Part shown: one piece after another, positions 1 to 64,000 of the stretch
How the letters are laid out: every line of letters starts with the position of its first letter
Position numbering within the stretch: the stretch's first letter is position 1
From: Bradyrhizobium archetypum
GTDB lineage: Bacteria; Pseudomonadota; Alphaproteobacteria; Rhizobiales; Xanthobacteraceae
Length of the DNA: 64,000 nt
Assembly (NCBI RefSeq): GCF_013114835.1
Contig: NZ_JAAVLW010000006.1
Coordinates: 252,001 to 316,000, forward strand
Direction: 5' to 3'
Notes under the pieces: generated by a model
Databases searched by the model: none
The model's input: only the letters and a program-made list of their open reading frames with translations
Told to the model about the DNA's origin: nothing
Made by a program: the position numbers and the translations under genes

Positions 1-1
1 G

Positions 2-856
2 GCGTTCTATACGTTCCTCGCCGATGACGGTTGGGCGATCGCGAGCCACATCGCGCTGTCGACGCTGATGGCGCTATTCCCCTTCCTGATCGTGCTGACG
101 TCGCTGGCGGGCTTTTTCGGGTCGAAGGAACTCGCCGATGGAGCCGTGGGACTGTTGCTGCAAACCTGGCCGCAACAGGTCGCGGACGCGCTGGCCGACG
201 AAATCCACGACGTGCTGACCACGACGCGCGGCGGCGTTTTGACCGTCGGCGCGGTGCTGGCGGTATATTTCGCTTCCAACGGCGTCGAGGCGCTGCGCGT
301 CGCGCTGAACCGCGCCTATTCGGTGGTCGAGCCGCGGGCCTGGTACTGGCTGCGGCTGGAATCGATCGGCTACACGCTGGTCGCCGCCGTCACGTCGCTC
401 TTGATGGCGTTCCTGATCGTGCTCGGTCCGCTGATCCTGGAGACGGCACGCCGCCACATCCCGTTCTTCGTCGAGAGCAACGAAAGCTTTCTGTTCTTTG
501 CCCGCTACGGGATAACGATCACGGCGATGACGGTGGCGCTGTTCGTCCTGCACGCCTGGCTGCCGTGCGGCCGGCGAAGCTTTCTGCAGATCCTGCCTGG
601 CATCGTCTTCACGATGGTGGGATCGCTGATCTCGGGCATCGTGTTTGGCCAGTATCTGGCGCGCTTTGCCAGCAACTACGTGACGATGTATGCGGGACTT
701 GCCTCGGTCATCATCGCGCTGGTGTTTCTGTATTTCATTTCGGCAATTTTCGTCTTTGGCGGCGAACTGAATGCCGCGATCATGAAGTCGCAATTGCCGA
801 AGGGGATGTCGCTTCATGCAGCGCAGTCGCCAAAGCGCGCGGACTCACGGGCTTGA
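2..856 (+). CDS. YihY/BrkB-family inner-membrane protein, 5' partial
   Basis: The frame is open from the first bases of the window (AFYTFLADDGWAIASH...), so the gene begins upstream; 284 residues are visible. Conserved YihY features are present: the N-terminal 'ALSTLMALFPFL' helix, further hydrophobic helices at roughly residues 85-105, 135-160, 180-205, 215-235 and 245-265, and the C-terminal 'VFLYFISAIFVFGGELNAAI' block. The family are multi-pass membrane proteins of poorly defined function; the old 'ribonuclease BN' label is wrong for them. The last 77 bp overlap the convergent histidine kinase gene, so the two transcripts run into each other. Confidence 0.9.
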   Translation, partial: AFYTFLADDGWAIASHIALSTLMALFPFLIVLTSLAGFFGSKELADGAVGLLLQTWPQQVADALADEIHDVLTTTRGGVLTVGAVLAVYFASNGVEALRVALNRAYSVVEPRAWYWLRLESIGYTLVAAVTSLLMAFLIVLGPLILETARRHIPFFVESNESFLFFARYGITITAMTVALFVLHAWLPCGRRSFLQILPGIVFTMVGSLISGIVFGQYLARFASNYVTMYAGLASVIIALVFLYFISAIFVFGGELNAAIMKSQLPKGMSLHAAQSPKRADSRA

Positions 857-2036
857 CCAGAAAGATATCGGCGCCGGCGGCACGGGACGCCGCCTCGTCC
901 TCGCTGCGGCCGGATATGCCGATGATCGGAACGCCCCCGAGCGGCGCTTGCAGCGCGCGAATGCGCCTGATCGCCTCGATGCCGTCGATCCCCGGCAGCA
1001 CCATGTCCATCAGCACCGCGTCGAAGGCGCCTTGCGCGAGCCGTTCCGGCGCCGCCTCGCCCTGGCCGATAAATTCGGCCTGGTGACCGAGTTCGGTCAG
1101 GATCGCATTGAGCACGACGCGGCCGAACGGATTGTCCTCGACGCTGAGCAGGCGCAACGGCCGCAGCGAACCGATCGAGACCTCGCCATCGGCGACGTCC
1201 GCGGCTGTCACGACGTCCTGTGCGGGTGACATCACCACTTTGAGAGTAAAGGTCGTGCCGCCGCCGCGTCGTTGCATCACGGTGACGTCGCCGCCCATGG
1301 CGCGTGCCAGTTGCCTGACCGACGACAAGCCGAGCCCGGCACCGCCGAAGCGCGACGCAATGGAGACATTGGCCTGCGAGAACGGCCGGAACAGACGTTT
1401 GATCTCGTTCTGCGCGAGGCCGATTCCGCTGTCGGAGACCGCGAACGAGACGGCGACCTTGCCCTTCGGGGCGCGGACCGACGTGATCTGCAGCGCGACG
1501 CTGCCGTGATCGGTGAATTTCACGGCATTGTCGATCAGGTTCTCCAGCGCGGCGCGCAGGCGGACGGGGTCGCCGATCGCAAATCCCGGCAGTTTTTCGG
1601 AAATCGCAACCGATGACTGCAGACCCTTGGCCGCGGCGCGGCCGGTCAGCGAATCACCGGCATTGCGGGCGAGCGTGCGCAGGTCGAAGAAGTCCTGCAG
1701 CACCTTGAGCCCCCGGCCGCTGCTGCGCGCGGCGTCGACGAACAGCGTCGCAAGGCTTGCCAGATGTTCGGCCCCCGCCTTGATGGTGTCGACCCAGCGC
1801 CGTTCGCGCTCGCCGAGTTCGGAGGTGGCCAGGAGATTGCTGATCGCCAGAATGCCCGTGAGCGGGGTGCGGACCTCGTGCGCGAAAGTCGCCAGCGCGG
1901 TTTCGACCATGCCCGTGGCGGCAACGGCGGATTTGCGTGCACCGCGCGGCTGTGCCGCGGCGCGGGAGACGCGCTTTTTCGTTTGCCGCTTCTTTACTGG
2001 CCGTGTGGTGCGCCGTGAGCGCCGCTTTGCCGCCAT
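780..2036 (-). CDS. Hybrid sensor histidine kinase with C-terminal receiver domain
   Basis: 418 residues. A Lys/Arg-rich N-terminus (about 1-40) has no membrane helix or sensor domain, so the kinase should be cytoplasmic. The H-box HEVRTPL places the phospho-His at residue 53, followed by an HATPase domain with N-box (ENLIDNAVKF), G1 (SDSGIGL) and G2 (GGAGLGLSS). The C-terminal receiver domain has the acidic pair in LLSVEDN, phospho-Asp in VLMDMVLPG and the conserved Lys in LVKPVSP. The ATG at 2036 was chosen over an upstream in-frame ATG at 2240 because AGGGGGAAC precedes it and the longer form would run into gluQ. No output regulator adjoins it; an unlinked phosphotransfer partner is likely. 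Its end overlaps the YihY-type gene. Confidence 0.9.
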   Translation of the reverse strand: MAAKRRSRRTTRPVKKRQTKKRVSRAAAQPRGARKSAVAATGMVETALATFAHEVRTPLTGILAISNLLATSELGERERRWVDTIKAGAEHLASLATLFVDAARSSGRGLKVLQDFFDLRTLARNAGDSLTGRAAAKGLQSSVAISEKLPGFAIGDPVRLRAALENLIDNAVKFTDHGSVALQITSVRAPKGKVAVSFAVSDSGIGLAQNEIKRLFRPFSQANVSIASRFGGAGLGLSSVRQLARAMGGDVTVMQRRGGGTTFTLKVVMSPAQDVVTAADVADGEVSIGSLRPLRLLSVEDNPFGRVVLNAILTELGHQAEFIGQGEAAPERLAQGAFDAVLMDMVLPGIDGIEAIRRIRALQAPLGGVPIIGISGRSEDEAASRAAGADIFLVKPVSPRALATALHEATSPSAIATS

Positions 2037-2100
2037 GTTCCCCCTTCCTCTGCCGCAACCAGCATGACACGCGATGGCGGCCGGTGTCACGGAGACGTTT

Positions 2101-3003
2101 TCAACAACTCCCAGTAGAATTACGGAAGTCGTCCGACAAACCGACGAGCCGGCGAATCTCTGCAGGCGAGGCACCTTGTCCACGCAATTCGCGCAAAGCC
2201 GTGGCGTTTGTCGATTTCGAGAGCTTTTGTCCGGATCCATCTTGGATGAGCCGGTGATGCCGATACACCGGTTGCGGGATACCGAGCATCCGCTGCAACA
2301 GGAGGTGTACGCTGGTCGACCAGAACAGGTCCCTGCCCCGCACCACGTCGGTGACGCCTTGCTGGGCGTCGTCGATCACGACGGAGAGATGATAGCTGGT
2401 CGGCGTTTCCTTGCGGGCGAGAATGACGTCGCCCCAGGCTTCGGGCCGCGCGCTCACGACGCCGGTCTCGCCATCGGGACCTTCGCCATGTTCGATCCAG
2501 CAGAGTTGATTCGCGCGCGCGCAGGCGGCCGCCATGTCGAGCCGCAGCGCGTAAGGCATGCCCTGCCCGACCAGCCGGCTGCGCTCGTCGGGCGACAGCG
2601 ATTTCGCATCCCCCGGATAGAGCGGCGCCCCGTCGGGATCGCGCGGCCAGGGCGCGCCGGCTTCGCGCTGCGCGACCAGGCGGGCGATTTCCGCGCGGCT
2701 CTCGAAGCTCGGATAGATCAGGCCTAGGCCTGCCAATTCATCGATCGCGTCCCGATAGCGCGCGAAATGCTCCGATTGCCGCCGCACCGGCGTCTCCCAG
2801 GATATGCCGAGCCAGGCGAGGTCTTCGTAGATCGCCGCCTCGAACTCCGGCCGGCACCTGGTCGCGTCGATATCCTCGATCCGCAGCAGGAACCTGCCGC
2901 CGGCGCGGCGGGCAAGGTCGAAGTTGAGCAACGCCGAATAGGCGTGCCCAAGATGAAGGTAGCCGTTCGGGCTGGGAGCAAAACGGAAAACGGGTCGCGG
3001 CAT
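2101..3003 (-). CDS. gluQ: Glutamyl-Q tRNA(Asp) synthetase
   Basis: 300 residues, the usual length for this shortened GluRS paralogue that lacks an anticodon-binding domain. The enzyme activates glutamate and attaches it to queuosine in the anticodon of tRNA-Asp. The class-I signatures are visible: APSPNGYLHLGH at residues 9-20 (HIGH motif HLGH) and KLSKS at 260-264 (KMSKS). The Cys cluster of zinc-containing homologues is not evident around YPSFESRAEI. The ATG at 3003 starts MPRPVFRFAPSPNG, as expected for the family; the longer in-frame form reads through a palindromic intergenic repeat and is rejected. The kinase gene starts 64 bp downstream on the same strand. Confidence 0.93.
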   Translation of the reverse strand: MPRPVFRFAPSPNGYLHLGHAYSALLNFDLARRAGGRFLLRIEDIDATRCRPEFEAAIYEDLAWLGISWETPVRRQSEHFARYRDAIDELAGLGLIYPSFESRAEIARLVAQREAGAPWPRDPDGAPLYPGDAKSLSPDERSRLVGQGMPYALRLDMAAACARANQLCWIEHGEGPDGETGVVSARPEAWGDVILARKETPTSYHLSVVIDDAQQGVTDVVRGRDLFWSTSVHLLLQRMLGIPQPVYRHHRLIQDGSGQKLSKSTNATALRELRGQGASPAEIRRLVGLSDDFRNSTGSC

Positions 3004-3004
3004 T

Positions 3005-3108
3005 GATCGTGACACTGTCATTGCCGGGCTTGACCCGGCAATCCATCCTAAAGAAAGACTTTTACGATATAAGATGGATGCGCGGGTCAAGCCCGCGCAT
3101 GACAAGCC
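3005..3108. repeat. Palindromic intergenic repeat element
   Basis: Two palindromes sit head to head: one around the gggcttgacccgg segment near 3023 and the other around gcgcgggtcaagcccgcgc near 3081-3099, flanked by near-copies of atccatc/gatggat. This is the typical mosaic of short repeats found between Bradyrhizobium genes. It lies between the divergent starts of gluQ and the glycosylase gene and would form a cruciform in DNA or stem-loops in either leader. Assignment to a named repeat family was not tested. Confidence 0.75.
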
Positions 3109-3128
3109 GGACCAGCCGAAAAGTTTCA

Positions 3129-3821
3129 ATGACCGTCCACCTCAACAGCCAGTCCGACCTCGAAGACGCCATCCATACTCTGGTCAAGCAGGACACGCGG
3201 CTCAAGCCGATCCTTGAGCTGACCGGCATGCCGGCGCTGCGGCAACGCGAGCCGGGGTTCACCGGGCTAGCGGCCATCGTGTGCGGCCAGCAATTGTCCA
3301 CCGCTAGCGCCGGAGCGATCTGGGCGCGGTTGACGGCAGCGTTCGATCCGTTCGACCATCACGCCGTCGGCAAGGCCCGCACCGATCGGCTCGGCCGGCT
3401 GGGGCTTTCGGCCGCCAAGATCAAGACGCTGAAACATATCGCGCGCGAACTAGCCGCCGAGCGGCTGAATCTCGAGGTGCTGGCGGAAGAGGACGCGGAT
3501 GCCGCGCATCACACGCTGACCGCGCTGCCCGGCATCGGCCCGTGGACCGCCGACGTCTATTTGCTGTTCTGTCTTGGCCATGGCGACGCCTGGCCAGCCG
3601 GCGATCTCGCGGTGCAGGAGGCGGTCAAGATCGGGCTCGGCCTGAAGACGCGCCCGAGCGCCAAGCAGATGATGCCGCTGGCGGAGCCGTGGCGCCCCCT
3701 GCGCGGCGCGGCGGCGCATCTGTGGTGGAGCTATTATCGTCACTTGAAGAAGCGCGAGGGCGTACTTCCCGACAAGCTCACCCCCGCAACCGCACCCGGT
3801 CCTCCCGCGCGGAAGCCGTGA
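3129..3821 (+). CDS. AlkA-type DNA-3-methyladenine glycosylase (HhH-GPD)
   Basis: 230 residues. It should excise alkylated bases (3-methyladenine and relatives) to start base-excision repair. The helix-hairpin-helix LTALPGIGPWTADVY lies at residues 130-144, and the catalytic aspartate is Asp159 in AGDLAVQEA, the standard HhH-GPD arrangement. The N-terminal AlkA TBP-like domain is absent, giving the short form common in rhizobia. The start ATG at 3129 gives MTVHLNSQSDLEDAI; the longer frame from 3003 only translates the intergenic repeat. Its 3' end overlaps the convergent LysR gene by 44 bp. Confidence 0.93.
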   Translation: MTVHLNSQSDLEDAIHTLVKQDTRLKPILELTGMPALRQREPGFTGLAAIVCGQQLSTASAGAIWARLTAAFDPFDHHAVGKARTDRLGRLGLSAAKIKTLKHIARELAAERLNLEVLAEEDADAAHHTLTALPGIGPWTADVYLLFCLGHGDAWPAGDLAVQEAVKIGLGLKTRPSAKQMMPLAEPWRPLRGAAAHLWWSYYRHLKKREGVLPDKLTPATAPGPPARKP

Positions 3822-4665
3822 CGAAGTCGATTACCGCGCGCACCGCGGGCAGATCGACGAGATCGGGATGGGCCAGCAGCCAGAGATCCGCCACGCTGAC
3901 GAGCTTTTGCGGGGCGACGCGAACGAGTTCGGGGTAGGTGGCGGCGACGAAGCAGGACAGTGTCGATATCCCCAGGCCGGCGCGCGCGGCGGCGAGCATG
4001 TCGCCTTGCGAGGAACAGCGCATCACCATCGTCCCCTGCCGCGTGATCGCGTCGCTCCAGCGCGCCAGCCGCTCGTTCGACAACCGATCGGCGAAGCCGA
4101 TCACGCTATGGCCCTTCCATTCGTCACTGCGCTCAGGCAGCCGCCGCCGCGCGGCATAGTCGCGCGAGGCGTAAAAACCGGTGCCGAGACGGCCAATCTT
4201 GCGGCCGATCAAATTCTCCTCGCCGCTATCGACCGGGCGCAGCACGACGTCGGCCTCGCGGCGCCGCACGCTCGCCGGATAGGGATAGGTGATGATCTCG
4301 AGCTGAATATGGTCGTGCCTGCGCAGGAACGGCCCGAGCCGCGGCATTAGCCAGTGCGAGGCCAGCGTCGAGCCAATCGACAGCTTGACGACGCCCCTCG
4401 CCTGCGCGCCAGTCGCGGAGACCGCAGCCTCGGCACGCAAGGCCGCCGCAGCCATGGCTTCGACATGCTCGCGAAATTTCTGTCCGTGCGAAGTAAGTGC
4501 CAGGCCATCGGTGGAGCGGGCGAACAGGGGAACGCCGAGCTGACCCTCCAGTTCGGCGATCTTTCGCCCAACCGTCGGATGGCTGGAACGTAAGCGGCGC
4601 GCAGCGGCCGCGAAGCTGCCGGTTTCGGCCACCGCGACGAAGCTTTTGCACAGGTCCCAGTCCAT
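3778..4665 (-). CDS. LysR-family transcriptional regulator
   Basis: 295 residues. An N-terminal winged HTH (MDWDLCKSFVAVAETGSFAAAARRLRSSHPTVGRKIAELE, about 1-60) is followed by a substrate-binding domain (about 90-290) that senses an unknown effector. The ATG at 4665 is the start typical of the family; a longer frame to 4824 covers the operator region and is not used. The gene is divergent from the nitronate monooxygenase gene, and paired palindromes lie between them, so it most likely controls that gene or the whole catabolic run and its own expression. Confidence 0.93.
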   Translation of the reverse strand: MDWDLCKSFVAVAETGSFAAAARRLRSSHPTVGRKIAELEGQLGVPLFARSTDGLALTSHGQKFREHVEAMAAAALRAEAAVSATGAQARGVVKLSIGSTLASHWLMPRLGPFLRRHDHIQLEIITYPYPASVRRREADVVLRPVDSGEENLIGRKIGRLGTGFYASRDYAARRRLPERSDEWKGHSVIGFADRLSNERLARWSDAITRQGTMVMRCSSQGDMLAAARAGLGISTLSCFVAATYPELVRVAPQKLVSVADLWLLAHPDLVDLPAVRAVIDFVTASAREDRVRLRG

Positions 4666-4692
4666 CGGCTCTCCATGCGGGCTTAGATCGCG

Positions 4693-4732
4693 CTGTTCAA
4701 CACTGGACGAACGTCTGTTCAATATTGAACAG
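4693..4732. promoter_or_regulatory. Two phased LysR-type operator sites
   Basis: An exact 18-bp palindrome CTGTTCAATATTGAACAG lies at 4715-4732. A degenerate copy, CTGTTCAACACTGGACGA, starts at 4693, exactly 22 bp (about two helical turns) away. Both carry the T-N11-A pattern of LysR sites. They lie between the LysR start (4665) and the nitronate monooxygenase start (4875), the usual layout of a strong recognition site plus a weaker activation site on the same DNA face. The regulator assignment is inference from position. Confidence 0.75.
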
Positions 4733-4874
4733 GTGGGCGTCAGCCGTCCAGACTTATAATGGCGGCAATAACAGCGCCCGGCCGGCGGCTTTGCCCGGGG
4801 TCCGGCGCTCTCAATCAACATCATCGATGCGCGCCGGCCCGGAGCCGGCCTTGCGCTGCAAAGGGAGTGATCAA

Positions 4875-5849
4875 ATGCCGTTGCCTGCCTCGCTTGCCGA
4901 CACGCTCGAACTGCCCGTGGTTGGCTCGCCGCTCTTCATCGTCTCCGGACCCGAGCTTGTGATTGCCCAGTGCAAGGCCGGCATTGTCGGTTCTTTCCCC
5001 GCGCTGAACGCCCGCCCTGTGGAAAAGCTCGACGAGTGGCTGAGCCGAATCGAGAACGAGCTCGGCGAGTACAAAGCGAAATATCCCGGCAAGAAGGTCG
5101 CGCCCTACGCCGTCAACCAGATCTGCCATTCCTCCAACGACCGGCTGATGAAGGACATGGAAACCTGCGTGAAGCACAAGGTCCCGATCATCATCACCTC
5201 GCTGCGGCCACCGATCGAAGTCGTCGAGGCCGCGCACTCCTATGGCGGCGTGGTGTTTCATGACGTGATCAACGTCAAGCATGCGCGGAAAGCCGCCGAG
5301 CATGGCGTGGACGGTCTGATCCTGGTCTGCGCCGGCGCCGGCGGTCACGCCGGCACGCTGTCGCCATTCGCGCTGCTGCGCGAAGTAAAGCAGTGGTTCA
5401 AGGGCACCGTGCTGCTGTCGGGCGCGATCTCGGATGGCTGGGGTATTGCGTCGGCGCTCGCGCTCGGCGCCGACATGGCGTACATGGGCACCCGCTTCAT
5501 CGCCACGCGGGAGGCCAATGCCGATCCGTCCTACAAGGCGGCGCTGATCGAGCACGCCGCGCACGACATCGTCTATTCCAACCTGTTCACCGGCGTGCAT
5601 GGCAACTATCTCGGCCCCTCGATCGTGGCGGCAGGGCTCGATCCCGCCAATCTGCCGCAAAGCGACAAGTCGAAGATGAATTTCGGCTCCGGCGGCAACA
5701 CCAAGGCCAAGGCGTGGCGCGACATCTGGGGCTCGGGCCAGGGAATCGGGCAGATCACCGACGCGCCGCCGGTCGCAGAGCTGGTGGAGCGGCTCAAGGC
5801 CGAATTCGCTGACGCCAGCGGCGAATTCCTGAAGCGCGCGCGTGCGTAA
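4875..5849 (+). CDS. Nitronate monooxygenase (2-nitropropane dioxygenase family)
   Basis: 324 residues, an FMN-dependent TIM-barrel enzyme that oxidises alkyl nitronates to carbonyl compounds and nitrite. The family motif GAGGHAG is present with the catalytic-type His at residue 158. LLSGAISDGWGIASALALGADMAYMGTRF provides the phosphate-binding C-terminal strand and loop. The ATG at 4875 follows AAGGGAGTGATCAA, a good ribosome-binding site. It is the first gene of the + strand run that continues with a binding protein and an acyl-CoA ligase. Many family members act on substrates other than nitronates, so the true substrate is open. Confidence 0.88.
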   Translation: MPLPASLADTLELPVVGSPLFIVSGPELVIAQCKAGIVGSFPALNARPVEKLDEWLSRIENELGEYKAKYPGKKVAPYAVNQICHSSNDRLMKDMETCVKHKVPIIITSLRPPIEVVEAAHSYGGVVFHDVINVKHARKAAEHGVDGLILVCAGAGGHAGTLSPFALLREVKQWFKGTVLLSGAISDGWGIASALALGADMAYMGTRFIATREANADPSYKAALIEHAAHDIVYSNLFTGVHGNYLGPSIVAAGLDPANLPQSDKSKMNFGSGGNTKAKAWRDIWGSGQGIGQITDAPPVAELVERLKAEFADASGEFLKRARA

Positions 5850-5894
5850 GACACGCCGGCTTCTGCAACAGCCAATCAAACAACAGGGAGTGAG

Positions 5895-7082
5895 ATGATG
5901 AGAGCCATTGCGATGTGCTGCGCCGGGCTACTGGCGTTAGCGGCGAGCACCGCCAGCGCCGACAACGAAATCCTGATCGGCCAGACCATGCCCTACAGCG
6001 GTCCGCTGTCGAGCTATTCCGGGCTCGGCAAGGTCGCGCAGGCTTATTTCGACAAGGTGAACGCGGAAGGCGGCATTAGCGGCCGCAAGCTCAAGCTGCT
6101 CAGCCTCGACGACGCCTATTCGCCGCCCAAGACCGTCGAACAGACCCGCCGGCTGGTCGAGCAGGACGAGGTGCTGCTGGTTTTCGGCTCGCTTGGCACT
6201 GCGACCAACAGCGCGGTCCATCGCTACCTGAACGCGAAGAAGGTTCCGCAACTCTTCATCACTACCGGCGCCAGCAAATGGGCCGATCCGAAGAATTTCC
6301 CGTGGACGATCGGCGGAATGGCCTCGTACCATTCCGAAGGCGTCATCTACGCCAAGCACGTGCTGCGCACCAAGCCCGACGCAAAGATCGCGATCCTGTC
6401 GCAGAACGACGATTTCGGGCGCGACTATGTCTCTGCATTCAAGCGCGGCCTCGGCGACAAGGCGGCCAGCATGATCGTGGCCGAAGCGGTCTATGAGAGC
6501 ACGCAGCCGACGATCGACTCGCAACTCGCCACGCTGAAGGCTTCCGGCGCCAACGTGTTCTTCGGCGTCGCCATCGGCAAGTTCGGCTCGCAGATGATCC
6601 GCCGCAGCGCCGAGATGGGTTTCAAGCCGGACCTGTTCCTGGTGCCGACTTCAGTCACCTCGATCGCGACGATCCTGACGCCCGCGGGGCTGGAAAACGC
6701 CACCGGCCTGGTCTCCGCGGCCTATTTGAAGAACATCAACGATCCGCAATGGGCTGACGATGCCGACGTGAAGGAGTATTTCGCCTTCATGAAGCAGTAC
6801 ATGCCTTCGGCCGACCCGCACGACACCACCTACGCCAGCGGCTATACCAGCCTGACGTTGCTGGCGCATGTGCTGCGCGCGTGTGGCGACGATCTCAGCC
6901 GTGCGAACGTTTTGAAGAAGGCGACCTCGCTGAACAAGCTTTCACTGCCGCTGCTGCTGCCCGGCATCACCGTGACCACCGGTCCCGACGACTATTTGCT
7001 GTTCCAACAGCTCCGCATGCAGCGCTTCGACGGCAAGAGCTGGGTTGGGTTCGGCGACCTGATCGAAGATCAAGAACCGTAA
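5895..7082 (+). CDS. Periplasmic branched-chain-amino-acid-type ABC substrate-binding protein
   Basis: 395 residues. The signal peptide MMRAIAMCCAGLLALAASTASA ends near residue 22. The body is a type I periplasmic binding fold of the LivJ/Peripla_BP_6 class (EILIGQTMPYSGPLSSY, followed by the VNAEGGISGRKLKL segment typical of the family). CAGGGAG precedes the tandem ATG start. No permease or ATPase gene adjoins it, so it must pair with a transporter elsewhere. In rhizobial catabolic clusters such proteins often bind aromatic or carboxylate substrates rather than amino acids, which fits its place between an oxygenase and a ligase gene. Confidence 0.9.
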   Translation: MMRAIAMCCAGLLALAASTASADNEILIGQTMPYSGPLSSYSGLGKVAQAYFDKVNAEGGISGRKLKLLSLDDAYSPPKTVEQTRRLVEQDEVLLVFGSLGTATNSAVHRYLNAKKVPQLFITTGASKWADPKNFPWTIGGMASYHSEGVIYAKHVLRTKPDAKIAILSQNDDFGRDYVSAFKRGLGDKAASMIVAEAVYESTQPTIDSQLATLKASGANVFFGVAIGKFGSQMIRRSAEMGFKPDLFLVPTSVTSIATILTPAGLENATGLVSAAYLKNINDPQWADDADVKEYFAFMKQYMPSADPHDTTYASGYTSLTLLAHVLRACGDDLSRANVLKKATSLNKLSLPLLLPGITVTTGPDDYLLFQQLRMQRFDGKSWVGFGDLIEDQEP

Positions 7083-7100
7083 GCATTGGAGAAATCAGCC

Positions 7101-8627
7101 ATGATCATCGGCGGCGACCGCCAGATCAGCTATCCCGACATTCACGCCCGCATCGCGCGGGCGACGGCGGGCTTCAAGGCGCTCGGCGTCGGCGGCGGCG
7201 TGCCAGTTGGCATGATGCTGCGCAACGACTTTGCGTTCTTCGAGGTCTCGGCCGGCGCGGCAGCGCTGGGCAGCCCGGTGGTGCCGATCAATTGGCACCT
7301 GAAGGCCGAGGAGGTCGCCTACATCCTCGCCGACAGCGGCGCGAAGATCCTGGTCTGCCACGCCGACTTGCTGCCGCAGATCAAGACTGGCTTGCCAGGC
7401 GATGTGCGGCTCCTGGTGGTGACGACGCCGCCGGAAATCGCCGCGGCGTTCAACGTGCCTGTAGCGGCGACGCAGGTCCCTGATAGCATGACGGACTGGG
7501 ACCGCTGGCGCGATACGCATGCGCCTTCTGGCGAGGCTCCGATCGGCAGCGCGCCGATGTTCTATACGTCGGGCACGACCGGCGCGCCCAAAGGTGTGCG
7601 CCGCAAGCCGATGACGCCGGAACAGGCTGCAGCCTCGGCGCGCGTCGGCGGCATCGCCTATGGCGTCAAGCCGAACGAAGATCAGATCATCCTGATGAAC
7701 GGACCGATGTATCATTCGGCGCCGAACTCCTACGGCATGCTGGCGTTCCGCAGCGGCTGCAGAATTGTTCTCGAGCCGCGTTTCGATCCCGAGGACATGT
7801 TGCAACTGATCGAACGCCACCGCGTCACTCATATGCACATGGTGCCGACCATGTTCGTCCGCCTGCTGCGGCTGCCGGATGAGGTGAAGCGACGCTACGA
7901 TCTGTCGTCGCTGCGCTTCGTGGTACATGGCGCGGCGCCCTGCCCGCCGCAGGTCAAGCGCGCCATGATCAATTGGTGGGGACCGGTCATCAACGAATAT
8001 TTCGGCTCGACCGAAACCGGCATTCCGGTCTGGCACTCCGCCGCCGAGGCGCTGGCAAAGCCCGGCACCGTCGGCCGCGCGATCGAGGGCGGCGTCGTCA
8101 AGATCTTCCGCCCCGACGGTTCGCTGTGCGGCGTCGGCGAGCCCGGCGAGATCTTCATGCGGCAGATGTCGGTGCCGGACTTCGACTATCACGGCAAGGC
8201 CGAGGCGCGCGCCGAGGCCGGCCGCGATGGCCTGGTCAGCGTCGGCGACGTCGGCTACCTCGACGAGGACGGCTATCTGTTCCTCTGCGACCGCAAGCGC
8301 GACATGGTGATATCAGGCGGCGTCAACATCTATCCGGCCGAAATCGAGAACGCGCTGATCGGCATGGACGGCGTGCGCGACTGCGCGGTGTTCGGCGTGC
8401 CCGACGACGAGTTCGGCGAGCGGCTGTTCGCCTGCATCGAGCCGGAAACCAACGCAACGCTCTCTCCGGCCGCGGTACAGGAGTTTCTGCGCAGCAGGCT
8501 CGCCAATTTCAAGGTACCGAAGGACGTCCAGTTCATGGACGCGATGCCGCGCGAAGCCACCGGCAAGATCTTCAAGCGCAAGCTGCGCGATTTATATACG
8601 GAAGGCAAACTGCGCGCGATTGGGTGA
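7101..8627 (+). CDS. AMP-binding acyl-CoA synthetase
   Basis: 508 residues. It adenylates a carboxylic acid and transfers it to CoA. Motifs in order: the ATP loop TSGTTGAPKGV at 156-166, NEYFGSTETG, the YLDEDGYLFLCDRKRDMVISGG hinge region and the C-terminal catalytic Lys in ATGKIFKRKL. The ATG at 7101 has GGAGAAA six bases upstream; a TTG at 7086 is in frame but lacks such a site. It begins 18 bp after the binding-protein gene, so the two are cotranscribed. A second ligase of the same superfamily is encoded at 18422. The substrate is not predictable from the sequence. Confidence 0.92.
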   Translation: MIIGGDRQISYPDIHARIARATAGFKALGVGGGVPVGMMLRNDFAFFEVSAGAAALGSPVVPINWHLKAEEVAYILADSGAKILVCHADLLPQIKTGLPGDVRLLVVTTPPEIAAAFNVPVAATQVPDSMTDWDRWRDTHAPSGEAPIGSAPMFYTSGTTGAPKGVRRKPMTPEQAAASARVGGIAYGVKPNEDQIILMNGPMYHSAPNSYGMLAFRSGCRIVLEPRFDPEDMLQLIERHRVTHMHMVPTMFVRLLRLPDEVKRRYDLSSLRFVVHGAAPCPPQVKRAMINWWGPVINEYFGSTETGIPVWHSAAEALAKPGTVGRAIEGGVVKIFRPDGSLCGVGEPGEIFMRQMSVPDFDYHGKAEARAEAGRDGLVSVGDVGYLDEDGYLFLCDRKRDMVISGGVNIYPAEIENALIGMDGVRDCAVFGVPDDEFGERLFACIEPETNATLSPAAVQEFLRSRLANFKVPKDVQFMDAMPREATGKIFKRKLRDLYTEGKLRAIG

Positions 8628-8648
8628 GGGCAATTTCGGCTCTCTCCA

Positions 8649-8732
8649 CGTCATTGCGAGCGAAGCGAAGCAATCCACCTCACCGCACGGGGATAGATGG
8701 ATTGCTTCGTCGCTGCGCTCCTCGCAATGACA
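8649..8732. repeat. Palindromic intergenic repeat element
   Basis: Near-perfect inverted halves: gtcattgcgagcgaagcga at about 8650 and its complement ending ctcgcaatgac at about 8731, with caatcca/tggattg inner arms. It is the classic interspersed palindrome of Bradyrhizobium and relatives. It occupies most of the 215-bp gap between the acyl-CoA ligase and DUF2855 genes and could act as a transcript-stabilising or attenuating hairpin between them. Confidence 0.85.
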
Positions 8733-8842
8733 CGGGGACGACTGGAACGCCAATCCAAACACTGTTTTAAACATCATGGCTGTTGCAAAACGGTCATCGG
8801 ACGGCGCAAAGATCGCTGCATGTGAAGCAGGGATCGAAACAG

Positions 8843-9940
8843 ATGTCATCCATCGACTTCGTCGTAGCCCGCAACGATCTGCAGCATTGCAAGGTGGTCG
8901 ACACGCCACTGCCCGACGCGACCGCGCTGCCTGACGAGGCGCTGCTGGTGAAGGTCACGCGCTTCGCCTTCACCGCCAACAACATCACCTATGCCGTCCT
9001 CGGCGATCATCTGAAGTATTGGCAGTTGTTTCCGGCGCCCGAAGGTTTCGGCAACGTTCCAGTATGGGGATTTGCCGAAGTGATCATCTCAAGACATCCC
9101 GGCGTTGCCGAAGGCGAGACCTTGTTCGGCTACTTTCCGATGTCGACACATCTCGTCATCGAAGCCGCCGACGTCTCCAAAACTGGCCTGCGCGACGCCA
9201 CCGCGCACCGGCAGGAGGTCTCCCCCGTCTATAATGCCTACAGGCGGGTCAGCGGCGATGCGGCGTTTGCGGGCAAGCAGGGCGACTATCAGGCGCTGCT
9301 ACGGCCGTTATTCGCGCTGTCGTTCATCGCGGATGATTTTCTCGCCGAGAACGAATTCTTTGGCGCAAAGCGCGTGCTGCTGTCCTCGGCTTCCAGCAAG
9401 ACCGCATACGGCCTTGCGCATCTCGTACATGCGCGCGGCATCAGGACGATCGGCCTGACGTCGGCCGGCAATGTCGACTTCGTCAAATCGCTCGGCTGCT
9501 ACGACGAGGTCGTGACCTATGACGACGTGAATTCGCTGCCGGCAGACCAGCCCGTGGCCTATGTCGATATGGCCGGCAACAGCCCGTTACGTGCGACGCT
9601 GCACCAGCACTTCGGCGAGCAGATGAAATATAGCGGAATCGTCGGGCTCACCCATCGCAAGTCATCGCCCGGCGAGGCGGCGCAGGCCCTGCCGGGTGGG
9701 GGCGCCAAGCCGCAATTCTTCTTCGCTCCTGATCACATCCGCAAGCGCGCCAGGGGATGGGGCCCCGGCGGCTTCGATGCGCGGTTTGGCGCCGCATGGG
9801 CCGGCCTCGTCCCGAAGCTGGACCACTGGGTGAAGGTGAGCGAGCACCGCGGGCCTGCGGCCGTTCAGCGCGCCTATCTCAACACCCTGAATGGCCGCGT
9901 TCCGGCGGACCACGGGCTGATGCTTTCCTTATCGGAATAG
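8843..9940 (+). CDS. DUF2855 family protein, distant medium-chain reductase relative
   Basis: 365 residues, recognised as the DUF2855 family from MSSIDFVVARNDLQHCKVVD, VKVTRFAFTANNITYAVLGD and the VPVWGFAEV block. The central LLSSASSKTAYGLAHLVHARG resembles the nucleotide-binding segment of quinone reductase-like dehydrogenases, so a reductase-type role is possible but unproven. The ATG at 8843 gives the family N-terminus; an in-frame extension to 8783 is unsupported. It lies between the ligase and the flavin monooxygenase on the same strand, which suggests that it acts on an intermediate of the same pathway. Confidence 0.85.
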   Translation: MSSIDFVVARNDLQHCKVVDTPLPDATALPDEALLVKVTRFAFTANNITYAVLGDHLKYWQLFPAPEGFGNVPVWGFAEVIISRHPGVAEGETLFGYFPMSTHLVIEAADVSKTGLRDATAHRQEVSPVYNAYRRVSGDAAFAGKQGDYQALLRPLFALSFIADDFLAENEFFGAKRVLLSSASSKTAYGLAHLVHARGIRTIGLTSAGNVDFVKSLGCYDEVVTYDDVNSLPADQPVAYVDMAGNSPLRATLHQHFGEQMKYSGIVGLTHRKSSPGEAAQALPGGGAKPQFFFAPDHIRKRARGWGPGGFDARFGAAWAGLVPKLDHWVKVSEHRGPAAVQRAYLNTLNGRVPADHGLMLSLSE

Positions 9941-9988
9941 GCGGCATCTCCTTCGCGCCCTTTCTGTCCCGTCACAAATGGGTATAGC

Positions 9989-10015
9989 CTTCGCGGCAAG
10001 GGAAACGCCGCGAAG
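9989..10015. other. 9-bp stem-loop in the leader of the flavin monooxygenase gene
   Basis: CTTCGCGGC at 9989-9997 pairs perfectly with GCCGCGAAG at 10007-10015 around a nine-base loop (AAGGGAAAC). No T-tract follows, so it is not a canonical terminator. It ends 23 bp before the start codon and could influence translation or mark a processing point between the DUF2855 and monooxygenase genes. Confidence 0.45.
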
Positions 10016-10038
10016 ACGGCCAGCGATGGGAAGCGCCC

Positions 10039-11826
10039 ATGCTCGACAGGACGGAAGACAGCGCCGTTGCCGCCAACACTTGGCTTGCGCAGTTCGAGGA
10101 AGCGCTGACGAAGCCCGATGAAGCGTTGCTGTACCACCTATTCCACCCCGACAGCTATTGGCGCGACGTGCTGGCGCTGAGCTGGAACATCCAGACGCTC
10201 AACGGCAGAGACGCCATTCTGAACGCGCTGCCGGCGCTGGCCCGCAGCGCTGCGCCCTGCGGCTTCGCCATCGCGCCCGGCCGCGCCGCCCCGCGCAAGG
10301 TGATGCGCGCCGGCACCAACGCCATCGAAGCCATTTTCAATTTCGAGACCAAGGTCGGGCGCGGCAGCGGCGTCATCCGCCTGATATCAGATGCGTACGA
10401 CGGTAACCGCCTGAAAGCCTGGACGCTGCTGACGGAGCTTGGCGAACTCAAGGGCTTTGAGGAGCAACTCGGCGTCAACCGCCCGCGCGGCAATGCCTAT
10501 TCGCGCGATTTTCGCGGCCCCAACTGGCTCGACCTGCGCAGGGCCTCGGCCGACTATGCCGACCGCGACCCGACCGTGCTCGTCATCGGCGGCGGCCAAT
10601 CCGGACTTTCGATCGCCGCGCGGTTGAAGCAGCTCAATGTCGACACCCTGATCGTCGATCGCGAAAAGCGCATCGGCGACAATTGGCGCAAGCGCTACCA
10701 CGCGCTGACGCTGCACAACCAGGTGCAGGTCAACCACCTGCCCTATTTGCACTTCCCGCCGAACTGGCCGACCTATATCCCGAAGGACAAGCTCGCCAAC
10801 TGGTTCGAGGCCTATGTCGAGGCCATGGAGCTGAATTTCTGGACCGAGACCGAGTTCGAGGGCGGCAGCTACGACGAGCGGCAAGGCCGCTGGACCGTGA
10901 CGCTGCGCCGTGGCGGCGGCAAAAAGCGCATCATGCATCCGCGCCATGTGGTGCTGGCGACCGGCGTCAGCGGCATCCCGAATGTGCCTGACATTGCCGG
11001 CCTGAAGGACTTCGCCGGCAAGGTGCTGCATTCCAGCCAGTATGACGATGGCGAGAACTGGAAGGGCAAGCGCGCCATCGTGATCGGCACCGGCAACAGC
11101 GGCCACGACATCGCGCAGGACCTCTATTCCAGCGGCGCTGACGTCACGCTGTTCCAGCGCTCTTCCACACTGGTGGTCAGCATCGAGCCGTCGGCGCAAC
11201 TGGTCTACGCGCCTTATAACGAAGGCACGCTCGAGGACAACGACCTGATCGCCGTCTCGATGCCGCTCAAGCTGGCGCGCAAGAGCCACGCCTTGACAGC
11301 CGAAAAATCCAAGGCGCTCGACAAGGAACTGCTCGAGGGCCTCGATCGCCTCGGCTTCAAGCTCGATTACGGCGAGGACAATACCGGCTGGCAGTTCAAA
11401 TACCTCACGCGTGGCGGCGGCTATTACTTCAACGTGGGCTGCTCCGACCTCATCATCAAGGGCGATATCGCGCTGAAGCAATTTGCCGATCTCGACACGT
11501 TCACGGCCGCAGGTGCCAAGATGAAGGGCGGCGAGATCATCGAAGCCGACCTCGTGGTGCTGGCGACCGGCTACCGGCGCCAGGAAGAGCTGGTGCGAAA
11601 ACTATTCGGCGAGGCGGTGGAAAAACGTGTCGGCACGATCTGGGGTTTTGGCGAGGAGCAGGAGCTGCGCAACATGTATACCCGCACGAAGCAGCCCGGC
11701 CTCTGGCTGATCGCTGGCGGCCTCGCGCAATGCCGCATCGGATCAAAGCACCTCGCACTGCAGATCAAGGCGATCGAGGAAGGGCTGCTGCCGCGCAATG
11801 TCGGGCCGCGGGCAGCGATTGCATGA
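10039..11826 (+). CDS. Flavin-containing monooxygenase with N-terminal SnoaL-like domain
   Basis: 595 residues. Residues 1 to about 150 form an NTF2/SnoaL-like domain (LFHPDSYWRDVLALSWNIQTLNGRDAI). Residues 178-590 are a two-dinucleotide flavoprotein: GGGQSG at 184-189 binds FAD, GTGNSG at 350-355 binds NADPH, and FAGKVLHSSQY at 325-335 fits the FMO/Baeyer-Villiger FxGxxxHxxxW/Y fingerprint. LVVLATGYRR is the C-terminal ATG-Y motif. It should insert oxygen into a carbonyl or heteroatom substrate. GGGAAG precedes the ATG. The fused N-terminal domain is a family variant, possibly for substrate binding or dimerisation. It lies in the catabolic run with a ligase and an NHL protein. Confidence 0.9.
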   Translation: MLDRTEDSAVAANTWLAQFEEALTKPDEALLYHLFHPDSYWRDVLALSWNIQTLNGRDAILNALPALARSAAPCGFAIAPGRAAPRKVMRAGTNAIEAIFNFETKVGRGSGVIRLISDAYDGNRLKAWTLLTELGELKGFEEQLGVNRPRGNAYSRDFRGPNWLDLRRASADYADRDPTVLVIGGGQSGLSIAARLKQLNVDTLIVDREKRIGDNWRKRYHALTLHNQVQVNHLPYLHFPPNWPTYIPKDKLANWFEAYVEAMELNFWTETEFEGGSYDERQGRWTVTLRRGGGKKRIMHPRHVVLATGVSGIPNVPDIAGLKDFAGKVLHSSQYDDGENWKGKRAIVIGTGNSGHDIAQDLYSSGADVTLFQRSSTLVVSIEPSAQLVYAPYNEGTLEDNDLIAVSMPLKLARKSHALTAEKSKALDKELLEGLDRLGFKLDYGEDNTGWQFKYLTRGGGYYFNVGCSDLIIKGDIALKQFADLDTFTAAGAKMKGGEIIEADLVVLATGYRRQEELVRKLFGEAVEKRVGTIWGFGEEQELRNMYTRTKQPGLWLIAGGLAQCRIGSKHLALQIKAIEEGLLPRNVGPRAAIA

Positions 11827-11842
11827 TCTTGAGAATCTCGAA

Positions 11843-11876
11843 ATTCCGGGGCTGGTCCTTCGGACCAGCCCGGAAT
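11843..11876. repeat. Palindromic repeat / hairpin between monooxygenase and NHL genes
   Basis: ATTCCGGGGCTGGTCC pairs with GGACCAGCCCGGAAT around a TTC loop, leaving one bulged G. The flanking cgaaattccggg...cggaatgacg resembles the other interspersed palindromes in this window. It could serve as an intergenic stabiliser or weak terminator; there is no T-tract. Confidence 0.7.
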
Positions 11877-11909
11877 GACGAACCCAATTAACTTGGAGGG
11901 GAATTTCAT

Positions 11910-12878
11910 ATGTCGGTCATTCTCGGCTCTGGAGAGTACCGCTACCGCGTCGTCGAAAACTGGGCGAAGCTGCCGGATGGCTGGCGCCTGGCCGATGTCG
12001 CTTCGGTTGCGGTCGACAGCAAGGATCGCATCTACGTCTTCAACCGCGGCGACCATCCGATGGTGGTGCTCGACCGCGAGGGCAATTTTCTCCGAAGCTG
12101 GGGCGAAGGCCTGTTCAACCGCGCCCATGGCCTGCACATCGACGCCGACGACAATCTCTATTGCACCGACGATGGCGACCATACCGTGCGCAAGTGCACG
12201 ACCGACGGCAAGGTGCTGCTGACGATCGGCATCCCGAACAAGCCCACGCCGTTCATGAGCGGCGAGCCGTTTCACCGCTGCACCCATACCGCGCTGTCGC
12301 CAAAAGGCGAGATCTACGTTTCCGACGGCTACGGCAATGCCTGCGTCCACAAATATTCGCCGGATGGCAAGCTGCTCATGACTTGGGGCGAGCCCGGCAC
12401 CGATCCCGGCCAGTTCAACATCGTGCACAACATCGCGACCGATGCCGACGGCTGGGTCTATGTCGCCGACCGCGAGAACCACCGCGTGCAGGTGTTCGAC
12501 GGCAACGGCAAGTACGAGACGCAGTGGAATTTCCTGCACCGGCCCTGTGCGCTATGTTGCTGCGGCGGCAGAGAGCCGACCTTCATCGTCGGCGAGCTCG
12601 GCCCCGGCATGGCCGTCAACCGCAAGGTGCCCAATCTCGGCCCGCGGCTTTCGATCGTCGATTCAAAAGGCAAACGCATCGCCCGTCTCGGCGGCGAGAA
12701 CGGTCCGGGGCTGGAGGCGGGCAAATTCCTCGCGCCGCACGGTATCGCGCTGGATTCGAAGGGCGGTATCTATATCGGCGAGGTCGGCGTCACCGACTGG
12801 AAGACGAGCTTTCCGGACACGCCGATGCCGCCGGAGGTCGGGGTGACGCGATGCCTGCAGAAGCTGGAAAAGATCTAG
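11910..12878 (+). CDS. NHL-repeat beta-propeller protein (peptidylglycine lyase-like)
   Basis: 322 residues, GGAGGGGAATTTCAT before the ATG. Repeated blades follow the NHL pattern (VAVDSKDRIYVFNRGDHPMVVLDREGNFLRSW, LHIDADDNLYCTDDGDHTVRKCTTDGKVL, IATDADGWVYVADRENHRVQVFDGNGKYETQW). Such proteins resemble the lyase half of peptidyl-alpha-hydroxyglycine amidating enzymes and also SMP-30-type lactonases. No signal peptide is evident, so it is probably cytoplasmic. An odd CALCCCGG cysteine cluster sits between blades near residue 215. Being last in the catabolic run, after a possible Baeyer-Villiger enzyme, a lactonase role would fit but is inference. Confidence 0.85.
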   Translation: MSVILGSGEYRYRVVENWAKLPDGWRLADVASVAVDSKDRIYVFNRGDHPMVVLDREGNFLRSWGEGLFNRAHGLHIDADDNLYCTDDGDHTVRKCTTDGKVLLTIGIPNKPTPFMSGEPFHRCTHTALSPKGEIYVSDGYGNACVHKYSPDGKLLMTWGEPGTDPGQFNIVHNIATDADGWVYVADRENHRVQVFDGNGKYETQWNFLHRPCALCCCGGREPTFIVGELGPGMAVNRKVPNLGPRLSIVDSKGKRIARLGGENGPGLEAGKFLAPHGIALDSKGGIYIGEVGVTDWKTSFPDTPMPPEVGVTRCLQKLEKI

Positions 12879-12910
12879 ACGTGCGCCGACGGCGAAGCAC
12901 CAGGACCTTG

Positions 12911-13840
12911 CTAAGCTCGGCGAGCGGAAGGGTGGGAACGGCCCCGCCCGTCAAACAAATTGTGCTCGCGGGCAAGGCCGTCACCAACGATATCGAAGAA
13001 CGCGCGGACGCGCGCCGTCCGCTTCAGATCGGCATGGGTGACGATCCACAGTTCGCCGACGAGATCCGGCACCAGATCTGGCAGGGCGCGGGCGAGATCG
13101 CGCTCTTCGTCGCCGAGATAGCACGGCAGAAGCGCGAGACCGATGCCGGCCTTTGCGGCGGTGAACTGATTGACGAGGCTGTTGGTCCGGTAGACGAAGG
13201 CGTCAGCCGGCACCATTCGATTGAGCCAGTCGGCCGCCATGATGCCGACAGCCGCTTCTTCCCATCCGATCAGGGCATGATGGATGAGATCGTCCGCGGA
13301 TGCGGCGCCGCTTCTATCCTTGAGGTAGCCAACGGCGCCGTAGAAGGTCCACGCGACATCGGCGAGCTTGCGGCCCCAGAGGTCGCCCTCCTTCGGCCGC
13401 ATCGGGCGAAGCGCAATGTCGGCCTCGCGGCGCGAGAGATTGAGCACGCGGTTGTCGATCACGAGCTCGACGACGATGCCGGGATGGGTCCGCCGAAACG
13501 TGGCGAGATGGCTGGTGAGTTTCCGATGCGCCAGCGTTTCCGAGGACGTCACCCGCAGGCGGCCGGAGAGACGATGGTCGCGGCCGGCAATGTCGCGGTC
13601 GATCGCGAGTGCCTCGTCTTCCATCCGCTCGGCCGCTGCAGCCATCCGCTCGCCAGCCGGCGTCGCCTGGTAGGCCCCGCCCGGAAGCCGCTCGAACAGC
13701 CGCACGCCGAGCCGCGTCTCCAGGGCATTCAGGCGCCGAAACGCGGTCGAATGGTCGATATCAAGCGCTTTGGCAGCGCCGGTGAGGCTGCTTGCCCGGT
13801 GCACCGCCAACACAAGTTGGGGCTCGTTCCAGTCCTCCAT
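12911..13840 (-). CDS. LysR-family transcriptional regulator
   Basis: 309 residues: winged HTH (MEDWNEPQLVLAVHRASSLTGAAKALDIDHSTAFRRLNALE, 1-60) plus a substrate-binding domain. The ATG at 13840 is the family-typical start; a longer in-frame form to 14017 would erase the intergenic control region. It is divergent from the SnoaL-like and LysE genes and should regulate them. Its 3' end lies 32 bp from the stop of the convergent NHL gene. Confidence 0.92.
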   Translation of the reverse strand: MEDWNEPQLVLAVHRASSLTGAAKALDIDHSTAFRRLNALETRLGVRLFERLPGGAYQATPAGERMAAAAERMEDEALAIDRDIAGRDHRLSGRLRVTSSETLAHRKLTSHLATFRRTHPGIVVELVIDNRVLNLSRREADIALRPMRPKEGDLWGRKLADVAWTFYGAVGYLKDRSGAASADDLIHHALIGWEEAAVGIMAADWLNRMVPADAFVYRTNSLVNQFTAAKAGIGLALLPCYLGDEERDLARALPDLVPDLVGELWIVTHADLKRTARVRAFFDIVGDGLAREHNLFDGRGRSHPSARRA

Positions 13841-13860
13841 GGCTGCACAGTTATGGCGCC

Positions 13861-13876
13861 CTTGCGCTTCCGCAAG
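13861..13876. promoter_or_regulatory. Candidate LysR operator
   Basis: CTTGCGCTTCCGCAAG is a palindrome with perfect 6-bp arms CTTGCG/CGCAAG around CTTC, and fits the T-N11-A rule. It sits 21 bp upstream of the LysR start codon in the 200-bp divergent region before the SnoaL-like gene. Assignment is by position only. Confidence 0.5.
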
Positions 13877-14040
13877 TGATGCTGGCGCAATTCCAACGTG
13901 CTTTCCGTTCTGCCAGACGTTACCTATCGAATGACAGGAAGCGCGATGAGCAACACAGACGACACCGGTCCGGCTTTGCATCGGACCGTAACGCTGCTGC
14001 CTCATCGCAATGATCAACCTTCAACCCATGGAGACCGAAA

Positions 14041-14466
14041 ATGGGTGCTCCATCCCCGGAACTTTGCAATCTCTGGCTGGCTCGCGCCTTCAATGCGCAG
14101 GACGTTGAAGCCGCCGCGGCAATGTATCATCCCGAAGCTTCAATCGTTCAGGTCGACGAGGTCCATGGCGGCAGCAGCGTCGCGCGCGGTGCCGACGGCA
14201 TCCGCAAGACAATGGCGGCTTACATCGGAATGAAGCCGCACATGGATGTCGTGACCCATCACACGACAGTCTCGGGCGACTTCGCCATGACGAGGTCGCA
14301 GTGGCTGATCAAGGGTACCGATGAACACGGCAAGCCGACCGAAGTGCATCACCATGGTATGGAGGTTCACCGCCGGCTGCCCGACGGCACCTGGGTGTTC
14401 TTCATGGATCACCCGTTCGGCGCCGATCCGGATTGGGCGGTTGAAGCTCCGCCGCACACCGAATAG
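14041..14466 (+). CDS. SnoaL/NTF2-like domain protein
   Basis: 141 residues forming one NTF2-like cone: the ARAFNAQDVEAAAAMYHPEASIV helix-strand opening, VARGADGIRKTMAAYIGM in the middle and the VHHHGMEVHRRLPDGTWVFFMDHPFG end strands. Members are small isomerases, cyclases or ligand-binding proteins. GGAGACCGAAA precedes the ATG. It is divergent from the LysR gene and 26 bp ahead of the broken LysE gene, so it was probably the first gene of a LysR-controlled pair. The substrate is unknown. Confidence 0.85.
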   Translation: MGAPSPELCNLWLARAFNAQDVEAAAAMYHPEASIVQVDEVHGGSSVARGADGIRKTMAAYIGMKPHMDVVTHHTTVSGDFAMTRSQWLIKGTDEHGKPTEVHHHGMEVHRRLPDGTWVFFMDHPFGADPDWAVEAPPHTE

Positions 14467-14492
14467 CCGCCGCACAATACGGAGAATCAGCA

Positions 14493-15126
14493 ATGCAAGA
14501 ACTTGCCGCGCTCGCCAGCATCGTTGCAGCGCTCAGCGTAGGTGTGATCAGCCCCGGGCCCAGCTTTGTGATGGTGGCGCGTGTCGCTGTCGCATCGAGC
14601 AGAACCCGGGCGCTGGCCACGGCGCTCGGCATGGGTGCCGGGGGGCGCCATCTTCGGCGCGGCGGCGCTGTTCGGGCTGCAGAGCGTGCTGCTCGCCGTG
14701 CCCGCGCTCTATGCCGGCCTCCGGATGCTGGGAGGCCTGTATCTTTGCTATCTGGGTTTTCTGATCTTCAGATCCGCGCGAAAGCCGGTCGCGATGGTCG
14801 CGGCCGGCGGCGAAGCCCGTTCTCGGACGTCCCACGCGTTCTGGCTCGGCATCACCACGCAGGTGAGCAATCCGAAGACGGCCATCGTCTATGCAAGCGT
14901 GTTCGCCGCTTTTCTTCCGGCGTCCTTTTCCGCGGGCTTCGCCGCCGCACTGCTCGCCGCAGTGTTTGTTGTGGAATCGGCCTGGTACGCGGTCGTCGCC
15001 ATGCTCTTCTCGTCCGCAGGGCCGCAACGGGCCTATCTGTCGTACAAGTCCTGGGTCGATCGCGCCGCCGGCGCTGTCCTGTTCGGCCTGGGCCTCAAGC
15101 TCGTCACCAGCGCCGCCAAACCATAG
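14493..15126 (+). pseudogene. LysE-family amino-acid exporter, frameshifted
   Basis: The N-terminal part (MQELAALASIVAALSVGVIS..., with the SPGPSFVMVAR motif) reads in one frame to about 14640. The rest (GAIFGAAALFGLQSVLLAVPALYAGLRMLGG... to VTSAAKP) reads in the next. The switch falls in a run of six G at 14640-14645; one G fewer would restore MGAGGAIFG and a normal product of about 210 residues with six helices. This is either a real frameshift mutation, a phase-variable homopolymer or a sequencing error. The intact family exports small amino acids. It follows the SnoaL-like gene by 26 bp. Confidence 0.85.
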
Positions 15127-15395
15127 GCGGTGCGGGGGCTTTTGGAATGCCGGAACGTGCTACGCAGGCCGAATGAGCGCCTGACAGCCTGTACCGACCC
15201 CATCACGATGGATTGACCGCGCACGTTCGGCATTGGCGTGGTCAGGAACCCAGGCTTTTCCCAGGGCCACGGCGGTCGAACATGCGTTCCCTCTGCTGGA
15301 TAAGCCCCGGAACGCTCTTCACAATCCCGTCACGCTGCCTGTAGTATGCAGGGCGCATGCTGCTTCGCAGCTAACATGGGGGTCAGGAGCGTTAC

Positions 15396-15953
15396 TTGAA
15401 CGCACATGTCTCGCAGGGCGGTTGGCCGGTACTGGTGCTGAACGCGGACTTCCGGCCGCTGAGCTACTACCCGCTGTCTCTCTGGTCGTGGCAAGACGCG
15501 ATCAAGGCGGTGTTCCTCGATCGCGTCAACATCGTCGAGCATTACGATCGCGCGGTGCGCAGCCCGACCTTCGAGATCCAGCTTCCGAGCGTGGTGTCGC
15601 TCAAGTCCTTCGTCAAGCCGACCACGCATCCCGCCTTCACGCGTTTCAACGTTTTCCTGCGCGACCGCTTCGTCTGCCAGTATTGCAATGCGCATGACGA
15701 CCTCACCTTCGATCACATCATCCCGCGCAGCAAGGGCGGCCAGACCACCTGGGAAAATGTCGTCGCCGCCTGCTCGCCGTGCAACCTGCGCAAGGGCAAT
15801 CTGACACCGCAGCAGGCGAAGATGTTTCCCAGGCAGACGCCCTACGCGCCGACGGTGCATCAACTGCACCGCAACGGCCGCCTGTTTCCGCCCAACTATC
15901 TGCACGATAGCTGGCTGGACTATCTTTACTGGGATACTGAGCTCGATCCGTAA
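15396..15953 (+). CDS. HNH endonuclease family protein
   Basis: 185 residues with a TTG start preceded by CAGGAG; the product then begins MNAHVSQGGWPVLVLNADFRPL, which I recognise as the conserved N-terminus of this rhizobial family. The zinc-binding HNH core is clear: CQYC at 94-97, DH at 106-107, the Asn at 121 and CSPCN at 126-130. Predicted to be a metal-dependent nuclease; the family is chromosomal, widely conserved and not associated with a restriction system here. A strong hairpin follows it. Confidence 0.9.
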   Translation: MNAHVSQGGWPVLVLNADFRPLSYYPLSLWSWQDAIKAVFLDRVNIVEHYDRAVRSPTFEIQLPSVVSLKSFVKPTTHPAFTRFNVFLRDRFVCQYCNAHDDLTFDHIIPRSKGGQTTWENVVAACSPCNLRKGNLTPQQAKMFPRQTPYAPTVHQLHRNGRLFPPNYLHDSWLDYLYWDTELDP

Positions 15954-16005
15954 GGCGGTTCAGGCAATCGTTGTGCGAAACACTCATTCGCCGGTGAGAC
16001 GATCA

Positions 16006-16034
16006 CTGGCGCGTCCCTCGCAGGGACGCGCCAG
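16006..16034. terminator. Strong bidirectional hairpin terminator candidate
   Basis: CTGGCGCGTCCCT (16006-16018) pairs perfectly with AGGGACGCGCCAG (16022-16034) across a 3-base loop: a 13-bp GC-rich stem. It sits between the 3' ends of the convergent HNH and groEL genes and ends 12 bp from the groEL stop. There is no long T-tract on either side. Confidence 0.75.
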
Positions 16035-16045
16035 CCATTCGCGGG

Positions 16046-17746
<1,701 letters not shown>

Positions 17747-18061
17747 TCAAGCGGCCTTTCGACGGGTACCGCCTTCGACCAGCACGCCCATGATGTCGCT
17801 TTCCTTCATGATCAGGTATTCGGTGCCATCGATCTTGACTTCCGTGCCTGACCATCTGCCGAACAACACGCGGTCGCCAGTCTGGAGGTCGATCGGAACG
17901 AGCCTGCCGCCCTTGTCGCGCGCTCCAGGCCCCACCGCCACGACCTCGCCCTGCTGCGGCTTCTCCCTGGCGGCATCAGGGATGATGATGCCCCCGGCGG
18001 TCGCCGTCTCCGGCTCGATGCGCTTAACGACGACCCGATCGTGAAGCGGACGGATTTTCAT
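17747..18061 (-). CDS. groES: Co-chaperonin GroES (10 kDa)
   Basis: 104 residues. Beta-barrel signatures [18 protein letters not shown], the mobile loop [26 protein letters not shown] and [29 protein letters not shown] are all present. A short basic tail (EGGTRRKAA) extends past the normal end. AAGGATA lies just before the ATG. It caps the GroEL ring in protein folding and is the first gene of the groESL operon. Confidence 0.97.
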
Positions 18062-18421
18062 TATCCTTCACTTCCACTGGATGTGGTGTTCGGCTGCAGT
18101 ATGCGAGCTAGGTGGATCGGCATTGCGCTTCAAGGGCTTCTGAAAAAAATGGATGTTTGCCCGGCTCATGGGCGAGTGCCGGAGCGTGCTACCGAGCATG
18201 CTGCGTTCATTGGCGAGCCCGGGTTTGAGAACGGGGTCGACTGTTCTTGCCAGTAAGCATAATCCTTGGCCGGCGACACCTTGGGCCGGCAGTACTGGCA
18301 TGTGGACGCCGCGCTCGAGTTCAGTCAGAACCTTTCTGTCAGCGGACCAGGCCTGGACGGCGATGACCGTTGTTCGCACTGCAAAAAAGCCTGGGAAAAG
18401 CCGACTGAGAGGAGGACGCCA
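18062..18421. other. Divergent intergenic region between groES and the second acyl-CoA ligase
   Basis: 360 bp with no convincing gene; a frame open from 18266 only extends the ligase and has no family similarity. It holds the candidate heat-shock promoter at 18107-18134. No TTAGCACTC-N9-GAGTGCTAA (CIRCE) element is present. Confidence 0.6.
18107..18134 (-). promoter_or_regulatory. Candidate RpoH (sigma-32) promoter of groESL
   Basis: On the minus strand CTTGAA (18134-18129), a 16-bp spacer and CCTAGC (18112-18107) resemble the alphaproteobacterial RpoH pattern CTTGAA-N16/17-CYTATnT, with the -10 half weak. It would start transcription about 40 bp before the groES ATG. With no CIRCE element, sigma-32 control rather than HrcA control is suggested. 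Pattern match by eye only. Confidence 0.4.
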
Positions 18422-19936
18422 ATGCTCATTCCGATTGCCGACGTGCCGCGCTGGTATGCCGAACGCAAACCGGCGGGCACGATTGCGGTCAGCCACGGCA
18501 GCGAGCTCACCTGGGAGCAATTCGAGCGCAACGCCAACCGACGTGCCCGCGCCTTTGCCGCCAAGGGCGTCAAGCCCGGCGATTTCGTCGCCATCGGGCT
18601 ACCCAACAGCAATGTGTTTTTCGAGACGACTTTTGCGGTATGGAAATGCGGCGCGACGCCGACGTCGCTGACCTGGCGGCTGCCGCGCGGCGAGGCCGCC
18701 GCGGTACTCGACATTCTCAAGCCCTCGCTTGTGGTCGGCGGCCAGGCGGACTGGAACGCGCCGAATTCGCTGCCCGCCGATTTCAACCCCGAAGGCTTTT
18801 CGGACGAGCCGGTGAACAACCCGCTGGCGCGCTATTGGAAGGCCATGACCAGCGGCGGCTCGACCGGGCGGCCAAAAGTGATCCTCGATCACATGCCGGC
18901 GGTGGTGGACACCACCGCCCCCTCCCCGCTCGGCATTCCGCAGGACGCCTCGCTGCTTAATCCCGGCCCGCTCTATCACAACGCCCCGTTTATCGTGTCG
19001 CACACCGCGCTGTTCAACGGCGGGCGCGTCACCGGCCTCGTCAAGTTCGATGCCGAGGAGACCCTGCGGCTGATCGAAAAGAATCGCGTGCAATGGGTCA
19101 ATTTCGTGCCGACGATGATGCACCGGATCTGGGCACTACCCGACGAGATACGCAATGCCTACGACCTCTCCAGCCTGCAGATCGTGTTTCACATGGCGGC
19201 CCCCATGCCGCCATGGCTGAAGGAGAAATGGATCGAGTGGCTCGGGCCGGAACGCATCTACGAGCTCTATGGCGGCACCGAGCGGCAGGGCGCGACGATC
19301 ATATCGGGCACCGAATGGCTCACGCACAGGGGCTCGGTCGGCAAGATCGGCGACACCTGCCGATTGCGGATCATAGGCGAGGACGGCAACGACGTCGCAC
19401 CCGGCGAGACCGGCGAGATCTACTTCCTGCCCAATGACGGCCCCGGCTCGACCTATCACTATCTCGGCGCCGAGCCGAAGCGGCGCGCTGACGGCTGGGA
19501 GTCGCTCGGCGATATCGGCCGGCTCGATGCGGAAGGCTATCTCTATCTCGGCGACCGGCTGGCCGACATGATCCTGCGTGGCGGCGCCAACATCTATCCG
19601 GCCGAGATCGAGGCCGCGGTGTCGGAACATCCCGACGTGCGTTCCTGCGTCGTCGTCGGCCTGCCCGACCCGGAGTTCGGGCAGCGCGTGCACGCGATCC
19701 TCGAACTCACGCCGAGTGCCGACGCGCAAGCCGTCGCCGACGGCATGGCGGCGTTCCTTTCCGACCGGCTCAGCCGCTACAAGCATCCGGAGAGTTTCGA
19801 GACTGTCCAAATCGGCCTGCGCGATGATTCCGGCAAGGTCCGGCGTACGCTGTTGCGCGACGAACGCGCCGCCTGGCTGAAGGAGAACCGAGATTTCCGG
19901 ATCGTGCCAACCCGGGCGCGGGCAAACGCGGAATGA
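18422..19936 (+). CDS. AMP-binding acyl-CoA synthetase
   Basis: 504 residues. MTSGGSTGRPKV at 142-153 is the ATP loop (with GGS in place of the usual GTT), followed by ELYGGTERQGATI, the YLYLGDRLADMILRGGANIYPAEIE hinge region and the C-terminal Lys in DSGKVRRTLL. GAGGAGGACGCCA precedes the ATG. It resembles the ligase at 7101 in layout but clearly differs in sequence. The N-terminal domain is short, as in bile-acid or aromatic-acid ligases of the BaiB type; the substrate is undefined. It stands alone, divergent from groESL. Confidence 0.9.
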   Translation: MLIPIADVPRWYAERKPAGTIAVSHGSELTWEQFERNANRRARAFAAKGVKPGDFVAIGLPNSNVFFETTFAVWKCGATPTSLTWRLPRGEAAAVLDILKPSLVVGGQADWNAPNSLPADFNPEGFSDEPVNNPLARYWKAMTSGGSTGRPKVILDHMPAVVDTTAPSPLGIPQDASLLNPGPLYHNAPFIVSHTALFNGGRVTGLVKFDAEETLRLIEKNRVQWVNFVPTMMHRIWALPDEIRNAYDLSSLQIVFHMAAPMPPWLKEKWIEWLGPERIYELYGGTERQGATIISGTEWLTHRGSVGKIGDTCRLRIIGEDGNDVAPGETGEIYFLPNDGPGSTYHYLGAEPKRRADGWESLGDIGRLDAEGYLYLGDRLADMILRGGANIYPAEIEAAVSEHPDVRSCVVVGLPDPEFGQRVHAILELTPSADAQAVADGMAAFLSDRLSRYKHPESFETVQIGLRDDSGKVRRTLLRDERAAWLKENRDFRIVPTRARANAE

Positions 19937-20095
19937 TCCGCAACTGCCGCGGAACATTTGTGAATCTGCCCTCTTATGAGTCGCATGGCGGCTCATTTTC
20001 GGGGACACTTTCAAGACAGCCTTTTGCAGCATAGATTGTCGTCAATTTCCCGCGCCCCCTCGCCGGAAGCGCGCCGGTTCGCCAGGAGACCATCC

Positions 20096-21067
20096 ATGCC
20101 CTCTTTGACCGAATGGAGAGTGCCGCCCGCCAACCAGCCGCGCCCGGGCGACTATGGTTTCGACCTCGACAAGACCCTGTCGTCGGTGGTCGGGCTGCAT
20201 TCGATCATTCCGCCCGACGCCTTCAGCGCGGAGACACTCGGCACCGAACGCGCCGGCAATGGCGTGCTGATCGATGACGGGCTGGTGTTGACCATCGGCT
20301 ATCTCATCACCGAGGCCGAAGCGGTCTGGCTGCATCGCGGCGACGGCCGCGTGGTGGAAGGCCACGCGCTCGGCTTCGACTTCGAATCCGGCTTTGGCCT
20401 GGTGCAGGCGCTCGGCGACCTCGATCTCGATCCGCTGCCGCTCGGCTCTTCCGCCGCCGCTCAAATCGGCGACCGCGTGGTGGTCGGCGGCGCCGGCGGG
20501 CGCACGCGCTCGGTCGCAAGCCAGATCGCTGCAAAACAGGAATTTGCCGGCTACTGGGAATACCTGCTGGATGAAGCGATCTTCACCCATCCCGCGCATC
20601 CCAACTGGGGCGGCACCGGACTGATCTCGAATCGTGGCGAGCTGATCGGCATAGGCTCGCTACAGCTCGAACGCGAGCGCGAGGGCAAGGCCGAGCACGT
20701 CAACATGATTGTGCCGATCGATCTGCTGAAGCCCGTGCTCGACGACATCAGGAAATTCGGCTGCGTCAACAAGCCGGCGCGGCCGTGGCTCGGCATGTAC
20801 ACCACCGAAATTGACAACCGCGTCGTGGTGGTCGGCATCGCCAGCAAGGGACCGGCGGCGCGCGCCGAGCTGAAGACCGGCGACGTCATTCTCGCCGTTG
20901 ACGGCGACAAGATCACGAGCCAGACCGGCTTCTATCGCAAACTCTGGTCGCTTGGCACCGCCGGCGTCGACGTGCCGCTCACGGTCTATCATGAGGGCGT
21001 CACCTTCGACGTGGTGTTGACCTCGACCGACCGCGCCAAGCTGTTGAAGGCGCCGAGGCTGCATTAA
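20096..21067 (+). CDS. HtrA-like trypsin-fold protein with PDZ domain, catalytic triad lost
   Basis: 323 residues: a trypsin-like domain (about 25-215) and a PDZ domain (about 225-320; RPWLGMYTTEIDNRVVVVGIASKGPAARAELKTGDVILAVDG). The active-site positions are all replaced: the His of VLTNxHV is Tyr69 (LVLTIGYLI), the Asp of DxxTDLA is Gly99 (DFESGFGLVQ) and the Ser of GNSGGP is Trp171 (NWGGTGL). It should therefore be a scaffold or sensor, not a protease. No signal peptide is visible, so it is likely cytoplasmic. CAGGAGACC precedes the ATG. An alpha/beta hydrolase gene follows after 48 bp. Confidence 0.85.
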   Translation: MPSLTEWRVPPANQPRPGDYGFDLDKTLSSVVGLHSIIPPDAFSAETLGTERAGNGVLIDDGLVLTIGYLITEAEAVWLHRGDGRVVEGHALGFDFESGFGLVQALGDLDLDPLPLGSSAAAQIGDRVVVGGAGGRTRSVASQIAAKQEFAGYWEYLLDEAIFTHPAHPNWGGTGLISNRGELIGIGSLQLEREREGKAEHVNMIVPIDLLKPVLDDIRKFGCVNKPARPWLGMYTTEIDNRVVVVGIASKGPAARAELKTGDVILAVDGDKITSQTGFYRKLWSLGTAGVDVPLTVYHEGVTFDVVLTSTDRAKLLKAPRLH

Positions 21068-21115
21068 GTAAGTCTTCACTGAACCAGGCCCTCCCTTGAG
21101 ATTGGATTGCGTCCG

Positions 21116-22189
21116 ATGAGCGAGGCCGTGGTGGACGACATCGTTGCCGTGCTGCCGCCGCTGCTGCAGTCGCTGGAGGCGTTGGGCTTCGTTGCGCGCT
21201 ACCTCCACCCGCCGGATTTCGACCGGGTGATGCAGGCGGCGGGGCGGCCGGATGACGCACTCCGCGCGGTTCGTCCGCGGCTGGCGCAATGGCCCGACGG
21301 ATTTGCCGACATCAAAGCTTCGCTTGAAGCGGCGAGCGATGCCGCATTGACGGCGTTCGAAGGTCTGCGCGTTGTCCAGAATGGCCAGGCCGATTTCGCC
21401 AGCCTGTTTCGTGCGCTGCGTTACGCGCCACGCGCACAGGAGGCGCTGTATGCGGTATCGGCAAGATTGCCGCCGGTGAGCGAGTTCTTTGTCGATCCTT
21501 CGCTGCGGGAAGATGCGGATCTCGCGGCGCGGCTGGCCGCCCCGGCCAACGAAAACACCGGCATCTTTCACAACAATAACGAGCCCGGAAGCCGCGGCGG
21601 CTTCTCGCTCTACGTGCCGGAATATTATACGCGCGAGCGCGCTCTTCCGTTGGTGATGGCGCTGCACGGTGGCAGCGGCAATGGCCGCGGCTTTCTGTGG
21701 AGCTGGCTTCGCGATGCGCGCAGCCGCGGCGCGATCCTGGTCGCGCCGACCGCGACCGGCTCGACTTGGGCGTTGATGGGCGACGACACCGACACGCCGA
21801 ACCTGACGCGCATCCTGGAATCGGTGCGCGCACGCTGGAACGTCGATCCGGAGCGGATGCTGCTGACCGGGATGAGCGACGGCGGCACGTTCTGCTACGT
21901 GACAGGGTTCGAGCGCGCCTCGCCCTTCACCCACCTCGCCCCGGTATCGGCAACGTTTCATCCGCTGATCGCGGAGATGGCCGACGCCGACCGCTTGCGC
22001 GGCCTGCCGATTCACATTGTGCATGGCCGCCTCGACTGGATGTTCCCGGTGCAGGTGGCGCGGCAGACCAGCAAGGCGCTGTCGGCCGCTGGCGCCAATG
22101 TCACCTACCGCGAGCTCGACGACCTCAGCCATACCTACCCGCGCGAGATCAACGCAGAGATCCTCACATGGCTGCGCGGCGACGCCTGA
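21116..22189 (+). CDS. Alpha/beta-hydrolase (phospholipase/carboxylesterase-like)
   Basis: 357 residues. The first 165 residues have no recognised domain. The C-terminal half is an esterase: the LVMALHGGSGNGRGF oxyanion strand, nucleophile Ser in TGMSDGGTFCY, Asp in IVHGRLDWMFP and His in LDDLSHTYP. The ATG at 21116 is preferred to a TTG nine bases upstream. No signal peptide. It sits 48 bp after the pseudoprotease gene, so the two are probably cotranscribed. The natural ester substrate is unknown. Confidence 0.88.
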   Translation: MSEAVVDDIVAVLPPLLQSLEALGFVARYLHPPDFDRVMQAAGRPDDALRAVRPRLAQWPDGFADIKASLEAASDAALTAFEGLRVVQNGQADFASLFRALRYAPRAQEALYAVSARLPPVSEFFVDPSLREDADLAARLAAPANENTGIFHNNNEPGSRGGFSLYVPEYYTRERALPLVMALHGGSGNGRGFLWSWLRDARSRGAILVAPTATGSTWALMGDDTDTPNLTRILESVRARWNVDPERMLLTGMSDGGTFCYVTGFERASPFTHLAPVSATFHPLIAEMADADRLRGLPIHIVHGRLDWMFPVQVARQTSKALSAAGANVTYRELDDLSHTYPREINAEILTWLRGDA

Positions 22190-22300
22190 GGCTTTCGCCG
22201 ACACAATCTCGTCGGAATTTATCTCTACGAGTTGAATAACTTAGCCAACAACGTGGGGGCGTTGATCAGACCGGTTCTTGCAACCGCGACAGGATACGTC

Positions 22301-23641
22301 ATGGCCTCAACGAACAGCCTCGCCGCCCCGGCGGCCACCACGCGCGCCTCCAATTCGCTGCTGCTTTCGAAAGGCGTCAGCCGGCTCGAAATCACGCTGA
22401 AACTGACCACAGCGATCCTCGCCCTCGCCGCTGGCGTCTACACCTATCTCGGCGTCCGCGAGCTGCTCAACGGCAGTCCGACCACCGTGTTCTTCGCCGC
22501 GGTGATCTATTCGGTTGCGGTGTCGGTCGGCATCTACGCCTTCTGGGTTTTCCTCATGCAGTTCATGCCGCATGTGATCGACCGCACCGGCCGCGCGCTG
22601 ATGTTCGGCTGCATGCTGCTGGGGTCGCTGATGATCGTGGCGATGTCGTCCTGGCTCAATGCCTCGGCACTGGCCGGCGCCGCCGCGATCCAGCAGCATC
22701 TCGCCATCACGGTGCAGAATTACACCCGCGACCTCGATACCGCCAACAGCAACGCCATCGCGGCGCAAGGGCTGCTGCCGGATATCCAGCTTGCCTCGTC
22801 ACGTTTTGCGAAACTCGCCGACGCGGAACGCGCAGGCTCGCTCACGGGCACGGCAGGCTCCGGCACCGTGGTGCAGCTTTTGACACAGATGTCGGGGCAG
22901 CTTGATAGTCTCGGCCAGGAAGTCCAGGCATCGGCCAAGCGCGTCTCGGCGTTGTTCGAGCAGGGCGGCAAGCACCTGGCGAAGATGCGCGAATTGATTT
23001 CCGACCGCGGCCCGATTTCGACGCGGAGCGACGCTTTCGCGACCGAATCGCTGGCGCTCAGCGGCGTGATCGCCAATTTGCAGCAGACTTCGGTGGCACC
23101 CGCCGTCAAGCGCGCGGCGGCGTCGCTGTCGTCAGGCTTCATCGCGCCGGCAGCGGGCGGCCGCACCGCCGATCTCGCCGACCGGCAGACCGCCGTGGTC
23201 GGCAAGGTCGAGAGCTCGATCGCATCGCAAGCGACTTCGCTCGCCGAGGCGGCCGACAAGATCCTGGCGCTGCCGCGCGTCGAGCCGGCGCGGTTCCAGA
23301 CCATGTCGCCCGCCGAAGCCGTGCTGCGCTACGCCGGCGACTTCATTCCGAGCTGGGCCGGCGCGATCTCGATCGACCTGATGCCCGCGGTACTGGTGTT
23401 GATCCTGTGCGTGGTGCATGCCGCGATCCGGCGTGAGGGGCTGCCCGCATTCTCTGCGTCCGGCATGACGGCGGGCGAGCTGGTCGCGGCGCTGCAGATG
23501 GCTCGCGAAGTCGAGGACGCGCGCCGCGCAGCGCCCGCCGATGCAGCCGTCGGCACCGATGCCGATGCGCCCGCGGCGGGCACGGCGGCGGCGGTCGACG
23601 AAAACGTCACCCCGCTGGCAACGGCACGGCACACGAAATAG
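22301..23641 (+). CDS. Hypothetical membrane protein with long extracytoplasmic domain
   Basis: 446 residues; no family recognised. The ATG at 22301 (AGGAT upstream) gives MASTNSLAAPAATTRASNS; an in-frame ATG at 22232 is less likely. Three membrane helices lie at about residues 32-55, 65-90 and 96-120, then a roughly 240-residue Ala/Ser/Gln-rich helical region probably outside the cytoplasm, a fourth helix (IDLMPAVLVLILCVVHAAI) near 370, and an acidic, Ala-rich cytoplasmic tail. The layout recalls a sensory or scaffold protein without a signalling domain. Nine bases separate it from the ClpP-like gene, so they form an operon. Confidence 0.75.
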   Translation: MASTNSLAAPAATTRASNSLLLSKGVSRLEITLKLTTAILALAAGVYTYLGVRELLNGSPTTVFFAAVIYSVAVSVGIYAFWVFLMQFMPHVIDRTGRALMFGCMLLGSLMIVAMSSWLNASALAGAAAIQQHLAITVQNYTRDLDTANSNAIAAQGLLPDIQLASSRFAKLADAERAGSLTGTAGSGTVVQLLTQMSGQLDSLGQEVQASAKRVSALFEQGGKHLAKMRELISDRGPISTRSDAFATESLALSGVIANLQQTSVAPAVKRAAASLSSGFIAPAAGGRTADLADRQTAVVGKVESSIASQATSLAEAADKILALPRVEPARFQTMSPAEAVLRYAGDFIPSWAGAISIDLMPAVLVLILCVVHAAIRREGLPAFSASGMTAGELVAALQMAREVEDARRAAPADAAVGTDADAPAAGTAAAVDENVTPLATARHTK

Positions 23642-23649
23642 GTGTCGCC

Positions 23650-24504
23650 ATGCAGCCATTCGCGACGATGCAACGACGCGTTCATGCCTTTCTTGCGGCC
23701 AATCCCGATGAGGCGGTCCTGCGCTGGCTTTTCCGCAGCGTCGTCGCCGTCACGATCATCGTGCTGGCGGCCGATCTTGCCGGCATGAACGGATGGATCG
23801 GCACGCCCGAGCCGGCGGCCGAGGTGCGACACGACACGCCTTCGCTGGAGTTTCCGGAGGCCGCGCCGTCAATCCTGGCGCCGCTGCCACCTGATCGCGA
23901 CAAACGCCTGGCACCGCGTCCGCGGGCCGACGGCGCAATGGCCAGGTCCATGACGTTCGAACTGGTGGGCGGCGGCAGGCTGATCGCAAGCGGCACCATC
24001 ACGCCAGGAATTTTCGACTCCTTCGCCGCCGAAATCGGCAAACGCGGCGATTACATCAAGACCGTGGTGTTGCATTCGCCGGGCGGATCGGTCGCCGACG
24101 CGCTGGCGATGGGCCGGCTCATTCGCGAGCGGAATTTTGCAACCGAGGTCGAGCCCGGAAAATACTGCGCCTCGTCCTGCCCATTGGTATTCGCCGGCGG
24201 CGTCGAGCGGCGCGTCGGCGACAAGGCGATCGTCGGCGTGCATCAGGTGGCGGCACTAGGCAGCGCAGCCGGCCTGCCGCGTGACGAGATGAACGTGGCG
24301 CAGGACATTTCCGCGCGTTGCCAGCGCTATCTCGGCGACATGGGCGTCAGCCTGCAGGTTTGGGTCCACGCGATGGAGACGCCGCATGACAAGCTGTTCG
24401 TGTTCAAGCCCGATGAATTGAAATCGCTCAATCTCGTGACGACAGCGGCGGCGATCCCCGCCGCGACTGCCCCCCGACCCGGGCCGGCCAAAGTGCGTTC
24501 ATAG
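23650..24504 (+). CDS. ClpP-like membrane-anchored periplasmic protein (COG3904 type)
   Basis: 284 residues. One helix at about 28-46 (SVVAVTIIVLAADLAGMNGW) anchors it. A crotonase/ClpP-fold domain follows (about 100-250): VVLHSPGGSVADALAMGRLIRERNFATEV, then YCASSCPLVFAGGVERRVGDKAIVGVHQV, where the Ser in CASSC and His in VGVHQ occupy the usual catalytic positions. Two Cys flank that Ser and could form a disulfide in the periplasm. The family is common in rhizobia and uncharacterised. It is cotranscribed with the membrane protein gene before it and probably with the 68-residue gene after it. Confidence 0.85.
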   Translation: MQPFATMQRRVHAFLAANPDEAVLRWLFRSVVAVTIIVLAADLAGMNGWIGTPEPAAEVRHDTPSLEFPEAAPSILAPLPPDRDKRLAPRPRADGAMARSMTFELVGGGRLIASGTITPGIFDSFAAEIGKRGDYIKTVVLHSPGGSVADALAMGRLIRERNFATEVEPGKYCASSCPLVFAGGVERRVGDKAIVGVHQVAALGSAAGLPRDEMNVAQDISARCQRYLGDMGVSLQVWVHAMETPHDKLFVFKPDELKSLNLVTTAAAIPAATAPRPGPAKVRS

Positions 24505-24559
24505 GCAGCGGAACCATGGCTCAACATCCGCGTTGATGATCCGCAACGGAGGAACTGCC

Positions 24560-24766
24560 ATGCAGACGTTTGTCGGGATGATTTTGGGTGCGCTGCTGCT
24601 GGTCTGCGGCGTCTATGTCTATGATTCCATGCAGACGTCGAGCGTCGCGAGCAGTCAGGTCGCGCAGGGCAATCGCACTCTCGTCAACTGGGATGTGGCG
24701 AAGGCCGACTGGGACAAGCTGAAGACGCGCGCCCATGAGGACTGGGTGAAGATTTCGTCGCGGTAA
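24560..24766 (+). CDS. Small single-pass membrane protein
   Basis: 68 residues, GGAGG seven bases before the ATG. One helix (FVGMILGALLLVCGVYVYDSM, residues 3-23) is followed by a polar segment ending WDKLKTRAHEDWVKISSR. No family recognised. It lies 55 bp after the ClpP-like gene and before a strong terminator, so it is the last gene of that operon and may be a small partner of its envelope proteins. Confidence 0.7.
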   Translation: MQTFVGMILGALLLVCGVYVYDSMQTSSVASSQVAQGNRTLVNWDVAKADWDKLKTRAHEDWVKISSR

Positions 24767-24793
24767 CTGATCTCCGGACCGGTTCAGCAATCA

Positions 24794-24822
24794 CACGCCG
24801 TCGTTTTCCGAACGACGGCGTG
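24794..24822. terminator. Bidirectional Rho-independent-type hairpin
   Basis: CACGCCGTCGTT (24794-24805) pairs perfectly with AACGACGGCGTG (24811-24822) around TTCCG: a 12-bp stem between the 3' ends of the convergent small membrane protein and DsbA genes. Short T/A tracts flank the stem. Confidence 0.85.
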
Positions 24823-24837
24823 CCATTGTGATGAACA

Positions 24838-25512
24838 CTAATTTGCTTTCTTCGCCTTGCGTGCGTCGGCAATAACCATCTCGAATTCCGCCATGGTCAG
24901 GATACCCGGCACGCGGAATTTGCCGACAATGAACGACGGCGTTCCCTTGAATCCAAATGCGATGGCTTGATCGTGGTTGCGGGCGAGGATCGTGTCGATC
25001 GCCTTGGCGTTGGCCGCGGCATCGCGGTTCAGCCGATCCATGTCGATGCCGGTGCCGGCCAGTAGTTCCCGGATGCGGGATTCGGTCAATTTCGAGCTGA
25101 CGCCGATCATCGCCTCATGCGCTGCCATGTACTTGCCCTGATACTTCGCGGCCAGCGCCATCCGCGCCGCTAATTTCGAGACTTCGCCGAGGATTGGCCA
25201 ATCCTTCAGCACCAGGCGGACCTTGCCGTCGTCCTGAACCACCTGCTGGATCTCGGGCGCGATCTTGCGGCAATAGGGGCAGTTGTAATCGAACCACTCG
25301 ACGATATTGATATCGCCCTCGAGATTGCCGGTTGCGGGCACGTCCGGATCGCGCAACACCAGCGCTTCGGTCAGGACGTCATCGCTGCCTTGCGCGAATG
25401 CCGACCGCGTCGCGGCCGCACCGAACAGCGCCGCGCTTGCGCCTAGCAGGCCAAGCGCCTCGCGCCGTGTGCGTCCCGGACCGGTCTCGGCTGGCTTATT
25501 CGATCGCTTCAT
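24838..25512 (-). CDS. DsbA-family thiol:disulfide oxidoreductase
   Basis: 224 residues. A signal peptide with RTRREALGLLGASAALFGAAATRSAFA (14-40) may use Tat or Sec. The thioredoxin fold carries CPYC at 78-81 and the cis-Pro loop GTPSFIVG near 192. It should catalyse or isomerise disulfides in the periplasm; DsbB encoded at 30566 is its probable reoxidant. The ATG at 25512 is used, since the longer frame runs back into the TauE gene. It follows the TauE gene by 34 bp on the same strand. Confidence 0.92.
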   Translation of the reverse strand: MKRSNKPAETGPGRTRREALGLLGASAALFGAAATRSAFAQGSDDVLTEALVLRDPDVPATGNLEGDINIVEWFDYNCPYCRKIAPEIQQVVQDDGKVRLVLKDWPILGEVSKLAARMALAAKYQGKYMAAHEAMIGVSSKLTESRIRELLAGTGIDMDRLNRDAAANAKAIDTILARNHDQAIAFGFKGTPSFIVGKFRVPGILTMAEFEMVIADARKAKKAN

Positions 25513-25546
25513 TATTCGGTTCTCGCGAAGAACTGCTATCTCGTGT

Positions 25547-26335
25547 CTACGGCTGAGACAGCGATATGTTACGCGCCAGCATATAGAGCGCCACGGCAAT
25601 AATGACCACGGCGAACACGATATTGAGCGCGCCGCGGCGCTCGGCGAGGTGCCGCGCGGAACGCGTGCCGGCCAATCCGCCGGCGATGCCGCCCGCCACG
25701 AACAGCCCCGCCAATGCCCACGACACCAGCCCGGACCAGGCATAGCTTGCGGCCGTGGTCAGGCCGAACGCGGTGACCGCAACCAGCGAGGAGGAAACCG
25801 CATTCAGGATCGGCATGCCGGTCGCCAGCATCAGGGCCGGCACGATCAGGAAGCCGCCACCAATGCCAAAAAAGCCCGAGACCGTTCCGGTCGCAAGCCC
25901 AAGGCCGACGATCGCCGGGATGTTCGACATCGAGGCCTTGACGTCCGTCAGGCCGATCCGCGAGCGCGTCTTCAGCATCAAAAGCGCGATGACGATCATG
26001 ACCAGCGCGAACAGCGCCAATAGCCGTTGGCCGTCCATCATCTTGCCGAGGATCGATCCGCCAAAGGCACCGGCCATGCCGGCGACGGCGAAGATCAATG
26101 CGCAGGACCAGATCACGGTGCCGCCGCGCGCATGGTTGGACAGGTTGATTGCAGCGTTCGCCGCCACCGCGATCGCGCTGGTGCCGATCGCGACATGCGG
26201 CTCGGCCACGCCGACCACGTAGACCATTAGCGGCACCGCAAGGATCGAGCCGCCGCCGCCGACCAGGCCGAGCGAGAACCCGACCAGCATCCCCGACGCC
26301 AGTCCCAGAACGCCTTGCGCGGCGGAGATGATCAA
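25547..26335 (-). CDS. TauE/SafE-family sulfite/sulfonate exporter-like permease
   Basis: 262 residues, about eight membrane helices. The two TauE repeat signatures are visible: GFSLGLVGGGGSILAVPLMVYV near residue 20 and TGTVSGFFGIGGGFLIVPALML near 150. The family moves sulfite, sulfoacetate or other organosulfur anions across the inner membrane. It precedes the DsbA gene by 34 bp in the same direction, and pairing with a thiol oxidoreductase fits a sulfur or redox theme, though this is inference. Confidence 0.92.
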   Translation of the reverse strand: MIISAAQGVLGLASGMLVGFSLGLVGGGGSILAVPLMVYVVGVAEPHVAIGTSAIAVAANAAINLSNHARGGTVIWSCALIFAVAGMAGAFGGSILGKMMDGQRLLALFALVMIVIALLMLKTRSRIGLTDVKASMSNIPAIVGLGLATGTVSGFFGIGGGFLIVPALMLATGMPILNAVSSSLVAVTAFGLTTAASYAWSGLVSWALAGLFVAGGIAGGLAGTRSARHLAERRGALNIVFAVVIIAVALYMLARNISLSQP

Positions 26336-26346
26336 GTTGAAAGACT

Positions 26347-26420
26347 CTGTTGCACGGCGCGACCATAGAAGGATTTTTTACGTCCTGCTATGCCGATAGC
26401 ATGAATATGCACTGCAACAG
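26347..26420. other. Nested inverted repeats upstream of the TauE gene
   Basis: CTGTTGCA (26347-26354) and TGCAACAG (26413-26420) are exact inverse copies 58 bp apart. Inside, TGCTAT-GCCG-ATAGCA (26386-26401) is a perfect 6-bp hairpin, and a run of six T precedes it at about 26374. It lies in the leader of the TauE gene and just past the end of the thioesterase pair. Terminator, operator or scar of a lost small element are all possible. Confidence 0.4.
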
Positions 26421-26422
26421 GG

Positions 26423-26899
26423 TCAGGCCGGCGCTGCTGCGCAATCCGTCGCGGCAGCCTCGCGAGCCGCCAGCGCCATCAGCGTGCCGCTCATGGTCGC
26501 AATCATCGTCTCAGCGCCGTCATGCGTCGCATAGGCGCGCGCCTCGCACACGGTCAGCGTGCGGCCCGGCTTGACAACGGTCGCGCGGAAGGCGAACCGT
26601 TCGCCGCGCGCCGGCGCCAGCAGGTTGGTCTTGAATTCCACGGTGAGAATCCCCGCGCCCGCCGGCATCAGCGTGAAGGCGGCGATGCCGCAGGCGTTGT
26701 CGAGGCCCGCCGTGATGATCCCGGCATGGATGAAGCCATGCTGCTGGGTGAGTTCGGCGTGATAATTCATCGCGAGATCGACCTCACCCGGCTCCAGCCG
26801 GGTGATCGAAATGCCGAGCGTCCTCATCGCGCGCTGCCGCTCGAAAGTTTCGATCGAGATCGCGCGATAATCCGGGTTCTTGGGCTGAAAGCGCGCCAT
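26423..26899 (-). CDS. PaaI-type hotdog-fold thioesterase
   Basis: 158 residues. The hotdog core is clear: ELTQQHGFIHAGIITAGLDNACGIAAF (the HGG-like helix with acidic Asp) and VEFKTNLLAPARGERFAFRATVVKPGRTLTVCEARAYA. The enzyme should hydrolyse an acyl-CoA, probably aromatic or medium chain. The ATG at 26899 lies five bases after the stop of the partner thioesterase gene, so the two are tightly coupled in one operon. Controlled with it by the divergent TetR gene. Confidence 0.9.
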   Translation of the reverse strand: MARFQPKNPDYRAISIETFERQRAMRTLGISITRLEPGEVDLAMNYHAELTQQHGFIHAGIITAGLDNACGIAAFTLMPAGAGILTVEFKTNLLAPARGERFAFRATVVKPGRTLTVCEARAYATHDGAETMIATMSGTLMALAAREAAATDCAAAPA

Positions 26900-26904
26900 G
26901 TCCT

Positions 26905-27330
26905 TCACGCCATCGCAGGCTCGAGATATCGCATCGCGGAGTCGCGGATCGCGGGCGCGAAGGCGATCGACCTGCGCGCCTGCCGGTCCAGGTGGACGCC
27001 GACGGATTCGCAGGTCGCGGCGATCTCGCCGGTCTCGGCGTTGCGCATCTCGTGCACGAAGCGGATCGACTTGTCGCGGATTTCGAGGAGCCGGCTTTTG
27101 ACCTCGACAATGTCGCCGGCCAGGAGCTCGCGCTTGTAGGTGATGTTCTGCTGCACGGCGGCCATGCCGCGGCCGGAGATACGCAAATACGACGGCGTCA
27201 GCCCCAGCCGTGCAAACAGGTTCCAGTTCGCCTCGTCGAACTTGCCGACATACCACATGATGTTCATGTGCCCGACATGATCGCATTGCCAGGGATAGAC
27301 CGTGCCGCGATAGGTCGCGTCCGTCTCCAT
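26905..27330 (-). CDS. YbgC/4-hydroxybenzoyl-CoA-type thioesterase
   Basis: 141 residues. The N-terminal DHVGHMNIMWYVGKFDEANWNL carries the Asp of the 4HBT active site (normally DxxGHVNNxxY; here HMNIMWY). The rest matches the hotdog fold (ITYKRELLAGDIVEVKSRLLEIRDKSIRFVHEM). The ATG at 27330 is the family start. It is the first gene of a two-thioesterase operon, divergent from the TetR gene and downstream of two palindromic operators. Likely substrate: an acyl-CoA that also acts as the TetR effector. Confidence 0.9.
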   Translation of the reverse strand: METDATYRGTVYPWQCDHVGHMNIMWYVGKFDEANWNLFARLGLTPSYLRISGRGMAAVQQNITYKRELLAGDIVEVKSRLLEIRDKSIRFVHEMRNAETGEIAATCESVGVHLDRQARRSIAFAPAIRDSAMRYLEPAMA

Positions 27331-27355
27331 CGTTCGCTCCGCCCTTTCTTGACCT

Positions 27356-27405
27356 TGATACGGTAGCGTATCAGCCCTGTTGTGGTTAGCAATACGGTAC
27401 CGTAT
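27356..27405. promoter_or_regulatory. Two TetR-type operators in the divergent promoter
   Basis: Site 1, TGATACGGTAGCGTATCA (27356-27373), has perfect 7-bp arms. Site 2, ATACGGTACCGTAT (27392-27405), is an exact 14-bp palindrome sharing the same half-site; its right side extends to CGTATCA. Centres are 34 bp apart. They lie between the thioesterase start (27330) and the TetR start (27428), so one repressor can shut both promoters. The half-site TGATACGGTA is characteristic of acyl-CoA-responsive TetR sites in general form, which is inference. Confidence 0.85.
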
Positions 27406-27427
27406 CAAAACTCGGTGAGGCTGGGCC

Positions 27428-28009
27428 ATGAGCAGTGCGAAGGGAGAGGCGCGAGCCGGCGAGGTGCGGAGCGAGACCTGGATCGAGGCCGGCTTCAAGG
27501 AAATCGCCCGGACCGGCGTCGAGGGGGTGCGGGTCGAGGTGCTGGCCAAGAATCTCGGCGTGACCAAGGGCGGCTTCTACCGCCGCTTCCGTGACCGTGC
27601 GGCGCTGCTGGAAGCCATGCTGCAGCACTGGAGCGCGGGCCGCATCGCGGCGATCGAGAAGCAGACCAGCCTTGACGGCGCCACCGCCCGGGAACGGCTG
27701 AAGGCGCTGATCGCGCTCTATTCCGAGCGCATGAACACCGAAGGCATGGCGGTCGAGCTGGCGATCCGGCAATGGGCCCGCTCCGACGAGCCTGCCGCCA
27801 ACGCGGTGGCAAGCGTAGATGCGGCGCGGCTGAAGAACGTCGGGCAGCTCTATCGCGCAACCGGCTTAGCGGCCGAGGAAGCCGACGCGCAGGCATTCCT
27901 GTTCTACTGCTTCGTATTCGGCCAGAGCCTGCTGTTTCTCGAACGGGGCCCGCGCAAGCGCGCGCAACTGGTGGCGAAGTCGGCCGAAACATTGTTGTGC
28001 GAAGTGTAG
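27428..28009 (+). CDS. TetR-family transcriptional regulator
   Basis: 193 residues. The HTH is GVEGVRVEVLAKNLGVTKGGFYRRFRDRAALLEAML (about 30-66), followed by a helical ligand domain (LKALIALYSERMNTEGMAVELAIRQWARSD). It probably represses the divergent thioesterase pair and itself by binding the two palindromes in between, releasing on an acyl-CoA-like ligand. The ligand is not predictable. Confidence 0.92.
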   Translation: MSSAKGEARAGEVRSETWIEAGFKEIARTGVEGVRVEVLAKNLGVTKGGFYRRFRDRAALLEAMLQHWSAGRIAAIEKQTSLDGATARERLKALIALYSERMNTEGMAVELAIRQWARSDEPAANAVASVDAARLKNVGQLYRATGLAAEEADAQAFLFYCFVFGQSLLFLERGPRKRAQLVAKSAETLLCEV

Positions 28010-28049
28010 GCGCGGCCGAAACCTCCGGCCGCGCCTTGTCGATGGCTGC

Positions 28050-28541
28050 TTAAGCCGAGCCCTTCAGCTTCTTGGTGCATTCGCTGAAGTAGCCGCCGCC
28101 CTTCTGGATCCACTTCAGCCCGCCATTGGCGTTAGTGGCCTTGTTGGCGTTGTACTGATCCACGCAGGTGTGCATACGGGCCTTGCCAGGGGTCTCCTTG
28201 GAATATTTGGGATCGACGGCATTCGGAAAGACCGCAGGACCTGCCGGCGCGGCGGGCGCCGCAGCTTCCTTGGCTTCCTTCTTGGATTCTTTCTTGGCGG
28301 CTTCCTTCGGCTCCGAGGTAGGGGCAGCAGCCGGGGCCGCAGCGGCGGGCGCGGCATCGGCGCCGCACTGGGCTTTCCGGAAGTCATTCCACTTCTGGCC
28401 GCCGAGCGTGCCGGCGGCTTTCGCAGCCTGGTATTTGGCGCTGCATTCCTGCGCGGTCAGGGCGCTGGCCTGCGAGGTCATCGCAAACGCAGCCAAACCC
28501 GACACAGCAATCGCGCGTAGTATTCTTGCTTGAATAGTCAT
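28050..28541 (-). CDS. Secreted protein with two homologous Cys-bounded modules
   Basis: 163 residues; signal peptide cleaved near SQASA (about 27). Two related modules, CSAKYQAAKAAGTLGGQKWNDFRKAQC (33-59) and CVDQYNANKATNANGGLKWIQKGGGYFSEC (near 125-154), each carry a Cys pair and a shared GG-K-W core. They are separated by an Ala/Pro/Lys/Glu-rich linker (about 60-115). Each module probably forms one disulfide. The layout recalls PsiF-like periplasmic proteins, but a function is not known. GGAGAC precedes the ATG on the minus strand. Confidence 0.8.
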   Translation of the reverse strand: MTIQARILRAIAVSGLAAFAMTSQASALTAQECSAKYQAAKAAGTLGGQKWNDFRKAQCGADAAPAAAAPAAAPTSEPKEAAKKESKKEAKEAAAPAAPAGPAVFPNAVDPKYSKETPGKARMHTCVDQYNANKATNANGGLKWIQKGGGYFSECTKKLKGSA

Positions 28542-28790
28542 CCCTGGTCTCCTTGGGGGCAGTCATCTGCGACCGCCATCCTAGCGCAACCTCAGCTTGC
28601 CACAACGCATCGGGCGAACGCTCCGATAAAAATTTTGTGGCACTGACGCTGCACCATCTGCCTTTGCATTCAGCAAGCATTCAGCCAAAGCGGCGGGAGG
28701 TTTGTGCAGGCCTTGTGCAGACGCTACCCATGCATTGCTGCAATCGCGTGACGCATTTGTCCAGCAGGGGCGGATTTGCCATAAGGCAGC

Positions 28791-29879
28791 GTGACCCTGA
28801 TCCCCGCCCCGATCTCTTCCGCCATTGCCGACCGCGCCAAGATTCTCGGCACGCTCGAGACGCTTGTCATCGGCGCTGCCGGCGGCTTGCTGTTTCTTTG
28901 GCTTAACTTGCCGGGCGGGCTGATCTCCGGCGCGATGGCCGCCGTGGGCACCGCGGCCCTCGCGGGCCGGCCGCTGACCATGCCGCCGATCCTGACGCAA
29001 TCGGTGCTGGTCCTGCTCGGAATCACACTCGGCTCGCTGGTGTCGAAGCAACTGATCCAGCATATGAGCGCCTATCCGCTGACCATCGGGCTGCTGGCGC
29101 TGGCGACGTTCTGCTCGACCTTCGGCTCGAGCTTCTACCTGCAGCGCATACACGGCTGGGACCAGACCTCGGCGCTGCTGGCGGGGAGCCCCGGCGCGCT
29201 GTCGCAGATCACCATGCTCGCCGCCGAGAAGGGTGCGGATGTTGCGGCGATCGCGGTGGTGCAGACCATGCGCGTGATCATCCTGACCGCAGCGCTGCCG
29301 CTGCTGCTGGCGTTGACCGGTGCAGCCCCCAGCGCGCCGATGGAGCTGATCAGCCTCGCCGTCGCCTCGCCGCTCGAACTCGCCGTGCTGGCGGCAGCGG
29401 CCATCGCCGTCGCGCTGCTGCTGCGGCTCGCCAAATTTCCGGCGAGCTGGATGTTCGGCGCAATGATCGCCTCCGCCGTGCTGCACGGCACGAGCCTCAT
29501 CGAGGGCGGCTTGCCGCCCTGGATGCGCGGCGTGGCGCTGGTCGGCATCGGCGCCGTGATCGGCACGCGCTTTGCGCGAATCAGCAAACGGACGCTCGTC
29601 AGCCACATCAATGCCGGGCTCGGCTCGTTTGCGGTCGCGATCGCGATATCGGCCATTTTCGTCACCGTGATCGTGTTGGCCACCCATGTGCGCTTTGCCG
29701 ATGTCGTCGTGGCGTTTGCGCCGGGCGCGATGGACGCCATGCTGGCGCTGGCGCTGACCCTGCATATCGATCCGATCTTCGTCGGCGCCCATCATCTGTC
29801 CCGCTTCGTGTTCGTGTCGATCACGACGCCCGGGATCGTGCACCTGTTCGGCCGTCCGCAGGAGGATGTGGACGATTGA
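28791..29879 (+). CDS. AbrB-family integral membrane protein (COG3180)
   Basis: 362 residues with a GTG start. Ten or so membrane helices in two repeats; family blocks LFLWLNLPGGLISGAMAAVG, ALLAGSPGALSQI and FAPGAMDAMLALAL are present. These proteins carry old labels such as 'ammonia monooxygenase' or 'AbrB regulator' because E. coli AbrB affects aidB expression; the structure is transporter-like and the substrate unknown. It stands alone, with repeats downstream. Confidence 0.88.
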   Translation: MTLIPAPISSAIADRAKILGTLETLVIGAAGGLLFLWLNLPGGLISGAMAAVGTAALAGRPLTMPPILTQSVLVLLGITLGSLVSKQLIQHMSAYPLTIGLLALATFCSTFGSSFYLQRIHGWDQTSALLAGSPGALSQITMLAAEKGADVAAIAVVQTMRVIILTAALPLLLALTGAAPSAPMELISLAVASPLELAVLAAAAIAVALLLRLAKFPASWMFGAMIASAVLHGTSLIEGGLPPWMRGVALVGIGAVIGTRFARISKRTLVSHINAGLGSFAVAIAISAIFVTVIVLATHVRFADVVVAFAPGAMDAMLALALTLHIDPIFVGAHHLSRFVFVSITTPGIVHLFGRPQEDVDD

Positions 29880-30565
29880 GGGGGTTGCTGCTTCACCCTC
29901 GTCATCCCCGGGCATGCGGGGAATCCAGTACGCTGTGGCTTCTCGGTTCAATCATTGCTGTCTCTGGAATACCGGGTCACCGCCGGAGCCCGTCATCGGG
30001 CGCGCATTCGCGCGACCCGTTGGCGGGTGACGACAATGGAATATGAATTCGCGATCTCGCGACATGAACTGTCCGAGTTTTGTTACTAGAATTTCCCGCC
30101 CGCTTGATCAGAGGGCGCAGGGAAGACCGGGTGCTGGCTGCACCCGAGGTCTCGTGTGCCGTTGCGCATAAAAGGAAATGCACACGAGCATACAGGTACA
30201 GCGGGAGCATCCCGGCCTTCCCTGCGCAATGGCTTTACGGCTTACTTCGTGCTCTCCCCGGAGAACGGCTCTTTTGCCTCCGTCGCCCCCGAGCAGCTTT
30301 CGCTTCTCAAAGGACTTAACGCCAGCACCGCGGCGCCCGAACCACACGACTTCGCCGTACGCTTACCGCGCGCAACGTCTCTCGCGCCATCCGCGTCCAT
30401 CGCATCCCACCGCGCGTTCGTGACGTTCGCGAGCGCCCCTCTTCCGCGGTGAGACGGGCGGAGTTATGCGACTGATTTGGGTGCGAACGAAAGCGGAATA
30501 TTTTTCAATTGCGGGCTTGACATGATTTCTGAAAATCAGAAGTGATTTGCCCGGTCGTGTACGTC
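29880..30565. other. 686-bp non-coding region rich in repeats and hairpins
   Basis: No convincing gene on either strand. It begins with interspersed palindromes (cgtcatccccgggcatgcggggaatcc at about 29899-29926, and gcgcgcattcgcgcgacccgttggcgggtgacgac at about 29999-30033). It then holds the large stem at 30115-30227, a C-rich stretch to about 30450, and a small perfect inverted repeat TTCTGA-AAA-TCAGAA (30527-30541) just past the dsbB stop. Confidence 0.7.
30115..30227. repeat. Long nested stem-loop, possible structured RNA or dispersed repeat
   Basis: The outer arm gcgcagggaagaccgggtgct (30115-30135) pairs with agcatcccggccttccctgcgc (30206-30227) with one bulge and one mismatch over about 21 bp. 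The inner arm CTCGTGTGC (30151-30159) pairs perfectly with GCACACGAG (30180-30188). Both stems nest in about 113 bp, and the enclosed frames do not read as a protein family I know. It could be an ncRNA, the fold of a mobile repeat or a REP-like element. Confidence 0.6.
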
Positions 30566-31120
30566 TTACGCCCGCTTCGCCGCCACGATGCCCCACACGG
30601 CCATCAGCGCCATCGCCAGCGAGATCAGCACGTTGTAGCCGGCGAGCGAGAGGCCGAGGAAGCGCCACTGCACCTCGTCGCAGCGGACCACCTTCTCGGT
30701 GTCGAGCCGCTGCAACAGCGTGCCCGCGCTGCCGAGATCGGCCACGGGGCCGGAGCAGTCGGTCGGGCCCTGCCAGAACTGCCACTCGACGCCGGCGTGA
30801 TAGCCGCCGAGCCAGGCATTGGCGAGCGCGGCGAGCAGCAGCACCGCAAAACCGGCCAGCAGCACCGGCCGCGACGCCCCGCGCGCGGCGGCAAAGGCGA
30901 TCAGGAGACTGAGCGGCGCCGCCAGGTAATAAGCGTAGCGCTGTTCGAGGCAGAGCGGACAGGGGCGGATATCCAAGACGAGCTGGAAGAACCAGGCGCC
31001 TGCCAGCGTCGCCGCGGCGACGACCGCAATCGCCAATGCGGCCACGACAACCGGATCGGCGGCTTGGCGCGCGGGCGACGAATGGACGGCATCTGACGTC
31101 ACGGATGTTCTCCGGAGCAT
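30566..31120 (-). CDS. dsbB: Disulfide bond formation protein B
   Basis: 184 residues with four membrane helices. The two redox Cys pairs are present: CPLC at 54-57 on the first periplasmic loop and Cys122/Cys147 (GPTDCSGP...VVRCDEVQ) on the second. It passes electrons from reduced DsbA to quinone in the inner membrane. A DsbA-family protein is encoded at 24838, but not in the same operon. The start at 31120 (ATG) is the first in frame; the product length matches the family. Confidence 0.93.
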   Translation of the reverse strand: MLRRTSVTSDAVHSSPARQAADPVVVAALAIAVVAAATLAGAWFFQLVLDIRPCPLCLEQRYAYYLAAPLSLLIAFAAARGASRPVLLAGFAVLLLAALANAWLGGYHAGVEWQFWQGPTDCSGPVADLGSAGTLLQRLDTEKVVRCDEVQWRFLGLSLAGYNVLISLAMALMAVWGIVAAKRA

Positions 31121-31272
31121 GGGTCCATGCTCAAAATAGGCATCAGCCTCCTATCCCGCCACTGCCCGGGTGTCGAGACAGCCACAATCACTTCCGCGCG
31201 GGTTGACCCGGAAGCGCCGCCCGCTATATTCCGCCGGCTTCGCCGCACCGGGCTTCTGCCCCGCGACCGAAG

Positions 31273-31357
31273 GCCCCTGTGGCGGAACTGGTAGACGCGC
31301 TCGACTCAAAATCGAGTTCCGCAAGGAGTGCTGGTTCGATTCCGGCCAGGGGCACCA
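31273..31357 (+). tRNA. tRNA-Leu (anticodon CAA)
   Basis: 85 nt. Acceptor GCCCCTG (31273-31279) pairs with CAGGGGC (31347-31353), followed by A and an encoded CCA. The D arm lies in GGCGGAACTGGTAGACGCG. The anticodon stem CTCGA/TCGAG encloses CTCAAAA, giving CAA. A variable arm (GTTCCGCAAGGAGT) and T-loop GGTTCGATTCC complete the class II tRNA. Its 3' end is the integration site of the adjacent island. Confidence 0.95.
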
Positions 31358-31358
31358 T
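31342..31358 (+). repeat. att site at tRNA-Leu 3' end (left end of island)
   Basis: CCGGCCAGGGGCACCAT covers the last part of the T arm, the acceptor stem and CCA of tRNA-Leu. The identical 17 bp recur at 37148-37164. tRNA 3' ends are the usual target of P4-type integrases, and an integrase remnant follows at once. Confidence 0.88.
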
Positions 31359-31451
31359 CCCACCGTCCGCCCGCGTTCGCTAACGTTCATTTTCCTCAAT
31401 AATGACGGGCACAAGTCGCAATTTTGGCTTCGCCGCCGTTCGCGCAAATCT

Positions 31452-31510
31452 CATGGTATCCGGTGACTTGCATGGTATCTTCCGTGGTAGATCATTGGGG
31501 TCATGGTATC
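31452..31510 (+). repeat. Three CATGGTATC direct repeats beside the integrase remnant
   Basis: Exact copies begin at 31452, 31471 and 31502, between the att site and the integrase coding start (31536). Short direct repeats in this position are typical arm-type binding sites for tyrosine integrases or excisionase sites. A related TATGGTAC lies near the other end at about 37079. Confidence 0.55.
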
Positions 31511-31535
31511 GCGACTTTTGGGTGGAATCGAACCG

Positions 31536-32010
31536 ATGCCGGTCAAGAACGACACCTATTTTCGGCACCTGAAAGCTGGCGAAAAAGACTACAGCGATCC
31601 GACAGTGGCGGCCTTTTCATGCTCGTCACCAAGACCGGATCAAAGCTCTGGCGCTACGCGTACAACTTTGCCTCCAAGCAGAAGCTGCTCGCGTTAGGCC
31701 CGTATCCCGTCACTTCTCTCGCAGACGCGCACATCAAACGCGACAACGCGAAGAAGCTGCTTTCCGAAGGGATCGATCCTTCCGTCAACCGCAAGGAAGA
31801 GCGCCGCAATGCGCGGATGGCGCGGGCCAACACTTTTGAAGCCGTCGCCAAAGAGCTCATGGACAAGTTCGAGGCAGAGGGCAATGCCCCGAAAACGCTG
31901 AAGAAGAAACAGTGGCTTCTTGATTTCGCCAGTACGGAGTCGGCAAGCGGCCGCCTGAAATCCTTGATGCCTTGCGGAAGATCGACCTGTGTGAAACTGG
32001 GCAGGGAGGC
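31536..32010 (+). pseudogene. P4-type tyrosine integrase, N-terminal remnant with frameshifts
   Basis: Three frames must be joined. MPVKNDTYFRHLKAGEKDYS reads from 31536. After loss of one base near 31595 the reading continues as SDSGGLFMLVTKTGSKLWRYAYNFASKQKLLALGPYPVTSLADAHIKRDNAKKLL to QWLLDFA near 31930. A second shift leads to RPPEILDALRKIDLCETG in the third frame at about 31950-32005. These are the DUF4102 arm-binding domain and the start of the core-binding domain. The whole catalytic domain with Arg/His/Tyr residues is missing. It is a dead integrase and marks the element that brought the island. Confidence 0.85.
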
Positions 32011-32088
32011 GCCCGTTGGCTCCACTCCGGCGGAGGACGACGCGCTAGCAAGGCTCCTTGTTCGGTTGCCCTATTTTCCGAGCTCGAA

Positions 32089-32262
32089 ATGCCTGAGCAG
32101 GAACTGACTCGCCGCGCTCTGTACGATCTTGTGCGGTCCCGGCCGATGACAAAGGTCGCCGAGGATTTGAGAATATCCGACGTCGCCCTGAAAAAGATTG
32201 TGACAAGCATCGGGTGCCCGCGCCCCACGATCGCAGAGCGAGAGACTATCGATGCAACCTAG
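32089..32262 (+). pseudogene. Fragment of an HTH-like protein
   Basis: 57 residues: MPEQELTRRALYDLVRSRPMTKVAEDLRISDVALKKIVTSIGCPRP. The segment resembles the start of a family in which 'LTRxELYDLVWSxPMxxLAxxxGISDVALxKxC' precedes a longer body. Here it stops after about 55 residues in unrelated sequence, so it is probably a truncated remnant. It directly follows the integrase ruins in the same frame as their last piece. Confidence 0.5.
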
Positions 32263-32484
32263 GATGACAAGTCCACCAGCCTAGCCGTTGGAATCGATGG
32301 AGCTCCCGCATTCCGCCTTCGACGACGGCGGAAAGGGCGATCCCGCAGTGTAAGCGACGCTTCGCGCCTCGATCCACTATCTGCAGCAGTAGGTTGAATG
32401 AACTCATACCCGCCCCTGACACGCCGACGTGTCTTTGGGATGGCGTTCGGGAAACGCAATCACTGTAGACAAACGCACTGGCAT

Positions 32485-32935
32485 CTACCTGAGTGAAATC
32501 GTGATCCGGCTCAGGTTCGCAACAAACTCCAGGCCTGCTTTCGGGCCTTTCAGATCGAGCACAACCCCGTTTTCATTTTCTCAGACTGACGCCGCCCGCG
32601 CCGCCCACTAATGCTCCGCCCACTCCGACCGCACTGTAGGTGCCGGCGAAGTCCCTGACGTCGCGTATGCCGGAAGCTCATCCTTCCAGGCGGCTGGCCG
32701 TTGCGCCCGCGGTGATGCCGAGACTCTGGCCGGTTGCCGTGAAGCGGTAATTGCGGCCGCGATAGGAGAGCACGCCGCGTCCGCCGCCCACGCCAGCGAC
32801 CAATCCAGCCTTCACGAAATTGACAAGCACGTAGCCTGACGCCTGCGCGACCGACGGCGGCGGCAGAAGCAAGACGAATGCAAACAGCGCGATCGCGACA
32901 CAACGAAGCATGGGCGTCAACATCCATTCGCTCAA
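32485..32935 (-). pseudogene. Secreted Gly-rich protein gene with stop codon and frameshift
   Basis: The first part reads MSEWMLTPMLRCVAIALFAFVLLL...QASGYVLVNFVKAGLVAGVGGGRGVLSYRGRNYRFTATGQSLGITAGATASRLEG and meets TGA at 32678. The same frame continues plausibly (ASGIRDVRDFAGTYSAVGVGGALVGGAGGV) until one extra A near 32586 shifts it. The next frame then gives ENGVVLDLKGPKAGLEFVANLSRITISLR to a TAG at 32485. The parent was about 150 residues, secreted, with a glycine-rich beta fold; family unnamed. Two independent lesions argue for real decay. Confidence 0.7.
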
Positions 32936-33429
32936 CTTTCAGGGATTGCCCACGTCCACCTTCTTCCAGGTCTGGTCGCGGGGGCAAGAAGCGCGATTGT
33001 CGCCATCAATAGCAAGGCCGCATGAAGCCTTCCGCCGGCGCGATTGTAATCCTGCACGCGATGACGCAACCCGCCCAACAGGAACGACGCACCCAACATA
33101 AAGAGGGAGTTAGTGACGATCGCGCCGGCAATCGAGGCCTTCACAAGCATATACTCTCCGGCGCGGAGAGCAGCCAGGGCGATGATCAGTTCCGTCAGAT
33201 TCCCCAAGGTCGCATTGAGCAACCCGCCTATCGCATCTCCCGTTTTCTCGGCCACACTCTCGGTTGCGTGGCTGAGCAAGGCAGCAAGAGGCACAATCGC
33301 CAACACGGCGAGGACAAACAAGGAGGTATGGGCCGAAGGCGCAATCGTTTCGACAACAAGCACCGTCGGAACGAAGGCCAGCATCCAAAGGAGCGGGCTG
33401 TGTCGAATTTCCTTGAATAGCGGGTTCAT
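32932..33429 (-). pseudogene. Ca2+/H+ antiporter (CaCA family), 3'-truncated
   Basis: 165 residues. The N-terminal half of a calcium/proton exchanger is intact: MNPLFKEIRHSPLLWMLAFVPTVLV, the alpha-1 motif ATLGNLTELIIALAALRAGE and GAIVTNSLFMLGASFLLGG. It then ends after LLLMATIALLAP in foreign sequence; the second alpha repeat is absent, so transport is unlikely. Past the junction (about 32985) a different frame reads RDQTWKKVDVGNP-stop, like the C-terminus of another gene, suggesting a deletion fusion. A FixK/FNR-type box is centred 66 bp upstream of the ATG. Confidence 0.8.
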
Positions 33430-33488
33430 GCGGCCTGACGCGTAAGGATTCTGCCGACAAATCGCACACGTGGGCCCCGGTCTGGACC

Positions 33489-33502
33489 TTGATTTAAGTC
33501 AA
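33489..33502. promoter_or_regulatory. FixK/FNR-type box
   Basis: TTGATTTAAGTCAA fits the rhizobial FixK2 consensus TTG(A/C)-N6-(T/G)CAA. Its centre is 66 bp upstream of the antiporter start on the minus strand. With the usual -41.5 placement, transcription would start about 25 bp before that ATG. Confidence 0.75.
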
Positions 33503-33591
33503 ACCCATATAGTTGGTTGTGCCGCGATCTGAGTCGCTATTCCGCTATGCGTACTTTGCTCCGAGGCCAGATCCGGCTCGCGGCTGCAGGC

Positions 33592-33897
33592 CTACCGTAG
33601 ACCTAGTGGCGAGCGCCGGTAGCCATTGTTTCGAGCCTCATTCCTGCACACAAAGCTGCCGGTAAACCCCGCCGTGTAGCGCTTCTGCCCTTTGGTGTAG
33701 TAGCGCTCGCGTCCGAAATCGAGCCAGACGACCGCATCGCCGGGACAATGGCGCTGCGCCTGCGACTCATAACGGAACGGCGTCAAAGCCTGTGCCATTA
33801 CGCCACGCGACGCACACAAATTGAGAACAAGCAGTGCGTTGAGGACAAACAATGCGGCGGAACAGCGACAGAAGCTCGGCCGCCTGGGCGCCAGCAA
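33592..33897 (-). CDS. Small secreted protein of unknown function
   Basis: 101 residues from a TTG start. A signal peptide (CRCSAALFVLNALLVLNLCASRGVMAQA, to about residue 36) precedes a 65-residue domain FRYESQAQRHCPGDAVVWLDFGRERYYTKGQKRYTAGFTGSFVCRNEA with two Cys. The motif 'HCPGDxVVWL...Y..KGQ..Y....G.FVC' is one I recall from many small rhizobial secreted proteins without known function. The signal-peptide part overlaps the end of the DUF1269 gene by 131 bp in another frame, so the DUF1269 end or this start may be an artefact of a past deletion. Confidence 0.65.
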   Translation of the reverse strand: MLAPRRPSFCRCSAALFVLNALLVLNLCASRGVMAQALTPFRYESQAQRHCPGDAVVWLDFGRERYYTKGQKRYTAGFTGSFVCRNEARNNGYRRSPLGLR

Positions 33898-34369
33898 GCG
33901 CTGCCTGCAACGCTGCTTCCTTGGTGTGATCGAGTGACGTCTTCAGCACCGTACCACCCTCACCCTTGAGCCCCTCGAGCACTTTGTCCGCGGTGACTTT
34001 ACGTACCAGCACGAACAATGCAGCAGTTCCGGGCTGTATGGCAGCGGCGGTTTCCTTCATCCACTTGTCGTCGATACCTACATCGGTCAGATATCCGCCC
34101 AGCGTGCCGGACGCTGCACCAAGGGCCGCGCCAAGCAATGGCGCTAGAAGAATCAGGCCAATGAGAGTTCCCCAAAAAGTGCCTGAAACGGCCCCGGCGG
34201 CAGTGGTGTTGATCAGTTGATTCAGCTTGATGCGTCCTTCGGTATCCTTTACCGCAATCACCGCATCGCCCAGCTCGATCAGATACTCCTTCTGCATCGC
34301 CAGCAGTTTTTGACGAACTTCTTCCGCTTTCGATTCAGTGGGAAATGCGATCACCACAAGATCACTCAT
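33767..34369 (-). CDS. DUF1269 membrane-associated protein
   Basis: 200 residues. Family opening MSDLVVIAFPTESKAEEVRQKLLAMQKEYLIELGDAVIAVKD, Gly/Ala-rich central membrane segment (GTFWGTLIGLILLAPLLGAALGAASGTLGGYLTDVGID) and DKVLEGLKGEGGTVLKTSLDHTKEAALQAAL, where the family normally ends. The last 40 or so residues (LLSLFRRIVCPQRTACSQF...) are unlike the family and run into the next gene, suggesting loss of the native stop. AGGGAGG precedes the ATG at 34369. A perfect FixK-type box lies 110 bp upstream. DUF1269 genes are commonly stress- or low-oxygen-induced in rhizobia (from memory). Confidence 0.82.
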   Translation of the reverse strand: MSDLVVIAFPTESKAEEVRQKLLAMQKEYLIELGDAVIAVKDTEGRIKLNQLINTTAAGAVSGTFWGTLIGLILLAPLLGAALGAASGTLGGYLTDVGIDDKWMKETAAAIQPGTAALFVLVRKVTADKVLEGLKGEGGTVLKTSLDHTKEAALQAALAGAQAAELLSLFRRIVCPQRTACSQFVCVAWRNGTGFDAVPL

Positions 34370-34472
34370 CTGCATCCCTCCCTTGATACCCGGCGCCTGC
34401 CGCCCCAATCACCTTGTCTAGCGACCACTCGCGGGCATTGAGTGAAAGTCAGATCGTTGCCACACGTTTCCG

Positions 34473-34486
34473 TTGATCTAGATCAA
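34473..34486. promoter_or_regulatory. Perfect palindromic FixK/FNR-type box
   Basis: TTGATCTAGATCAA is an exact 14-bp palindrome matching TTGAT-N4-ATCAA. It lies between the divergent DUF1269 gene (start 34369) and the Cys-rich secreted protein gene (start 34658); centre distances are 110 and 178 bp. Confidence 0.85.
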
Positions 34487-34657
34487 CAGAAGCCGGCGCT
34501 AGGTTTGGCGCATTGAAAAATCAGTTGGTCGCGGGCGGGAATCCATCCCCCGTTCACAAGTTGTTGTGCGATGCGAACCTTCCCGAGTTGCGTTCATTGC
34601 AAATCGCAGCAATGCATTTCGTGCGGACACTCGGGACATTCTATCAAGAAGGCGGAC

Positions 34658-35077
34658 ATGCGAGCGAGTCGAATTTCCCTGAGCTTTGCGCTAGCGCTCG
34701 GTTGCGGAACCACCATTCAGAGTACCGCGCTTTCGCAAGAGTACCGAGGAACGTGGGAACAGCAAAGGGCGTGCACGCCTGACGTCTGGCGGTTATGCAG
34801 CTCGCAAATTCCAGACGTGGACAGGATCGTGGCTTGCTTACGGCGAAATGCTCCGCAACTCAGCGACCAGTGCCGCGCGGTCTTTGCACAACGCGATGCA
34901 CCTTCACGTGGTGAGGATCGCGAGTACGGGCAACGGCGCTACGATCGAGAGTATGGGCCACGGCGGTACGATCCAGATTATGGGCCAAGACCTTACGACA
35001 GGGACTACGGGCCACGGCCTTACTACGGTCCAAGGCCTTACTATGGTCCAGCGCCTTATGATTATAACGACGACTAA
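34658..35077 (+). CDS. Secreted Cys-rich-repeat protein with YGPRxYD tandem tail
   Basis: 139 residues. Signal peptide MRASRISLSFALALGCGTTIQSTALS (1-26). A four-Cys module follows (ACTPDVWRLCSSQIPDVDRIVACLRRNAPQLSDQCRAVF, about 38-76), with spacing C-x8-C-x12-C-x11-C, as in the protein encoded at 60019. The C-terminal 50 residues are tandem Tyr/Gly/Pro/Arg repeats (EYGPRRYDP, DYGPRPYDR and shorter YGPRPY). AAGAAGGCGG precedes the ATG. It is divergent from the DUF1269 gene across a FixK box. Probably a periplasmic or surface protein. Confidence 0.78.
   Translation: MRASRISLSFALALGCGTTIQSTALSQEYRGTWEQQRACTPDVWRLCSSQIPDVDRIVACLRRNAPQLSDQCRAVFAQRDAPSRGEDREYGQRRYDREYGPRRYDPDYGPRPYDRDYGPRPYYGPRPYYGPAPYDYNDD
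34922..35059 (+). repeat. In-frame tandem repeat, 3 x 27 bp then 21 and 2 x 18 bp
   Basis: Units beginning GAGTACGGG, GAGTATGGG and GATTATGGG are 27 bp each (34922-35002). A 21-bp unit (35003-35023) and two 18-bp units (35024-35059) follow, each with TA(C/T)GG(G/T)CCA. All keep the reading frame, so length variants would change only the number of YGPRPY motifs. Confidence 0.8.
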
Positions 35078-35943
35078 GACTGGCCATTTTCATCGGTCTT
35101 GGCGCTGCAAACGGATTGAGATGTCCGTGCTGCCGATGCTGTTAGTTGGTCGGACGCTGGCAAAGCGTCTCAAAGGTGCTCTCGCGCGAGATCAACACGT
35201 GCGGTACATCGCCTGTAGGGGGCTTTCTGCGTAGGAAGATCGTTCGGACCTCAGACCACCGCGATCAGCGATCCACCGTCTCACAGGTGCGGGATACATT
35301 GCATTGCAGCACTTGCGCCGCCCCCGGGTCCGTGACCGGCCGTGCACGAGGGCCGAAATTCCAAGCCGCGTCCCATTATCGGCGGGTGAGCGCGGCTTTA
35401 TGTTGAGCCAATCTTTTGACCCGCCGCCGCAATGGGGGCGATTACAGCATTTGCATACCAGCCCCGCGAGGATTGCCAAAAGCATCAATGTGAACAGACG
35501 GCACGCGCATTTGTCGGAAAATTGCCCATGCAATGCCGCTGTTCATCCTCGATGTGAAAAGTAACGGTACGAAACTACACCAGCTCGAGGTAAGCTTTGG
35601 CCTCGACCGGGAAGCGATCGAGCACAGCCGAGACTTGGCGGCGCGACTTCGGCAGCGGCATTTCCGCGCCAGCGCAACCTAGTGATCACGGTCCTCGACC
35701 AAATCGGGTGTGAAGATCCACGAGGAACTCATCTTTCCCGACTAGCCAGACACCTGCTCACCTGAACGGAGCCGGGCACGTGGGGTGGATGTTTTTCGCG
35801 CGTTTGCGCGCACAAGGGATAGAACCTGTTGACATAGGTCAATTCGATCAATCTAGCACGCCTCAAAGCTGACTTCGGGTGTCATTCGCGGCTTCACCTC
35901 ACAAACCTGCTGCATTGGCGCCTCAATCACAGGAGGAAGTGCC
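35078..35943. other. 866-bp gene-poor stretch inside the island
   Basis: No convincing full gene on either strand. A 28-codon minus-strand frame at 35575-35661 (MPLPKSRRQVSAVLDRFPVEAKAYLELV) looks like the tail of a lost gene. The inverted pair GTGCTCTCGCGCGAG... near 35180 is weak. The last 120 bp hold a FixK-type box and the leader of the Gly-rich gene. The region reads as decayed sequence. Confidence 0.55.
35829..35842. promoter_or_regulatory. FixK/FNR-type box
   Basis: TTGACATAGGTCAA fits TTGA-N6-TCAA with 5-bp inverted arms TTGAC/GTCAA. Its centre is 108 bp upstream of the Gly-rich secreted protein gene at 35944, giving a predicted leader of about 67 nt. A TTGACA hexamer overlaps it. 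Confidence 0.7.
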
Positions 35944-36345
35944 ATGCTCCGCTACATTCTCATCGCCGTTGCAGCAACCGTTCTGCTAGCCGCAACCCTC
36001 ATCCCCGATGACGCTTACGCTCGCCGCGGCGGAGGCGGCGGCTTTCGTGGCGGTGGAGGCGGATTTCACGCCGGAGGCGTCCGCGGCGGCGGCATGCATG
36101 CTGGCCGTATTGCACGCCCATCGCATCCGATAGCGGGTCGTCCGATAGCAGGTCGCCCCGGCCGTCCAGTTGCGGGTTATCCAGGCTATGGTCGCGGCTA
36201 TTATCGGCCAGGATGGGGCTATGGAGCCGCTGCAGTTGGTGCGGCGGCTGCGGCGGGCCCGTATGGCTATTACGGGAGCTACGGCTGCTACTATGACAAC
36301 TACGGTCAGTACATCTGTCCCGGGCAATATCCATATCGGTACTGA
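35944..36345 (+). CDS. Secreted Gly/Tyr-rich protein
   Basis: 133 residues, CAGGAGGAAGTGCC before the ATG. Signal peptide MLRYILIAVAATVLLAATLIPDDAYA (1-26), then RRGGGGGFRGGGGGFHAGGVRGGGMHAG, HPIAGRPIAGRPGRPVAGYPGYGRGYYRP, a short hydrophobic Ala/Gly stretch and GYYGSYGCYYDNYGQYICPGQYPYRY with two Cys. Low-complexity envelope protein type common in Bradyrhizobium. A FixK-type box lies upstream and a hairpin directly downstream, so it is a single-gene unit. Confidence 0.82.
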   Translation: MLRYILIAVAATVLLAATLIPDDAYARRGGGGGFRGGGGGFHAGGVRGGGMHAGRIARPSHPIAGRPIAGRPGRPVAGYPGYGRGYYRPGWGYGAAAVGAAAAAGPYGYYGSYGCYYDNYGQYICPGQYPYRY

Positions 36346-36359
36346 TACGATTGTCCGAA

Positions 36360-36389
36360 TTCAGGGCGGCGGTCTTTCGCCGTCCTGAA
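36360..36389 (+). terminator. Hairpin terminator after the Gly-rich gene
   Basis: TTCAGGGCGGCG (36360-36371) pairs with CGCCGTCCTGAA (36378-36389) with one G-U pair, loop GTCTTT. It lies 15 bp after the stop codon; a pyrimidine-rich CTCTCTT follows. Confidence 0.7.
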
Positions 36390-37147
36390 CTCTCTTGGAG
36401 GACCTCCAGGAGCAAACTCATCGATGGCTGCCATCAATTGCGGATCCGATCCGATATGTGCAGCCTCTTGATCCGCTGGATACTGTGCAGCGATCCGAGC
36501 ATCAGGGGAATTAGTCTTCCGCACGTTGCCGCGAATTCAGTACCCGTCGCCCTCTATGCTGGAACAAGCGCGTTCTTCAAACGTTTGTGGTCCGGTTGAT
36601 CGAGTGGTCTCTCGCACCATCCCGCGCCAAGAGTGACGAGTGCCGATAACGACAAAGCCAAGGGTGACAGGCGTCCGACGGGACCGACGTCTCAACGGCC
36701 AAGAGTCCAAAGGCCAGGGTCCAACCGGCCAGTGCAAAGCGAGCATCAACCCTGCGGCAGCCGCCAGTCTGTCCGCAGCTAACTGGCAGCGCAAATGCGA
36801 CACGAAAGCCGCAAGGCTTTTAGGACCACCGGTCGCGCCGGTGGTCCTTTTCTTTTGAGCGGCAGAAATGCGCGCAGTTGCTATTCGGCGCGTGTTCGCC
36901 AGCCATCGCGATACTCGGCGTCGCTCAACTGCTCCACGCGCCCGCGCCGTCCACCAAGGGCTGATCGGCGCTCACATACGGGGACTCACAGGGAATTGAC
37001 GAGAATAGCTACTGATCTCGCAAGCGCAACGCGAAGCGGATTCGAACCGAAATTGTGAAACATTGGCTTGGTGTACCTTATGGTACTCGCGGTTTTTGCT
37101 GGCCGCAAAAGTTTGGTTTATCTGCTGCTTGGCGGTCTTCTTGGATG
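36390..37147. other. 758-bp right end of the island, no supported gene
   Basis: Short frames exist on both strands but none has a ribosome-binding site, family similarity or sensible composition. The stretch holds the strong terminator at 36822-36857, an inverted GTACC-TTAT-GGTAC at about 37072-37085, and ends in the right att copy. Confidence 0.6.
36822..36857 (+). terminator. Canonical Rho-independent terminator without an upstream gene
   Basis: AGGACCACCGG (36822-36832), loop TCGCG, CCGGTGGTCCT (36838-36848), then TTTCTTTTG. It is the most canonical terminator in the window, oriented for + strand transcription. The preceding 430 bp contain no supported gene, so it may end a small RNA or belong to a deleted gene. 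Confidence 0.85.
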
Positions 37148-37164
37148 CCGGCCAGGGGCACCAT
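37148..37164 (+). repeat. Right att copy of the island
   Basis: CCGGCCAGGGGCACCAT, identical to 31342-31358 at the end of tRNA-Leu. The next base begins the stop codon (complement) of the small gene at 37165, so the uninterrupted chromosome would have tRNA-Leu directly followed by that gene. Confidence 0.88.
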
Positions 37165-37509
37165 TCAATGCCAACGATCGCCGGTTACCCTCGGGATTCC
37201 TGCCACGACATCAGGCCGGTTCTTTTCGAGCCAGGCCGCAGCCTCCGAGCCGTCGACGATACACTCGAATGTTTGCCAGGTTGGGTCCTCCAGGGATTCC
37301 AGCTGCAGGCGCGTCGCCGCGTACTCGACGAGGTCATGCACGCGTTCGTATCCTCGTCGGTGCTCCACGGACTCTGCGATCGCTGTGCTTGCCCACCCTC
37401 GTTGGGCCAAATCGACAATGCTTGGAGCATCGGCCTCGCAGAACCATGGTGTGGCATCGAACTCGATACACAGGACATTATCGGCGGTATGGCAAGTAGC
37501 GCGGATCAT
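37165..37509 (-). CDS. Hypothetical protein downstream of the glutamate dehydrogenase gene
   Basis: 114 residues: MIRATCHTADNVLCIEFDATPWFCEADAPSIVDLAQRGWASTAIAESVE, then a helical segment and WQTFECIVDGSEAAAWLEKNRPD. Balanced composition and AAAGGGCACCCA before the ATG support coding. No family recognised. It follows the glutamate dehydrogenase stop by 28 bp on the same strand and is probably cotranscribed. Its stop codon abuts the right att site, so it marks the intact chromosomal flank. Confidence 0.7.
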   Translation of the reverse strand: MIRATCHTADNVLCIEFDATPWFCEADAPSIVDLAQRGWASTAIAESVEHRRGYERVHDLVEYAATRLQLESLEDPTWQTFECIVDGSEAAAWLEKNRPDVVAGIPRVTGDRWH

Positions 37510-37537
37510 TGGGTGCCCTTTCAGCCGTGCGTGCCCG

Positions 37538-40500
37538 TCAGCGCTTGATCAGGTCCCCGAGCAAATTGGCCGCCACCGTCAGCTTTGCAAGCGTCAGGCC
37601 GCTGGCCGCGATCTCCTCGACCAGGCGGCGGATGCGTGTCGCTTCAGGGTGAGTAGCAAGCCAGTTGGCAACGGCCTGCTGGCCGGACTCGCCGGTCGCC
37701 AACACGTTGACGACCAGTGTTCTTTCCGCAGCCGCGATCTGGTCAACGGCGCGATCGATGGCGAGACGTTCGTAATTATCGTTCGCGGGCACGCTACGCG
37801 CGGCGGCGATGATGCGATCGAGGCTGAAATCGGCCTCGGCGGCGAAGAAGGTGGTGGCGGCGTCACCGATGGCGCGGTTGGTGCGCTCCGCAACGGTCAC
37901 GATATCCGGTGCCGCGACCAGGGCATCGAGATCAGCGAGCTCGGCGGCAAGGTCGGCCGGCACGCCGGCATCGATCAGATCCTGCCGTCGCTTGGTGCGC
38001 CCGGCCCGCAAGTCCTCCGGCAGGGTCTCGTCGAGCCCGGCGGCAATCTGCCGGATCCCGGGGCAGAAGCGTGCGATCACGGCATCGAGACCCGCCTTGA
38101 AATCGACATTACGCACGTACCAGACCATGCGGGAGAGCAGGAGATCCTGAATCGCCGCGTAGAGGGTAAGTTGCAGTTGCCCGTCGATGCGGGTGTCGAG
38201 CGCGTCGATCGCAGCATTCAGCCGCCTGAGCCCGTAGCATTCGTCCACCGCCACATAGGCCATCACGATCGTCGGGATATCGGCATCGGTCTCGTCGATC
38301 AGGCGCACGACACAGGCCGGGCCGCCGCGGTTGATCACGGCATTGGCGAGACTGGTCGCGATGATCTCCCTCCGGAGCCGATGCAACTGCACCGCGGTCG
38401 GGAATTTGTCTTGAATTTCGCGCGGAAAATACTGGGACAGCTCACGGGCGAGATAAGGATCGTCGGGTACGCCGGTGACGAGCAGGTCATCGTAGAGCGT
38501 CAGCTTGGCGTAAGCGAGCAATACGGCAAGTTCAGGCCGCGTCAGGAACTGGCCGCGCCTCGTGCGTTCGGCAATCGCCGCGTCGTCGGGCAAGTACTCA
38601 ACAGCGCGGCTAAGCAGCCCGCGCTGCTCCAGCGATTGCATCAAGCGGGTGAGGAAGCCAATCTCGGCCAGGCCCTTCCGTTCGGCGAGGGAGAGCGCCA
38701 GCGTCTGCAGGTAGTTGTTGCGCAGCACCAGCGCGCCGACCTCCTCCGTCATCGCGGCGAGCAGGCTGTTGCGGTCACCCGGCGTGAGGCGTCCCTCGCG
38801 CTCGGGGCGAGCCAACGCGATCTTGATGTTGACCTCGACGTCGGACGTGTTCACGCCGGCCGAATTGTCGATCGCGTCGGTGTTGAGCTTCACGCCCTTC
38901 TGCGCCGCTTCAATGCGGCCGCGCTGGGTGACCCCGAGATTGGCGCCTTCGCCTATCACACGGGCACGGACATCCGCGCCCGTGATGCGGATTGGATCGT
39001 TGGCGCGATCGCCGACATGATCGTCGCTTTCTCCCGACGCGCGGATATAGGTGCCGATGCCGCCAAACCAAAGAAGATCCGCGCGCGCTTTCAAGATCGC
39101 GGTCATCACCTCGAAAGGCGTCGCTTGCGGCTTGTCGAGATCGAGAAGGGTCCGCAGTTCCGGTGTGAGCGGGATCGCCTTGAGCGAGCGCGAGAACACG
39201 CCGCCGCCTGGCGAGATCAGTGACTTGTTGTAGTCCTGCCAACTCGAGCGCGGCAAGTCGAACAGGCGCTTGCGTTCGGCGAAGCTGCTTGCCGGGTCGG
39301 GCGTCGGATCGACGAAGATGTCGCGATGATCGAAAGCCGCCACCAGCTTTGTCGCCGGCGACAGCAGCATGCCGTTGCCGAAGACATCGCCGGACATGTC
39401 GCCCACGCCGACCACGGTGAAGGGCACGGTCTGAATGTCAGTACCGAGCTCGCGGAAGTGACGCTTGACCGCCTCCCAGGCTCCTCGCGCCGTGATCCCC
39501 ATCTTCTTGTGATCATAGCCCTGGCTGCCGCCGGAGGCGAAGGCATCGCCGAGCCAATGCTTCTTCTCGGCCGAGATCGCGTTGGCGACGTCGGAGAAGG
39601 TCGCGGTCCCCTTGTCAGCGGCGACGACGAGGTAGGGGTCGTCGCCATCATGCCGCAGGGTGGAGTCCGGTGGCACGATGACGTCGCCGTCGAGGTTGTC
39701 GGTGAGTTCGAGCAGCGTACGAACGAAGATGCGATAGGCTGCGGTGCCCTCGGCCAGCCAGGCCTCGCGATCGGAGGGCGGCGGCAGTCGCTTGGGCACG
39801 AAACCGCCCTTGGCGCCGACGGGAACGATGACGGCGTTCTTGACCTGCTGGGCCTTGACCAGGCCGAGGATCTCCGTGCGGAAATCCTGCGGTCGGTCGG
39901 ACCAGCGCAAGCCGCCGCGCGCCACCTTGCCGAATCGTAGATGAATGCCCTCGACACGGGGCGAATAGACGAAAATCTCGTAGAGCGGTCGCGGAGCCGG
40001 CAGGTCCTCGATCCTGCGCGCCTCGAACTTGAAGGAGATCACCGGACGCGGATATCCATCGTCGCCGACCTGCCACAGGTTGGTGCGGATGGTTGCCTGC
40101 ACCAGATTGGTGAACCGGCGCAGGATGCGATCTTCATCGAGCGAGGCGACGGATTTGAGCTGCTCCTCGATCTCGGCAAGCAAGGCCGTCTCGCGTGCCG
40201 ACCGCTCTGCGTCCGTCAAGGCGAGGCGCGGGTCGAAGCGGGCCTGGAACAGCGCGACGAGGTTGGCGGTGATCGCGGCGTTCTTGCGCAGCGTTTCCCA
40301 CATATAGTCCTGGGTGAACGGCGCGCGGATCTGGTGCAGGTAGCGGGACAGCGCGCGGATAGCAGAGACTTCCCGCCAACCCAGCGCCGTACGCAGGATC
40401 AGCGCGTTGTAGCCGTCGGACTCGGCGCGATCGCGTATCACCGCCATCATCGAGGCTTCCAGGCGATGGCTGAATTCAGCGCTGATCTCGATCGGCTGGC

Positions 40501-42355
40501 CATCACTGGTCTCGATCGTCATATCGTGCAGCCATACCGGCGTCGGTCTGGCGGCGGGCACTATCTGATAAGTCCGTTCGTTGACCACGCGCAGGCCGTG
40601 ATTCTCGATCACCGGCACGCGGTAGGACAGTGACAGCGGTGCGGCGTCGGAGAAGACCTTCAGGGCGAAGCGCCTGGGGTCGTCGTGGCCCTCGTCGCGG
40701 TGAACCGAAATCGCCACCGGACGCGCTGTCGTGAGCTTTTCGATGGCGGCGATGTCGGCGATTGCCCGTTCCGCGCTGAAAACCTCGGTGTAGCCGCCGG
40801 TGAAGGCCTGGGCATAGCGGTTGGCGAGCATGCGCGCGCGCATGCCATCGGTAGACGCGTTAAGCGCGACCTTGAGCTTGTCGGCCCAGGTCGCGGCAAT
40901 GGCGCTGATCCCGGCTTCGAGTGTCGCGCGCTCGACGACGGGCGTTTTGCCGTCATAGCGCCCGATGATGTAGTGGACGCGCGCAAGAGATCCTTCGGGA
41001 AAGGACACGTAGGAGGCCGCCAGCCGTCCCTCATAGACCTGCGACAGGAAGTTGGCGACGCGCGTGCGCACGTCGGTGTCGTATTTCTCGCGCGGAATGA
41101 AGACGAGGATGGAGACGAAGCGATCGAACTTGTCCACCCGTGACAGCGCCCGGACGCGGGGGCGCTCGTAAAGGATCAGGATCTCCATGACGAAATTATA
41201 GAGGGTGTCAACGTCGACCTGGAATAGTTCGTCACGCGGATATTCTTCGAGAATATGCATGAGCGCCTTGCCCGAATGGCTGTTCGGGTCGAAGCCGGCG
41301 CGCTGCAGTACTTGCTCCACCTTGTGCCGGATATAAGGGATCTGCCGTGCCGAACGCGTGTAGGCGCCCGAGGTGAACAGACCGACAAGTCGCAATTCGC
41401 CCTCGAGCCGGCCATCGGGCGTATAGAGCTTAATGCCCACATAGTCCATGCGGATGCGGCGATGTACGCGGCTGGAGACATTAGCTTTGATCACGATGAG
41501 CAGCGTCGGCTCGCGCATGAACTCGCGAATTTCCGGAGTCATCACCACCATTTCGCTGCCGCGGCGCAGGACCTTCACATCGGGATCTCGCAGGATGCCG
41601 AGGCCTTCGCCGGTCGAGACGTCGTCAGACGCGTCGGCTTCGGGAGCGATGCGATATTCGCGCAGGCCCAGAAAGGTGAAATTGTCTGCGCACAGCCATT
41701 GCAGGAACTGGTTGGCTTCGGCGACCTCGTCGATCGGCAGTGGCGGCGGATTGGAAGAGAAGGTCCTGATCGCCTCCTCGACGCGGGCGCGCATGGGCTT
41801 CCAGTCGGTGACGCAGGCGCGGACGTCATTCAACGTCCTGGTCAGGCCGTCGATCAGCTTCTGGCGGTCGGCCTCGACGTCCAGGCGGGTGATATGGAGA
41901 TGGATCAGGCTTTCGCGCGCGCCCCTTGCTCCTTCCGGCAGTACTTCGCCGTGGAAGCGGATTAGCTGGCCTTGCTCGTCGCGCTCCACGGCGATGATCG
42001 GGTGAGCAACCAGGGTGACTTCGATGCCTTGCTCGGTGAGTTCCGCCAGGGTGGAATCGAACAGGAAGGGCATGTTGTCGTTGAGAACTTCGAGCACGGA
42101 GATCTCGCGGCCATCCGGCATCATCGGATTGACGACGCGGATATCGGCGTGACCCGCCGTGCGTCGCTGCACATGTTGCCAAGCCTGCTGGGCCAGGAAG
42201 GCCAGCGAGGTGGCTTCATAGCCGGCGAGATCCTCGCTATTGGTGTGGCCGAACAGCAGTTCGGCAAAACTCCGTGGGGCCTTGCCCAGCAGCATGCTTC
42301 CGGCCGCATCGCGGATCAGGGTTGCCCGGGCCTTGTCGTCACGCCACGCTTCCAT
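37538..42355 (-). CDS. NAD-specific glutamate dehydrogenase, large (180-kDa) class
   Basis: 1605 residues from the ATG at 42355, which follows GGAGGAGG; an in-frame ATG lies at 42460. It converts glutamate to 2-oxoglutarate and ammonium with NAD. The N-terminal 700 residues hold ACT-like regulatory domains. The catalytic domain has FGKVARGGLRWSDRPQDFRTEILGLVKAQQVKNAVIVPVGAKGGFV (with the active-site Lys), GVGDMSGDVFGNGMLLS for NAD and LLWFGGIGTYIRA. The C-terminal helical domain is complete. Enzymes of this class are allosterically controlled homotetramers or hexamers used for amino-acid catabolism. Followed by a small gene. Confidence 0.96.
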   Translation of the reverse strand: MEAWRDDKARATLIRDAAGSMLLGKAPRSFAELLFGHTNSEDLAGYEATSLAFLAQQAWQHVQRRTAGHADIRVVNPMMPDGREISVLEVLNDNMPFLFDSTLAELTEQGIEVTLVAHPIIAVERDEQGQLIRFHGEVLPEGARGARESLIHLHITRLDVEADRQKLIDGLTRTLNDVRACVTDWKPMRARVEEAIRTFSSNPPPLPIDEVAEANQFLQWLCADNFTFLGLREYRIAPEADASDDVSTGEGLGILRDPDVKVLRRGSEMVVMTPEIREFMREPTLLIVIKANVSSRVHRRIRMDYVGIKLYTPDGRLEGELRLVGLFTSGAYTRSARQIPYIRHKVEQVLQRAGFDPNSHSGKALMHILEEYPRDELFQVDVDTLYNFVMEILILYERPRVRALSRVDKFDRFVSILVFIPREKYDTDVRTRVANFLSQVYEGRLAASYVSFPEGSLARVHYIIGRYDGKTPVVERATLEAGISAIAATWADKLKVALNASTDGMRARMLANRYAQAFTGGYTEVFSAERAIADIAAIEKLTTARPVAISVHRDEGHDDPRRFALKVFSDAAPLSLSYRVPVIENHGLRVVNERTYQIVPAARPTPVWLHDMTIETSDGQPIEISAEFSHRLEASMMAVIRDRAESDGYNALILRTALGWREVSAIRALSRYLHQIRAPFTQDYMWETLRKNAAITANLVALFQARFDPRLALTDAERSARETALLAEIEEQLKSVASLDEDRILRRFTNLVQATIRTNLWQVGDDGYPRPVISFKFEARRIEDLPAPRPLYEIFVYSPRVEGIHLRFGKVARGGLRWSDRPQDFRTEILGLVKAQQVKNAVIVPVGAKGGFVPKRLPPPSDREAWLAEGTAAYRIFVRTLLELTDNLDGDVIVPPDSTLRHDGDDPYLVVAADKGTATFSDVANAISAEKKHWLGDAFASGGSQGYDHKKMGITARGAWEAVKRHFRELGTDIQTVPFTVVGVGDMSGDVFGNGMLLSPATKLVAAFDHRDIFVDPTPDPASSFAERKRLFDLPRSSWQDYNKSLISPGGGVFSRSLKAIPLTPELRTLLDLDKPQATPFEVMTAILKARADLLWFGGIGTYIRASGESDDHVGDRANDPIRITGADVRARVIGEGANLGVTQRGRIEAAQKGVKLNTDAIDNSAGVNTSDVEVNIKIALARPEREGRLTPGDRNSLLAAMTEEVGALVLRNNYLQTLALSLAERKGLAEIGFLTRLMQSLEQRGLLSRAVEYLPDDAAIAERTRRGQFLTRPELAVLLAYAKLTLYDDLLVTGVPDDPYLARELSQYFPREIQDKFPTAVQLHRLRREIIATSLANAVINRGGPACVVRLIDETDADIPTIVMAYVAVDECYGLRRLNAAIDALDTRIDGQLQLTLYAAIQDLLLSRMVWYVRNVDFKAGLDAVIARFCPGIRQIAAGLDETLPEDLRAGRTKRRQDLIDAGVPADLAAELADLDALVAAPDIVTVAERTNRAIGDAATTFFAAEADFSLDRIIAAARSVPANDNYERLAIDRAVDQIAAAERTLVVNVLATGESGQQAVANWLATHPEATRIRRLVEEIAASGLTLAKLTVAANLLGDLIKR

Positions 42356-42762
42356 AACCTCCTCCATTTCTCGCAACGTCCGACCGCAATCGCGATCATC
42401 AGCTTGATTCTGGAGTGCATTCCGTCGAGCGCCGTAGTCTTGACTGCGATCAAACGGCACGAAATCTCCGGTCTCGTAACTTTGATACTACCACCGCCGA
42501 GCGGCCAAGGCGCGCGAAGTCGTGGCGCGCACGCCGAAATGCCTTCGACCGGGTCGTACAAAATCCAAAGTAATTTCAATTACGTACATGTTCGCTATTT
42601 TAGTCTACGTGGGCGCGGCCGCGCAGAATCGCGAGCGCGATGTCCGGCCAAGCTCGGGCATGCGCGAGCGAAGACGGACAGCCTTCGCCGACCTGGCAGG
42701 CCCGTCACGCGGTCAGGCCGGCAACATCAGGCACATCCGGAAGCCAAATCCGAGACCGTGTC
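42356..42762. other. Promoter region upstream of the glutamate dehydrogenase gene
   Basis: About 400 bp between the dehydrogenase start and the stop of the binding-protein gene, both on the minus strand. An AT-rich tract near 42563-42605 (aaagtaatttcaattacgta) is the likely promoter zone. No gene or clear operator seen. Confidence 0.5.
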
Positions 42763-44553
42763 TCACCCCTCCCGGTACCAGCTCGCAAGTTGCCACAGAT
42801 CGTTGTCCCAGCCCGAGATGTGCGCGGTCAGCTTGGCGCCGAGTGCTGCAACACGGGTCCGGGAGAGGATGGGCTGGATGTAATTGTCCGATACGACGAG
42901 GTCGTTGAGCTTGATGAACAGCGCGGCGCGCTTCACCGCGTCGAGCTCCCGTTCGACCTGCCTGTAGATCTCGTCATATTCCTTGCTTTGCCAGCGCGAG
43001 ACATTGCGGCCCTGCCACTTGTTTTCCTTGTTCGCCACCTGCCACGACGTGTACTGGTTCATGAAGAATTGCGGATCGGCCTGCGGCATGGTGGTGCTGT
43101 ACATCTGCGCGTCGCAATAGAAATGCGTGTAGGTGTCGGGATTGGCGGGGTCGGAGGAGAAAAACACCGATCCCACCACCGACTTCAGTTCGACGTCGAT
43201 GCCCGCTTTCTGGCATGCCTGCTTGACGATCGCCTGGGTCTTCTGCCTCGGCGCATTGATCGAGGTCTGGAACACGAACTTCAGCGGCTTGCCGTCCTTG
43301 GCTCTGATGCCGTCGCCTCCCTTTTTCCAGCCGGCGGCCTCGAGGATCTGGTTGGCCTTCTCGATGTTGAATTCGATTTTGGTGTTTTTCGACCGGAAGC
43401 GTTCCGGATTGTTGAGGAAGTTCGCGGTGGCCCGCGCCGTGCGGCCGTAAATGAATTTCTCGATCGATGCACGATCGATCAGGAGATTGATGGCCTGGCG
43501 CACCGCCGGATCGCTGAACAGCGGATGCCTGGTCTTGATGCTGGCGCGCTCGCCATCGACCTCGACCGCGGGGTCAGTCGGGTTGAGCTGCATGAATTCG
43601 ACGTTGCCTGACGGCGTGATGCTGACTTTGCCCTTTCCGACGGCTTCCAGCTTCGTGAGGATCTCGTCTTCGACCTGCATATTCCAGGCATAGTCATATT
43701 CGCCGGTCTGCAGCACCGCGCGCGCCGCCGACACCGCGTCGCCGCCGCCCTTGACCTCCACCTCGTCGAAATGCGGCCGGTTGGCGACGTGGTAGTTGGG
43801 GTTGATCGTGGCGCGCAGCATGTCGCCCGGCTTGAAATCCACGAACAGATAAGGGCCGGTGCCGACCGGCTTCAGATTGTTCGGCGCCTCGCGCGACTTG
43901 GCACCGACGTAGTCCTTGAACAAATGCTTCGGGATGATCATGCCGTAGTTGCCGACAAAGGCTTCGGCCCAGAACGGCGTCGGCTTGGCAAAAGTGAGAC
44001 GGACGGTGAAGTCGTCGATCTTCTCGACCGTGATGTCCTTGTAGCTCGCGATCGAGACCGCCGCAGTCTCCGGCGTCTTGGCATATTCCCAGTTGAAGAC
44101 GACATCGTCTGATGTGAACGGCATGCCGTCATGCCATTTGACGCCGCGTTTCAGCTTCCAGATCACCGAGCGCCCGTCCTCAGACAGTCCATCATTCTCC
44201 TTGCTCGGAATCTCGGCCGCGAGGATCGGAACCAGGTTGCCGTCGCCATCCCATCCCGCCAGCGGCTCGTAAAAGATCCGGCAGCCTTCCTGATCCTTGG
44301 TGCCGACGGCGAAATGGGGATTGAGCAGGGTCACGGCCTGCCAATACAGCAGTTTCAGCAGGCCACCGCCGCCGGCTTTGGTCGGCTTGTAGGGAAGCGC
44401 GGGCGCCGCCATCGCGACGCCGGATTGGCTCAGCATCATCCCGGCCATCGACGCCGAAAGGCCTGCGGCGATCATTCGCTGGACAAAGACCCGCCGCGAC
44501 AACCGGCCGGTCTTGACGTCTGCAATCAGGTCTCGAAGTTCCCGTTCTTTCAT
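42763..44553 (-). CDS. Peptide/nickel-type ABC substrate-binding protein with Tat signal
   Basis: 596 residues, AAGGAGTTGGCCC before the ATG. The N-terminal 50 residues hold a twin-arginine signal (GRLSRRVFVQRMIAAGLSASMAGMML) after a charged lead (MKERELRDLIADVKTG), so it is probably exported folded. The SBP_bac_5 domain is clear: RSVIWKLKRGVKWHDGMPFTSDDVVFNWEYAK, PVGTGPYLFVDF and DPAVRQAINLLIDRASIEKFIYGRTARA. No permease or ATPase genes adjoin it, making it an orphan receptor for an unknown peptide or related solute. Confidence 0.93.
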   Translation of the reverse strand: MKERELRDLIADVKTGRLSRRVFVQRMIAAGLSASMAGMMLSQSGVAMAAPALPYKPTKAGGGGLLKLLYWQAVTLLNPHFAVGTKDQEGCRIFYEPLAGWDGDGNLVPILAAEIPSKENDGLSEDGRSVIWKLKRGVKWHDGMPFTSDDVVFNWEYAKTPETAAVSIASYKDITVEKIDDFTVRLTFAKPTPFWAEAFVGNYGMIIPKHLFKDYVGAKSREAPNNLKPVGTGPYLFVDFKPGDMLRATINPNYHVANRPHFDEVEVKGGGDAVSAARAVLQTGEYDYAWNMQVEDEILTKLEAVGKGKVSITPSGNVEFMQLNPTDPAVEVDGERASIKTRHPLFSDPAVRQAINLLIDRASIEKFIYGRTARATANFLNNPERFRSKNTKIEFNIEKANQILEAAGWKKGGDGIRAKDGKPLKFVFQTSINAPRQKTQAIVKQACQKAGIDVELKSVVGSVFFSSDPANPDTYTHFYCDAQMYSTTMPQADPQFFMNQYTSWQVANKENKWQGRNVSRWQSKEYDEIYRQVERELDAVKRAALFIKLNDLVVSDNYIQPILSRTRVAALGAKLTAHISGWDNDLWQLASWYREG

Positions 44554-44670
44554 GGGCCAACTCCTTAACTGTGCTGAATGCCTCGACACTCGACGCTGGA
44601 AATGGATCAGGTCAGGGCGAACCTGTCAAAGCGGAATCCGGGGCATCACGTCATGCCAGGTCCAAACGGC

Positions 44671-44704
44671 GCAGGTGACGTGGAGCTTCACTCGCATCAC
44701 CTGC
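44671..44704. promoter_or_regulatory. Inverted repeat between divergent exported-protein genes
   Basis: GCAGGTGA (44671-44678) and TCACCTGC (44697-44704) are exact inverse copies with an 18-bp spacer, in the 253-bp divergent region before the binding-protein (44553) and Kelch (44807) genes. Candidate operator; no regulator is linked. Confidence 0.45.
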
Positions 44705-44806
44705 ATTTGAGTGTATCGGCACCACTGCTCGCGGAGTTGTTGTCTTGACCGCGCTCGCCTTTGTTATGACCATCGATCATCCGGCAACGCCTGCTCAGGA
44801 GCTCTC

Positions 44807-45970
44807 ATGTCGTCGACATCCGATCTGCCGCGTCTGAACCGGAGAGCTTTCGTTGCCGCGGCTGCCGGCGCGGCAGTCTGCGCGCCGGCGCTGGCCCAGC
44901 ATGCCGGCCATGGCACGCCGTCAGGCACAGCACTGCCGGAAGCGGCCCCCTCCGCCGATCCGTTCGCCAGGCTGCAGGGCGGCACGCCGCATCACCTCAC
45001 CACCGAGCAGATCGCCCAGCGAAAGGTGGAAAGTCCGGCGCCGAAGGGGCCGCAGGGACGCTGGACGCAGAAGGCGGCATTGCCGCTGCCGCGAAGCGAA
45101 ATGGCGTGGGCCACCGCCTGGGCCGGGCGCATGCATATTGTCGGCGGCTATGGCGAGGGGCGTGTCGACCGCGCCTATCACCATGTTTATGATCCGAAGG
45201 ACGACCGATGGTTCAACGCCGCGCCATTGCCGCGCGGCGCCAACCACGTCGCCGTGGTGGCGGAGGCCGGGCGGGTCTACGCGCTCGGCGGCTTTATCGA
45301 GCAGAACCGCAATCCGGATCCGAATGCGTACTTCTACGATGTGGCCGCCGACAAGTGGACGACCATCGCGCCACTGTCACGTTCGCGCGGTGCCGCCGCG
45401 GCGGTCGCGCTGGACGGAAAGATCCATCTGATCGGCGGCGCCGGCGCGCCCACCAACGAGCGCGCCAGTGTCGGCTGGCATGAGGTCTATGATCCCCAGA
45501 CCGACAAGTGGGAAATCCGCAAGGCGCTGCCGGCGGCGCGCGACCATGTCGGCGCGGTCGCCTATAACGGCATGATCCATATCATCGGTGGCCGCTTCAA
45601 CACGTTTGAATACAACACCGACCTTCACCACGTTTACCTGCCCGCATCAGACACATGGAAGGAGCGCGCGCCGCTGCCCGCTGCGCGTTCCGGCCATGGC
45701 CTCGTCGTCTACCGCGACCGCCTGTTCGCGATGGGCGGTGAGTACGGCGTGCAGGAAAAAGGCCAGATATCGCAAGCCGTGGTATTCGGTCAGATGGAGA
45801 GTTACGATCCGAAAGAGAATACCTGGCAATCCCATGCGCCGATGCCGACGCCGCGGCACGCGGTCGGCGCCACTACGATTGGCGATGCCATCTACGTTGC
45901 GGGCGGAGGCGCGGTGACCGGCGGGGCGGTTCAGTCCTCCGTGCACGAGGCGTTTACGCTGGCCGTTTAG
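44807..45970 (+). CDS. Kelch-repeat protein with Tat-type signal peptide
   Basis: 387 residues, CAGGAG before the ATG. LNRRAFVAAAAGAAVCAPALA (10-30) is a twin-arginine-type signal; HAGHGTPSG follows. About six Kelch blades form a beta-propeller: MHIVGGYGEG...YDPKDDRW, VYALGGFIEQ...YDVAADKWTTIAPL, IHLIGGAGAP...YDPQTDKWEIRKAL, IHIIGGRFNT, LFAMGGEYGV...YDPKENTWQSHAPM and IYVAGGG. Bacterial periplasmic Kelch proteins act in binding or as sialate mutarotase-type enzymes; the role here is unknown. Divergent from the Tat-exported binding protein. Confidence 0.9.
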   Translation: MSSTSDLPRLNRRAFVAAAAGAAVCAPALAQHAGHGTPSGTALPEAAPSADPFARLQGGTPHHLTTEQIAQRKVESPAPKGPQGRWTQKAALPLPRSEMAWATAWAGRMHIVGGYGEGRVDRAYHHVYDPKDDRWFNAAPLPRGANHVAVVAEAGRVYALGGFIEQNRNPDPNAYFYDVAADKWTTIAPLSRSRGAAAAVALDGKIHLIGGAGAPTNERASVGWHEVYDPQTDKWEIRKALPAARDHVGAVAYNGMIHIIGGRFNTFEYNTDLHHVYLPASDTWKERAPLPAARSGHGLVVYRDRLFAMGGEYGVQEKGQISQAVVFGQMESYDPKENTWQSHAPMPTPRHAVGATTIGDAIYVAGGGAVTGGAVQSSVHEAFTLAV

Positions 45971-46014
45971 CTGCGGCCGACCGCATTTGGCTTAAGGCAA
46001 CCGCAAGGTAGCGC

Positions 46015-46983
46015 TCACCTCTCCTGCCGATCATCGAGCCGCATGCGTCCGGTCCACACCCGATTGAGCCAGCGGGTAGCGAGGTCAGGCTGCGGCTTCC
46101 CCCGCAGCCGCGCCTGCGCTTCGTGGTAAGGGCCGACATAGCGCAGGCGCGACGGCAAATGCGGATAGACGCGCCGTATCCACTTCAGCGCGCGCTCCGC
46201 GGCCCGCTTGTCGCGTTCGTCGACATCGAAGCCGAAGCCTATGCGCAATCGCTCGGGCAACATGCCGACGGTTAGCGCCAGATACCATCGCGGCGGCCGT
46301 AACCACGGCCGTGCGCCGGTGAAGATGTGCTGCGCCACGTCGCGCGCCGCGGTGCTCACAGACAAGGTATCCGATTGAGCGGTCGCGGCGATGTAGTCGG
46401 CGAACGACGGCCAATCCGTCGGCAGGTCCGCAGGCTTCAGCCCGAACAACGATCCGAACAGCCGGCTTTCGACCCAATATCGCTCGCGTTCTTCCGCCGA
46501 GAGCGGCGGCAGGACGAGGTCGTGCGCGATGGCGGCTGTCTCGACCAGAGTGGCGTGAACCCAGCGCAACGCGGCGATGTCGTTGGCGCTGTAGGCCGAG
46601 CCCTTGGCGAACGCGCCGGCCGCTTCGGGTAGCACCCCGGTGATGCCGGCGTGCCGCCGATGCAGACGGCGGGCGGCGGCGAGCGCCCCGTCGAGCGAAC
46701 CGAACACCATCGTAAACATCAACTCGAAAGTCCGGTGAAAGCGGCCGATCGGATCTGAAAAGGTGCGCGAGTGCTCAGCGACGGCGGCCGCGACCCAGGG
46801 ATGGGCGAGCTGAAGCAGTAGGGCGCGCCCGGCGCCCAGAAAGATGACGGCCTCCCGGTCGATCCGCCAAGTCATCGACGCCGGACCAAAAATGCCCTCG
46901 ACCGGGCCGGCTGAGGAAGCCCGGACCAGGTCGAGGGTAGCATCAAGATCGCTGTTCGAAACCAACGTACGAACCTCAAGCAT
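46015..46983 (-). CDS. DUF2236 / MpaB-type oxygenase family protein
   Basis: 322 residues from ATG 46983. Alternatives in frame are TTG at 47022 and TTG at 46965; the last gives MVSNSDLDATL, close to what I recall of relatives, with GAGG upstream. Family blocks AVIFLGAGRALLLQLAHPWVAAAVAEHSRTFSDPIGRFHRTFELMFTMVFG and LRWVHATLVETA are present; conserved His residues fit a haem-type centre as in latex-clearing protein relatives. Predicted cytoplasmic oxygenase of unknown substrate. Lies downstream of the MFS gene on the same strand. Confidence 0.85.
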   Translation of the reverse strand: MLEVRTLVSNSDLDATLDLVRASSAGPVEGIFGPASMTWRIDREAVIFLGAGRALLLQLAHPWVAAAVAEHSRTFSDPIGRFHRTFELMFTMVFGSLDGALAAARRLHRRHAGITGVLPEAAGAFAKGSAYSANDIAALRWVHATLVETAAIAHDLVLPPLSAEERERYWVESRLFGSLFGLKPADLPTDWPSFADYIAATAQSDTLSVSTAARDVAQHIFTGARPWLRPPRWYLALTVGMLPERLRIGFGFDVDERDKRAAERALKWIRRVYPHLPSRLRYVGPYHEAQARLRGKPQPDLATRWLNRVWTGRMRLDDRQER

Positions 46984-47068
46984 CGAGAAGGCGGGATCGG
47001 CCCATTCTTTCACGTGGGGCAAAGTCTAGCGTAACCGAGACCTTGCTGCACGGTCGCGACACGTTGAA

Positions 47069-48355
47069 TCAAGCGGCGTGAGATGATGATTCCCGCGTGT
47101 CGGCAAAGCCGGACCAGGCAAGCGGCAAGGCAACGCCGCAGAGAACTGCCATCGCAAGAAATGCCCCTCCTCCATAGCCGGCATAGAAAAATCCGGAAAA
47201 CAGCGTCAATGCGGCGGTCACTGCGCCCGCGCCAAACGCGTAAAGCGCCTGGGCGGTTGCGGCCAAATGCGCGGGAACGAGGCTACCTATCATGCGCATG
47301 CAGGCGAGATGAAGCAGGGCGAATGTCAATCCGTGCAGCGGCTGCACCATCGCGAGCGCCACGACGGAGTTCGTCGTTGCCGCGATCGACCAGCGGACTA
47401 TTCCGGCCACGGCGGCCAGCGCCGCCGCATCCCGCGCGCCGAACCGGTTGAGCAAGGCCGGCCCGACCAGAACGAACACGATGACCTCTGCTGCGACGGC
47501 TTCCGACCACAGCATGCTGACGACGAACGTATCTATTCCGGCGTTGCTCCACCGGATCACGGCGAAGGCATCATGCACGGCATGGCTGCCATAGATCAAA
47601 GCCGAGACGAGGATCAGGATACGAAACCGCGCGATGCCAAGCAGCGTACGGATCTCGCTTGCAACGTTTGATGCGCCGGTGTGCGGCGTCGATTGCGCCG
47701 CAACGGCGGGCACCAGTGCGGTTGCGCCGGCGGCGGCGATCAGCAGAGCTGCGTTCAACCAGATCACGCGCGAGAGGTCGGTCGGACTAACGAGCTGCCC
47801 GATGATCAGCGTGCCGCATACGAAAGCTGCCGATGCCGAACCGCGGATCCAGCCGTACTCGAACGGCCTGCCTGCCATCTGCGGCCGCGACGCGTTGACC
47901 GACAATGCGTCGGCAATCGACGTCGTCGGGGCCAGTGCCGCAGCTTGAACCGAAGCGACCAACAGCAACAGCCAGAAGCCATCGGCCCACAATAAGGCAG
48001 CTGCGCTTGCAGCCGCCAAAGTAGCGCACGCGGCGAGCACAAGGCGCAACGATTGCAGGAAATCGGCAAGCGTCCCGACCAGCGGACCCGCGACCAGGCG
48101 CACCAGCAACGCAGTCGCCAGTATCACACCGATCTGTTCGGGATTAAGCGCTCTGGTTTCGAAATATTTCGGCCAGAACGGCGAGGCCACGCCGAACGCC
48201 GCGTACAACGCGGCGTACAGCGCGATGTAGGCAATCGGTCCACGAAAGCCTGTTCCGTTTCGATTGAATCGGAACAGCGTTCTCGATTCCCGGTTTGGCG
48301 CGCTCTTTTGACGCGAACCGGCCTCCTCTTCGCTTGAAAACGCTTTAGCGCGCAT
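47069..48355 (-). CDS. MFS transporter (HcaT/PPP-like)
   Basis: 428 residues, twelve predicted helices. A 35-residue basic N-terminus precedes GPIAYIALYAALYAAFGVASPFWPKYFETRALNPEQIGVILATALLVRLVAGPLVGTLAD, which matches the MFS_1-like/HcaT opening, including the 'G.L.D' loop. AGRPFEYGWIRGSASAAFVCGTLIIG is typical of this branch, which is often linked to phenylpropionate or nucleoside uptake. Substrate unknown. The DUF2236 gene follows after 86 bp. Confidence 0.88.
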   Translation of the reverse strand: MRAKAFSSEEEAGSRQKSAPNRESRTLFRFNRNGTGFRGPIAYIALYAALYAAFGVASPFWPKYFETRALNPEQIGVILATALLVRLVAGPLVGTLADFLQSLRLVLAACATLAAASAAALLWADGFWLLLLVASVQAAALAPTTSIADALSVNASRPQMAGRPFEYGWIRGSASAAFVCGTLIIGQLVSPTDLSRVIWLNAALLIAAAGATALVPAVAAQSTPHTGASNVASEIRTLLGIARFRILILVSALIYGSHAVHDAFAVIRWSNAGIDTFVVSMLWSEAVAAEVIVFVLVGPALLNRFGARDAAALAAVAGIVRWSIAATTNSVVALAMVQPLHGLTFALLHLACMRMIGSLVPAHLAATAQALYAFGAGAVTAALTLFSGFFYAGYGGGAFLAMAVLCGVALPLAWSGFADTRESSSHAA

Positions 48356-48421
48356 TCGCCAAGTTCCCCTCGGTAGAATTACGGGCCAGAAAACATCGCT
48401 CTGCCGCAGTTCATCCGCGAA

Positions 48422-49534
48422 ATGTCCACATCCGACTTTTATCCGGCCGGCTTCACCACCATGGAATGGAAGTTGATGCGATATCTTTTCGCCGCCGTGA
48501 TTGCTGTGTTTGTAGTCGCGGTGGATCTTGAAAGTTCCGACATCAGGTCGTTATGGACAGAACGATCTTTCGTCATCGCCGAAGCCCAATCGGAACCCGC
48601 CAGTATCCCGAACTCTCACGCCTCCGCCCTTCGAGACATGGATTCGAAGGATGGAACCGCGACTGCGTGGGTCGAGTCCTCGCAAGCGGAGACAACAGGC
48701 TCAATTGCCGCGCCATACCAGACGGCAACCGCAACCGATGCAGCCGCGCACGCAGCCGCCTCGGTCAGCGATGACTCCAAGGCGCCGGATTTGATCTGCG
48801 AAGCGGTCAGGGCTGCAGCAGAGGAAAACGATATTCCGATCGGATTTCTCGTGCGCCTGCTCTGGCAGGAAAGCAGGTTTCGAACCACCGAAGTCAGCTC
48901 GGCAGGCGCGCAAGGCATTGCGCAGTTCATGCCGCAAACGGCCGTCGAAATGGGCTTGAGAGATCCGTTCGATCCGCTGCAGGCTATACCTGCGTCGGCA
49001 CGATTCCTCCGCAAACTTTACGCTCAGTTCGGAAATCTCGGACTTGCGGCGGCGGCGTATAATGCAGGCGGCGGCAGGATCGAGAAGTGGCTATCGCGGC
49101 GCAGCTCGCTGCCGAAGGAGACGCGCGCTTACGTCAAGATCATCACCGGTCAGAAGGCCGAAGCCTGGATCGACGAGGAAAGCACCGTCTACATGCCGAC
49201 CGATCTGCCGCACAAGGCGCCATGCGAAGGTGTCGGCGGGCTGTCGCGGCAGGACCAGATCGCCGCGGTGAATGTCGACCTGACGCCCTCGGCAAGTGCG
49301 ATGTTGCGCAAGGCGGAGGCCGAAGAATCCGAGGCCAAGAAGAACGCAGCGGTCAGAAAACTGCGCGTTGCAGCAAGCTCTGCGGCGCGAAGTGTCGCAG
49401 CCGCGTCCCGCAAGATCGGCGCCCGCGCTGTCCTGCTGGCAAAGGCGTCGCGCAAGCCAGGCAAACAATCCGTGGTGCGCCTCGCATCGGCATCCAGCCG
49501 GACGAAATCGTCGAAGGCGGCGCGGGAATTATAG
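48422..49534 (+). CDS. Lytic transglycosylase (SLT domain)
   Basis: 370 residues from the first ATG; an internal ATG at 48476 with GGAAG upstream gives MRYLFAAVIAVFVVAVDL, a cleaner membrane/signal segment, and may be the true start. The SLT domain (about 127-245) has the catalytic Glu in FLVRLLWQESRF, AGAQGIAQFMPQTAVEMGL and AAAYNAGGGRIEKWL. It cleaves peptidoglycan glycan strands to 1,6-anhydro products in the periplasm. The C-terminal 80 residues are Ala/Lys/Ser-rich and may bind the wall or DNA-like polyanions. Alone on its strand. Confidence 0.9.
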   Translation: MSTSDFYPAGFTTMEWKLMRYLFAAVIAVFVVAVDLESSDIRSLWTERSFVIAEAQSEPASIPNSHASALRDMDSKDGTATAWVESSQAETTGSIAAPYQTATATDAAAHAAASVSDDSKAPDLICEAVRAAAEENDIPIGFLVRLLWQESRFRTTEVSSAGAQGIAQFMPQTAVEMGLRDPFDPLQAIPASARFLRKLYAQFGNLGLAAAAYNAGGGRIEKWLSRRSSLPKETRAYVKIITGQKAEAWIDEESTVYMPTDLPHKAPCEGVGGLSRQDQIAAVNVDLTPSASAMLRKAEAEESEAKKNAAVRKLRVAASSAARSVAAASRKIGARAVLLAKASRKPGKQSVVRLASASSRTKSSKAAREL

Positions 49535-49549
49535 CGGCTATGCATCAAC

Positions 49550-49580
49550 AGGGAGGCCCGCACATCCCGCGAGCCTCCCT
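49550..49580. terminator. Hairpin between convergent genes
   Basis: AGGGAGGC (49550-49557) and GCCTCCCT (49573-49580) form an 8-bp perfect stem with a 15-base loop, 15 bp after the lytic transglycosylase stop and 33 bp before the stop of the convergent His-rich protein gene. Confidence 0.6.
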
Positions 49581-49612
49581 ACAGTAAGTTACTTGTGTCA
49601 GTACCAGCCGCC

Positions 49613-49933
49613 TTACCAGCCGCTGCCGAAGCTGAAGGTCACGCCCGGTCCGCCGCCATAGTAGCGAGGCCCGTAGTAGCCGTACGAACGCGGCGCATAG
49701 TAGCCGTAGCTGCTATAATATGGCCGGTAGTGACGGTGGCCCCAGTGGTGATGGTGATGCCCCCAGTGGCGGTGATGGCGCCAGTGCCGGCGATGAGCGC
49801 TGAAATCGGTGGACGACGACTGTGTCACGTCGGTCGAGGTCCTAGCCTTCACCGCATTGTCGGCGTTGGCTGCGGAACCCCCGATCAACGCGGCGGCACC
49901 AACGGCAAACACGATAGCTAGCTTCTTCATCAT
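49613..49933 (-). CDS. Secreted His/Tyr-rich small protein
   Basis: 106 residues, GGAG before the tandem ATG. Signal peptide MMKKLAIVFAVGAAALIGGSAANA (1-24), then a Thr/Ser segment, HRRHWRHHRHWGHHHHHWGHRHYRPYYSSYGYYAP and RSYGYYGPRYYGGGPGVTFSFGSGW. The His cluster could bind metal ions. The type is common in Bradyrhizobium; no function is known. Single-gene unit facing the transglycosylase gene. Confidence 0.82.
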   Translation of the reverse strand: MMKKLAIVFAVGAAALIGGSAANADNAVKARTSTDVTQSSSTDFSAHRRHWRHHRHWGHHHHHWGHRHYRPYYSSYGYYAPRSYGYYGPRYYGGGPGVTFSFGSGW

Positions 49934-50093
49934 CGAACTCCAGTGAAACGTGTTGGGGCTAAACCAGCCGGCGTGCATGACGTTCCGGCGTGCGACATAA
50001 AGACCGCGCTTCACTGCTTGAACGAATGTTCACATAGATGAACGCGAAAGCTCCTGCGACAAGAGTAGCTATTGCGCAGAAGGCGGGCGCGCA

Positions 50094-50927
50094 TCACGCG
50101 CCGGAATCGCCGGCGTTGGGATAGAATAACTGCTCGCCGTTGATCTTGTAGCCGGCGATCGCCTTCTGACCCTCCGCCGACACCAGCCAGTCGATGAATT
50201 GCTGGCCGAGATCCTTTTTTACGCTCGGATGTTTTTCCGGGTTCACCAGCATGACGCCGTACTGGTTGAATAGCCGCTTGTCGCCTTCGACTGAAATCAC
50301 GAGCTCGCCACGGTTCTTGAACGACAGCCAGGTGCCGCGGTCGGCGAGCACATAGGCGTTGGAGGCAGACGCCGTGTTCAGCGCAGCCCCCATGCCCTGC
50401 CCGATCTCCTTGTACCAGGGACCCTTGTCTTTTCCGATGTCGATGCCGGCGACCTTCCAAAGGTTGAGCTCGGCCTGATGGGTGCCGGACTTGTCGCTGC
50501 GCGAGATGAAATCGGCGCCCTTGGTTTTGACCGCCCTGAGCGCTGCGACGATGTCCTTCGCGCCCTTGATGCCGGCGGGGTCGGCCTTCGGGCCAACCAG
50601 GATGAAGTCGTTGTACATCACGGGGTAGCGCTTGACGCCAAAACCTTCGGCGACGAGTTTTTCTTCCGCTGGTCTGGCGTGGACGAACACCACGTCGGCA
50701 TCGCCGCGGCGCGCGGTATCGAGCGCCTGTCCGGTGCCTTGCGCCACCACCTTCACGTCGATGCCGGTCTTGGCCTTGAACATCGGCAGGATGTGGCCGA
50801 ACAGGCCGGAATCTTGCGTCGATGTGGTCGAGGCCACCACGATCGATTTGTCCTGCGCCGGCGCGTGGCCGCCGAATGCAAAACTGGCGGTCACCGCAAT
50901 CAGCAACCGGCGCGTGAGCATATTCAT
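50094..50927 (-). CDS. tupA: Tungstate-type ABC substrate-binding protein
   Basis: 277 residues, GAGGAGGAGACCA before the ATG. Signal peptide MNMLTRRLLIAVTASFAFGGHAPA (1-24). The opening SIVVASTTSTQDSGLFGHILPMFKAKTGIDVKVV is the TupA/WtpA-like hallmark, and SRSDKSGTHQAELNLWK plus GQGMGAALNTAS are conserved ligand-loop segments. Expected to bind tungstate (possibly molybdate) in the periplasm. It is the last gene of a permease-ATPase-receptor operon, 11 bp after the ATPase gene. Confidence 0.9.
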   Translation of the reverse strand: MNMLTRRLLIAVTASFAFGGHAPAQDKSIVVASTTSTQDSGLFGHILPMFKAKTGIDVKVVAQGTGQALDTARRGDADVVFVHARPAEEKLVAEGFGVKRYPVMYNDFILVGPKADPAGIKGAKDIVAALRAVKTKGADFISRSDKSGTHQAELNLWKVAGIDIGKDKGPWYKEIGQGMGAALNTASASNAYVLADRGTWLSFKNRGELVISVEGDKRLFNQYGVMLVNPEKHPSVKKDLGQQFIDWLVSAEGQKAIAGYKINGEQLFYPNAGDSGA

Positions 50928-50938
50928 TGGTCTCCTCC

Positions 50939-51667
50939 TCAAATCAATAATTCCCCGGCGAGGAACGCCCTCGCCTCGCTGGTCTGCGGCGTATCGAAGA
51001 ATGCGGGCGCGGCGCCGCGCTCCACGATGCCGCCGCGGTGAAGCATGACGATGTCGCCGGCGAGCCGGCGCGCCTCGCCGAGATCGTGGGTCGCCATCAC
51101 GACCTTGATGTTGCGCTCGCTTACTGCGCGGATGATGTCCTCCACCGCCTTGGTGGCGATGGGATCGAGGCTTGCGGTCGGCTCGTCCAGGAACAGCACC
51201 GCGGGATCGCGCGCCAGCGCACGTGCCAGTGCCAGCCGCTGCCGTTCGCCGCCGGAGAGCCGGCGCGCAGCGCGATTGCCGAGCGCCTGCAAGCCGACGA
51301 GTTCGAGCAATTCGTCAACGCGCCGCGCATGCTCCGCGCGCGGGATGCCGGCGGCGCGCAGCGCAAAGCGGAGGTTAGCGCTAGCGCTGCGCCGAAGCAT
51401 CGCCGGGTGCTGAAACACGATCGCACGCTTGAGCGGCGGCACGTTGTCCAGCCCGCCCCAGGTGATGCGCCCGCGCGACGGCGCAAGCAACCCCATCGCC
51501 AGGCGCAGCAGCGTCGATTTGCCGGAGCCGTTGGGGCCGATCAGCACCGTGGGCCGGCCCTGCGCCAGCGTGAGCGTGATCTGATCCAGGATCGTGACGC
51601 CGCCTGCCGCAACCGTCACACCATCGAATTCAATCGGCAGTTCGCTCGACGGCGCGCGCATCGTCAT
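50939..51667 (-). CDS. tupC: Tungstate-type ABC transporter ATPase
   Basis: 242 residues. Walker A GPNGSGKST at 44-52, the Q-loop in AIVFQHPAML, signature LSGGERQRLALARAL at 137-151 and Walker B VLFLDEPTASLD ending near 168; the switch His lies in VVMATHDLGEARRL. Drives uptake through the adjoining permease. Its ATG overlaps the permease TGA (ATGA, 4 bp), so translation is coupled. Confidence 0.93.
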   Translation of the reverse strand: MTMRAPSSELPIEFDGVTVAAGGVTILDQITLTLAQGRPTVLIGPNGSGKSTLLRLAMGLLAPSRGRITWGGLDNVPPLKRAIVFQHPAMLRRSASANLRFALRAAGIPRAEHARRVDELLELVGLQALGNRAARRLSGGERQRLALARALARDPAVLFLDEPTASLDPIATKAVEDIIRAVSERNIKVVMATHDLGEARRLAGDIVMLHRGGIVERGAAPAFFDTPQTSEARAFLAGELLI

Positions 51668-52356
51668 CCCGCCAGCCGCTCGCCGGCGCGGCGCACGCTC
51701 CAGGCCAGCGCATTGACCGCGATCACGATCACGATCAGCACGAGGCCGAGGCCGACCGCGAGCGGCAGATCGCCCTTCGACGTCTCCAGCGCAATCGCGG
51801 TCGTCATCGTGCGGGTGAAGCCTTCGATATTGCCGCCGACGATCATGATGGCGCCGACTTCCGCCGCGGCGCGGCCGAAGCCGGCAAGCAGCGCAGTGAC
51901 GAGGCTGAAGCGCGCGTCCCAGATGAGCGCCGCAACGCGGCCAAGCGGCCCCAGATTCATCGCGGTAAGCTCATCGCGATATTCGAGCCAGAGATCTTCG
52001 ATGGTCTGCCGCGTCAGCGCGGCGATGATCGGCATGACCAGCACGGTCTGCGCAACGATCATGGCGCTTGGCGTGAACAACAGGCCGAACGCGCCGAGCG
52101 GCCCGGAGCGCGACAGCGCCAGATAGACCGCGAGCCCGACCACGACCGGCGGCAAGCCCATCAACGCGTTGAGCAGGACGATGACGCCCTGGCGTCCCGG
52201 GAATCTTGTCAGCGCGATCCAGGCGCCGAGGGGAATGCCGATCAGCGCGGCCAGCACCACTGCGGACAGGCTGACATAGAGCGACAGCCGCACAATGGCG
52301 AACAGCGCGGCATCGCCGGAGAGCACGAGGTGAAGGGCGGATACGTCGTTAGTCAT
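51664..52356 (-). CDS. tupB: Tungstate-type ABC transporter permease
   Basis: 230 residues, about five helices. BPD_transp_1 features: IVRLSLYVSLSAVVLAALIGIPLGAWIAL, LMGLPPVVVGLAVYLALSRSGPLG and the EAA-like loop AALLAGFGRAAAEVGAIMIVGGNIEG, typical of TupB/WtpB. The start ATG at 52356 opens MTNDVSALHLVL. First gene of the operon; divergent from the HTH regulator at 52445. Confidence 0.92.
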   Translation of the reverse strand: MTNDVSALHLVLSGDAALFAIVRLSLYVSLSAVVLAALIGIPLGAWIALTRFPGRQGVIVLLNALMGLPPVVVGLAVYLALSRSGPLGAFGLLFTPSAMIVAQTVLVMPIIAALTRQTIEDLWLEYRDELTAMNLGPLGRVAALIWDARFSLVTALLAGFGRAAAEVGAIMIVGGNIEGFTRTMTTAIALETSKGDLPLAVGLGLVLIVIVIAVNALAWSVRRAGERLAG

Positions 52357-52381
52357 GGAGATTCTGTTTGGCAGATATCTT

Positions 52382-52424
52382 GCGCAGATGCCATCATTAT
52401 GGTCAATTTTTGTAATGTCTGCGC
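52382..52424. promoter_or_regulatory. Candidate operator for the tungstate operon
   Basis: GCGCAGA (52382-52388) and TCTGCGC (52418-52424) are exact inverse copies, centre to centre 36 bp, flanking an AT-rich stretch in the 88-bp gap between tupB and the regulator gene. Likely bound by the divergent regulator; this is positional inference. Confidence 0.5.
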
Positions 52425-52444
52425 CCATATGCATACAGGTTCCT

Positions 52445-53332
52445 ATGCCCGAACTACTTACAACCGACGAAGCGGCCGACTATCTGCGGCTCTCGGAACG
52501 CAAGCTCTATGAGCTGGTGGCGAACCGCGAAGTGCCCTGCAGCAAGGTCACGGGGCGCTGGCTGTTTCCACGCAACGCGCTGGACCGTTGGGTATCGGCT
52601 GGCCTGATCGCGCCGGCGGCACTGGCGCAGGTGGCGGCGCCGCCGATCGTCGGCGGCAGCCATGATCCGCTGCTGGAATGGGGCTTGCGCGAAAGCCATT
52701 GCGGATTGGCGAACCTGCCCGAGGGCAGCGAGGAAGGCCTGCGGCGGCTGACCCGTGGCGAGGTGATGGTCGCGGCGATCCATCTACATAGGCTGGATGG
52801 CGACGACGAAGCCGCCAATCTGGACGTGGTCACCGACACACCAGGCCTGCACGATGCGGTCGTGCTCGGCTTTGCCCGGCGCGAGCAGGGCATTCTGGTC
52901 GCGCCGGGCAATCCGCTGGCCCTAAGCGACATGGCCTCGATCGCCGCCTCGCGCGGACGGATGGCGCAGCGTCCTGCAGGCGCCGGCGCGCAATTGCTGC
53001 TGCTGGCGCTGCTCGCGCGGGCCGGAATCGCGCTCGACGATCTGAAACTGGCGAAGCCTGCCTTCCCGACCGGCCCCGATATCGCGCAAGCGATCCGCGC
53101 CGGCCGCATCGATTGCGGCATCGCCACCCGCAGTGTCGCGAAAGCGGCGGGCCTCGATTTCCTGCCGCTGACCTGGGAGCGCTTCGACCTCGTGATGCGC
53201 CAGCGCGACTACTTTATGAAGGGACCGCAGGCGCTGTTCGACTTCATGCGACAGGGAGGCTTCCGCGAGCGGGCGAGCGAGCTTGGCGGCTACGACGTGA
53301 GCGAAGCGGGCGCAGTGCGGCTGGTGAACTAG
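52445..53332 (+). CDS. One-component regulator: excisionase-type HTH plus periplasmic-binding-like domain
   Basis: 295 residues. Residues 1-55 are a MerR/excisionase-like HTH (LLTTDEAADYLRLSERKLYELVANREVPCSKVTGRWLFPRNALDRWV). Residues 70-295 resemble a molybdate/tungstate-type binding protein moved to the cytoplasm (HDPLLEWGLRESHCGLANLPEGSEEGL, ILVAPGNPLAL, PAGAGAQLLLLALL, GPQALFDFMRQGGF). It probably senses the oxyanion and controls the divergent tupBCA operon. A cytoplasmic counterpart of a substrate-binding protein used as a regulator is seen in some ModE-independent systems. Confidence 0.88.
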   Translation: MPELLTTDEAADYLRLSERKLYELVANREVPCSKVTGRWLFPRNALDRWVSAGLIAPAALAQVAAPPIVGGSHDPLLEWGLRESHCGLANLPEGSEEGLRRLTRGEVMVAAIHLHRLDGDDEAANLDVVTDTPGLHDAVVLGFARREQGILVAPGNPLALSDMASIAASRGRMAQRPAGAGAQLLLLALLARAGIALDDLKLAKPAFPTGPDIAQAIRAGRIDCGIATRSVAKAAGLDFLPLTWERFDLVMRQRDYFMKGPQALFDFMRQGGFRERASELGGYDVSEAGAVRLVN

Positions 53333-53486
53333 GGGCGCAGCAGTCTGAGTTGCGCATATGACGGTCGAAGCCTAGCCGGCCACCGGGAACTTAAGGTTGG
53401 CTCCGGATCGCCACCGCCGCGCCACCAAATCGCCTAACGACTCAACGACGCATTGCACTGGGCCGCGGGCACCAAGGGAGAATCTG

Positions 53487-53879
53487 ATGGATACCCCAAC
53501 GTCTGCCGCAGTCGACGAGAAAACGTCTCCACCGGAGGAGACGCTGGCGACACAACCCGGCAAAGAGAAATCGAATCCCGCCAGCCCGCTGGAGATCACC
53601 ACTGAGCGATTCAACTCGTCCGTCGCGCGGCTCACCTCAAACTCAATAGACGACCTTCATAAGCTGGCTTCCGAACTCCAGAAAATGCAGGAGTTCCTGA
53701 AATCCGAGGTCGACAGCGTGCAGCGCCAAATCGAAAGCGCCGTGGCCGGAATTAATATCATCGTCGAGACTATTGGCCCGTGGAAAAGCTTCGCCGGCTC
53801 ACAAGCGCATCCATCAAGCACTCGCAACGTGCGCGCGGGGGGACCGGCGGCCAACATCGAGCAACGCATTCGCGGGTAG
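53487..53879 (+). CDS. Small hypothetical coiled-coil protein
   Basis: 130 residues, AAGGGAG before the ATG. An acidic Thr/Pro/Glu-rich start is followed by a helical stretch (SIDDLHKLASELQKMQEFLKSEVDSVQRQIESAVAGINIIVETIGPW, about 60-105) with heptad-like hydrophobics. No signal peptide or family recognised. It sits between the regulator gene and a fragment resembling that regulator's 3' end, so it may have arrived by insertion or rearrangement. Confidence 0.7.
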   Translation: MDTPTSAAVDEKTSPPEETLATQPGKEKSNPASPLEITTERFNSSVARLTSNSIDDLHKLASELQKMQEFLKSEVDSVQRQIESAVAGINIIVETIGPWKSFAGSQAHPSSTRNVRAGGPAANIEQRIRG

Positions 53880-53887
53880 CAAGGGGT

Positions 53888-53950
53888 CGCAGGCGCTGTT
53901 CGACTTTATCCGCGAGGCGAACTCCCGCGATGTAGCTTGGCGGTTACTTC
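53888..53950 (+). pseudogene. Fragment matching the 3' end of the HTH/binding-protein regulator
   Basis: CGCAGGCGCTGTTCGACTT at 53888-53906 is identical to 53226-53244 in the regulator gene. The frame reads KGSQALFDFIREANSRDVAWRLL, like GPQALFDFMRQGGFRERASELG there. About 60 bp of similarity remain with drift. It is a partial duplication or the remains of a paralogue. Confidence 0.6.
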
Positions 53951-53960
53951 CGCAATCGAG

Positions 53961-55238
53961 TCATTGTGCCTGAGCACTATGCTCATAGAGATCAGTTGCG
54001 CCGTCACCGTGTATCCACACACCACGTCCTCCCCCAAGGAAACCCATAGAGTTCAACGCATATCCCGGCGGCCGGAAAGTTTGCACAGTCTTTCCGTCAT
54101 TCATCGAGATCAATGCAATTTGTGAATCAGAGCCTTTGTACGGAAGTCCGATGAGTGCATAGCGCCCATCGTCGCTAATCGCCGGATTTGGATACTGGGT
54201 CTTTCGATGAACGGTCGCGCGAACGTCCCAAAGCTGGCGGCCTGTTTCGAGATCATGCAGGGCAGCGATAACGCTTTCGACTGGCTTGCAAGGTGGCGTC
54301 GTCGGTCTCCTCCGCAAGGCGTCAGGCTCACTTACGTCCTCATAGCCGCCGTCGCAGTGCTGTCGGGCGACCAAGAGACGCGATCCATCTCGCGATATTG
54401 CTATTTTGTTGTGGCGCTCTTTGGGGTCAGAATAGGGACTTAACAATATCCGCGGCCGCTCGCCTTGAGTCCACACGGCCCATTGGTTGAGAGCGAGCAG
54501 AACGGCGCGCACCTTGCCGTTTTGCAACCTGGTGGCTGCGGCGTTGTCAAGGTTGGCGATGTAATGTTCCTTGCTGATCGCTCTGAAGACGTCGAATGGA
54601 AGCGTGTCGAGCACTGTCCCGCGTCTTGCATCGACAATTGCAAATGTCGGATTTTTGTCGTGACGCTGCGGCTGATATGATGCGCCCCTTGCGCCGAAGC
54701 GAGCGAGAGCCAATCCGTCACCACCTGCCCACAACAGCCCGTCCAGTGGACCCGCCGCATGACGAGGTGGCTCAAAGAGCTGGATGCGGTTGTCCTCCAA
54801 AGCGATGAATGCGGGTTGCAGGCCCGACCTGTTTATTCCATCGGGGCCGATGTTTTCGCGCGTCGCAGTCCAGACGCCGGCCGAGTTCGATGCCCATCTA
54901 TAAGCGGGGACGGAGCGATCAGCATCACTGAATTGCCACAACGCACCCATGGCCAGCGGATGGCTTCTCCAGTCATTCCCCGCATCGAGCCGCGCGATGT
55001 GCAACACCTTGCGCTCCGCGGCGAAGTGAGTACCGCCCTCGAGGTAGACGACGGCATTGCCATTCGGCGAAACTATTGCAACCTCCCGGAAATCAAGCGC
55101 AACGCGTTGGGAAAAACCCTTCGTACGGTAGTAGGGAACGCTGGAATTGACCGCCTCGGCAGCGCGCGCCGCTTGGACCCACCCGAGGGACCAAGCGGTC
55201 GCACATAGCGCTATTGAGACGAGGAATTGACGTCGCAT
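53961..55238 (-). CDS. Secreted beta-propeller-like hypothetical protein
   Basis: 425 residues from the ATG at 55238, which begins a signal peptide MRRQFLVSIALCATAWSLGWVQAARA (1-26); a longer in-frame ATG at 55295 lacks one. The body has WD40/TolB-like segments: REVAIVSPNGNAVVYLEGG, IAISRDGSRLLVARQHCDGG, NPAISDDGRYALIGLPYKGSDSQIALISMNDGKTVQTF and GFLGGGRGVWIHGDGATDLYEH. The TolB-type 'S.DG...L' motifs imply a periplasmic propeller. No precise family or partner. Composition is somewhat less GC-biased than its neighbours. Confidence 0.72.
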   Translation of the reverse strand: MRRQFLVSIALCATAWSLGWVQAARAAEAVNSSVPYYRTKGFSQRVALDFREVAIVSPNGNAVVYLEGGTHFAAERKVLHIARLDAGNDWRSHPLAMGALWQFSDADRSVPAYRWASNSAGVWTATRENIGPDGINRSGLQPAFIALEDNRIQLFEPPRHAAGPLDGLLWAGGDGLALARFGARGASYQPQRHDKNPTFAIVDARRGTVLDTLPFDVFRAISKEHYIANLDNAAATRLQNGKVRAVLLALNQWAVWTQGERPRILLSPYSDPKERHNKIAISRDGSRLLVARQHCDGGYEDVSEPDALRRRPTTPPCKPVESVIAALHDLETGRQLWDVRATVHRKTQYPNPAISDDGRYALIGLPYKGSDSQIALISMNDGKTVQTFRPPGYALNSMGFLGGGRGVWIHGDGATDLYEHSAQAQ

Positions 55239-55321
55239 CGTTCGATATTGCGTCCGAGTAGTTAAATACGTTGGAAGAAATTCATTCAAATCCATCAGGG
55301 AATGCTCCGCTCAGAAAAGCA

Positions 55322-56614
55322 TCACCTTCGCCCGGGCAGCCACGCGACAAATCCGGCCTCACCCAGCCGCTTCATCACTTCCTCCAGATGCACGCGGTCG
55401 CGCGTTTCGATCACGACCTCTAGCAGGGTGCCCTTCGCGGGCAGGTCGGAGAAGGTGCGCTGGTGCGAGACCTCGATGATGTTGGCGCCGGCGTCCGCAA
55501 GCAGCGCCGAGACGGCGGCGAGCTGGCCGGGACGGTCGACAATGTCGATCGCGATCTGCGTGAGCCGTCCCTCGCGCGCGAGCTCGCGGGTCAGGACGGA
55601 GGCGATCAGCCTTGTGTCGATGTTGCCGCCGGTCAGCACCAGGCCGACATTGCGGCCGGCAAAACGCTGCGGCGCGGCCAGCACCGCGGCGAGGCCCGTG
55701 GCACCGGCGCCCTCGACCACGGTCTTTTCGATCGCGATCAGCATTGCAACCGCACGCTCGATCTGGTCTTCGGTGACGAGCACGATCTCGTCGACGAGAT
55801 GACGGATGATTTCGGTGGTGATCCGGCCCGGCACCTTGACCGCGATGCCTTCGGCCAGCGTATCGCCGCGCATCGGCAGATGCTGGCCCTTGATGGCGTT
55901 GTACATCGAGGGATAGAGCTGCGCCTGCACGCCAACGATCTGCAACTCCGGCTTCAGCGATTTGGCCGCAATCGCCATGCCGGAAATCAACCCGCCGCCG
56001 CCGATCGGGATCACCAGCACATCGAGCTGCGGCACCGAAGCCAGCATTTCGAGCGCGATGGTGCCCTGGCCCGCGATGATCAGCGGATCGTCATAGGGGT
56101 GGATCATGGTCAGCTCCTGCACCTTGCCATGCGCGCGTGCGAACTCCGCGGCCTCCTCCAGGGTCTTGCCGGAAATAATCGTCTCCACGCCGTGACGCCT
56201 TGTGTTCTCGATCTTCACCATCGGCGTGCCGATCGGCATCACGATGGTTGCGGGAATGCCGAGCCGGTTGGCATGATAGGCGACGCCCTGCGCGTGGTTG
56301 CCGGCCGACATCGCGATCACGCCGCGCCGCCGTTCCTCCGCCGACAGCACCAGCAGCCGGTTGAGCGCGCCGCGCTCCTTGAAGGTCGAGGTGAACTGCA
56401 GGTTCTCAAATTTGAGCCAGAGATTGCATCCGCAGATATCGCTTAGCGTCCGGCTCTGATCGCATTCGGTGATCATCACCGAGCCGGAGATGGCAGCGGA
56501 GGCAGCCCTGACGTCATCGGGCGTCACGGCAAGGCCCGCTTCGGGCGCGCGCTGGTTCGGCGGGACATTCTTGGGAGCTTTCGGCATCGGGGACGGCCTC
56601 GTTTGGGAGGCCAT
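55322..56614 (-). CDS. ilvA: Threonine ammonia-lyase (threonine dehydratase) with C-terminal ACT domain
   Basis: 430 residues. PLP-dependent; deaminates threonine to 2-oxobutyrate. Lys79 in FTSTFKERGALNRL is the Schiff-base residue; the AMSAGNHAQGVAYHA substrate loop and the PIGGGGLISG phosphate-binding glycines are present. The C-terminal ACT domain (QIAIDIVDRPGQLAAVSALLADAGANIIEVSHQRTF, from about 350) suggests effector control, as in the shorter class called TdcB/IlvA-like with one ACT. The catabolic or biosynthetic role cannot be decided here. An alternative ATG lies at 56587. Divergent from the response regulator gene. Confidence 0.93.
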   Translation of the reverse strand: MASQTRPSPMPKAPKNVPPNQRAPEAGLAVTPDDVRAASAAISGSVMITECDQSRTLSDICGCNLWLKFENLQFTSTFKERGALNRLLVLSAEERRRGVIAMSAGNHAQGVAYHANRLGIPATIVMPIGTPMVKIENTRRHGVETIISGKTLEEAAEFARAHGKVQELTMIHPYDDPLIIAGQGTIALEMLASVPQLDVLVIPIGGGGLISGMAIAAKSLKPELQIVGVQAQLYPSMYNAIKGQHLPMRGDTLAEGIAVKVPGRITTEIIRHLVDEIVLVTEDQIERAVAMLIAIEKTVVEGAGATGLAAVLAAPQRFAGRNVGLVLTGGNIDTRLIASVLTRELAREGRLTQIAIDIVDRPGQLAAVSALLADAGANIIEVSHQRTFSDLPAKGTLLEVVIETRDRVHLEEVMKRLGEAGFVAWLPGRR

Positions 56615-56748
56615 CCTATAAGCCTATTTCGCCCGATGTGCCTCCTCCGAATCTCGCAAAATCCCCGCCCCATGAACATGGGTGTCGCAAAAAGCCGCGG
56701 CGGCGTTACAGTTGGCCGGGCTGCAGGAACAGCGGCCGGAGTTTTCAG

Positions 56749-57426
56749 ATGAATTCACTGAGCGAGAGATCGAAGGCAGAAGCCATCACGGTCGTGCTGG
56801 TCGAGGACGACGCACCGACGCTTTGGCGGCTGCAGGATGCGCTGGCCAAGGCCGGATACCAGGTCAGGGCCGCCGGTACGCTCGCGGAGGCACGCGCCTG
56901 TCTCGCGCAAGGCGCACCGAAAGTGTTGCTGACCGACCTTCAACTGCCCGATGGCCACGGCGTCGATCTGATCCGCGAAACGCGTCGGCGCTATCCCGAT
57001 ACCGAAATCATGGTGATCTCGATCCTCGGCGACGAGGAAAGCGTGATCTCGGCAATTACTGTCGGCGCCACCGGCTATCTGCTCAAGGACGCCTTCCCGA
57101 CCGACATCGCCGCCACCGTGCGCGACCTCGTCGCCGGACATTCGCCGATCTCGGCCTCGATCGCCCGCTTCATCGTGCGCCGGACCCAGAACACGCCCGA
57201 GCCGCCGCCCGGCCCGGCGCTCAACACCACCAAGCTGACGCCGCGCGAGATCGATATCCTCTGGGGCATTGCCAAGGGCTTCAGCTATGCCGAGATCGCC
57301 AGCCATCTCGGCCTGTCGCGCCAGACCGTGCCCGGGCATATCAAAAACATTTATCGCAAGCTCGAGGTGCACACCCGGGGCGAGGCGGTGTTCGAGGCGG
57401 TTCAGCAAGGCTTGATCAAGCTGTGA
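56749..57426 (+). CDS. NarL/LuxR-family response regulator
   Basis: 225 residues, GGAG before the ATG. The receiver domain has acidic residues 20-21, phospho-Asp63 in VLLTDLQLPDG, Ser/Thr in MVISILGD and Lys in GYLLKDAF. The C-terminal LuxR HTH is LTPREIDILWGIAKGFSYAEIASHLGLSRQTVPGHIKNIYRKLEV (about 162-206). The gene end overlaps the kinase start (GTGA), so the two are translationally coupled and form a two-component pair. Confidence 0.93.
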   Translation: MNSLSERSKAEAITVVLVEDDAPTLWRLQDALAKAGYQVRAAGTLAEARACLAQGAPKVLLTDLQLPDGHGVDLIRETRRRYPDTEIMVISILGDEESVISAITVGATGYLLKDAFPTDIAATVRDLVAGHSPISASIARFIVRRTQNTPEPPPGPALNTTKLTPREIDILWGIAKGFSYAEIASHLGLSRQTVPGHIKNIYRKLEVHTRGEAVFEAVQQGLIKL

Positions 57427-59393
57427 ACGATCATGGGGACGATGCGCAACCGGACTTGTCCGGCAGCGAGCGGCGGCGGCTGCAGACGTCCCGACTGATT
57501 CAGTATCTGCTGCTGCAGGCGGTAATCGCGGCCGCCTGCGTTCTCGCGCTGCTGCAGTCGCTCCCCGGACCTCCCGCTCAGTATCAGCTCACGGCGTTCA
57601 ATCTCACCGAATCCGGGATCAAACGCGCGGTGACGCTGCCGTATTTCTCCTCGTTACGGAACGCAATGCACGATCCGCCGCGCTTCAGCGGCCACTTTGT
57701 CCGTCCAGCCGGCGACGCTGCGCAGGCGTGGTCGGTGTTCCTGCCGCGTTTCACCAATGGCGTTGAGGTCACGATCAACGACGTCGTGATCCTCGACAGC
57801 CGGCGCGATCCCGCCGCCAACCGTCCCGACCGCAATACGCCAGCGATCGCGGTGATCCCGGCATCCGTGCTGCGCGACGGCGACAACACGATCGCGATCC
57901 GGCTGTTCATCTGGGGTCCGATATCAGGCTTCCTCGATCGCATCTGGGTCGGCCCGGATGAAGCATTGCGTCCGACCTACAATCTCAGAACATTGGTGTT
58001 CGTCACATTGCCGGTGGTGTTCTCATCCTGGCAGGCGATACTCGCGGTCATCCTCGGCATCATGTGGATGATGCGACGCCACGAGCCGGCCTACCGCGTT
58101 CTGGCGGGGGCGATGGCCGTCGGTGTCGGCCAGGCCTTCCTGCAAACGCCGATGGGCGAGACGCCGTTTTCCAGGCTCAATGTGATCCTGATTTCGTCGG
58201 CGCCGATTGAAAGCGCGCTGGTGCTGATCTTTGCACTGCTGCTGTCGGGCTGGAAGTGGCAGCGCTACGCCTGGATCATCTTCACTCCGGGCATCGCCTT
58301 GGCGCTGGCCGGACTGTTCGGAAATCAGGCGCTGGTGCGCGCCCTTTTCCTGATTGTCGCCGTGCCAATGGTCGGCGTCTCGCTTCTCATCATGGCTGTT
58401 GTCACGGCACGCTCGACGCTGCAACGGCAAAACGTCGCGAGCTTCCTGCTCGGCTGCGCCGTCACGATCATGCTGACCTGCTGGATCGTCGATCTGCTCT
58501 CGGTGTTTCAGGTACTGCCGAACCGCATCTTCGTCTCGCGGCTATCCTATTCGGTAATGCTGGTGGCGATCGGCGCCGGCCTGACCTGGCGGTTCGCCCG
58601 GGCGCTAAACCAGGTCGACGGTTTTGCCGGCCGCCTGGTCACCCAGGTGCGCGAGGCGGAAGAGAAGCTGAAGGTCAGCTTCGCCCGCGAGGAGGAACGC
58701 GCTCGCGCCGCGGCGCTGGCGCGCGAGCGCACGCGGCTGATGCGCGACCTGCATGACGGGCTCGGCGGCCAGCTCGTCAGCATCGTGGCGCTGAGCGAGC
58801 GCGGCAACGGCAGCGCGGGGATCGGCGACGCGGCGCGCGCGGCACTGAAGGATCTGCGCCTTGTCATCGATTCGATGGACGATATCGGTGGCGATCTGAT
58901 GCTGGCGCTGGGTTCGTGGCGCGAACGTGCCATGGCGCAGCTTCGTCCGCATGACATCGCGCTCGACTGGCGCGCGGTTACCCCGCAAGGCCTGCCGGTT
59001 CATCCCGAGCTGCGGCCCTGGCACGTCATCCAGATCGTGCGACTGTTGGATGAGGCCGTGACCAACGCGGTCAAGCATGCCGGGGCGCGGCGTGTCACGG
59101 TGCGGATCGAGACGCTGGCCGGCGCGGACGGCCTCGAGCGCGGCTGCATCACCGTCGAGGACGACGGCAATGGCTTTGAGATCGCACCTGACGGCGGGGC
59201 CGCAGGCGCGACCAAAGCCGGGCGCGGCCTGCGCAACATGCGAAGCCGGGCGGCGCGATGTGGCGCGGAGCTGGAACTGAGCTCCTGCGCCCAAGGGACT
59301 GATCGCGGGACTGATCGAGCGACGGCTCGAGGAACACACGTGCGGCTGACATTGCCCCACCGCTTTCCCGACAGCGACGGCGCGATCGGCTGA
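57423..59393 (+). CDS. Sensor histidine kinase, 7TM-DISM-like sensor with HisKA_3
   Basis: 656 residues with a GTG start overlapping the response regulator stop by 4 bp. A first helix at about 25-45 leads to a jelly-roll-like periplasmic domain (about 55-180; FSGHFVRPAG...RNTPAIAVIPASVLRDGDNTIAIRLF). Seven helices follow (about 188-395), then a coiled linker. HisKA_3 has phospho-His444 in RLMRDLHDGLGGQL, and the HATPase has DEAVTNAVKHA and DDGNGF. The 7TMR-DISM layout senses carbohydrate-like or other small ligands. No ligand is suggested by neighbours. Confidence 0.92.
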   Translation: MNDHGDDAQPDLSGSERRRLQTSRLIQYLLLQAVIAAACVLALLQSLPGPPAQYQLTAFNLTESGIKRAVTLPYFSSLRNAMHDPPRFSGHFVRPAGDAAQAWSVFLPRFTNGVEVTINDVVILDSRRDPAANRPDRNTPAIAVIPASVLRDGDNTIAIRLFIWGPISGFLDRIWVGPDEALRPTYNLRTLVFVTLPVVFSSWQAILAVILGIMWMMRRHEPAYRVLAGAMAVGVGQAFLQTPMGETPFSRLNVILISSAPIESALVLIFALLLSGWKWQRYAWIIFTPGIALALAGLFGNQALVRALFLIVAVPMVGVSLLIMAVVTARSTLQRQNVASFLLGCAVTIMLTCWIVDLLSVFQVLPNRIFVSRLSYSVMLVAIGAGLTWRFARALNQVDGFAGRLVTQVREAEEKLKVSFAREEERARAAALARERTRLMRDLHDGLGGQLVSIVALSERGNGSAGIGDAARAALKDLRLVIDSMDDIGGDLMLALGSWRERAMAQLRPHDIALDWRAVTPQGLPVHPELRPWHVIQIVRLLDEAVTNAVKHAGARRVTVRIETLAGADGLERGCITVEDDGNGFEIAPDGGAAGATKAGRGLRNMRSRAARCGAELELSSCAQGTDRGTDRATARGTHVRLTLPHRFPDSDGAIG

Positions 59394-59441
59394 CTGCGGA
59401 TTTTAAGTTTACGCGTTTCCTTTAGGCGAACCGGTGCCTAT

Positions 59442-59460
59442 CCTCGGATCAAGTCCGAGG
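59442..59460. terminator. Short hairpin between convergent genes
   Basis: CCTCGGA-TCAAG-TCCGAGG, 7-bp perfect stem, between the kinase stop and the stop of the convergent secreted-protein gene. The flanking cggatcaagtccgaggaca is also part of the common interspersed palindrome family. Confidence 0.55.
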
Positions 59461-59487
59461 ACACGCTTCGTTTGAAAACGCTTTGCC

Positions 59488-59775
59488 TCAGCGGCGGCCG
59501 ACGCGATTGACCGGACCGCCACGGTTCATGGGGGTACCAGGACGAACGCCGACGCCCGGAGCACCAACGCCGACGGCGGCTACTCCGACGACCGGCGTCG
59601 CAACCACAGCCACTGGTGCGGTCGGCCGCGCCACACAACCCTTCGGCACGCCGACCGTCTTGCAGTAAACCACCGCTGCCTGGGCCGAACCCACCCCGCC
59701 CAGCGCGAAGGACGCAAGGACTGAAACCGCAGCAAGCGTCAGACCGGCGCTCAGCCAACCTGTCTTCTTCAACAT
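59488..59775 (-). CDS. Small secreted Val/Gly/Pro-rich protein
   Basis: 95 residues, GGGAGAGATGACAC before the ATG. Signal peptide MLKKTGWLSAGLTLAAVSVLASFALGGVGSAQA (1-33), then VVYCKTVGVPKGCVARP with two Cys and a low-complexity PVAVVATPVVGVAAVGVGAPGVGVRPGTPMNRGGPVNRVGRR tail. The YCKTxGVPxGCVARP segment is one I recall from many small Bradyrhizobium secreted proteins. Function unknown. Confidence 0.82.
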   Translation of the reverse strand: MLKKTGWLSAGLTLAAVSVLASFALGGVGSAQAAVVYCKTVGVPKGCVARPTAPVAVVATPVVGVAAVGVGAPGVGVRPGTPMNRGGPVNRVGRR

Positions 59776-60018
59776 GTGTCATCTCTCCCGAATTGGGCGT
59801 GCAGCTCTTTGCGATGTGCCGATCGGTCACCGCAGCCGACGCGAGATGTACATGAGCCAACGCTGGCTGCGGCAACATCCCATGAAAATGGTGTGAGCGC
59901 GCGCGGGACACCCAAAGCCCGCTTTCCGATGCCCATGAACATGGCATGGACCCCGCGCGCAACCTCGACGAGCTTTCGCGCACTTTCAATCACTCCATTC
60001 TTGTTCGAAAGGTGATCC

Positions 60019-60255
60019 ATGATGAAATCGATCCATGCCGCGGCCGCCGCGCTGATCTTCTCGCTCGCCGCCGGCTCGCTGGCTCATGCGCAATCCGGTC
60101 CCACGCCCCAGGAGCAGATGGCCTGCCGTTCGGATGCCGGAAAACTCTGCGCCGAGCACATCGGCAAGCCGCCGCAGATGAATGCCTGCCTGCGCGCGAA
60201 CAAGGCGAAGCTGTCGGATGGCTGCCGCAAGGTAGTGGAGTCGCACGGCGGTTAG
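60019..60255 (+). CDS. Secreted Cys-rich-repeat protein
   Basis: 78 residues. Signal peptide MMKSIHAAAAALIFSLAAGSLAHA (1-24), then one four-Cys module MACRSDAGKLCAEHIGKPPQMNACLRANKAKLSDGCRKVVE, spaced C-x7-C-x12-C-x11-C, the same pattern as in the island protein at 34658. This is the Cys-rich repeat seen in Golgi-apparatus-protein-like modules, in the periplasm here, presumably with two disulfides. AAAGGTGATCC precedes the ATG. Confidence 0.85.
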   Translation: MMKSIHAAAAALIFSLAAGSLAHAQSGPTPQEQMACRSDAGKLCAEHIGKPPQMNACLRANKAKLSDGCRKVVESHGG

Positions 60256-60327
60256 ACGCCTGTCCGGAAGGTCGCCACCAATTCTTTGGACAAACGCGTT
60301 CGCGGGGCGATCACGCGCAGACAAGAG

Positions 60328-60359
60328 GAGCGCGATGACGTTCCAGAGTCATCACGCTC
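60328..60359. terminator. Hairpin between convergent genes
   Basis: GAGCGCGATGAC (60328-60339) pairs with GTCATCACGCTC (60348-60359) with one C-A mismatch and an 8-base loop, between the Cys-rich gene and the convergent gene ending at 60386. Confidence 0.65.
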
Positions 60360-60385
60360 CGACGCTTGCACTCGCTGCAATAGAA

Positions 60386-61135
60386 TCAATCATCCTGATC
60401 GAACAGCCTGATCCGCGGCATCTCGCTTCTCGCCGGCTCAGCGAACATGTCCCTTCGCACTGGCTCGCCAAAGAAGCCCCTTGGCTCGCCCTCTTCGCGA
60501 ATCCTGATCCGCCGCGGCTCGGTCGCCTCACGGACCCTGTCCTCGACGACATCGAGCTCCTGTTCGCGTAGCTGCTGCTCACGTGGCTGCTTCCATCGGC
60601 GCTTGTCGGTCCACTGCTGCTGCCGCCGTTCGGCGCGCCGCTTTTCGACCGCCGCTCGCTTGATGTCAGCGTCACTGGCGCGGGCGTGGGATTCCCGCGG
60701 CGCAACGGTCTTTTCGTCAGCTTGTTCGGCGGGCCTCGAAGGTTGCGGCGGTGACGGTGCGGGTTGCGCGGCCGCGACGTTGTTGGCGATCTTTTCTTCG
60801 GCAGGTGGAGCACTGGCAGCGGGTGTTGCTGCCTGCGTTTGCGGGGGCGGTTGCGTCTGGGGCTGTGGCTGCGCTTGCTGCTGCTGCGCTTGCTGCTGCT
60901 CTTGGGCAGGCGCGGGCACCGGACTGGTCGCGGCCGGCGCAGCCGCATAGGGCACCGGCTCTGCGGGCGCCGTGGAGACGGGGATCGGTTCCGCCGACAT
61001 CCTGCGTTCCAACTTGGAGACCGTCTGCACAGGCGGGTTGACGATATTCGCGGCAAAATAGCCACCGCCGAGACCGACAGCGACCGCGACGACCACGGTT
61101 CCCGCCCCTGCAAAATAAGCCGTTGATGTCCGCAT
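60386..61135 (-). CDS. Single-pass membrane protein with Pro/Gln/Ala-rich region
   Basis: 249 residues. Helix at about 8-30 (FAGAGTVVVAVAVGLGGGYFAANI), then a Pro/Gln/Ala-rich stretch (60-130, with QQQAQQQQAQPQPQTQ), a strongly basic RRAERRQQQWTDKRRWKQPREQQLRE helix (about 165-200) and an acidic/Arg mixed end. N-in anchor with the disordered part outside. No family recognised; it may span the periplasm like TonB-type linkers. A similar-architecture gene lies upstream on the same strand. Confidence 0.72.
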   Translation of the reverse strand: MRTSTAYFAGAGTVVVAVAVGLGGGYFAANIVNPPVQTVSKLERRMSAEPIPVSTAPAEPVPYAAAPAATSPVPAPAQEQQQAQQQQAQPQPQTQPPPQTQAATPAASAPPAEEKIANNVAAAQPAPSPPQPSRPAEQADEKTVAPRESHARASDADIKRAAVEKRRAERRQQQWTDKRRWKQPREQQLREQELDVVEDRVREATEPRRIRIREEGEPRGFFGEPVRRDMFAEPARSEMPRIRLFDQDD

Positions 61136-61239
61136 GATTCCGGCTCCCTCATCCTCGCGGGCAACGCGTGGATGGGGTCGATGTTCCGGCGGGCAGTGGG
61201 AGGAGATTGGAACCGGCGCTGCAATCGCAGCGCTGCGGC

Positions 61240-61935
61240 TCAGATCATCGCAGCGACTTTTTCCAGACCGATGATGCGGGCGAGCGAGCGGACCTCGCTC
61301 TTCTGGTCTTCACGCAACTGGAAGAGCAGCGGCATCGCCGCCGATTTCAACTGCTGGACTTCTGCGGAATCGGGATCGATCGGCACGCCCGGTGCATTCG
61401 GGTTGGCTTGACGGCCCGCGTGAATCTTGCGGGCGACGGCGCGCAATGCGGTTTCCACCGGAGGCCAATAGTATTCCTGCGATGCAGACAGTTTCAGGCG
61501 GTCCTTGATTCCGGCGATCTGCGCGTCGCTGAGCAGCGCGTAGTTTTTCTGCGGTTGCGGCGGCGGCTTGGCGACGGCCTTGGGTTTTGGCGGCGGCGCA
61601 GCCGGCGTTGCGGTCGTCGCGCTAGGGGCAACCTCCTTCGGCAGCCCGATATCGGCAGGTGCGGTCGACGCATAGGCCTGGCGCAGCGGCTCGCTCAGCG
61701 CCGCGGTCTGCGGCGGCTCGAAGGCGGCTGTGGCGTAGCTCACGACGGCAAGCCGATCCTTCTTGCTTTCCTTGTTCGACACCGGCGCCTGGACGGCGAC
61801 AGCAGAAGTGGCAGCCAGTTGGGGCGGCGCCGCGGGTACGCTGTCCCGGCCGATGATCGCAGTGACGGCGGCGCCGACCACGAGAAAACAGATCAGCGCG
61901 ACAATCGTCATTGTTTTGGTCAAAAAGGTCTCCAT
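61240..61935 (-). CDS. Membrane-anchored periplasmic hypothetical protein
   Basis: 231 residues from the ATG at 61935 (GGCGGGA upstream); a TTG at 61977 is also in frame. Helix METFLTKTMTIVALICFLVVGAAVTAII at about 8-28, a Pro/Ala-rich linker (40-120) and a folded C-terminal domain (about 125-231: ALLSDAQIAGIKDRLKLSASQEYYWPPVETALRAVARKIHAGR... LFQLREDQKSEVRSLARIIGLEKVAAMI). The 'LxxxQxxYWPPVExALR' motif is one I recall from Bradyrhizobium proteins of unknown role. 104 bp upstream of the similar gene at 60386. Confidence 0.75.
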   Translation of the reverse strand: METFLTKTMTIVALICFLVVGAAVTAIIGRDSVPAAPPQLAATSAVAVQAPVSNKESKKDRLAVVSYATAAFEPPQTAALSEPLRQAYASTAPADIGLPKEVAPSATTATPAAPPPKPKAVAKPPPQPQKNYALLSDAQIAGIKDRLKLSASQEYYWPPVETALRAVARKIHAGRQANPNAPGVPIDPDSAEVQQLKSAAMPLLFQLREDQKSEVRSLARIIGLEKVAAMI

Positions 61936-62053
61936 TCCCGCCGATGTTTGGCCCTTTTGCCGAAAACTGGATGACAATTGAGGCTTTACGATGCCGATGG
62001 GAGCCCTGATGCGATCGAAAAAGATGGGGAAATCGTCTCAAAAACAGCCGAAA

Positions 62054-62302
62054 TCAAGCCGCCGCGGCCAGTTCATAGACTTCCTGGATGTCGGCAACGA
62101 TCTCGGACGCCTCCCACAGGGCGCCGGGGGCGACCGCCTGCAGCGTAACGGTCCAGTTGCTTTTGCGGCTGCGGGGCAAGCTGACGACATCGAATTCAAT
62201 GCCGCGGCAGAGCGGATGCCGATCGAGCGCAAACATCACCCGCCGCCGCAGCTCATCGATGGTCACGGGGGTTTTGGCAGCGAGATGCCGATCGAAATCC
62301 AT
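62054..62302 (-). CDS. Small conserved hypothetical protein
   Basis: 82 residues: MDFDRHLAAKTPVTIDELRRRVMFALDRHPLCRGIEFDVVSLPRSRKSNWTVTLQAVAPGALWEASEIVADIQEVYELAAAA. GGGGCGTGG before the ATG at 62302 favours this start over one at 62326. A compact alpha/beta protein without signal peptide; no named family. Divergent from the membrane protein gene at 62376. Confidence 0.75.
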   Translation of the reverse strand: MDFDRHLAAKTPVTIDELRRRVMFALDRHPLCRGIEFDVVSLPRSRKSNWTVTLQAVAPGALWEASEIVADIQEVYELAAAA

Positions 62303-62375
62303 TCCACGCCCCTTCCATTTGCTCATCGCTCGCCGTGGCGGCGGATCATCCTCTGGGGCTATTGTTGGGGCGGAT

Positions 62376-63092
62376 ATGGTTAACGGCGCGTTAAGAGCGG
62401 CGGGGCAAGCCCGGCCGGCGGAAGCGGAGCAGCAGGGCATGGCGGAATCGGCGGCAGCGACGACAATGGCCACGACCGGTCCGTCGGTCCGCGCGCCGTT
62501 GGCGGCCGCCACGCTGGTCTCGGCAGTCACGCTGTCGGCCGCGACCTTCGAGCTGGCGATGGCGGACTGGCCTTCCGGCTTCGTGCTGCTCCTGGTCGTG
62601 CCGCTGATGGCGCTGTTGTTCTGCGGCTGCGCGCTGTGGTCGGCGACGCTCCTGCTGCGCATCCAAAAAGGCGGGATGAAATTCGCTCTCCCCTTTCTGG
62701 TCTATGCGCTGACCTTTGTCGTTCTCGTCTACGCCCCGCTGCACCAGATCGCCCTGCAGCAGAATTTCAACTGGCACCGCAAGACGCGCGAACGGATCGT
62801 GGCGCGGATCGAGGCTGGCGAACTCAAGCCGAACGTCAGCCACAACAAGAACCTGATCGCGCTCGGCGACGGCGAGCCCAATGTTTCCGCAGGCGGCAAT
62901 GAAGTCGTGATCGATGAGGCTGACGAAGGCACCTATGTGCTGTTTCTGACCACGCGCGGCCTGAAGCACTATTTCACCGGCTTCTTGCGCGTGCCGCCGG
63001 GCGGCGATCCCAAAAAATTCTTCGAGTTCGAGGACAAGCCGCCGAGCCAGCTCGTCCGCTACGGCGGCGATTGGTATTTCGTGGCGAACTGA
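62376..63092 (+). CDS. Hypothetical two-helix membrane protein
   Basis: 238 residues from ATG 62376 (GGGGCGG upstream); ATG 62439 (AGCAGGGC upstream) would give 217. Two or three helices at about 45-65, 70-95 and 100-125 (FVLLLVVPLMALLFCGCALWSATLLL, ALPFLVYALTFVVLVYAP), then a soluble domain (about 130-238) ending GGDPKKFFEFEDKPPSQLVRYGGDWYFVAN. No family recognised. Overlaps the convergent EamA gene by 34 bp. Confidence 0.72.
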   Translation: MVNGALRAAGQARPAEAEQQGMAESAAATTMATTGPSVRAPLAAATLVSAVTLSAATFELAMADWPSGFVLLLVVPLMALLFCGCALWSATLLLRIQKGGMKFALPFLVYALTFVVLVYAPLHQIALQQNFNWHRKTRERIVARIEAGELKPNVSHNKNLIALGDGEPNVSAGGNEVVIDEADEGTYVLFLTTRGLKHYFTGFLRVPPGGDPKKFFEFEDKPPSQLVRYGGDWYFVAN

Positions 63093-63994
63093 ACGGCTTT
63101 CGGGCGCCATGGACCGGCGACGGTGCCGAGCGCGATCCCGCCGATGATCAAGGCCATCACGAGGAAGAGCGAAGGCTCAAGCGGCTCTTTCAGGATCAAG
63201 ATCGCGCTGCAGATTCCGAACAACGGCGTCGCGAGAAGGCACAGCGACGTCGTGACCGCTGGCAGGCTGCGATTCACCATCGTCATTGACCAGTTGGCGA
63301 ACGCCGTGCAGACGATGCCGCTGTAGAGCATCAGGGCGGCAAGACGCGCGGTCCACACGATGTGCGGCGCGCCCTCCATCACCCACGCGATGCTCGCGAG
63401 CAATGCGGCCGCCAGCAGCACCTGCCAGAACACCAGTTGAAACGGCGTCGAAATCCATTTGTGCGCGCGGACGTAAACAATGTTGGCGGCCCAGCAGAAC
63501 GCCGCGATCAGGATCAGGCCGCTGCCGAACAGCGCGTTGCGGTCGCTCCAGTCCAGCGTCTGCGGACTGAAGATGACGGCGAGGCCGGCCAGGCCGAAGC
63601 CGATACCGATCACGCGCTTTCGGGTGATGTCTTCCGACAAAAACAGCGCGGCTCCGATCGCCACCCATAGCGGTGTCGTATAGCCGAGCACGATCGCCCT
63701 GCCTGCCGGCACGAACTGAAGTCCGGCCGCCACCAGCGCGGAAAACGCCACCAGGTGCAGGATCGAGGTGCAGAACACGACCGGCAGGTCGCCGCGCTTC
63801 GGCACGATGAAGGCCCCCTGCGCCCACAACATTGGCGCAAGCGTCGCCGCGGCGATCATGCAGCGTATCGCCGTTGCCCATAGGGGAGGTACGTCGTGCA
63901 CGACCATCTTCGTCACCGGCCAGTTGGTTCCCCAGGCGAGCACGACACCGGCAAGCAGCGCCGCCGCGCTGCGGGTTGAAAGTCCGCTGGTCAT
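63059..63994 (-). CDS. EamA/DMT-superfamily transporter
   Basis: 311 residues, ten helices in two EamA repeats: AALLAGVVLAWGTNWPVTKMVVHDVPPLWATAIRC (1st) and LILIAAFCWAANIVYVRAHKWIS (2nd), with LATPLFGICSAILILKEPLEPSLFLVMALIIGG near the end. RhaT/YdcZ-like drug/metabolite exporters; substrate unknown. The ATG lies six bases from the right edge, so the gene is complete but its promoter is not visible. Confidence 0.9.
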   Translation of the reverse strand: MTSGLSTRSAAALLAGVVLAWGTNWPVTKMVVHDVPPLWATAIRCMIAAATLAPMLWAQGAFIVPKRGDLPVVFCTSILHLVAFSALVAAGLQFVPAGRAIVLGYTTPLWVAIGAALFLSEDITRKRVIGIGFGLAGLAVIFSPQTLDWSDRNALFGSGLILIAAFCWAANIVYVRAHKWISTPFQLVFWQVLLAAALLASIAWVMEGAPHIVWTARLAALMLYSGIVCTAFANWSMTMVNRSLPAVTTSLCLLATPLFGICSAILILKEPLEPSLFLVMALIIGGIALGTVAGPWRPKAVQFATKYQSPP

Positions 63995-64000
63995 CTCGAA

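Follow-up and report, generated by a model that had tools for sequence, protein, structure and literature searches.

Three FixK/FNR-type boxes lie close together in a decayed stretch of the Bradyrhizobium archetypum genome, which raises the question of which genes they serve and whether they might still be in use. We analysed 64,000 nt of contig NZ_JAAVLW010000006.1 (the window, to which all coordinates refer). In accordance with a preliminary description of this DNA, three 14-mers matching TTG(A/C)-N6-(T/G)CAA are present at the positions claimed (Table 1), and the interpretation given to them there is partly supported. We consider it likely that a tRNA-Leu island carries a detached and rearranged piece of a low-oxygen-type cluster, in which each gene would have its own FixK/FNR-type operator for putative activation at low oxygen.

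Table 1. Features of the island and its borders (window coordinates)
Feature	Position	Strand	Remarks
tRNA-Leu (CAA)	31273..31357	+	ARAGORN; site of integration
attL, CCGGCCAGGGGCACCAT	31342..31358	+	tRNA 3' end plus one further base
Integrase remnant	31424..32107	+	Pfam PF13356, E 2e-19; arm DNA-binding domain only
Ca2+/H+ exchanger, 5' stub	32932..33429	-	residues 1-155 of 367
FixK/FNR-type box TTGACTTAAATCAA (read toward exchanger)	33489..33502	-	-73 from exchanger stub start
Small protein, DUF1269 companion in relatives	33592..33897	-	apparent signal peptide; 69% to L130 copy
DUF1269 protein	33767..34369	-	PF06897, E 1e-34; C-terminus altered and extended vs relatives
FixK/FNR-type box TTGATCTAGATCAA	34473..34486	-	-117 from DUF1269 start
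Cys-rich protein	34658..35077	+	island cargo; no conserved box
FixK/FNR-type box TTGACATAGGTCAA	35829..35842	+	-115 from Gly-rich start
Gly-rich protein	35944..36345	+	ORF; apparent signal peptide
attR, repeat of CCGGCCAGGGGCACCAT	37148..37164	+	17-bp direct repeat

The 5.8-kb stretch 31342-37164 is a decayed genomic island inserted at the tRNA-Leu gene. A 17-bp direct repeat of the tRNA 3' end is present at both borders, and the GC content is 0.56-0.61 in the island vs 0.61-0.66 in the flanks. The integrase has been outlived by its neighbours, as had been suspected: the arm domain alone is recognised, and a catalytic domain gave no Pfam match in the remnant. Horizontal acquisition, likewise proposed before, is supported by the insertion at tRNA-Leu, the repeat and a discord between gdh and island identities. 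Two island segments are 92.6% and 96.8% identical to locus L217 of genome G062, the gdh of which is 89% identical to that of the host, whereas G148 has a 94% identical gdh and DUF1269 DNA of only 80% identity. Judged by gdh, one of the other genomes among the nine compared is more closely related to the host than is G062. An empty integration site was not seen in relatives, the tRNA being without match within the stretches compared; the G148 stretch holds a copy of the att core.

Comparative footprinting across the genus is the decisive evidence for the boxes as candidate operators. At orthologue loci from other Bradyrhizobium genomes, a box was sought up to 300 bp upstream of the start codon and found at 23/30 loci for the exchanger, 15/26 for DUF1269 and 21/29 for the Gly-rich homologues, with upstream DNA that could be aligned to the window in none, two and one of these, respectively. 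The box is missing from 7/30 exchanger, 11/26 DUF1269 and 8/29 Gly-rich loci, two of the 11 boxless DUF1269 loci sitting directly behind a boxed exchanger gene. The tested loci were the best 30 of 110 (exchanger) and the best 29 of at least 106 (Gly-rich) other genomes with a match, so that close relatives are over-represented and the sites are not independent. For the Gly-rich gene, a scan over 400 bp left 4/30 loci unplaced by tblastn, and the 300-bp scan placed 29/29 outside the own genome. The Gly-rich loci come from the matches listed, each gene being entered once, without any second piece of it. As controls, DUF1269 paralogues had a box within 400 bp in 0/19 cases (three partial or distant loci, L062, L068 and L069, are omitted from this set), and DUF1269 homologues outside Bradyrhizobium in 0/36 (400 bp; six with a shorter upstream region, three partial matches). 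Per Mb, the three sets of module loci hold 407-478 boxes, and the four sets used as controls 0-15.

Each box had been placed in front of an island gene. This stands for the exchanger, DUF1269 and Gly-rich genes, all with conserved boxes, but not for the Cys-rich gene: a box was found in 0/29 of its homologues within 400 bp upstream, so this gene leaves the set and was rejected as the target of box 34473 (one homologue, L103, has a box at -460). The predicted operator at 34473 is that of the DUF1269 gene, not of the Cys-rich gene. In relatives, the genes adjoin DUF3141, pta, ackA and fabI, with additional boxes. Exchanger and Gly-rich genes are no more than 5 kb apart in at least 23 of the 110 other genomes with an exchanger match, of which at least 80 also have a Gly-rich match (among the matches listed; own genome excluded). 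DUF3141 itself gave no match in the own genome, in a search run without a positive-control genome. The set is not private to the island: what lies here is a piece split off from a cluster that other Bradyrhizobium genomes have as well.

It could be argued that the boxes came along with the DNA of an island in decay and are now relics without use, a reading that we regard as rather unlikely. It would fit the broken integrase and the broken exchanger: only a 5' stub of 155/367 residues is left of what had been described as an antiporter, and one box of the three therefore now stands before a stub (the full-length L217 relative passes TIGR00378 with 294.1 bits vs a cut-off of 211.15). It would also fit the altered C-terminus of the DUF1269 protein. 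On the other hand, the frames of the DUF1269, small secreted, Gly-rich and Cys-rich proteins are all open, with dN well below dS as averaged over both lineages (small companion vs the L218 copy: dN 0.06, dS 0.39; Gly-rich gene vs four relatives: dN 0.08-0.19, dS 0.74-1.06), and L217 and L218 both have box 34473 with the same sequence. The DUF1269 and Gly-rich genes behind their boxes look usable. The AF2 model of the DUF1269 protein (pLDDT 71) has a Gly-rich hairpin flanked by two beta-alpha-beta halves, for which Foldseek returned no PDB match at E < 0.001, the top matches being an alkyldihydroxyacetonephosphate synthase (E 0.035) and CutA1 (E 0.06). No function was drawn from the fold, and the tentative label "envelope" stems solely from apparent signal peptides and the Gly-rich hairpin.

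For the preferred reading, that of an island with a detached piece of a low-oxygen-type cluster, we infer the following course of binding, activation and oxygen response, the protein functions being putative as well. At low oxygen, the FixL-FixJ-FixK2 cascade of the host, or a relative of the FNR type, would become active, a regulator dimer would bind at the boxes, which lie 73-117 bp ahead of the start codons, and recruit RNA polymerase, and expression of the DUF1269 gene, its small secreted companion and the Gly-rich gene would rise. With an own box per gene, the genes could be reshuffled and moved, yet would remain in the oxygen circuit of the host. The host encodes FixL (912.9 bits), FixJ (332.4 bits) and FixK2 (E 4e-105 to PDB 4i2o; 237.7 with the NCBIfam FixK model, below its cut-off of 300), and its ccoN has a box. 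Judged from sequence, FixK2 is the default candidate for the regulator of the boxes, and their TA core leaves room for one of the FNR type.

Whether the boxes, as a TA-core sub-class TTGATnTAnRTCAA, are mainly read by an FNR-type fixK1-like regulator instead of FixK2 has to be considered, and we rate this as doubtful. The TA core occurs in 50/61 module sites (14/16, 17/21 and 19/24) and in 5/39 TTGAYN4RTCAA sites of the own genome, three of which are the island boxes (P 0.001; elsewhere 2/36); in B. diazoefficiens, 4 of 24 FixK2 motifs, taken from the 26 units of Table 2 in PMC9104804 and counted by eye, have TA. The fixK1-like protein encoded beside ccoN has Cys residues at positions 12, 15, 18 and 26 (an N-terminal cluster) and scores higher with the FnrL model (164.6 bits) than with the FixK model (138.6), both below the cut-off of 300. 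Against such a reader, N6 is unconstrained in the FixK2 consensus as published, the sites inside each orthologue family have a common ancestry, R. sphaeroides FnrL ChIP sites as given in part of PMC2908626 are mostly without TA, and of the two TA sites that the own genome has outside the island, one precedes pckA and the other lies between an SDR gene and nifA. An FNR-type reader would alter the regulator alone; the remainder of the preferred explanation stands. As a speculative extension, to which we give little weight, Bradyrhizobium may have mobile box-plus-gene cassettes with TA-core operators (TTGATnTAnRTCAA) as a distinct class, spread by island and conjugative DNA and served by an FNR-type oxygen-sensing reader apart from the FixK2 set. 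If true, a recipient would gain low-oxygen envelope and calcium functions pre-wired to its own oxygen circuit.

With regard to box density, we counted 11 matches to TTGMN6KCAA in the window, against a mean of 4.25 after shuffling (0/100 shuffles as high), and TTGATN4ATCAA, allowing up to 2 mismatches, has 27 vs a shuffle mean of 12.8. Genome-wide (7.02 Mb), we counted 39 TTGAYN4RTCAA sites (backwards-read pattern: 5) and 19 TTGATN4ATCAA sites (backwards-read pattern: 0). Three of the 39 fall in the 5.8-kb island, denser than chance (binomial P ~5e-6, for a stretch chosen post hoc), and the sole other equally tight triple in this list is the fixK1-like/ccoN locus. Box 35829 is the weakest of the three (8/10 defined bases). 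A clear -10 element at fixed spacing from the boxes was looked for and no strong one was seen; nosR has likewise been reported, in a section of PMC5582078, to be without a recognisable -10 element. The window has one further TTGAYN4RTCAA match, its fourth, at 42440 and close to the start of gdh. It was rejected as a member of the set, being absent at the gdh loci of 9/9 relatives, and a lone consensus match therefore means little. That a short palindrome has clustered by chance, the island DNA being richer in AT, would agree with the lower GC of the island and the unconserved match at 42440, but is highly improbable given the conservation of the boxes across genomes and a simulated P of 0.003 for a cluster of any three of the 39 sites in 2354 bp.

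The comparative evidence puts DUF1269, the Gly-rich secreted protein and the Ca2+/H+ exchanger in a predicted FixK/FNR-type regulon of many bradyrhizobia, to which the small secreted companion probably belongs too, and suggests that the genes can move as units with their own oxygen switch. The interior of root nodules is low in oxygen, and the genes are therefore direct candidates for roles in symbiosis and microoxic survival.

As the class for comparison we take tRNA-integrated genomic islands, presumably those with P4-type integrases. Like these, the island has a 17-bp repeat matching the 3' end of the tRNA, is lower in GC and retains the arm DNA-binding domain of an integrase; unlike them, just 5.8 kb remains here, without a Pfam-detected catalytic domain. 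Our literature search found no paper linking DUF1269 to oxygen or describing the island (the FixK2 regulon paper, Mesa et al. 2008, lies outside its coverage). Neither "antiporter" nor "calcium" occurs in the main text of PMC6515984 or of PMC9104804, and DUF1269 is mentioned in neither paper. The consensus TTG(A/C)-N6-(T/G)CAA is the FixK2 box as given in excerpts of PMC5582078 and PMC9104804, and it connects the locus, as do host FixL, FixJ and FixK2, to the Bradyrhizobium diazoefficiens FixK2 regulon (FixLJ-FixK2-FixK1). The box distances in the window fall inside the FixK2 box-to-start range of 22-287 bp (PMC9104804, Table 2). In contrast to that regulon, the boxes share a TA core here and regulator binding is predicted. 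The B. diazoefficiens microoxic clusters blr/bll4634-4659 and 6059-6074 contain, as far as described in portions of PMC6515984 and PMC9104804, many small genes of the stress, GNAT and membrane kinds, and several of these have a FixK2 box to themselves. The island resembles them in its small genes, several with an individual box, and differs from these partial accounts in gene content and in that its cassettes lie on a tRNA-Leu island.

The preliminary description had placed three FixK/FNR-type 14-mers in the decayed island, at a density above background. Both points were borne out by a sequence check and a scan of the own genome (7,017,218 bp, 35 contigs; window at C31:252001-316000). The pattern TTGAYN4RTCAA occurs at 39 sites genome-wide (5.6 per Mb over 7.02 Mb) versus 5 for the backwards-read pattern, and TTGATN4ATCAA at 19 versus 0. 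Three of the 39 sites fall within the 5.8-kb island, with a binomial P of 5e-6 for a stretch that was picked post hoc and a simulated chance of 0.003 for any cluster of this kind among the genome's sites. Among the listed sites there is only one more equally tight triple, at the fixK1-like/ccoN locus (C1:294630-295770). The FixK-like match near the gdh start was rejected as a member of the set, being absent in 9/9 relatives.

Features of the island and its surroundings (window positions)
Feature	Position	Remark
Island	31342-37164	GC 0.56-0.61 (flanks 0.61-0.66)
Island left end		tRNA-Leu(CAA)
Island right end		second copy of 17-base repeat CCGGCCAGGGGCACCAT
Segment shared with L217	32977-33569	92.6% identical (genome G062)
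Exchanger box	33489	
DUF1269 gene	33767-34369 (altered tail 33767-33880)	relatives matched to ~residue 164, then altered tail running on for ~35 residues
Segment shared with L217	33924-34526	96.8% identical (genome G062)
DUF1269 box	34473	
Gly-rich box	35829	
FixK-like match near gdh start	42440-42453	TTGACTGCGATCAA

For comparative footprinting, homologues of the island genes were collected across the genus (up to 195 genomes), and TTGAYN4RTCAA was searched for within 300 bp upstream, leaving out the own locus. The boxes are present and conserved: we found them at 23 of 30 exchanger loci (the best 30 from 110 other genomes with a match), at 15 of 26 DUF1269 loci (all other loci, E up to 1e-70) and at 21 of 29 Gly-rich loci (the best 29 of 106). 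In its core (boxes of the FixK/FNR type, an acquired island, an integrase in decay), the preliminary interpretation was right. By blastn (E up to 1e-3), the upstream DNA of just 0, 2 and 1 of the boxed loci, respectively, could be aligned to the window. Boxless loci numbered 7/30, 11/26 and 8/29, and two of the boxless DUF1269 loci (L046, L141) come after a boxed exchanger gene. A named second set of Bradyrhizobium DUF1269 loci, overlapping the first, had the box in 15 of 25. Box density was 407-478 per Mb in the three module sets versus 0-15 in four control sets and 5.6 in the own genome. Within 400 bp upstream, no box was detected for 19 DUF1269 paralogues (43-67% identity), nor for 36 DUF1269 homologues outside Bradyrhizobium (six with upstream sequence shorter than 400 bp, three partial). 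Control of the Cys-rich gene by a box, as had been proposed, was not upheld, since none of its best 29 other loci is boxed within 400 bp and a single one has a box at -460.

The exchanger, DUF1269 and/or small secreted gene of relatives (L130, L132, L217, L218/L219, L225 and L304) are found, along with several boxes, near genes for a GNAT protein, an AI-2E-type transporter, DUF3141 (without a match in the own genome), phosphate acetyltransferase, acetate kinase and FabI (families assigned on the L130 copies). Further box-rich clusters were seen in relatives at L131, L224 and L227, with 6, 6 and 8 boxes in stretches of 19-20 kb. Of 110 genomes with an exchanger match (80 of which also have a listed Gly-rich match), 23 have the two genes no more than 5 kb apart, and 21 of these have them on opposite strands. 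DUF1269 and Gly-rich genes are this close in 5/26 among the matches listed, and exchanger and DUF1269 genes in at least 3/26 among the exchanger matches listed. Thus, the module genes are mostly not kept together across genomes, but they each tend to retain a box where recombined. One contig (G073:C562) has exchanger and Gly-rich genes twice in mirror-image order, reflecting a duplication or an assembly artefact.

The order and spacing of box, DUF1269, box and exchanger in L217 are as in the window; the exchanger is full-length there, and no match to the small secreted gene was found between the two genes. For gdh, G062 is 89% identical and G148, the closest of nine other genomes compared, 94%, whereas the DUF1269 DNA of G148 is merely 80% identical despite its closest gdh. 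This reversal supports the proposed horizontal acquisition, and the integrase has indeed decayed, its arm domain alone being recognised. In G148, a copy of the att core lies beside the same flanking ORF (L299:19402), with the tRNA unmatched in the preceding 19 kb, and the left end of L130 has a 167-residue ORF, a putative integrase piece, adjoining the same flank. Possibly, the tRNA-Leu site is a hotspot of integration. Genes for two TraD-type proteins and for a MobA/MobL-helicase protein lie at L217:12994-16713, starting ~1.2 kb past the boxed DUF1269 gene.

The exchanger stops at residue 155 of 367, so the working antiporter of the preliminary description had to be given up. The altered DUF1269 tail and the beginning of the small secreted gene overlap, in different frames. 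Codon comparisons (NG86, averaged over both lineages) gave dN 0.015 and dS 0.118 for DUF1269 (vs L217), 0.08-0.19 and 0.74-1.06 for the Gly-rich gene, 0.06 and 0.39 for the small secreted gene, 0.076 and 0.54 for the Cys-rich gene, and 0.0045 and 0.16 for the exchanger stub, values that do not prove present gene use. The DUF1269 protein is modelled (pLDDT 71) as a Gly-rich hairpin flanked by two beta-alpha-beta halves, without a significant match in the PDB.

In the own genome, which also has nifA, contig C1 (L136) closely groups a boxed ccoN, a fixK1-like regulator, FixL (912.9 bits against the FixL equivalog), FixJ (332.4 bits) and FixK2. The name FixK2 leans on PDB 4i2o (E 4e-105) and this neighbourhood, because the score against the NCBIfam FixK model (237.7 bits) is below the cut-off of 300. 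The fixK1-like protein has Cys at 12, 15, 18 and 26, an arrangement resembling an FNR iron-sulphur motif.

Outside the own genome, 50 of 61 module sites have TA at the box centre (DUF1269 14/16, Gly-rich 17/21, exchanger 19/24), as do 5 of the 39 own-genome sites, three being the island boxes. We consider this core a lead rather than a result, because orthologous sites share ancestry. Own-genome TA-core boxes also lie upstream of pckA (L307:6319) and between nifA and an SDR gene that we take to be fixR-like (L306:6790).

According to our proposal, FixK2, active at low oxygen, would most likely bind the island boxes and activate the DUF1269/secreted and Gly-rich transcripts, while the exchanger box would now drive only a stub. 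Neither "antiporter" nor "calcium" appears as a word in the main text of PMC6515984 or PMC9104804. The FixK2 consensus is given as TTG(A/C)-N6-(T/G)CAA (PMC5582078, PMC9104804), and among the motifs in Table 2 of PMC9104804, a table of 26 units, TA occupies the centre in 4 of 24 as counted by eye.
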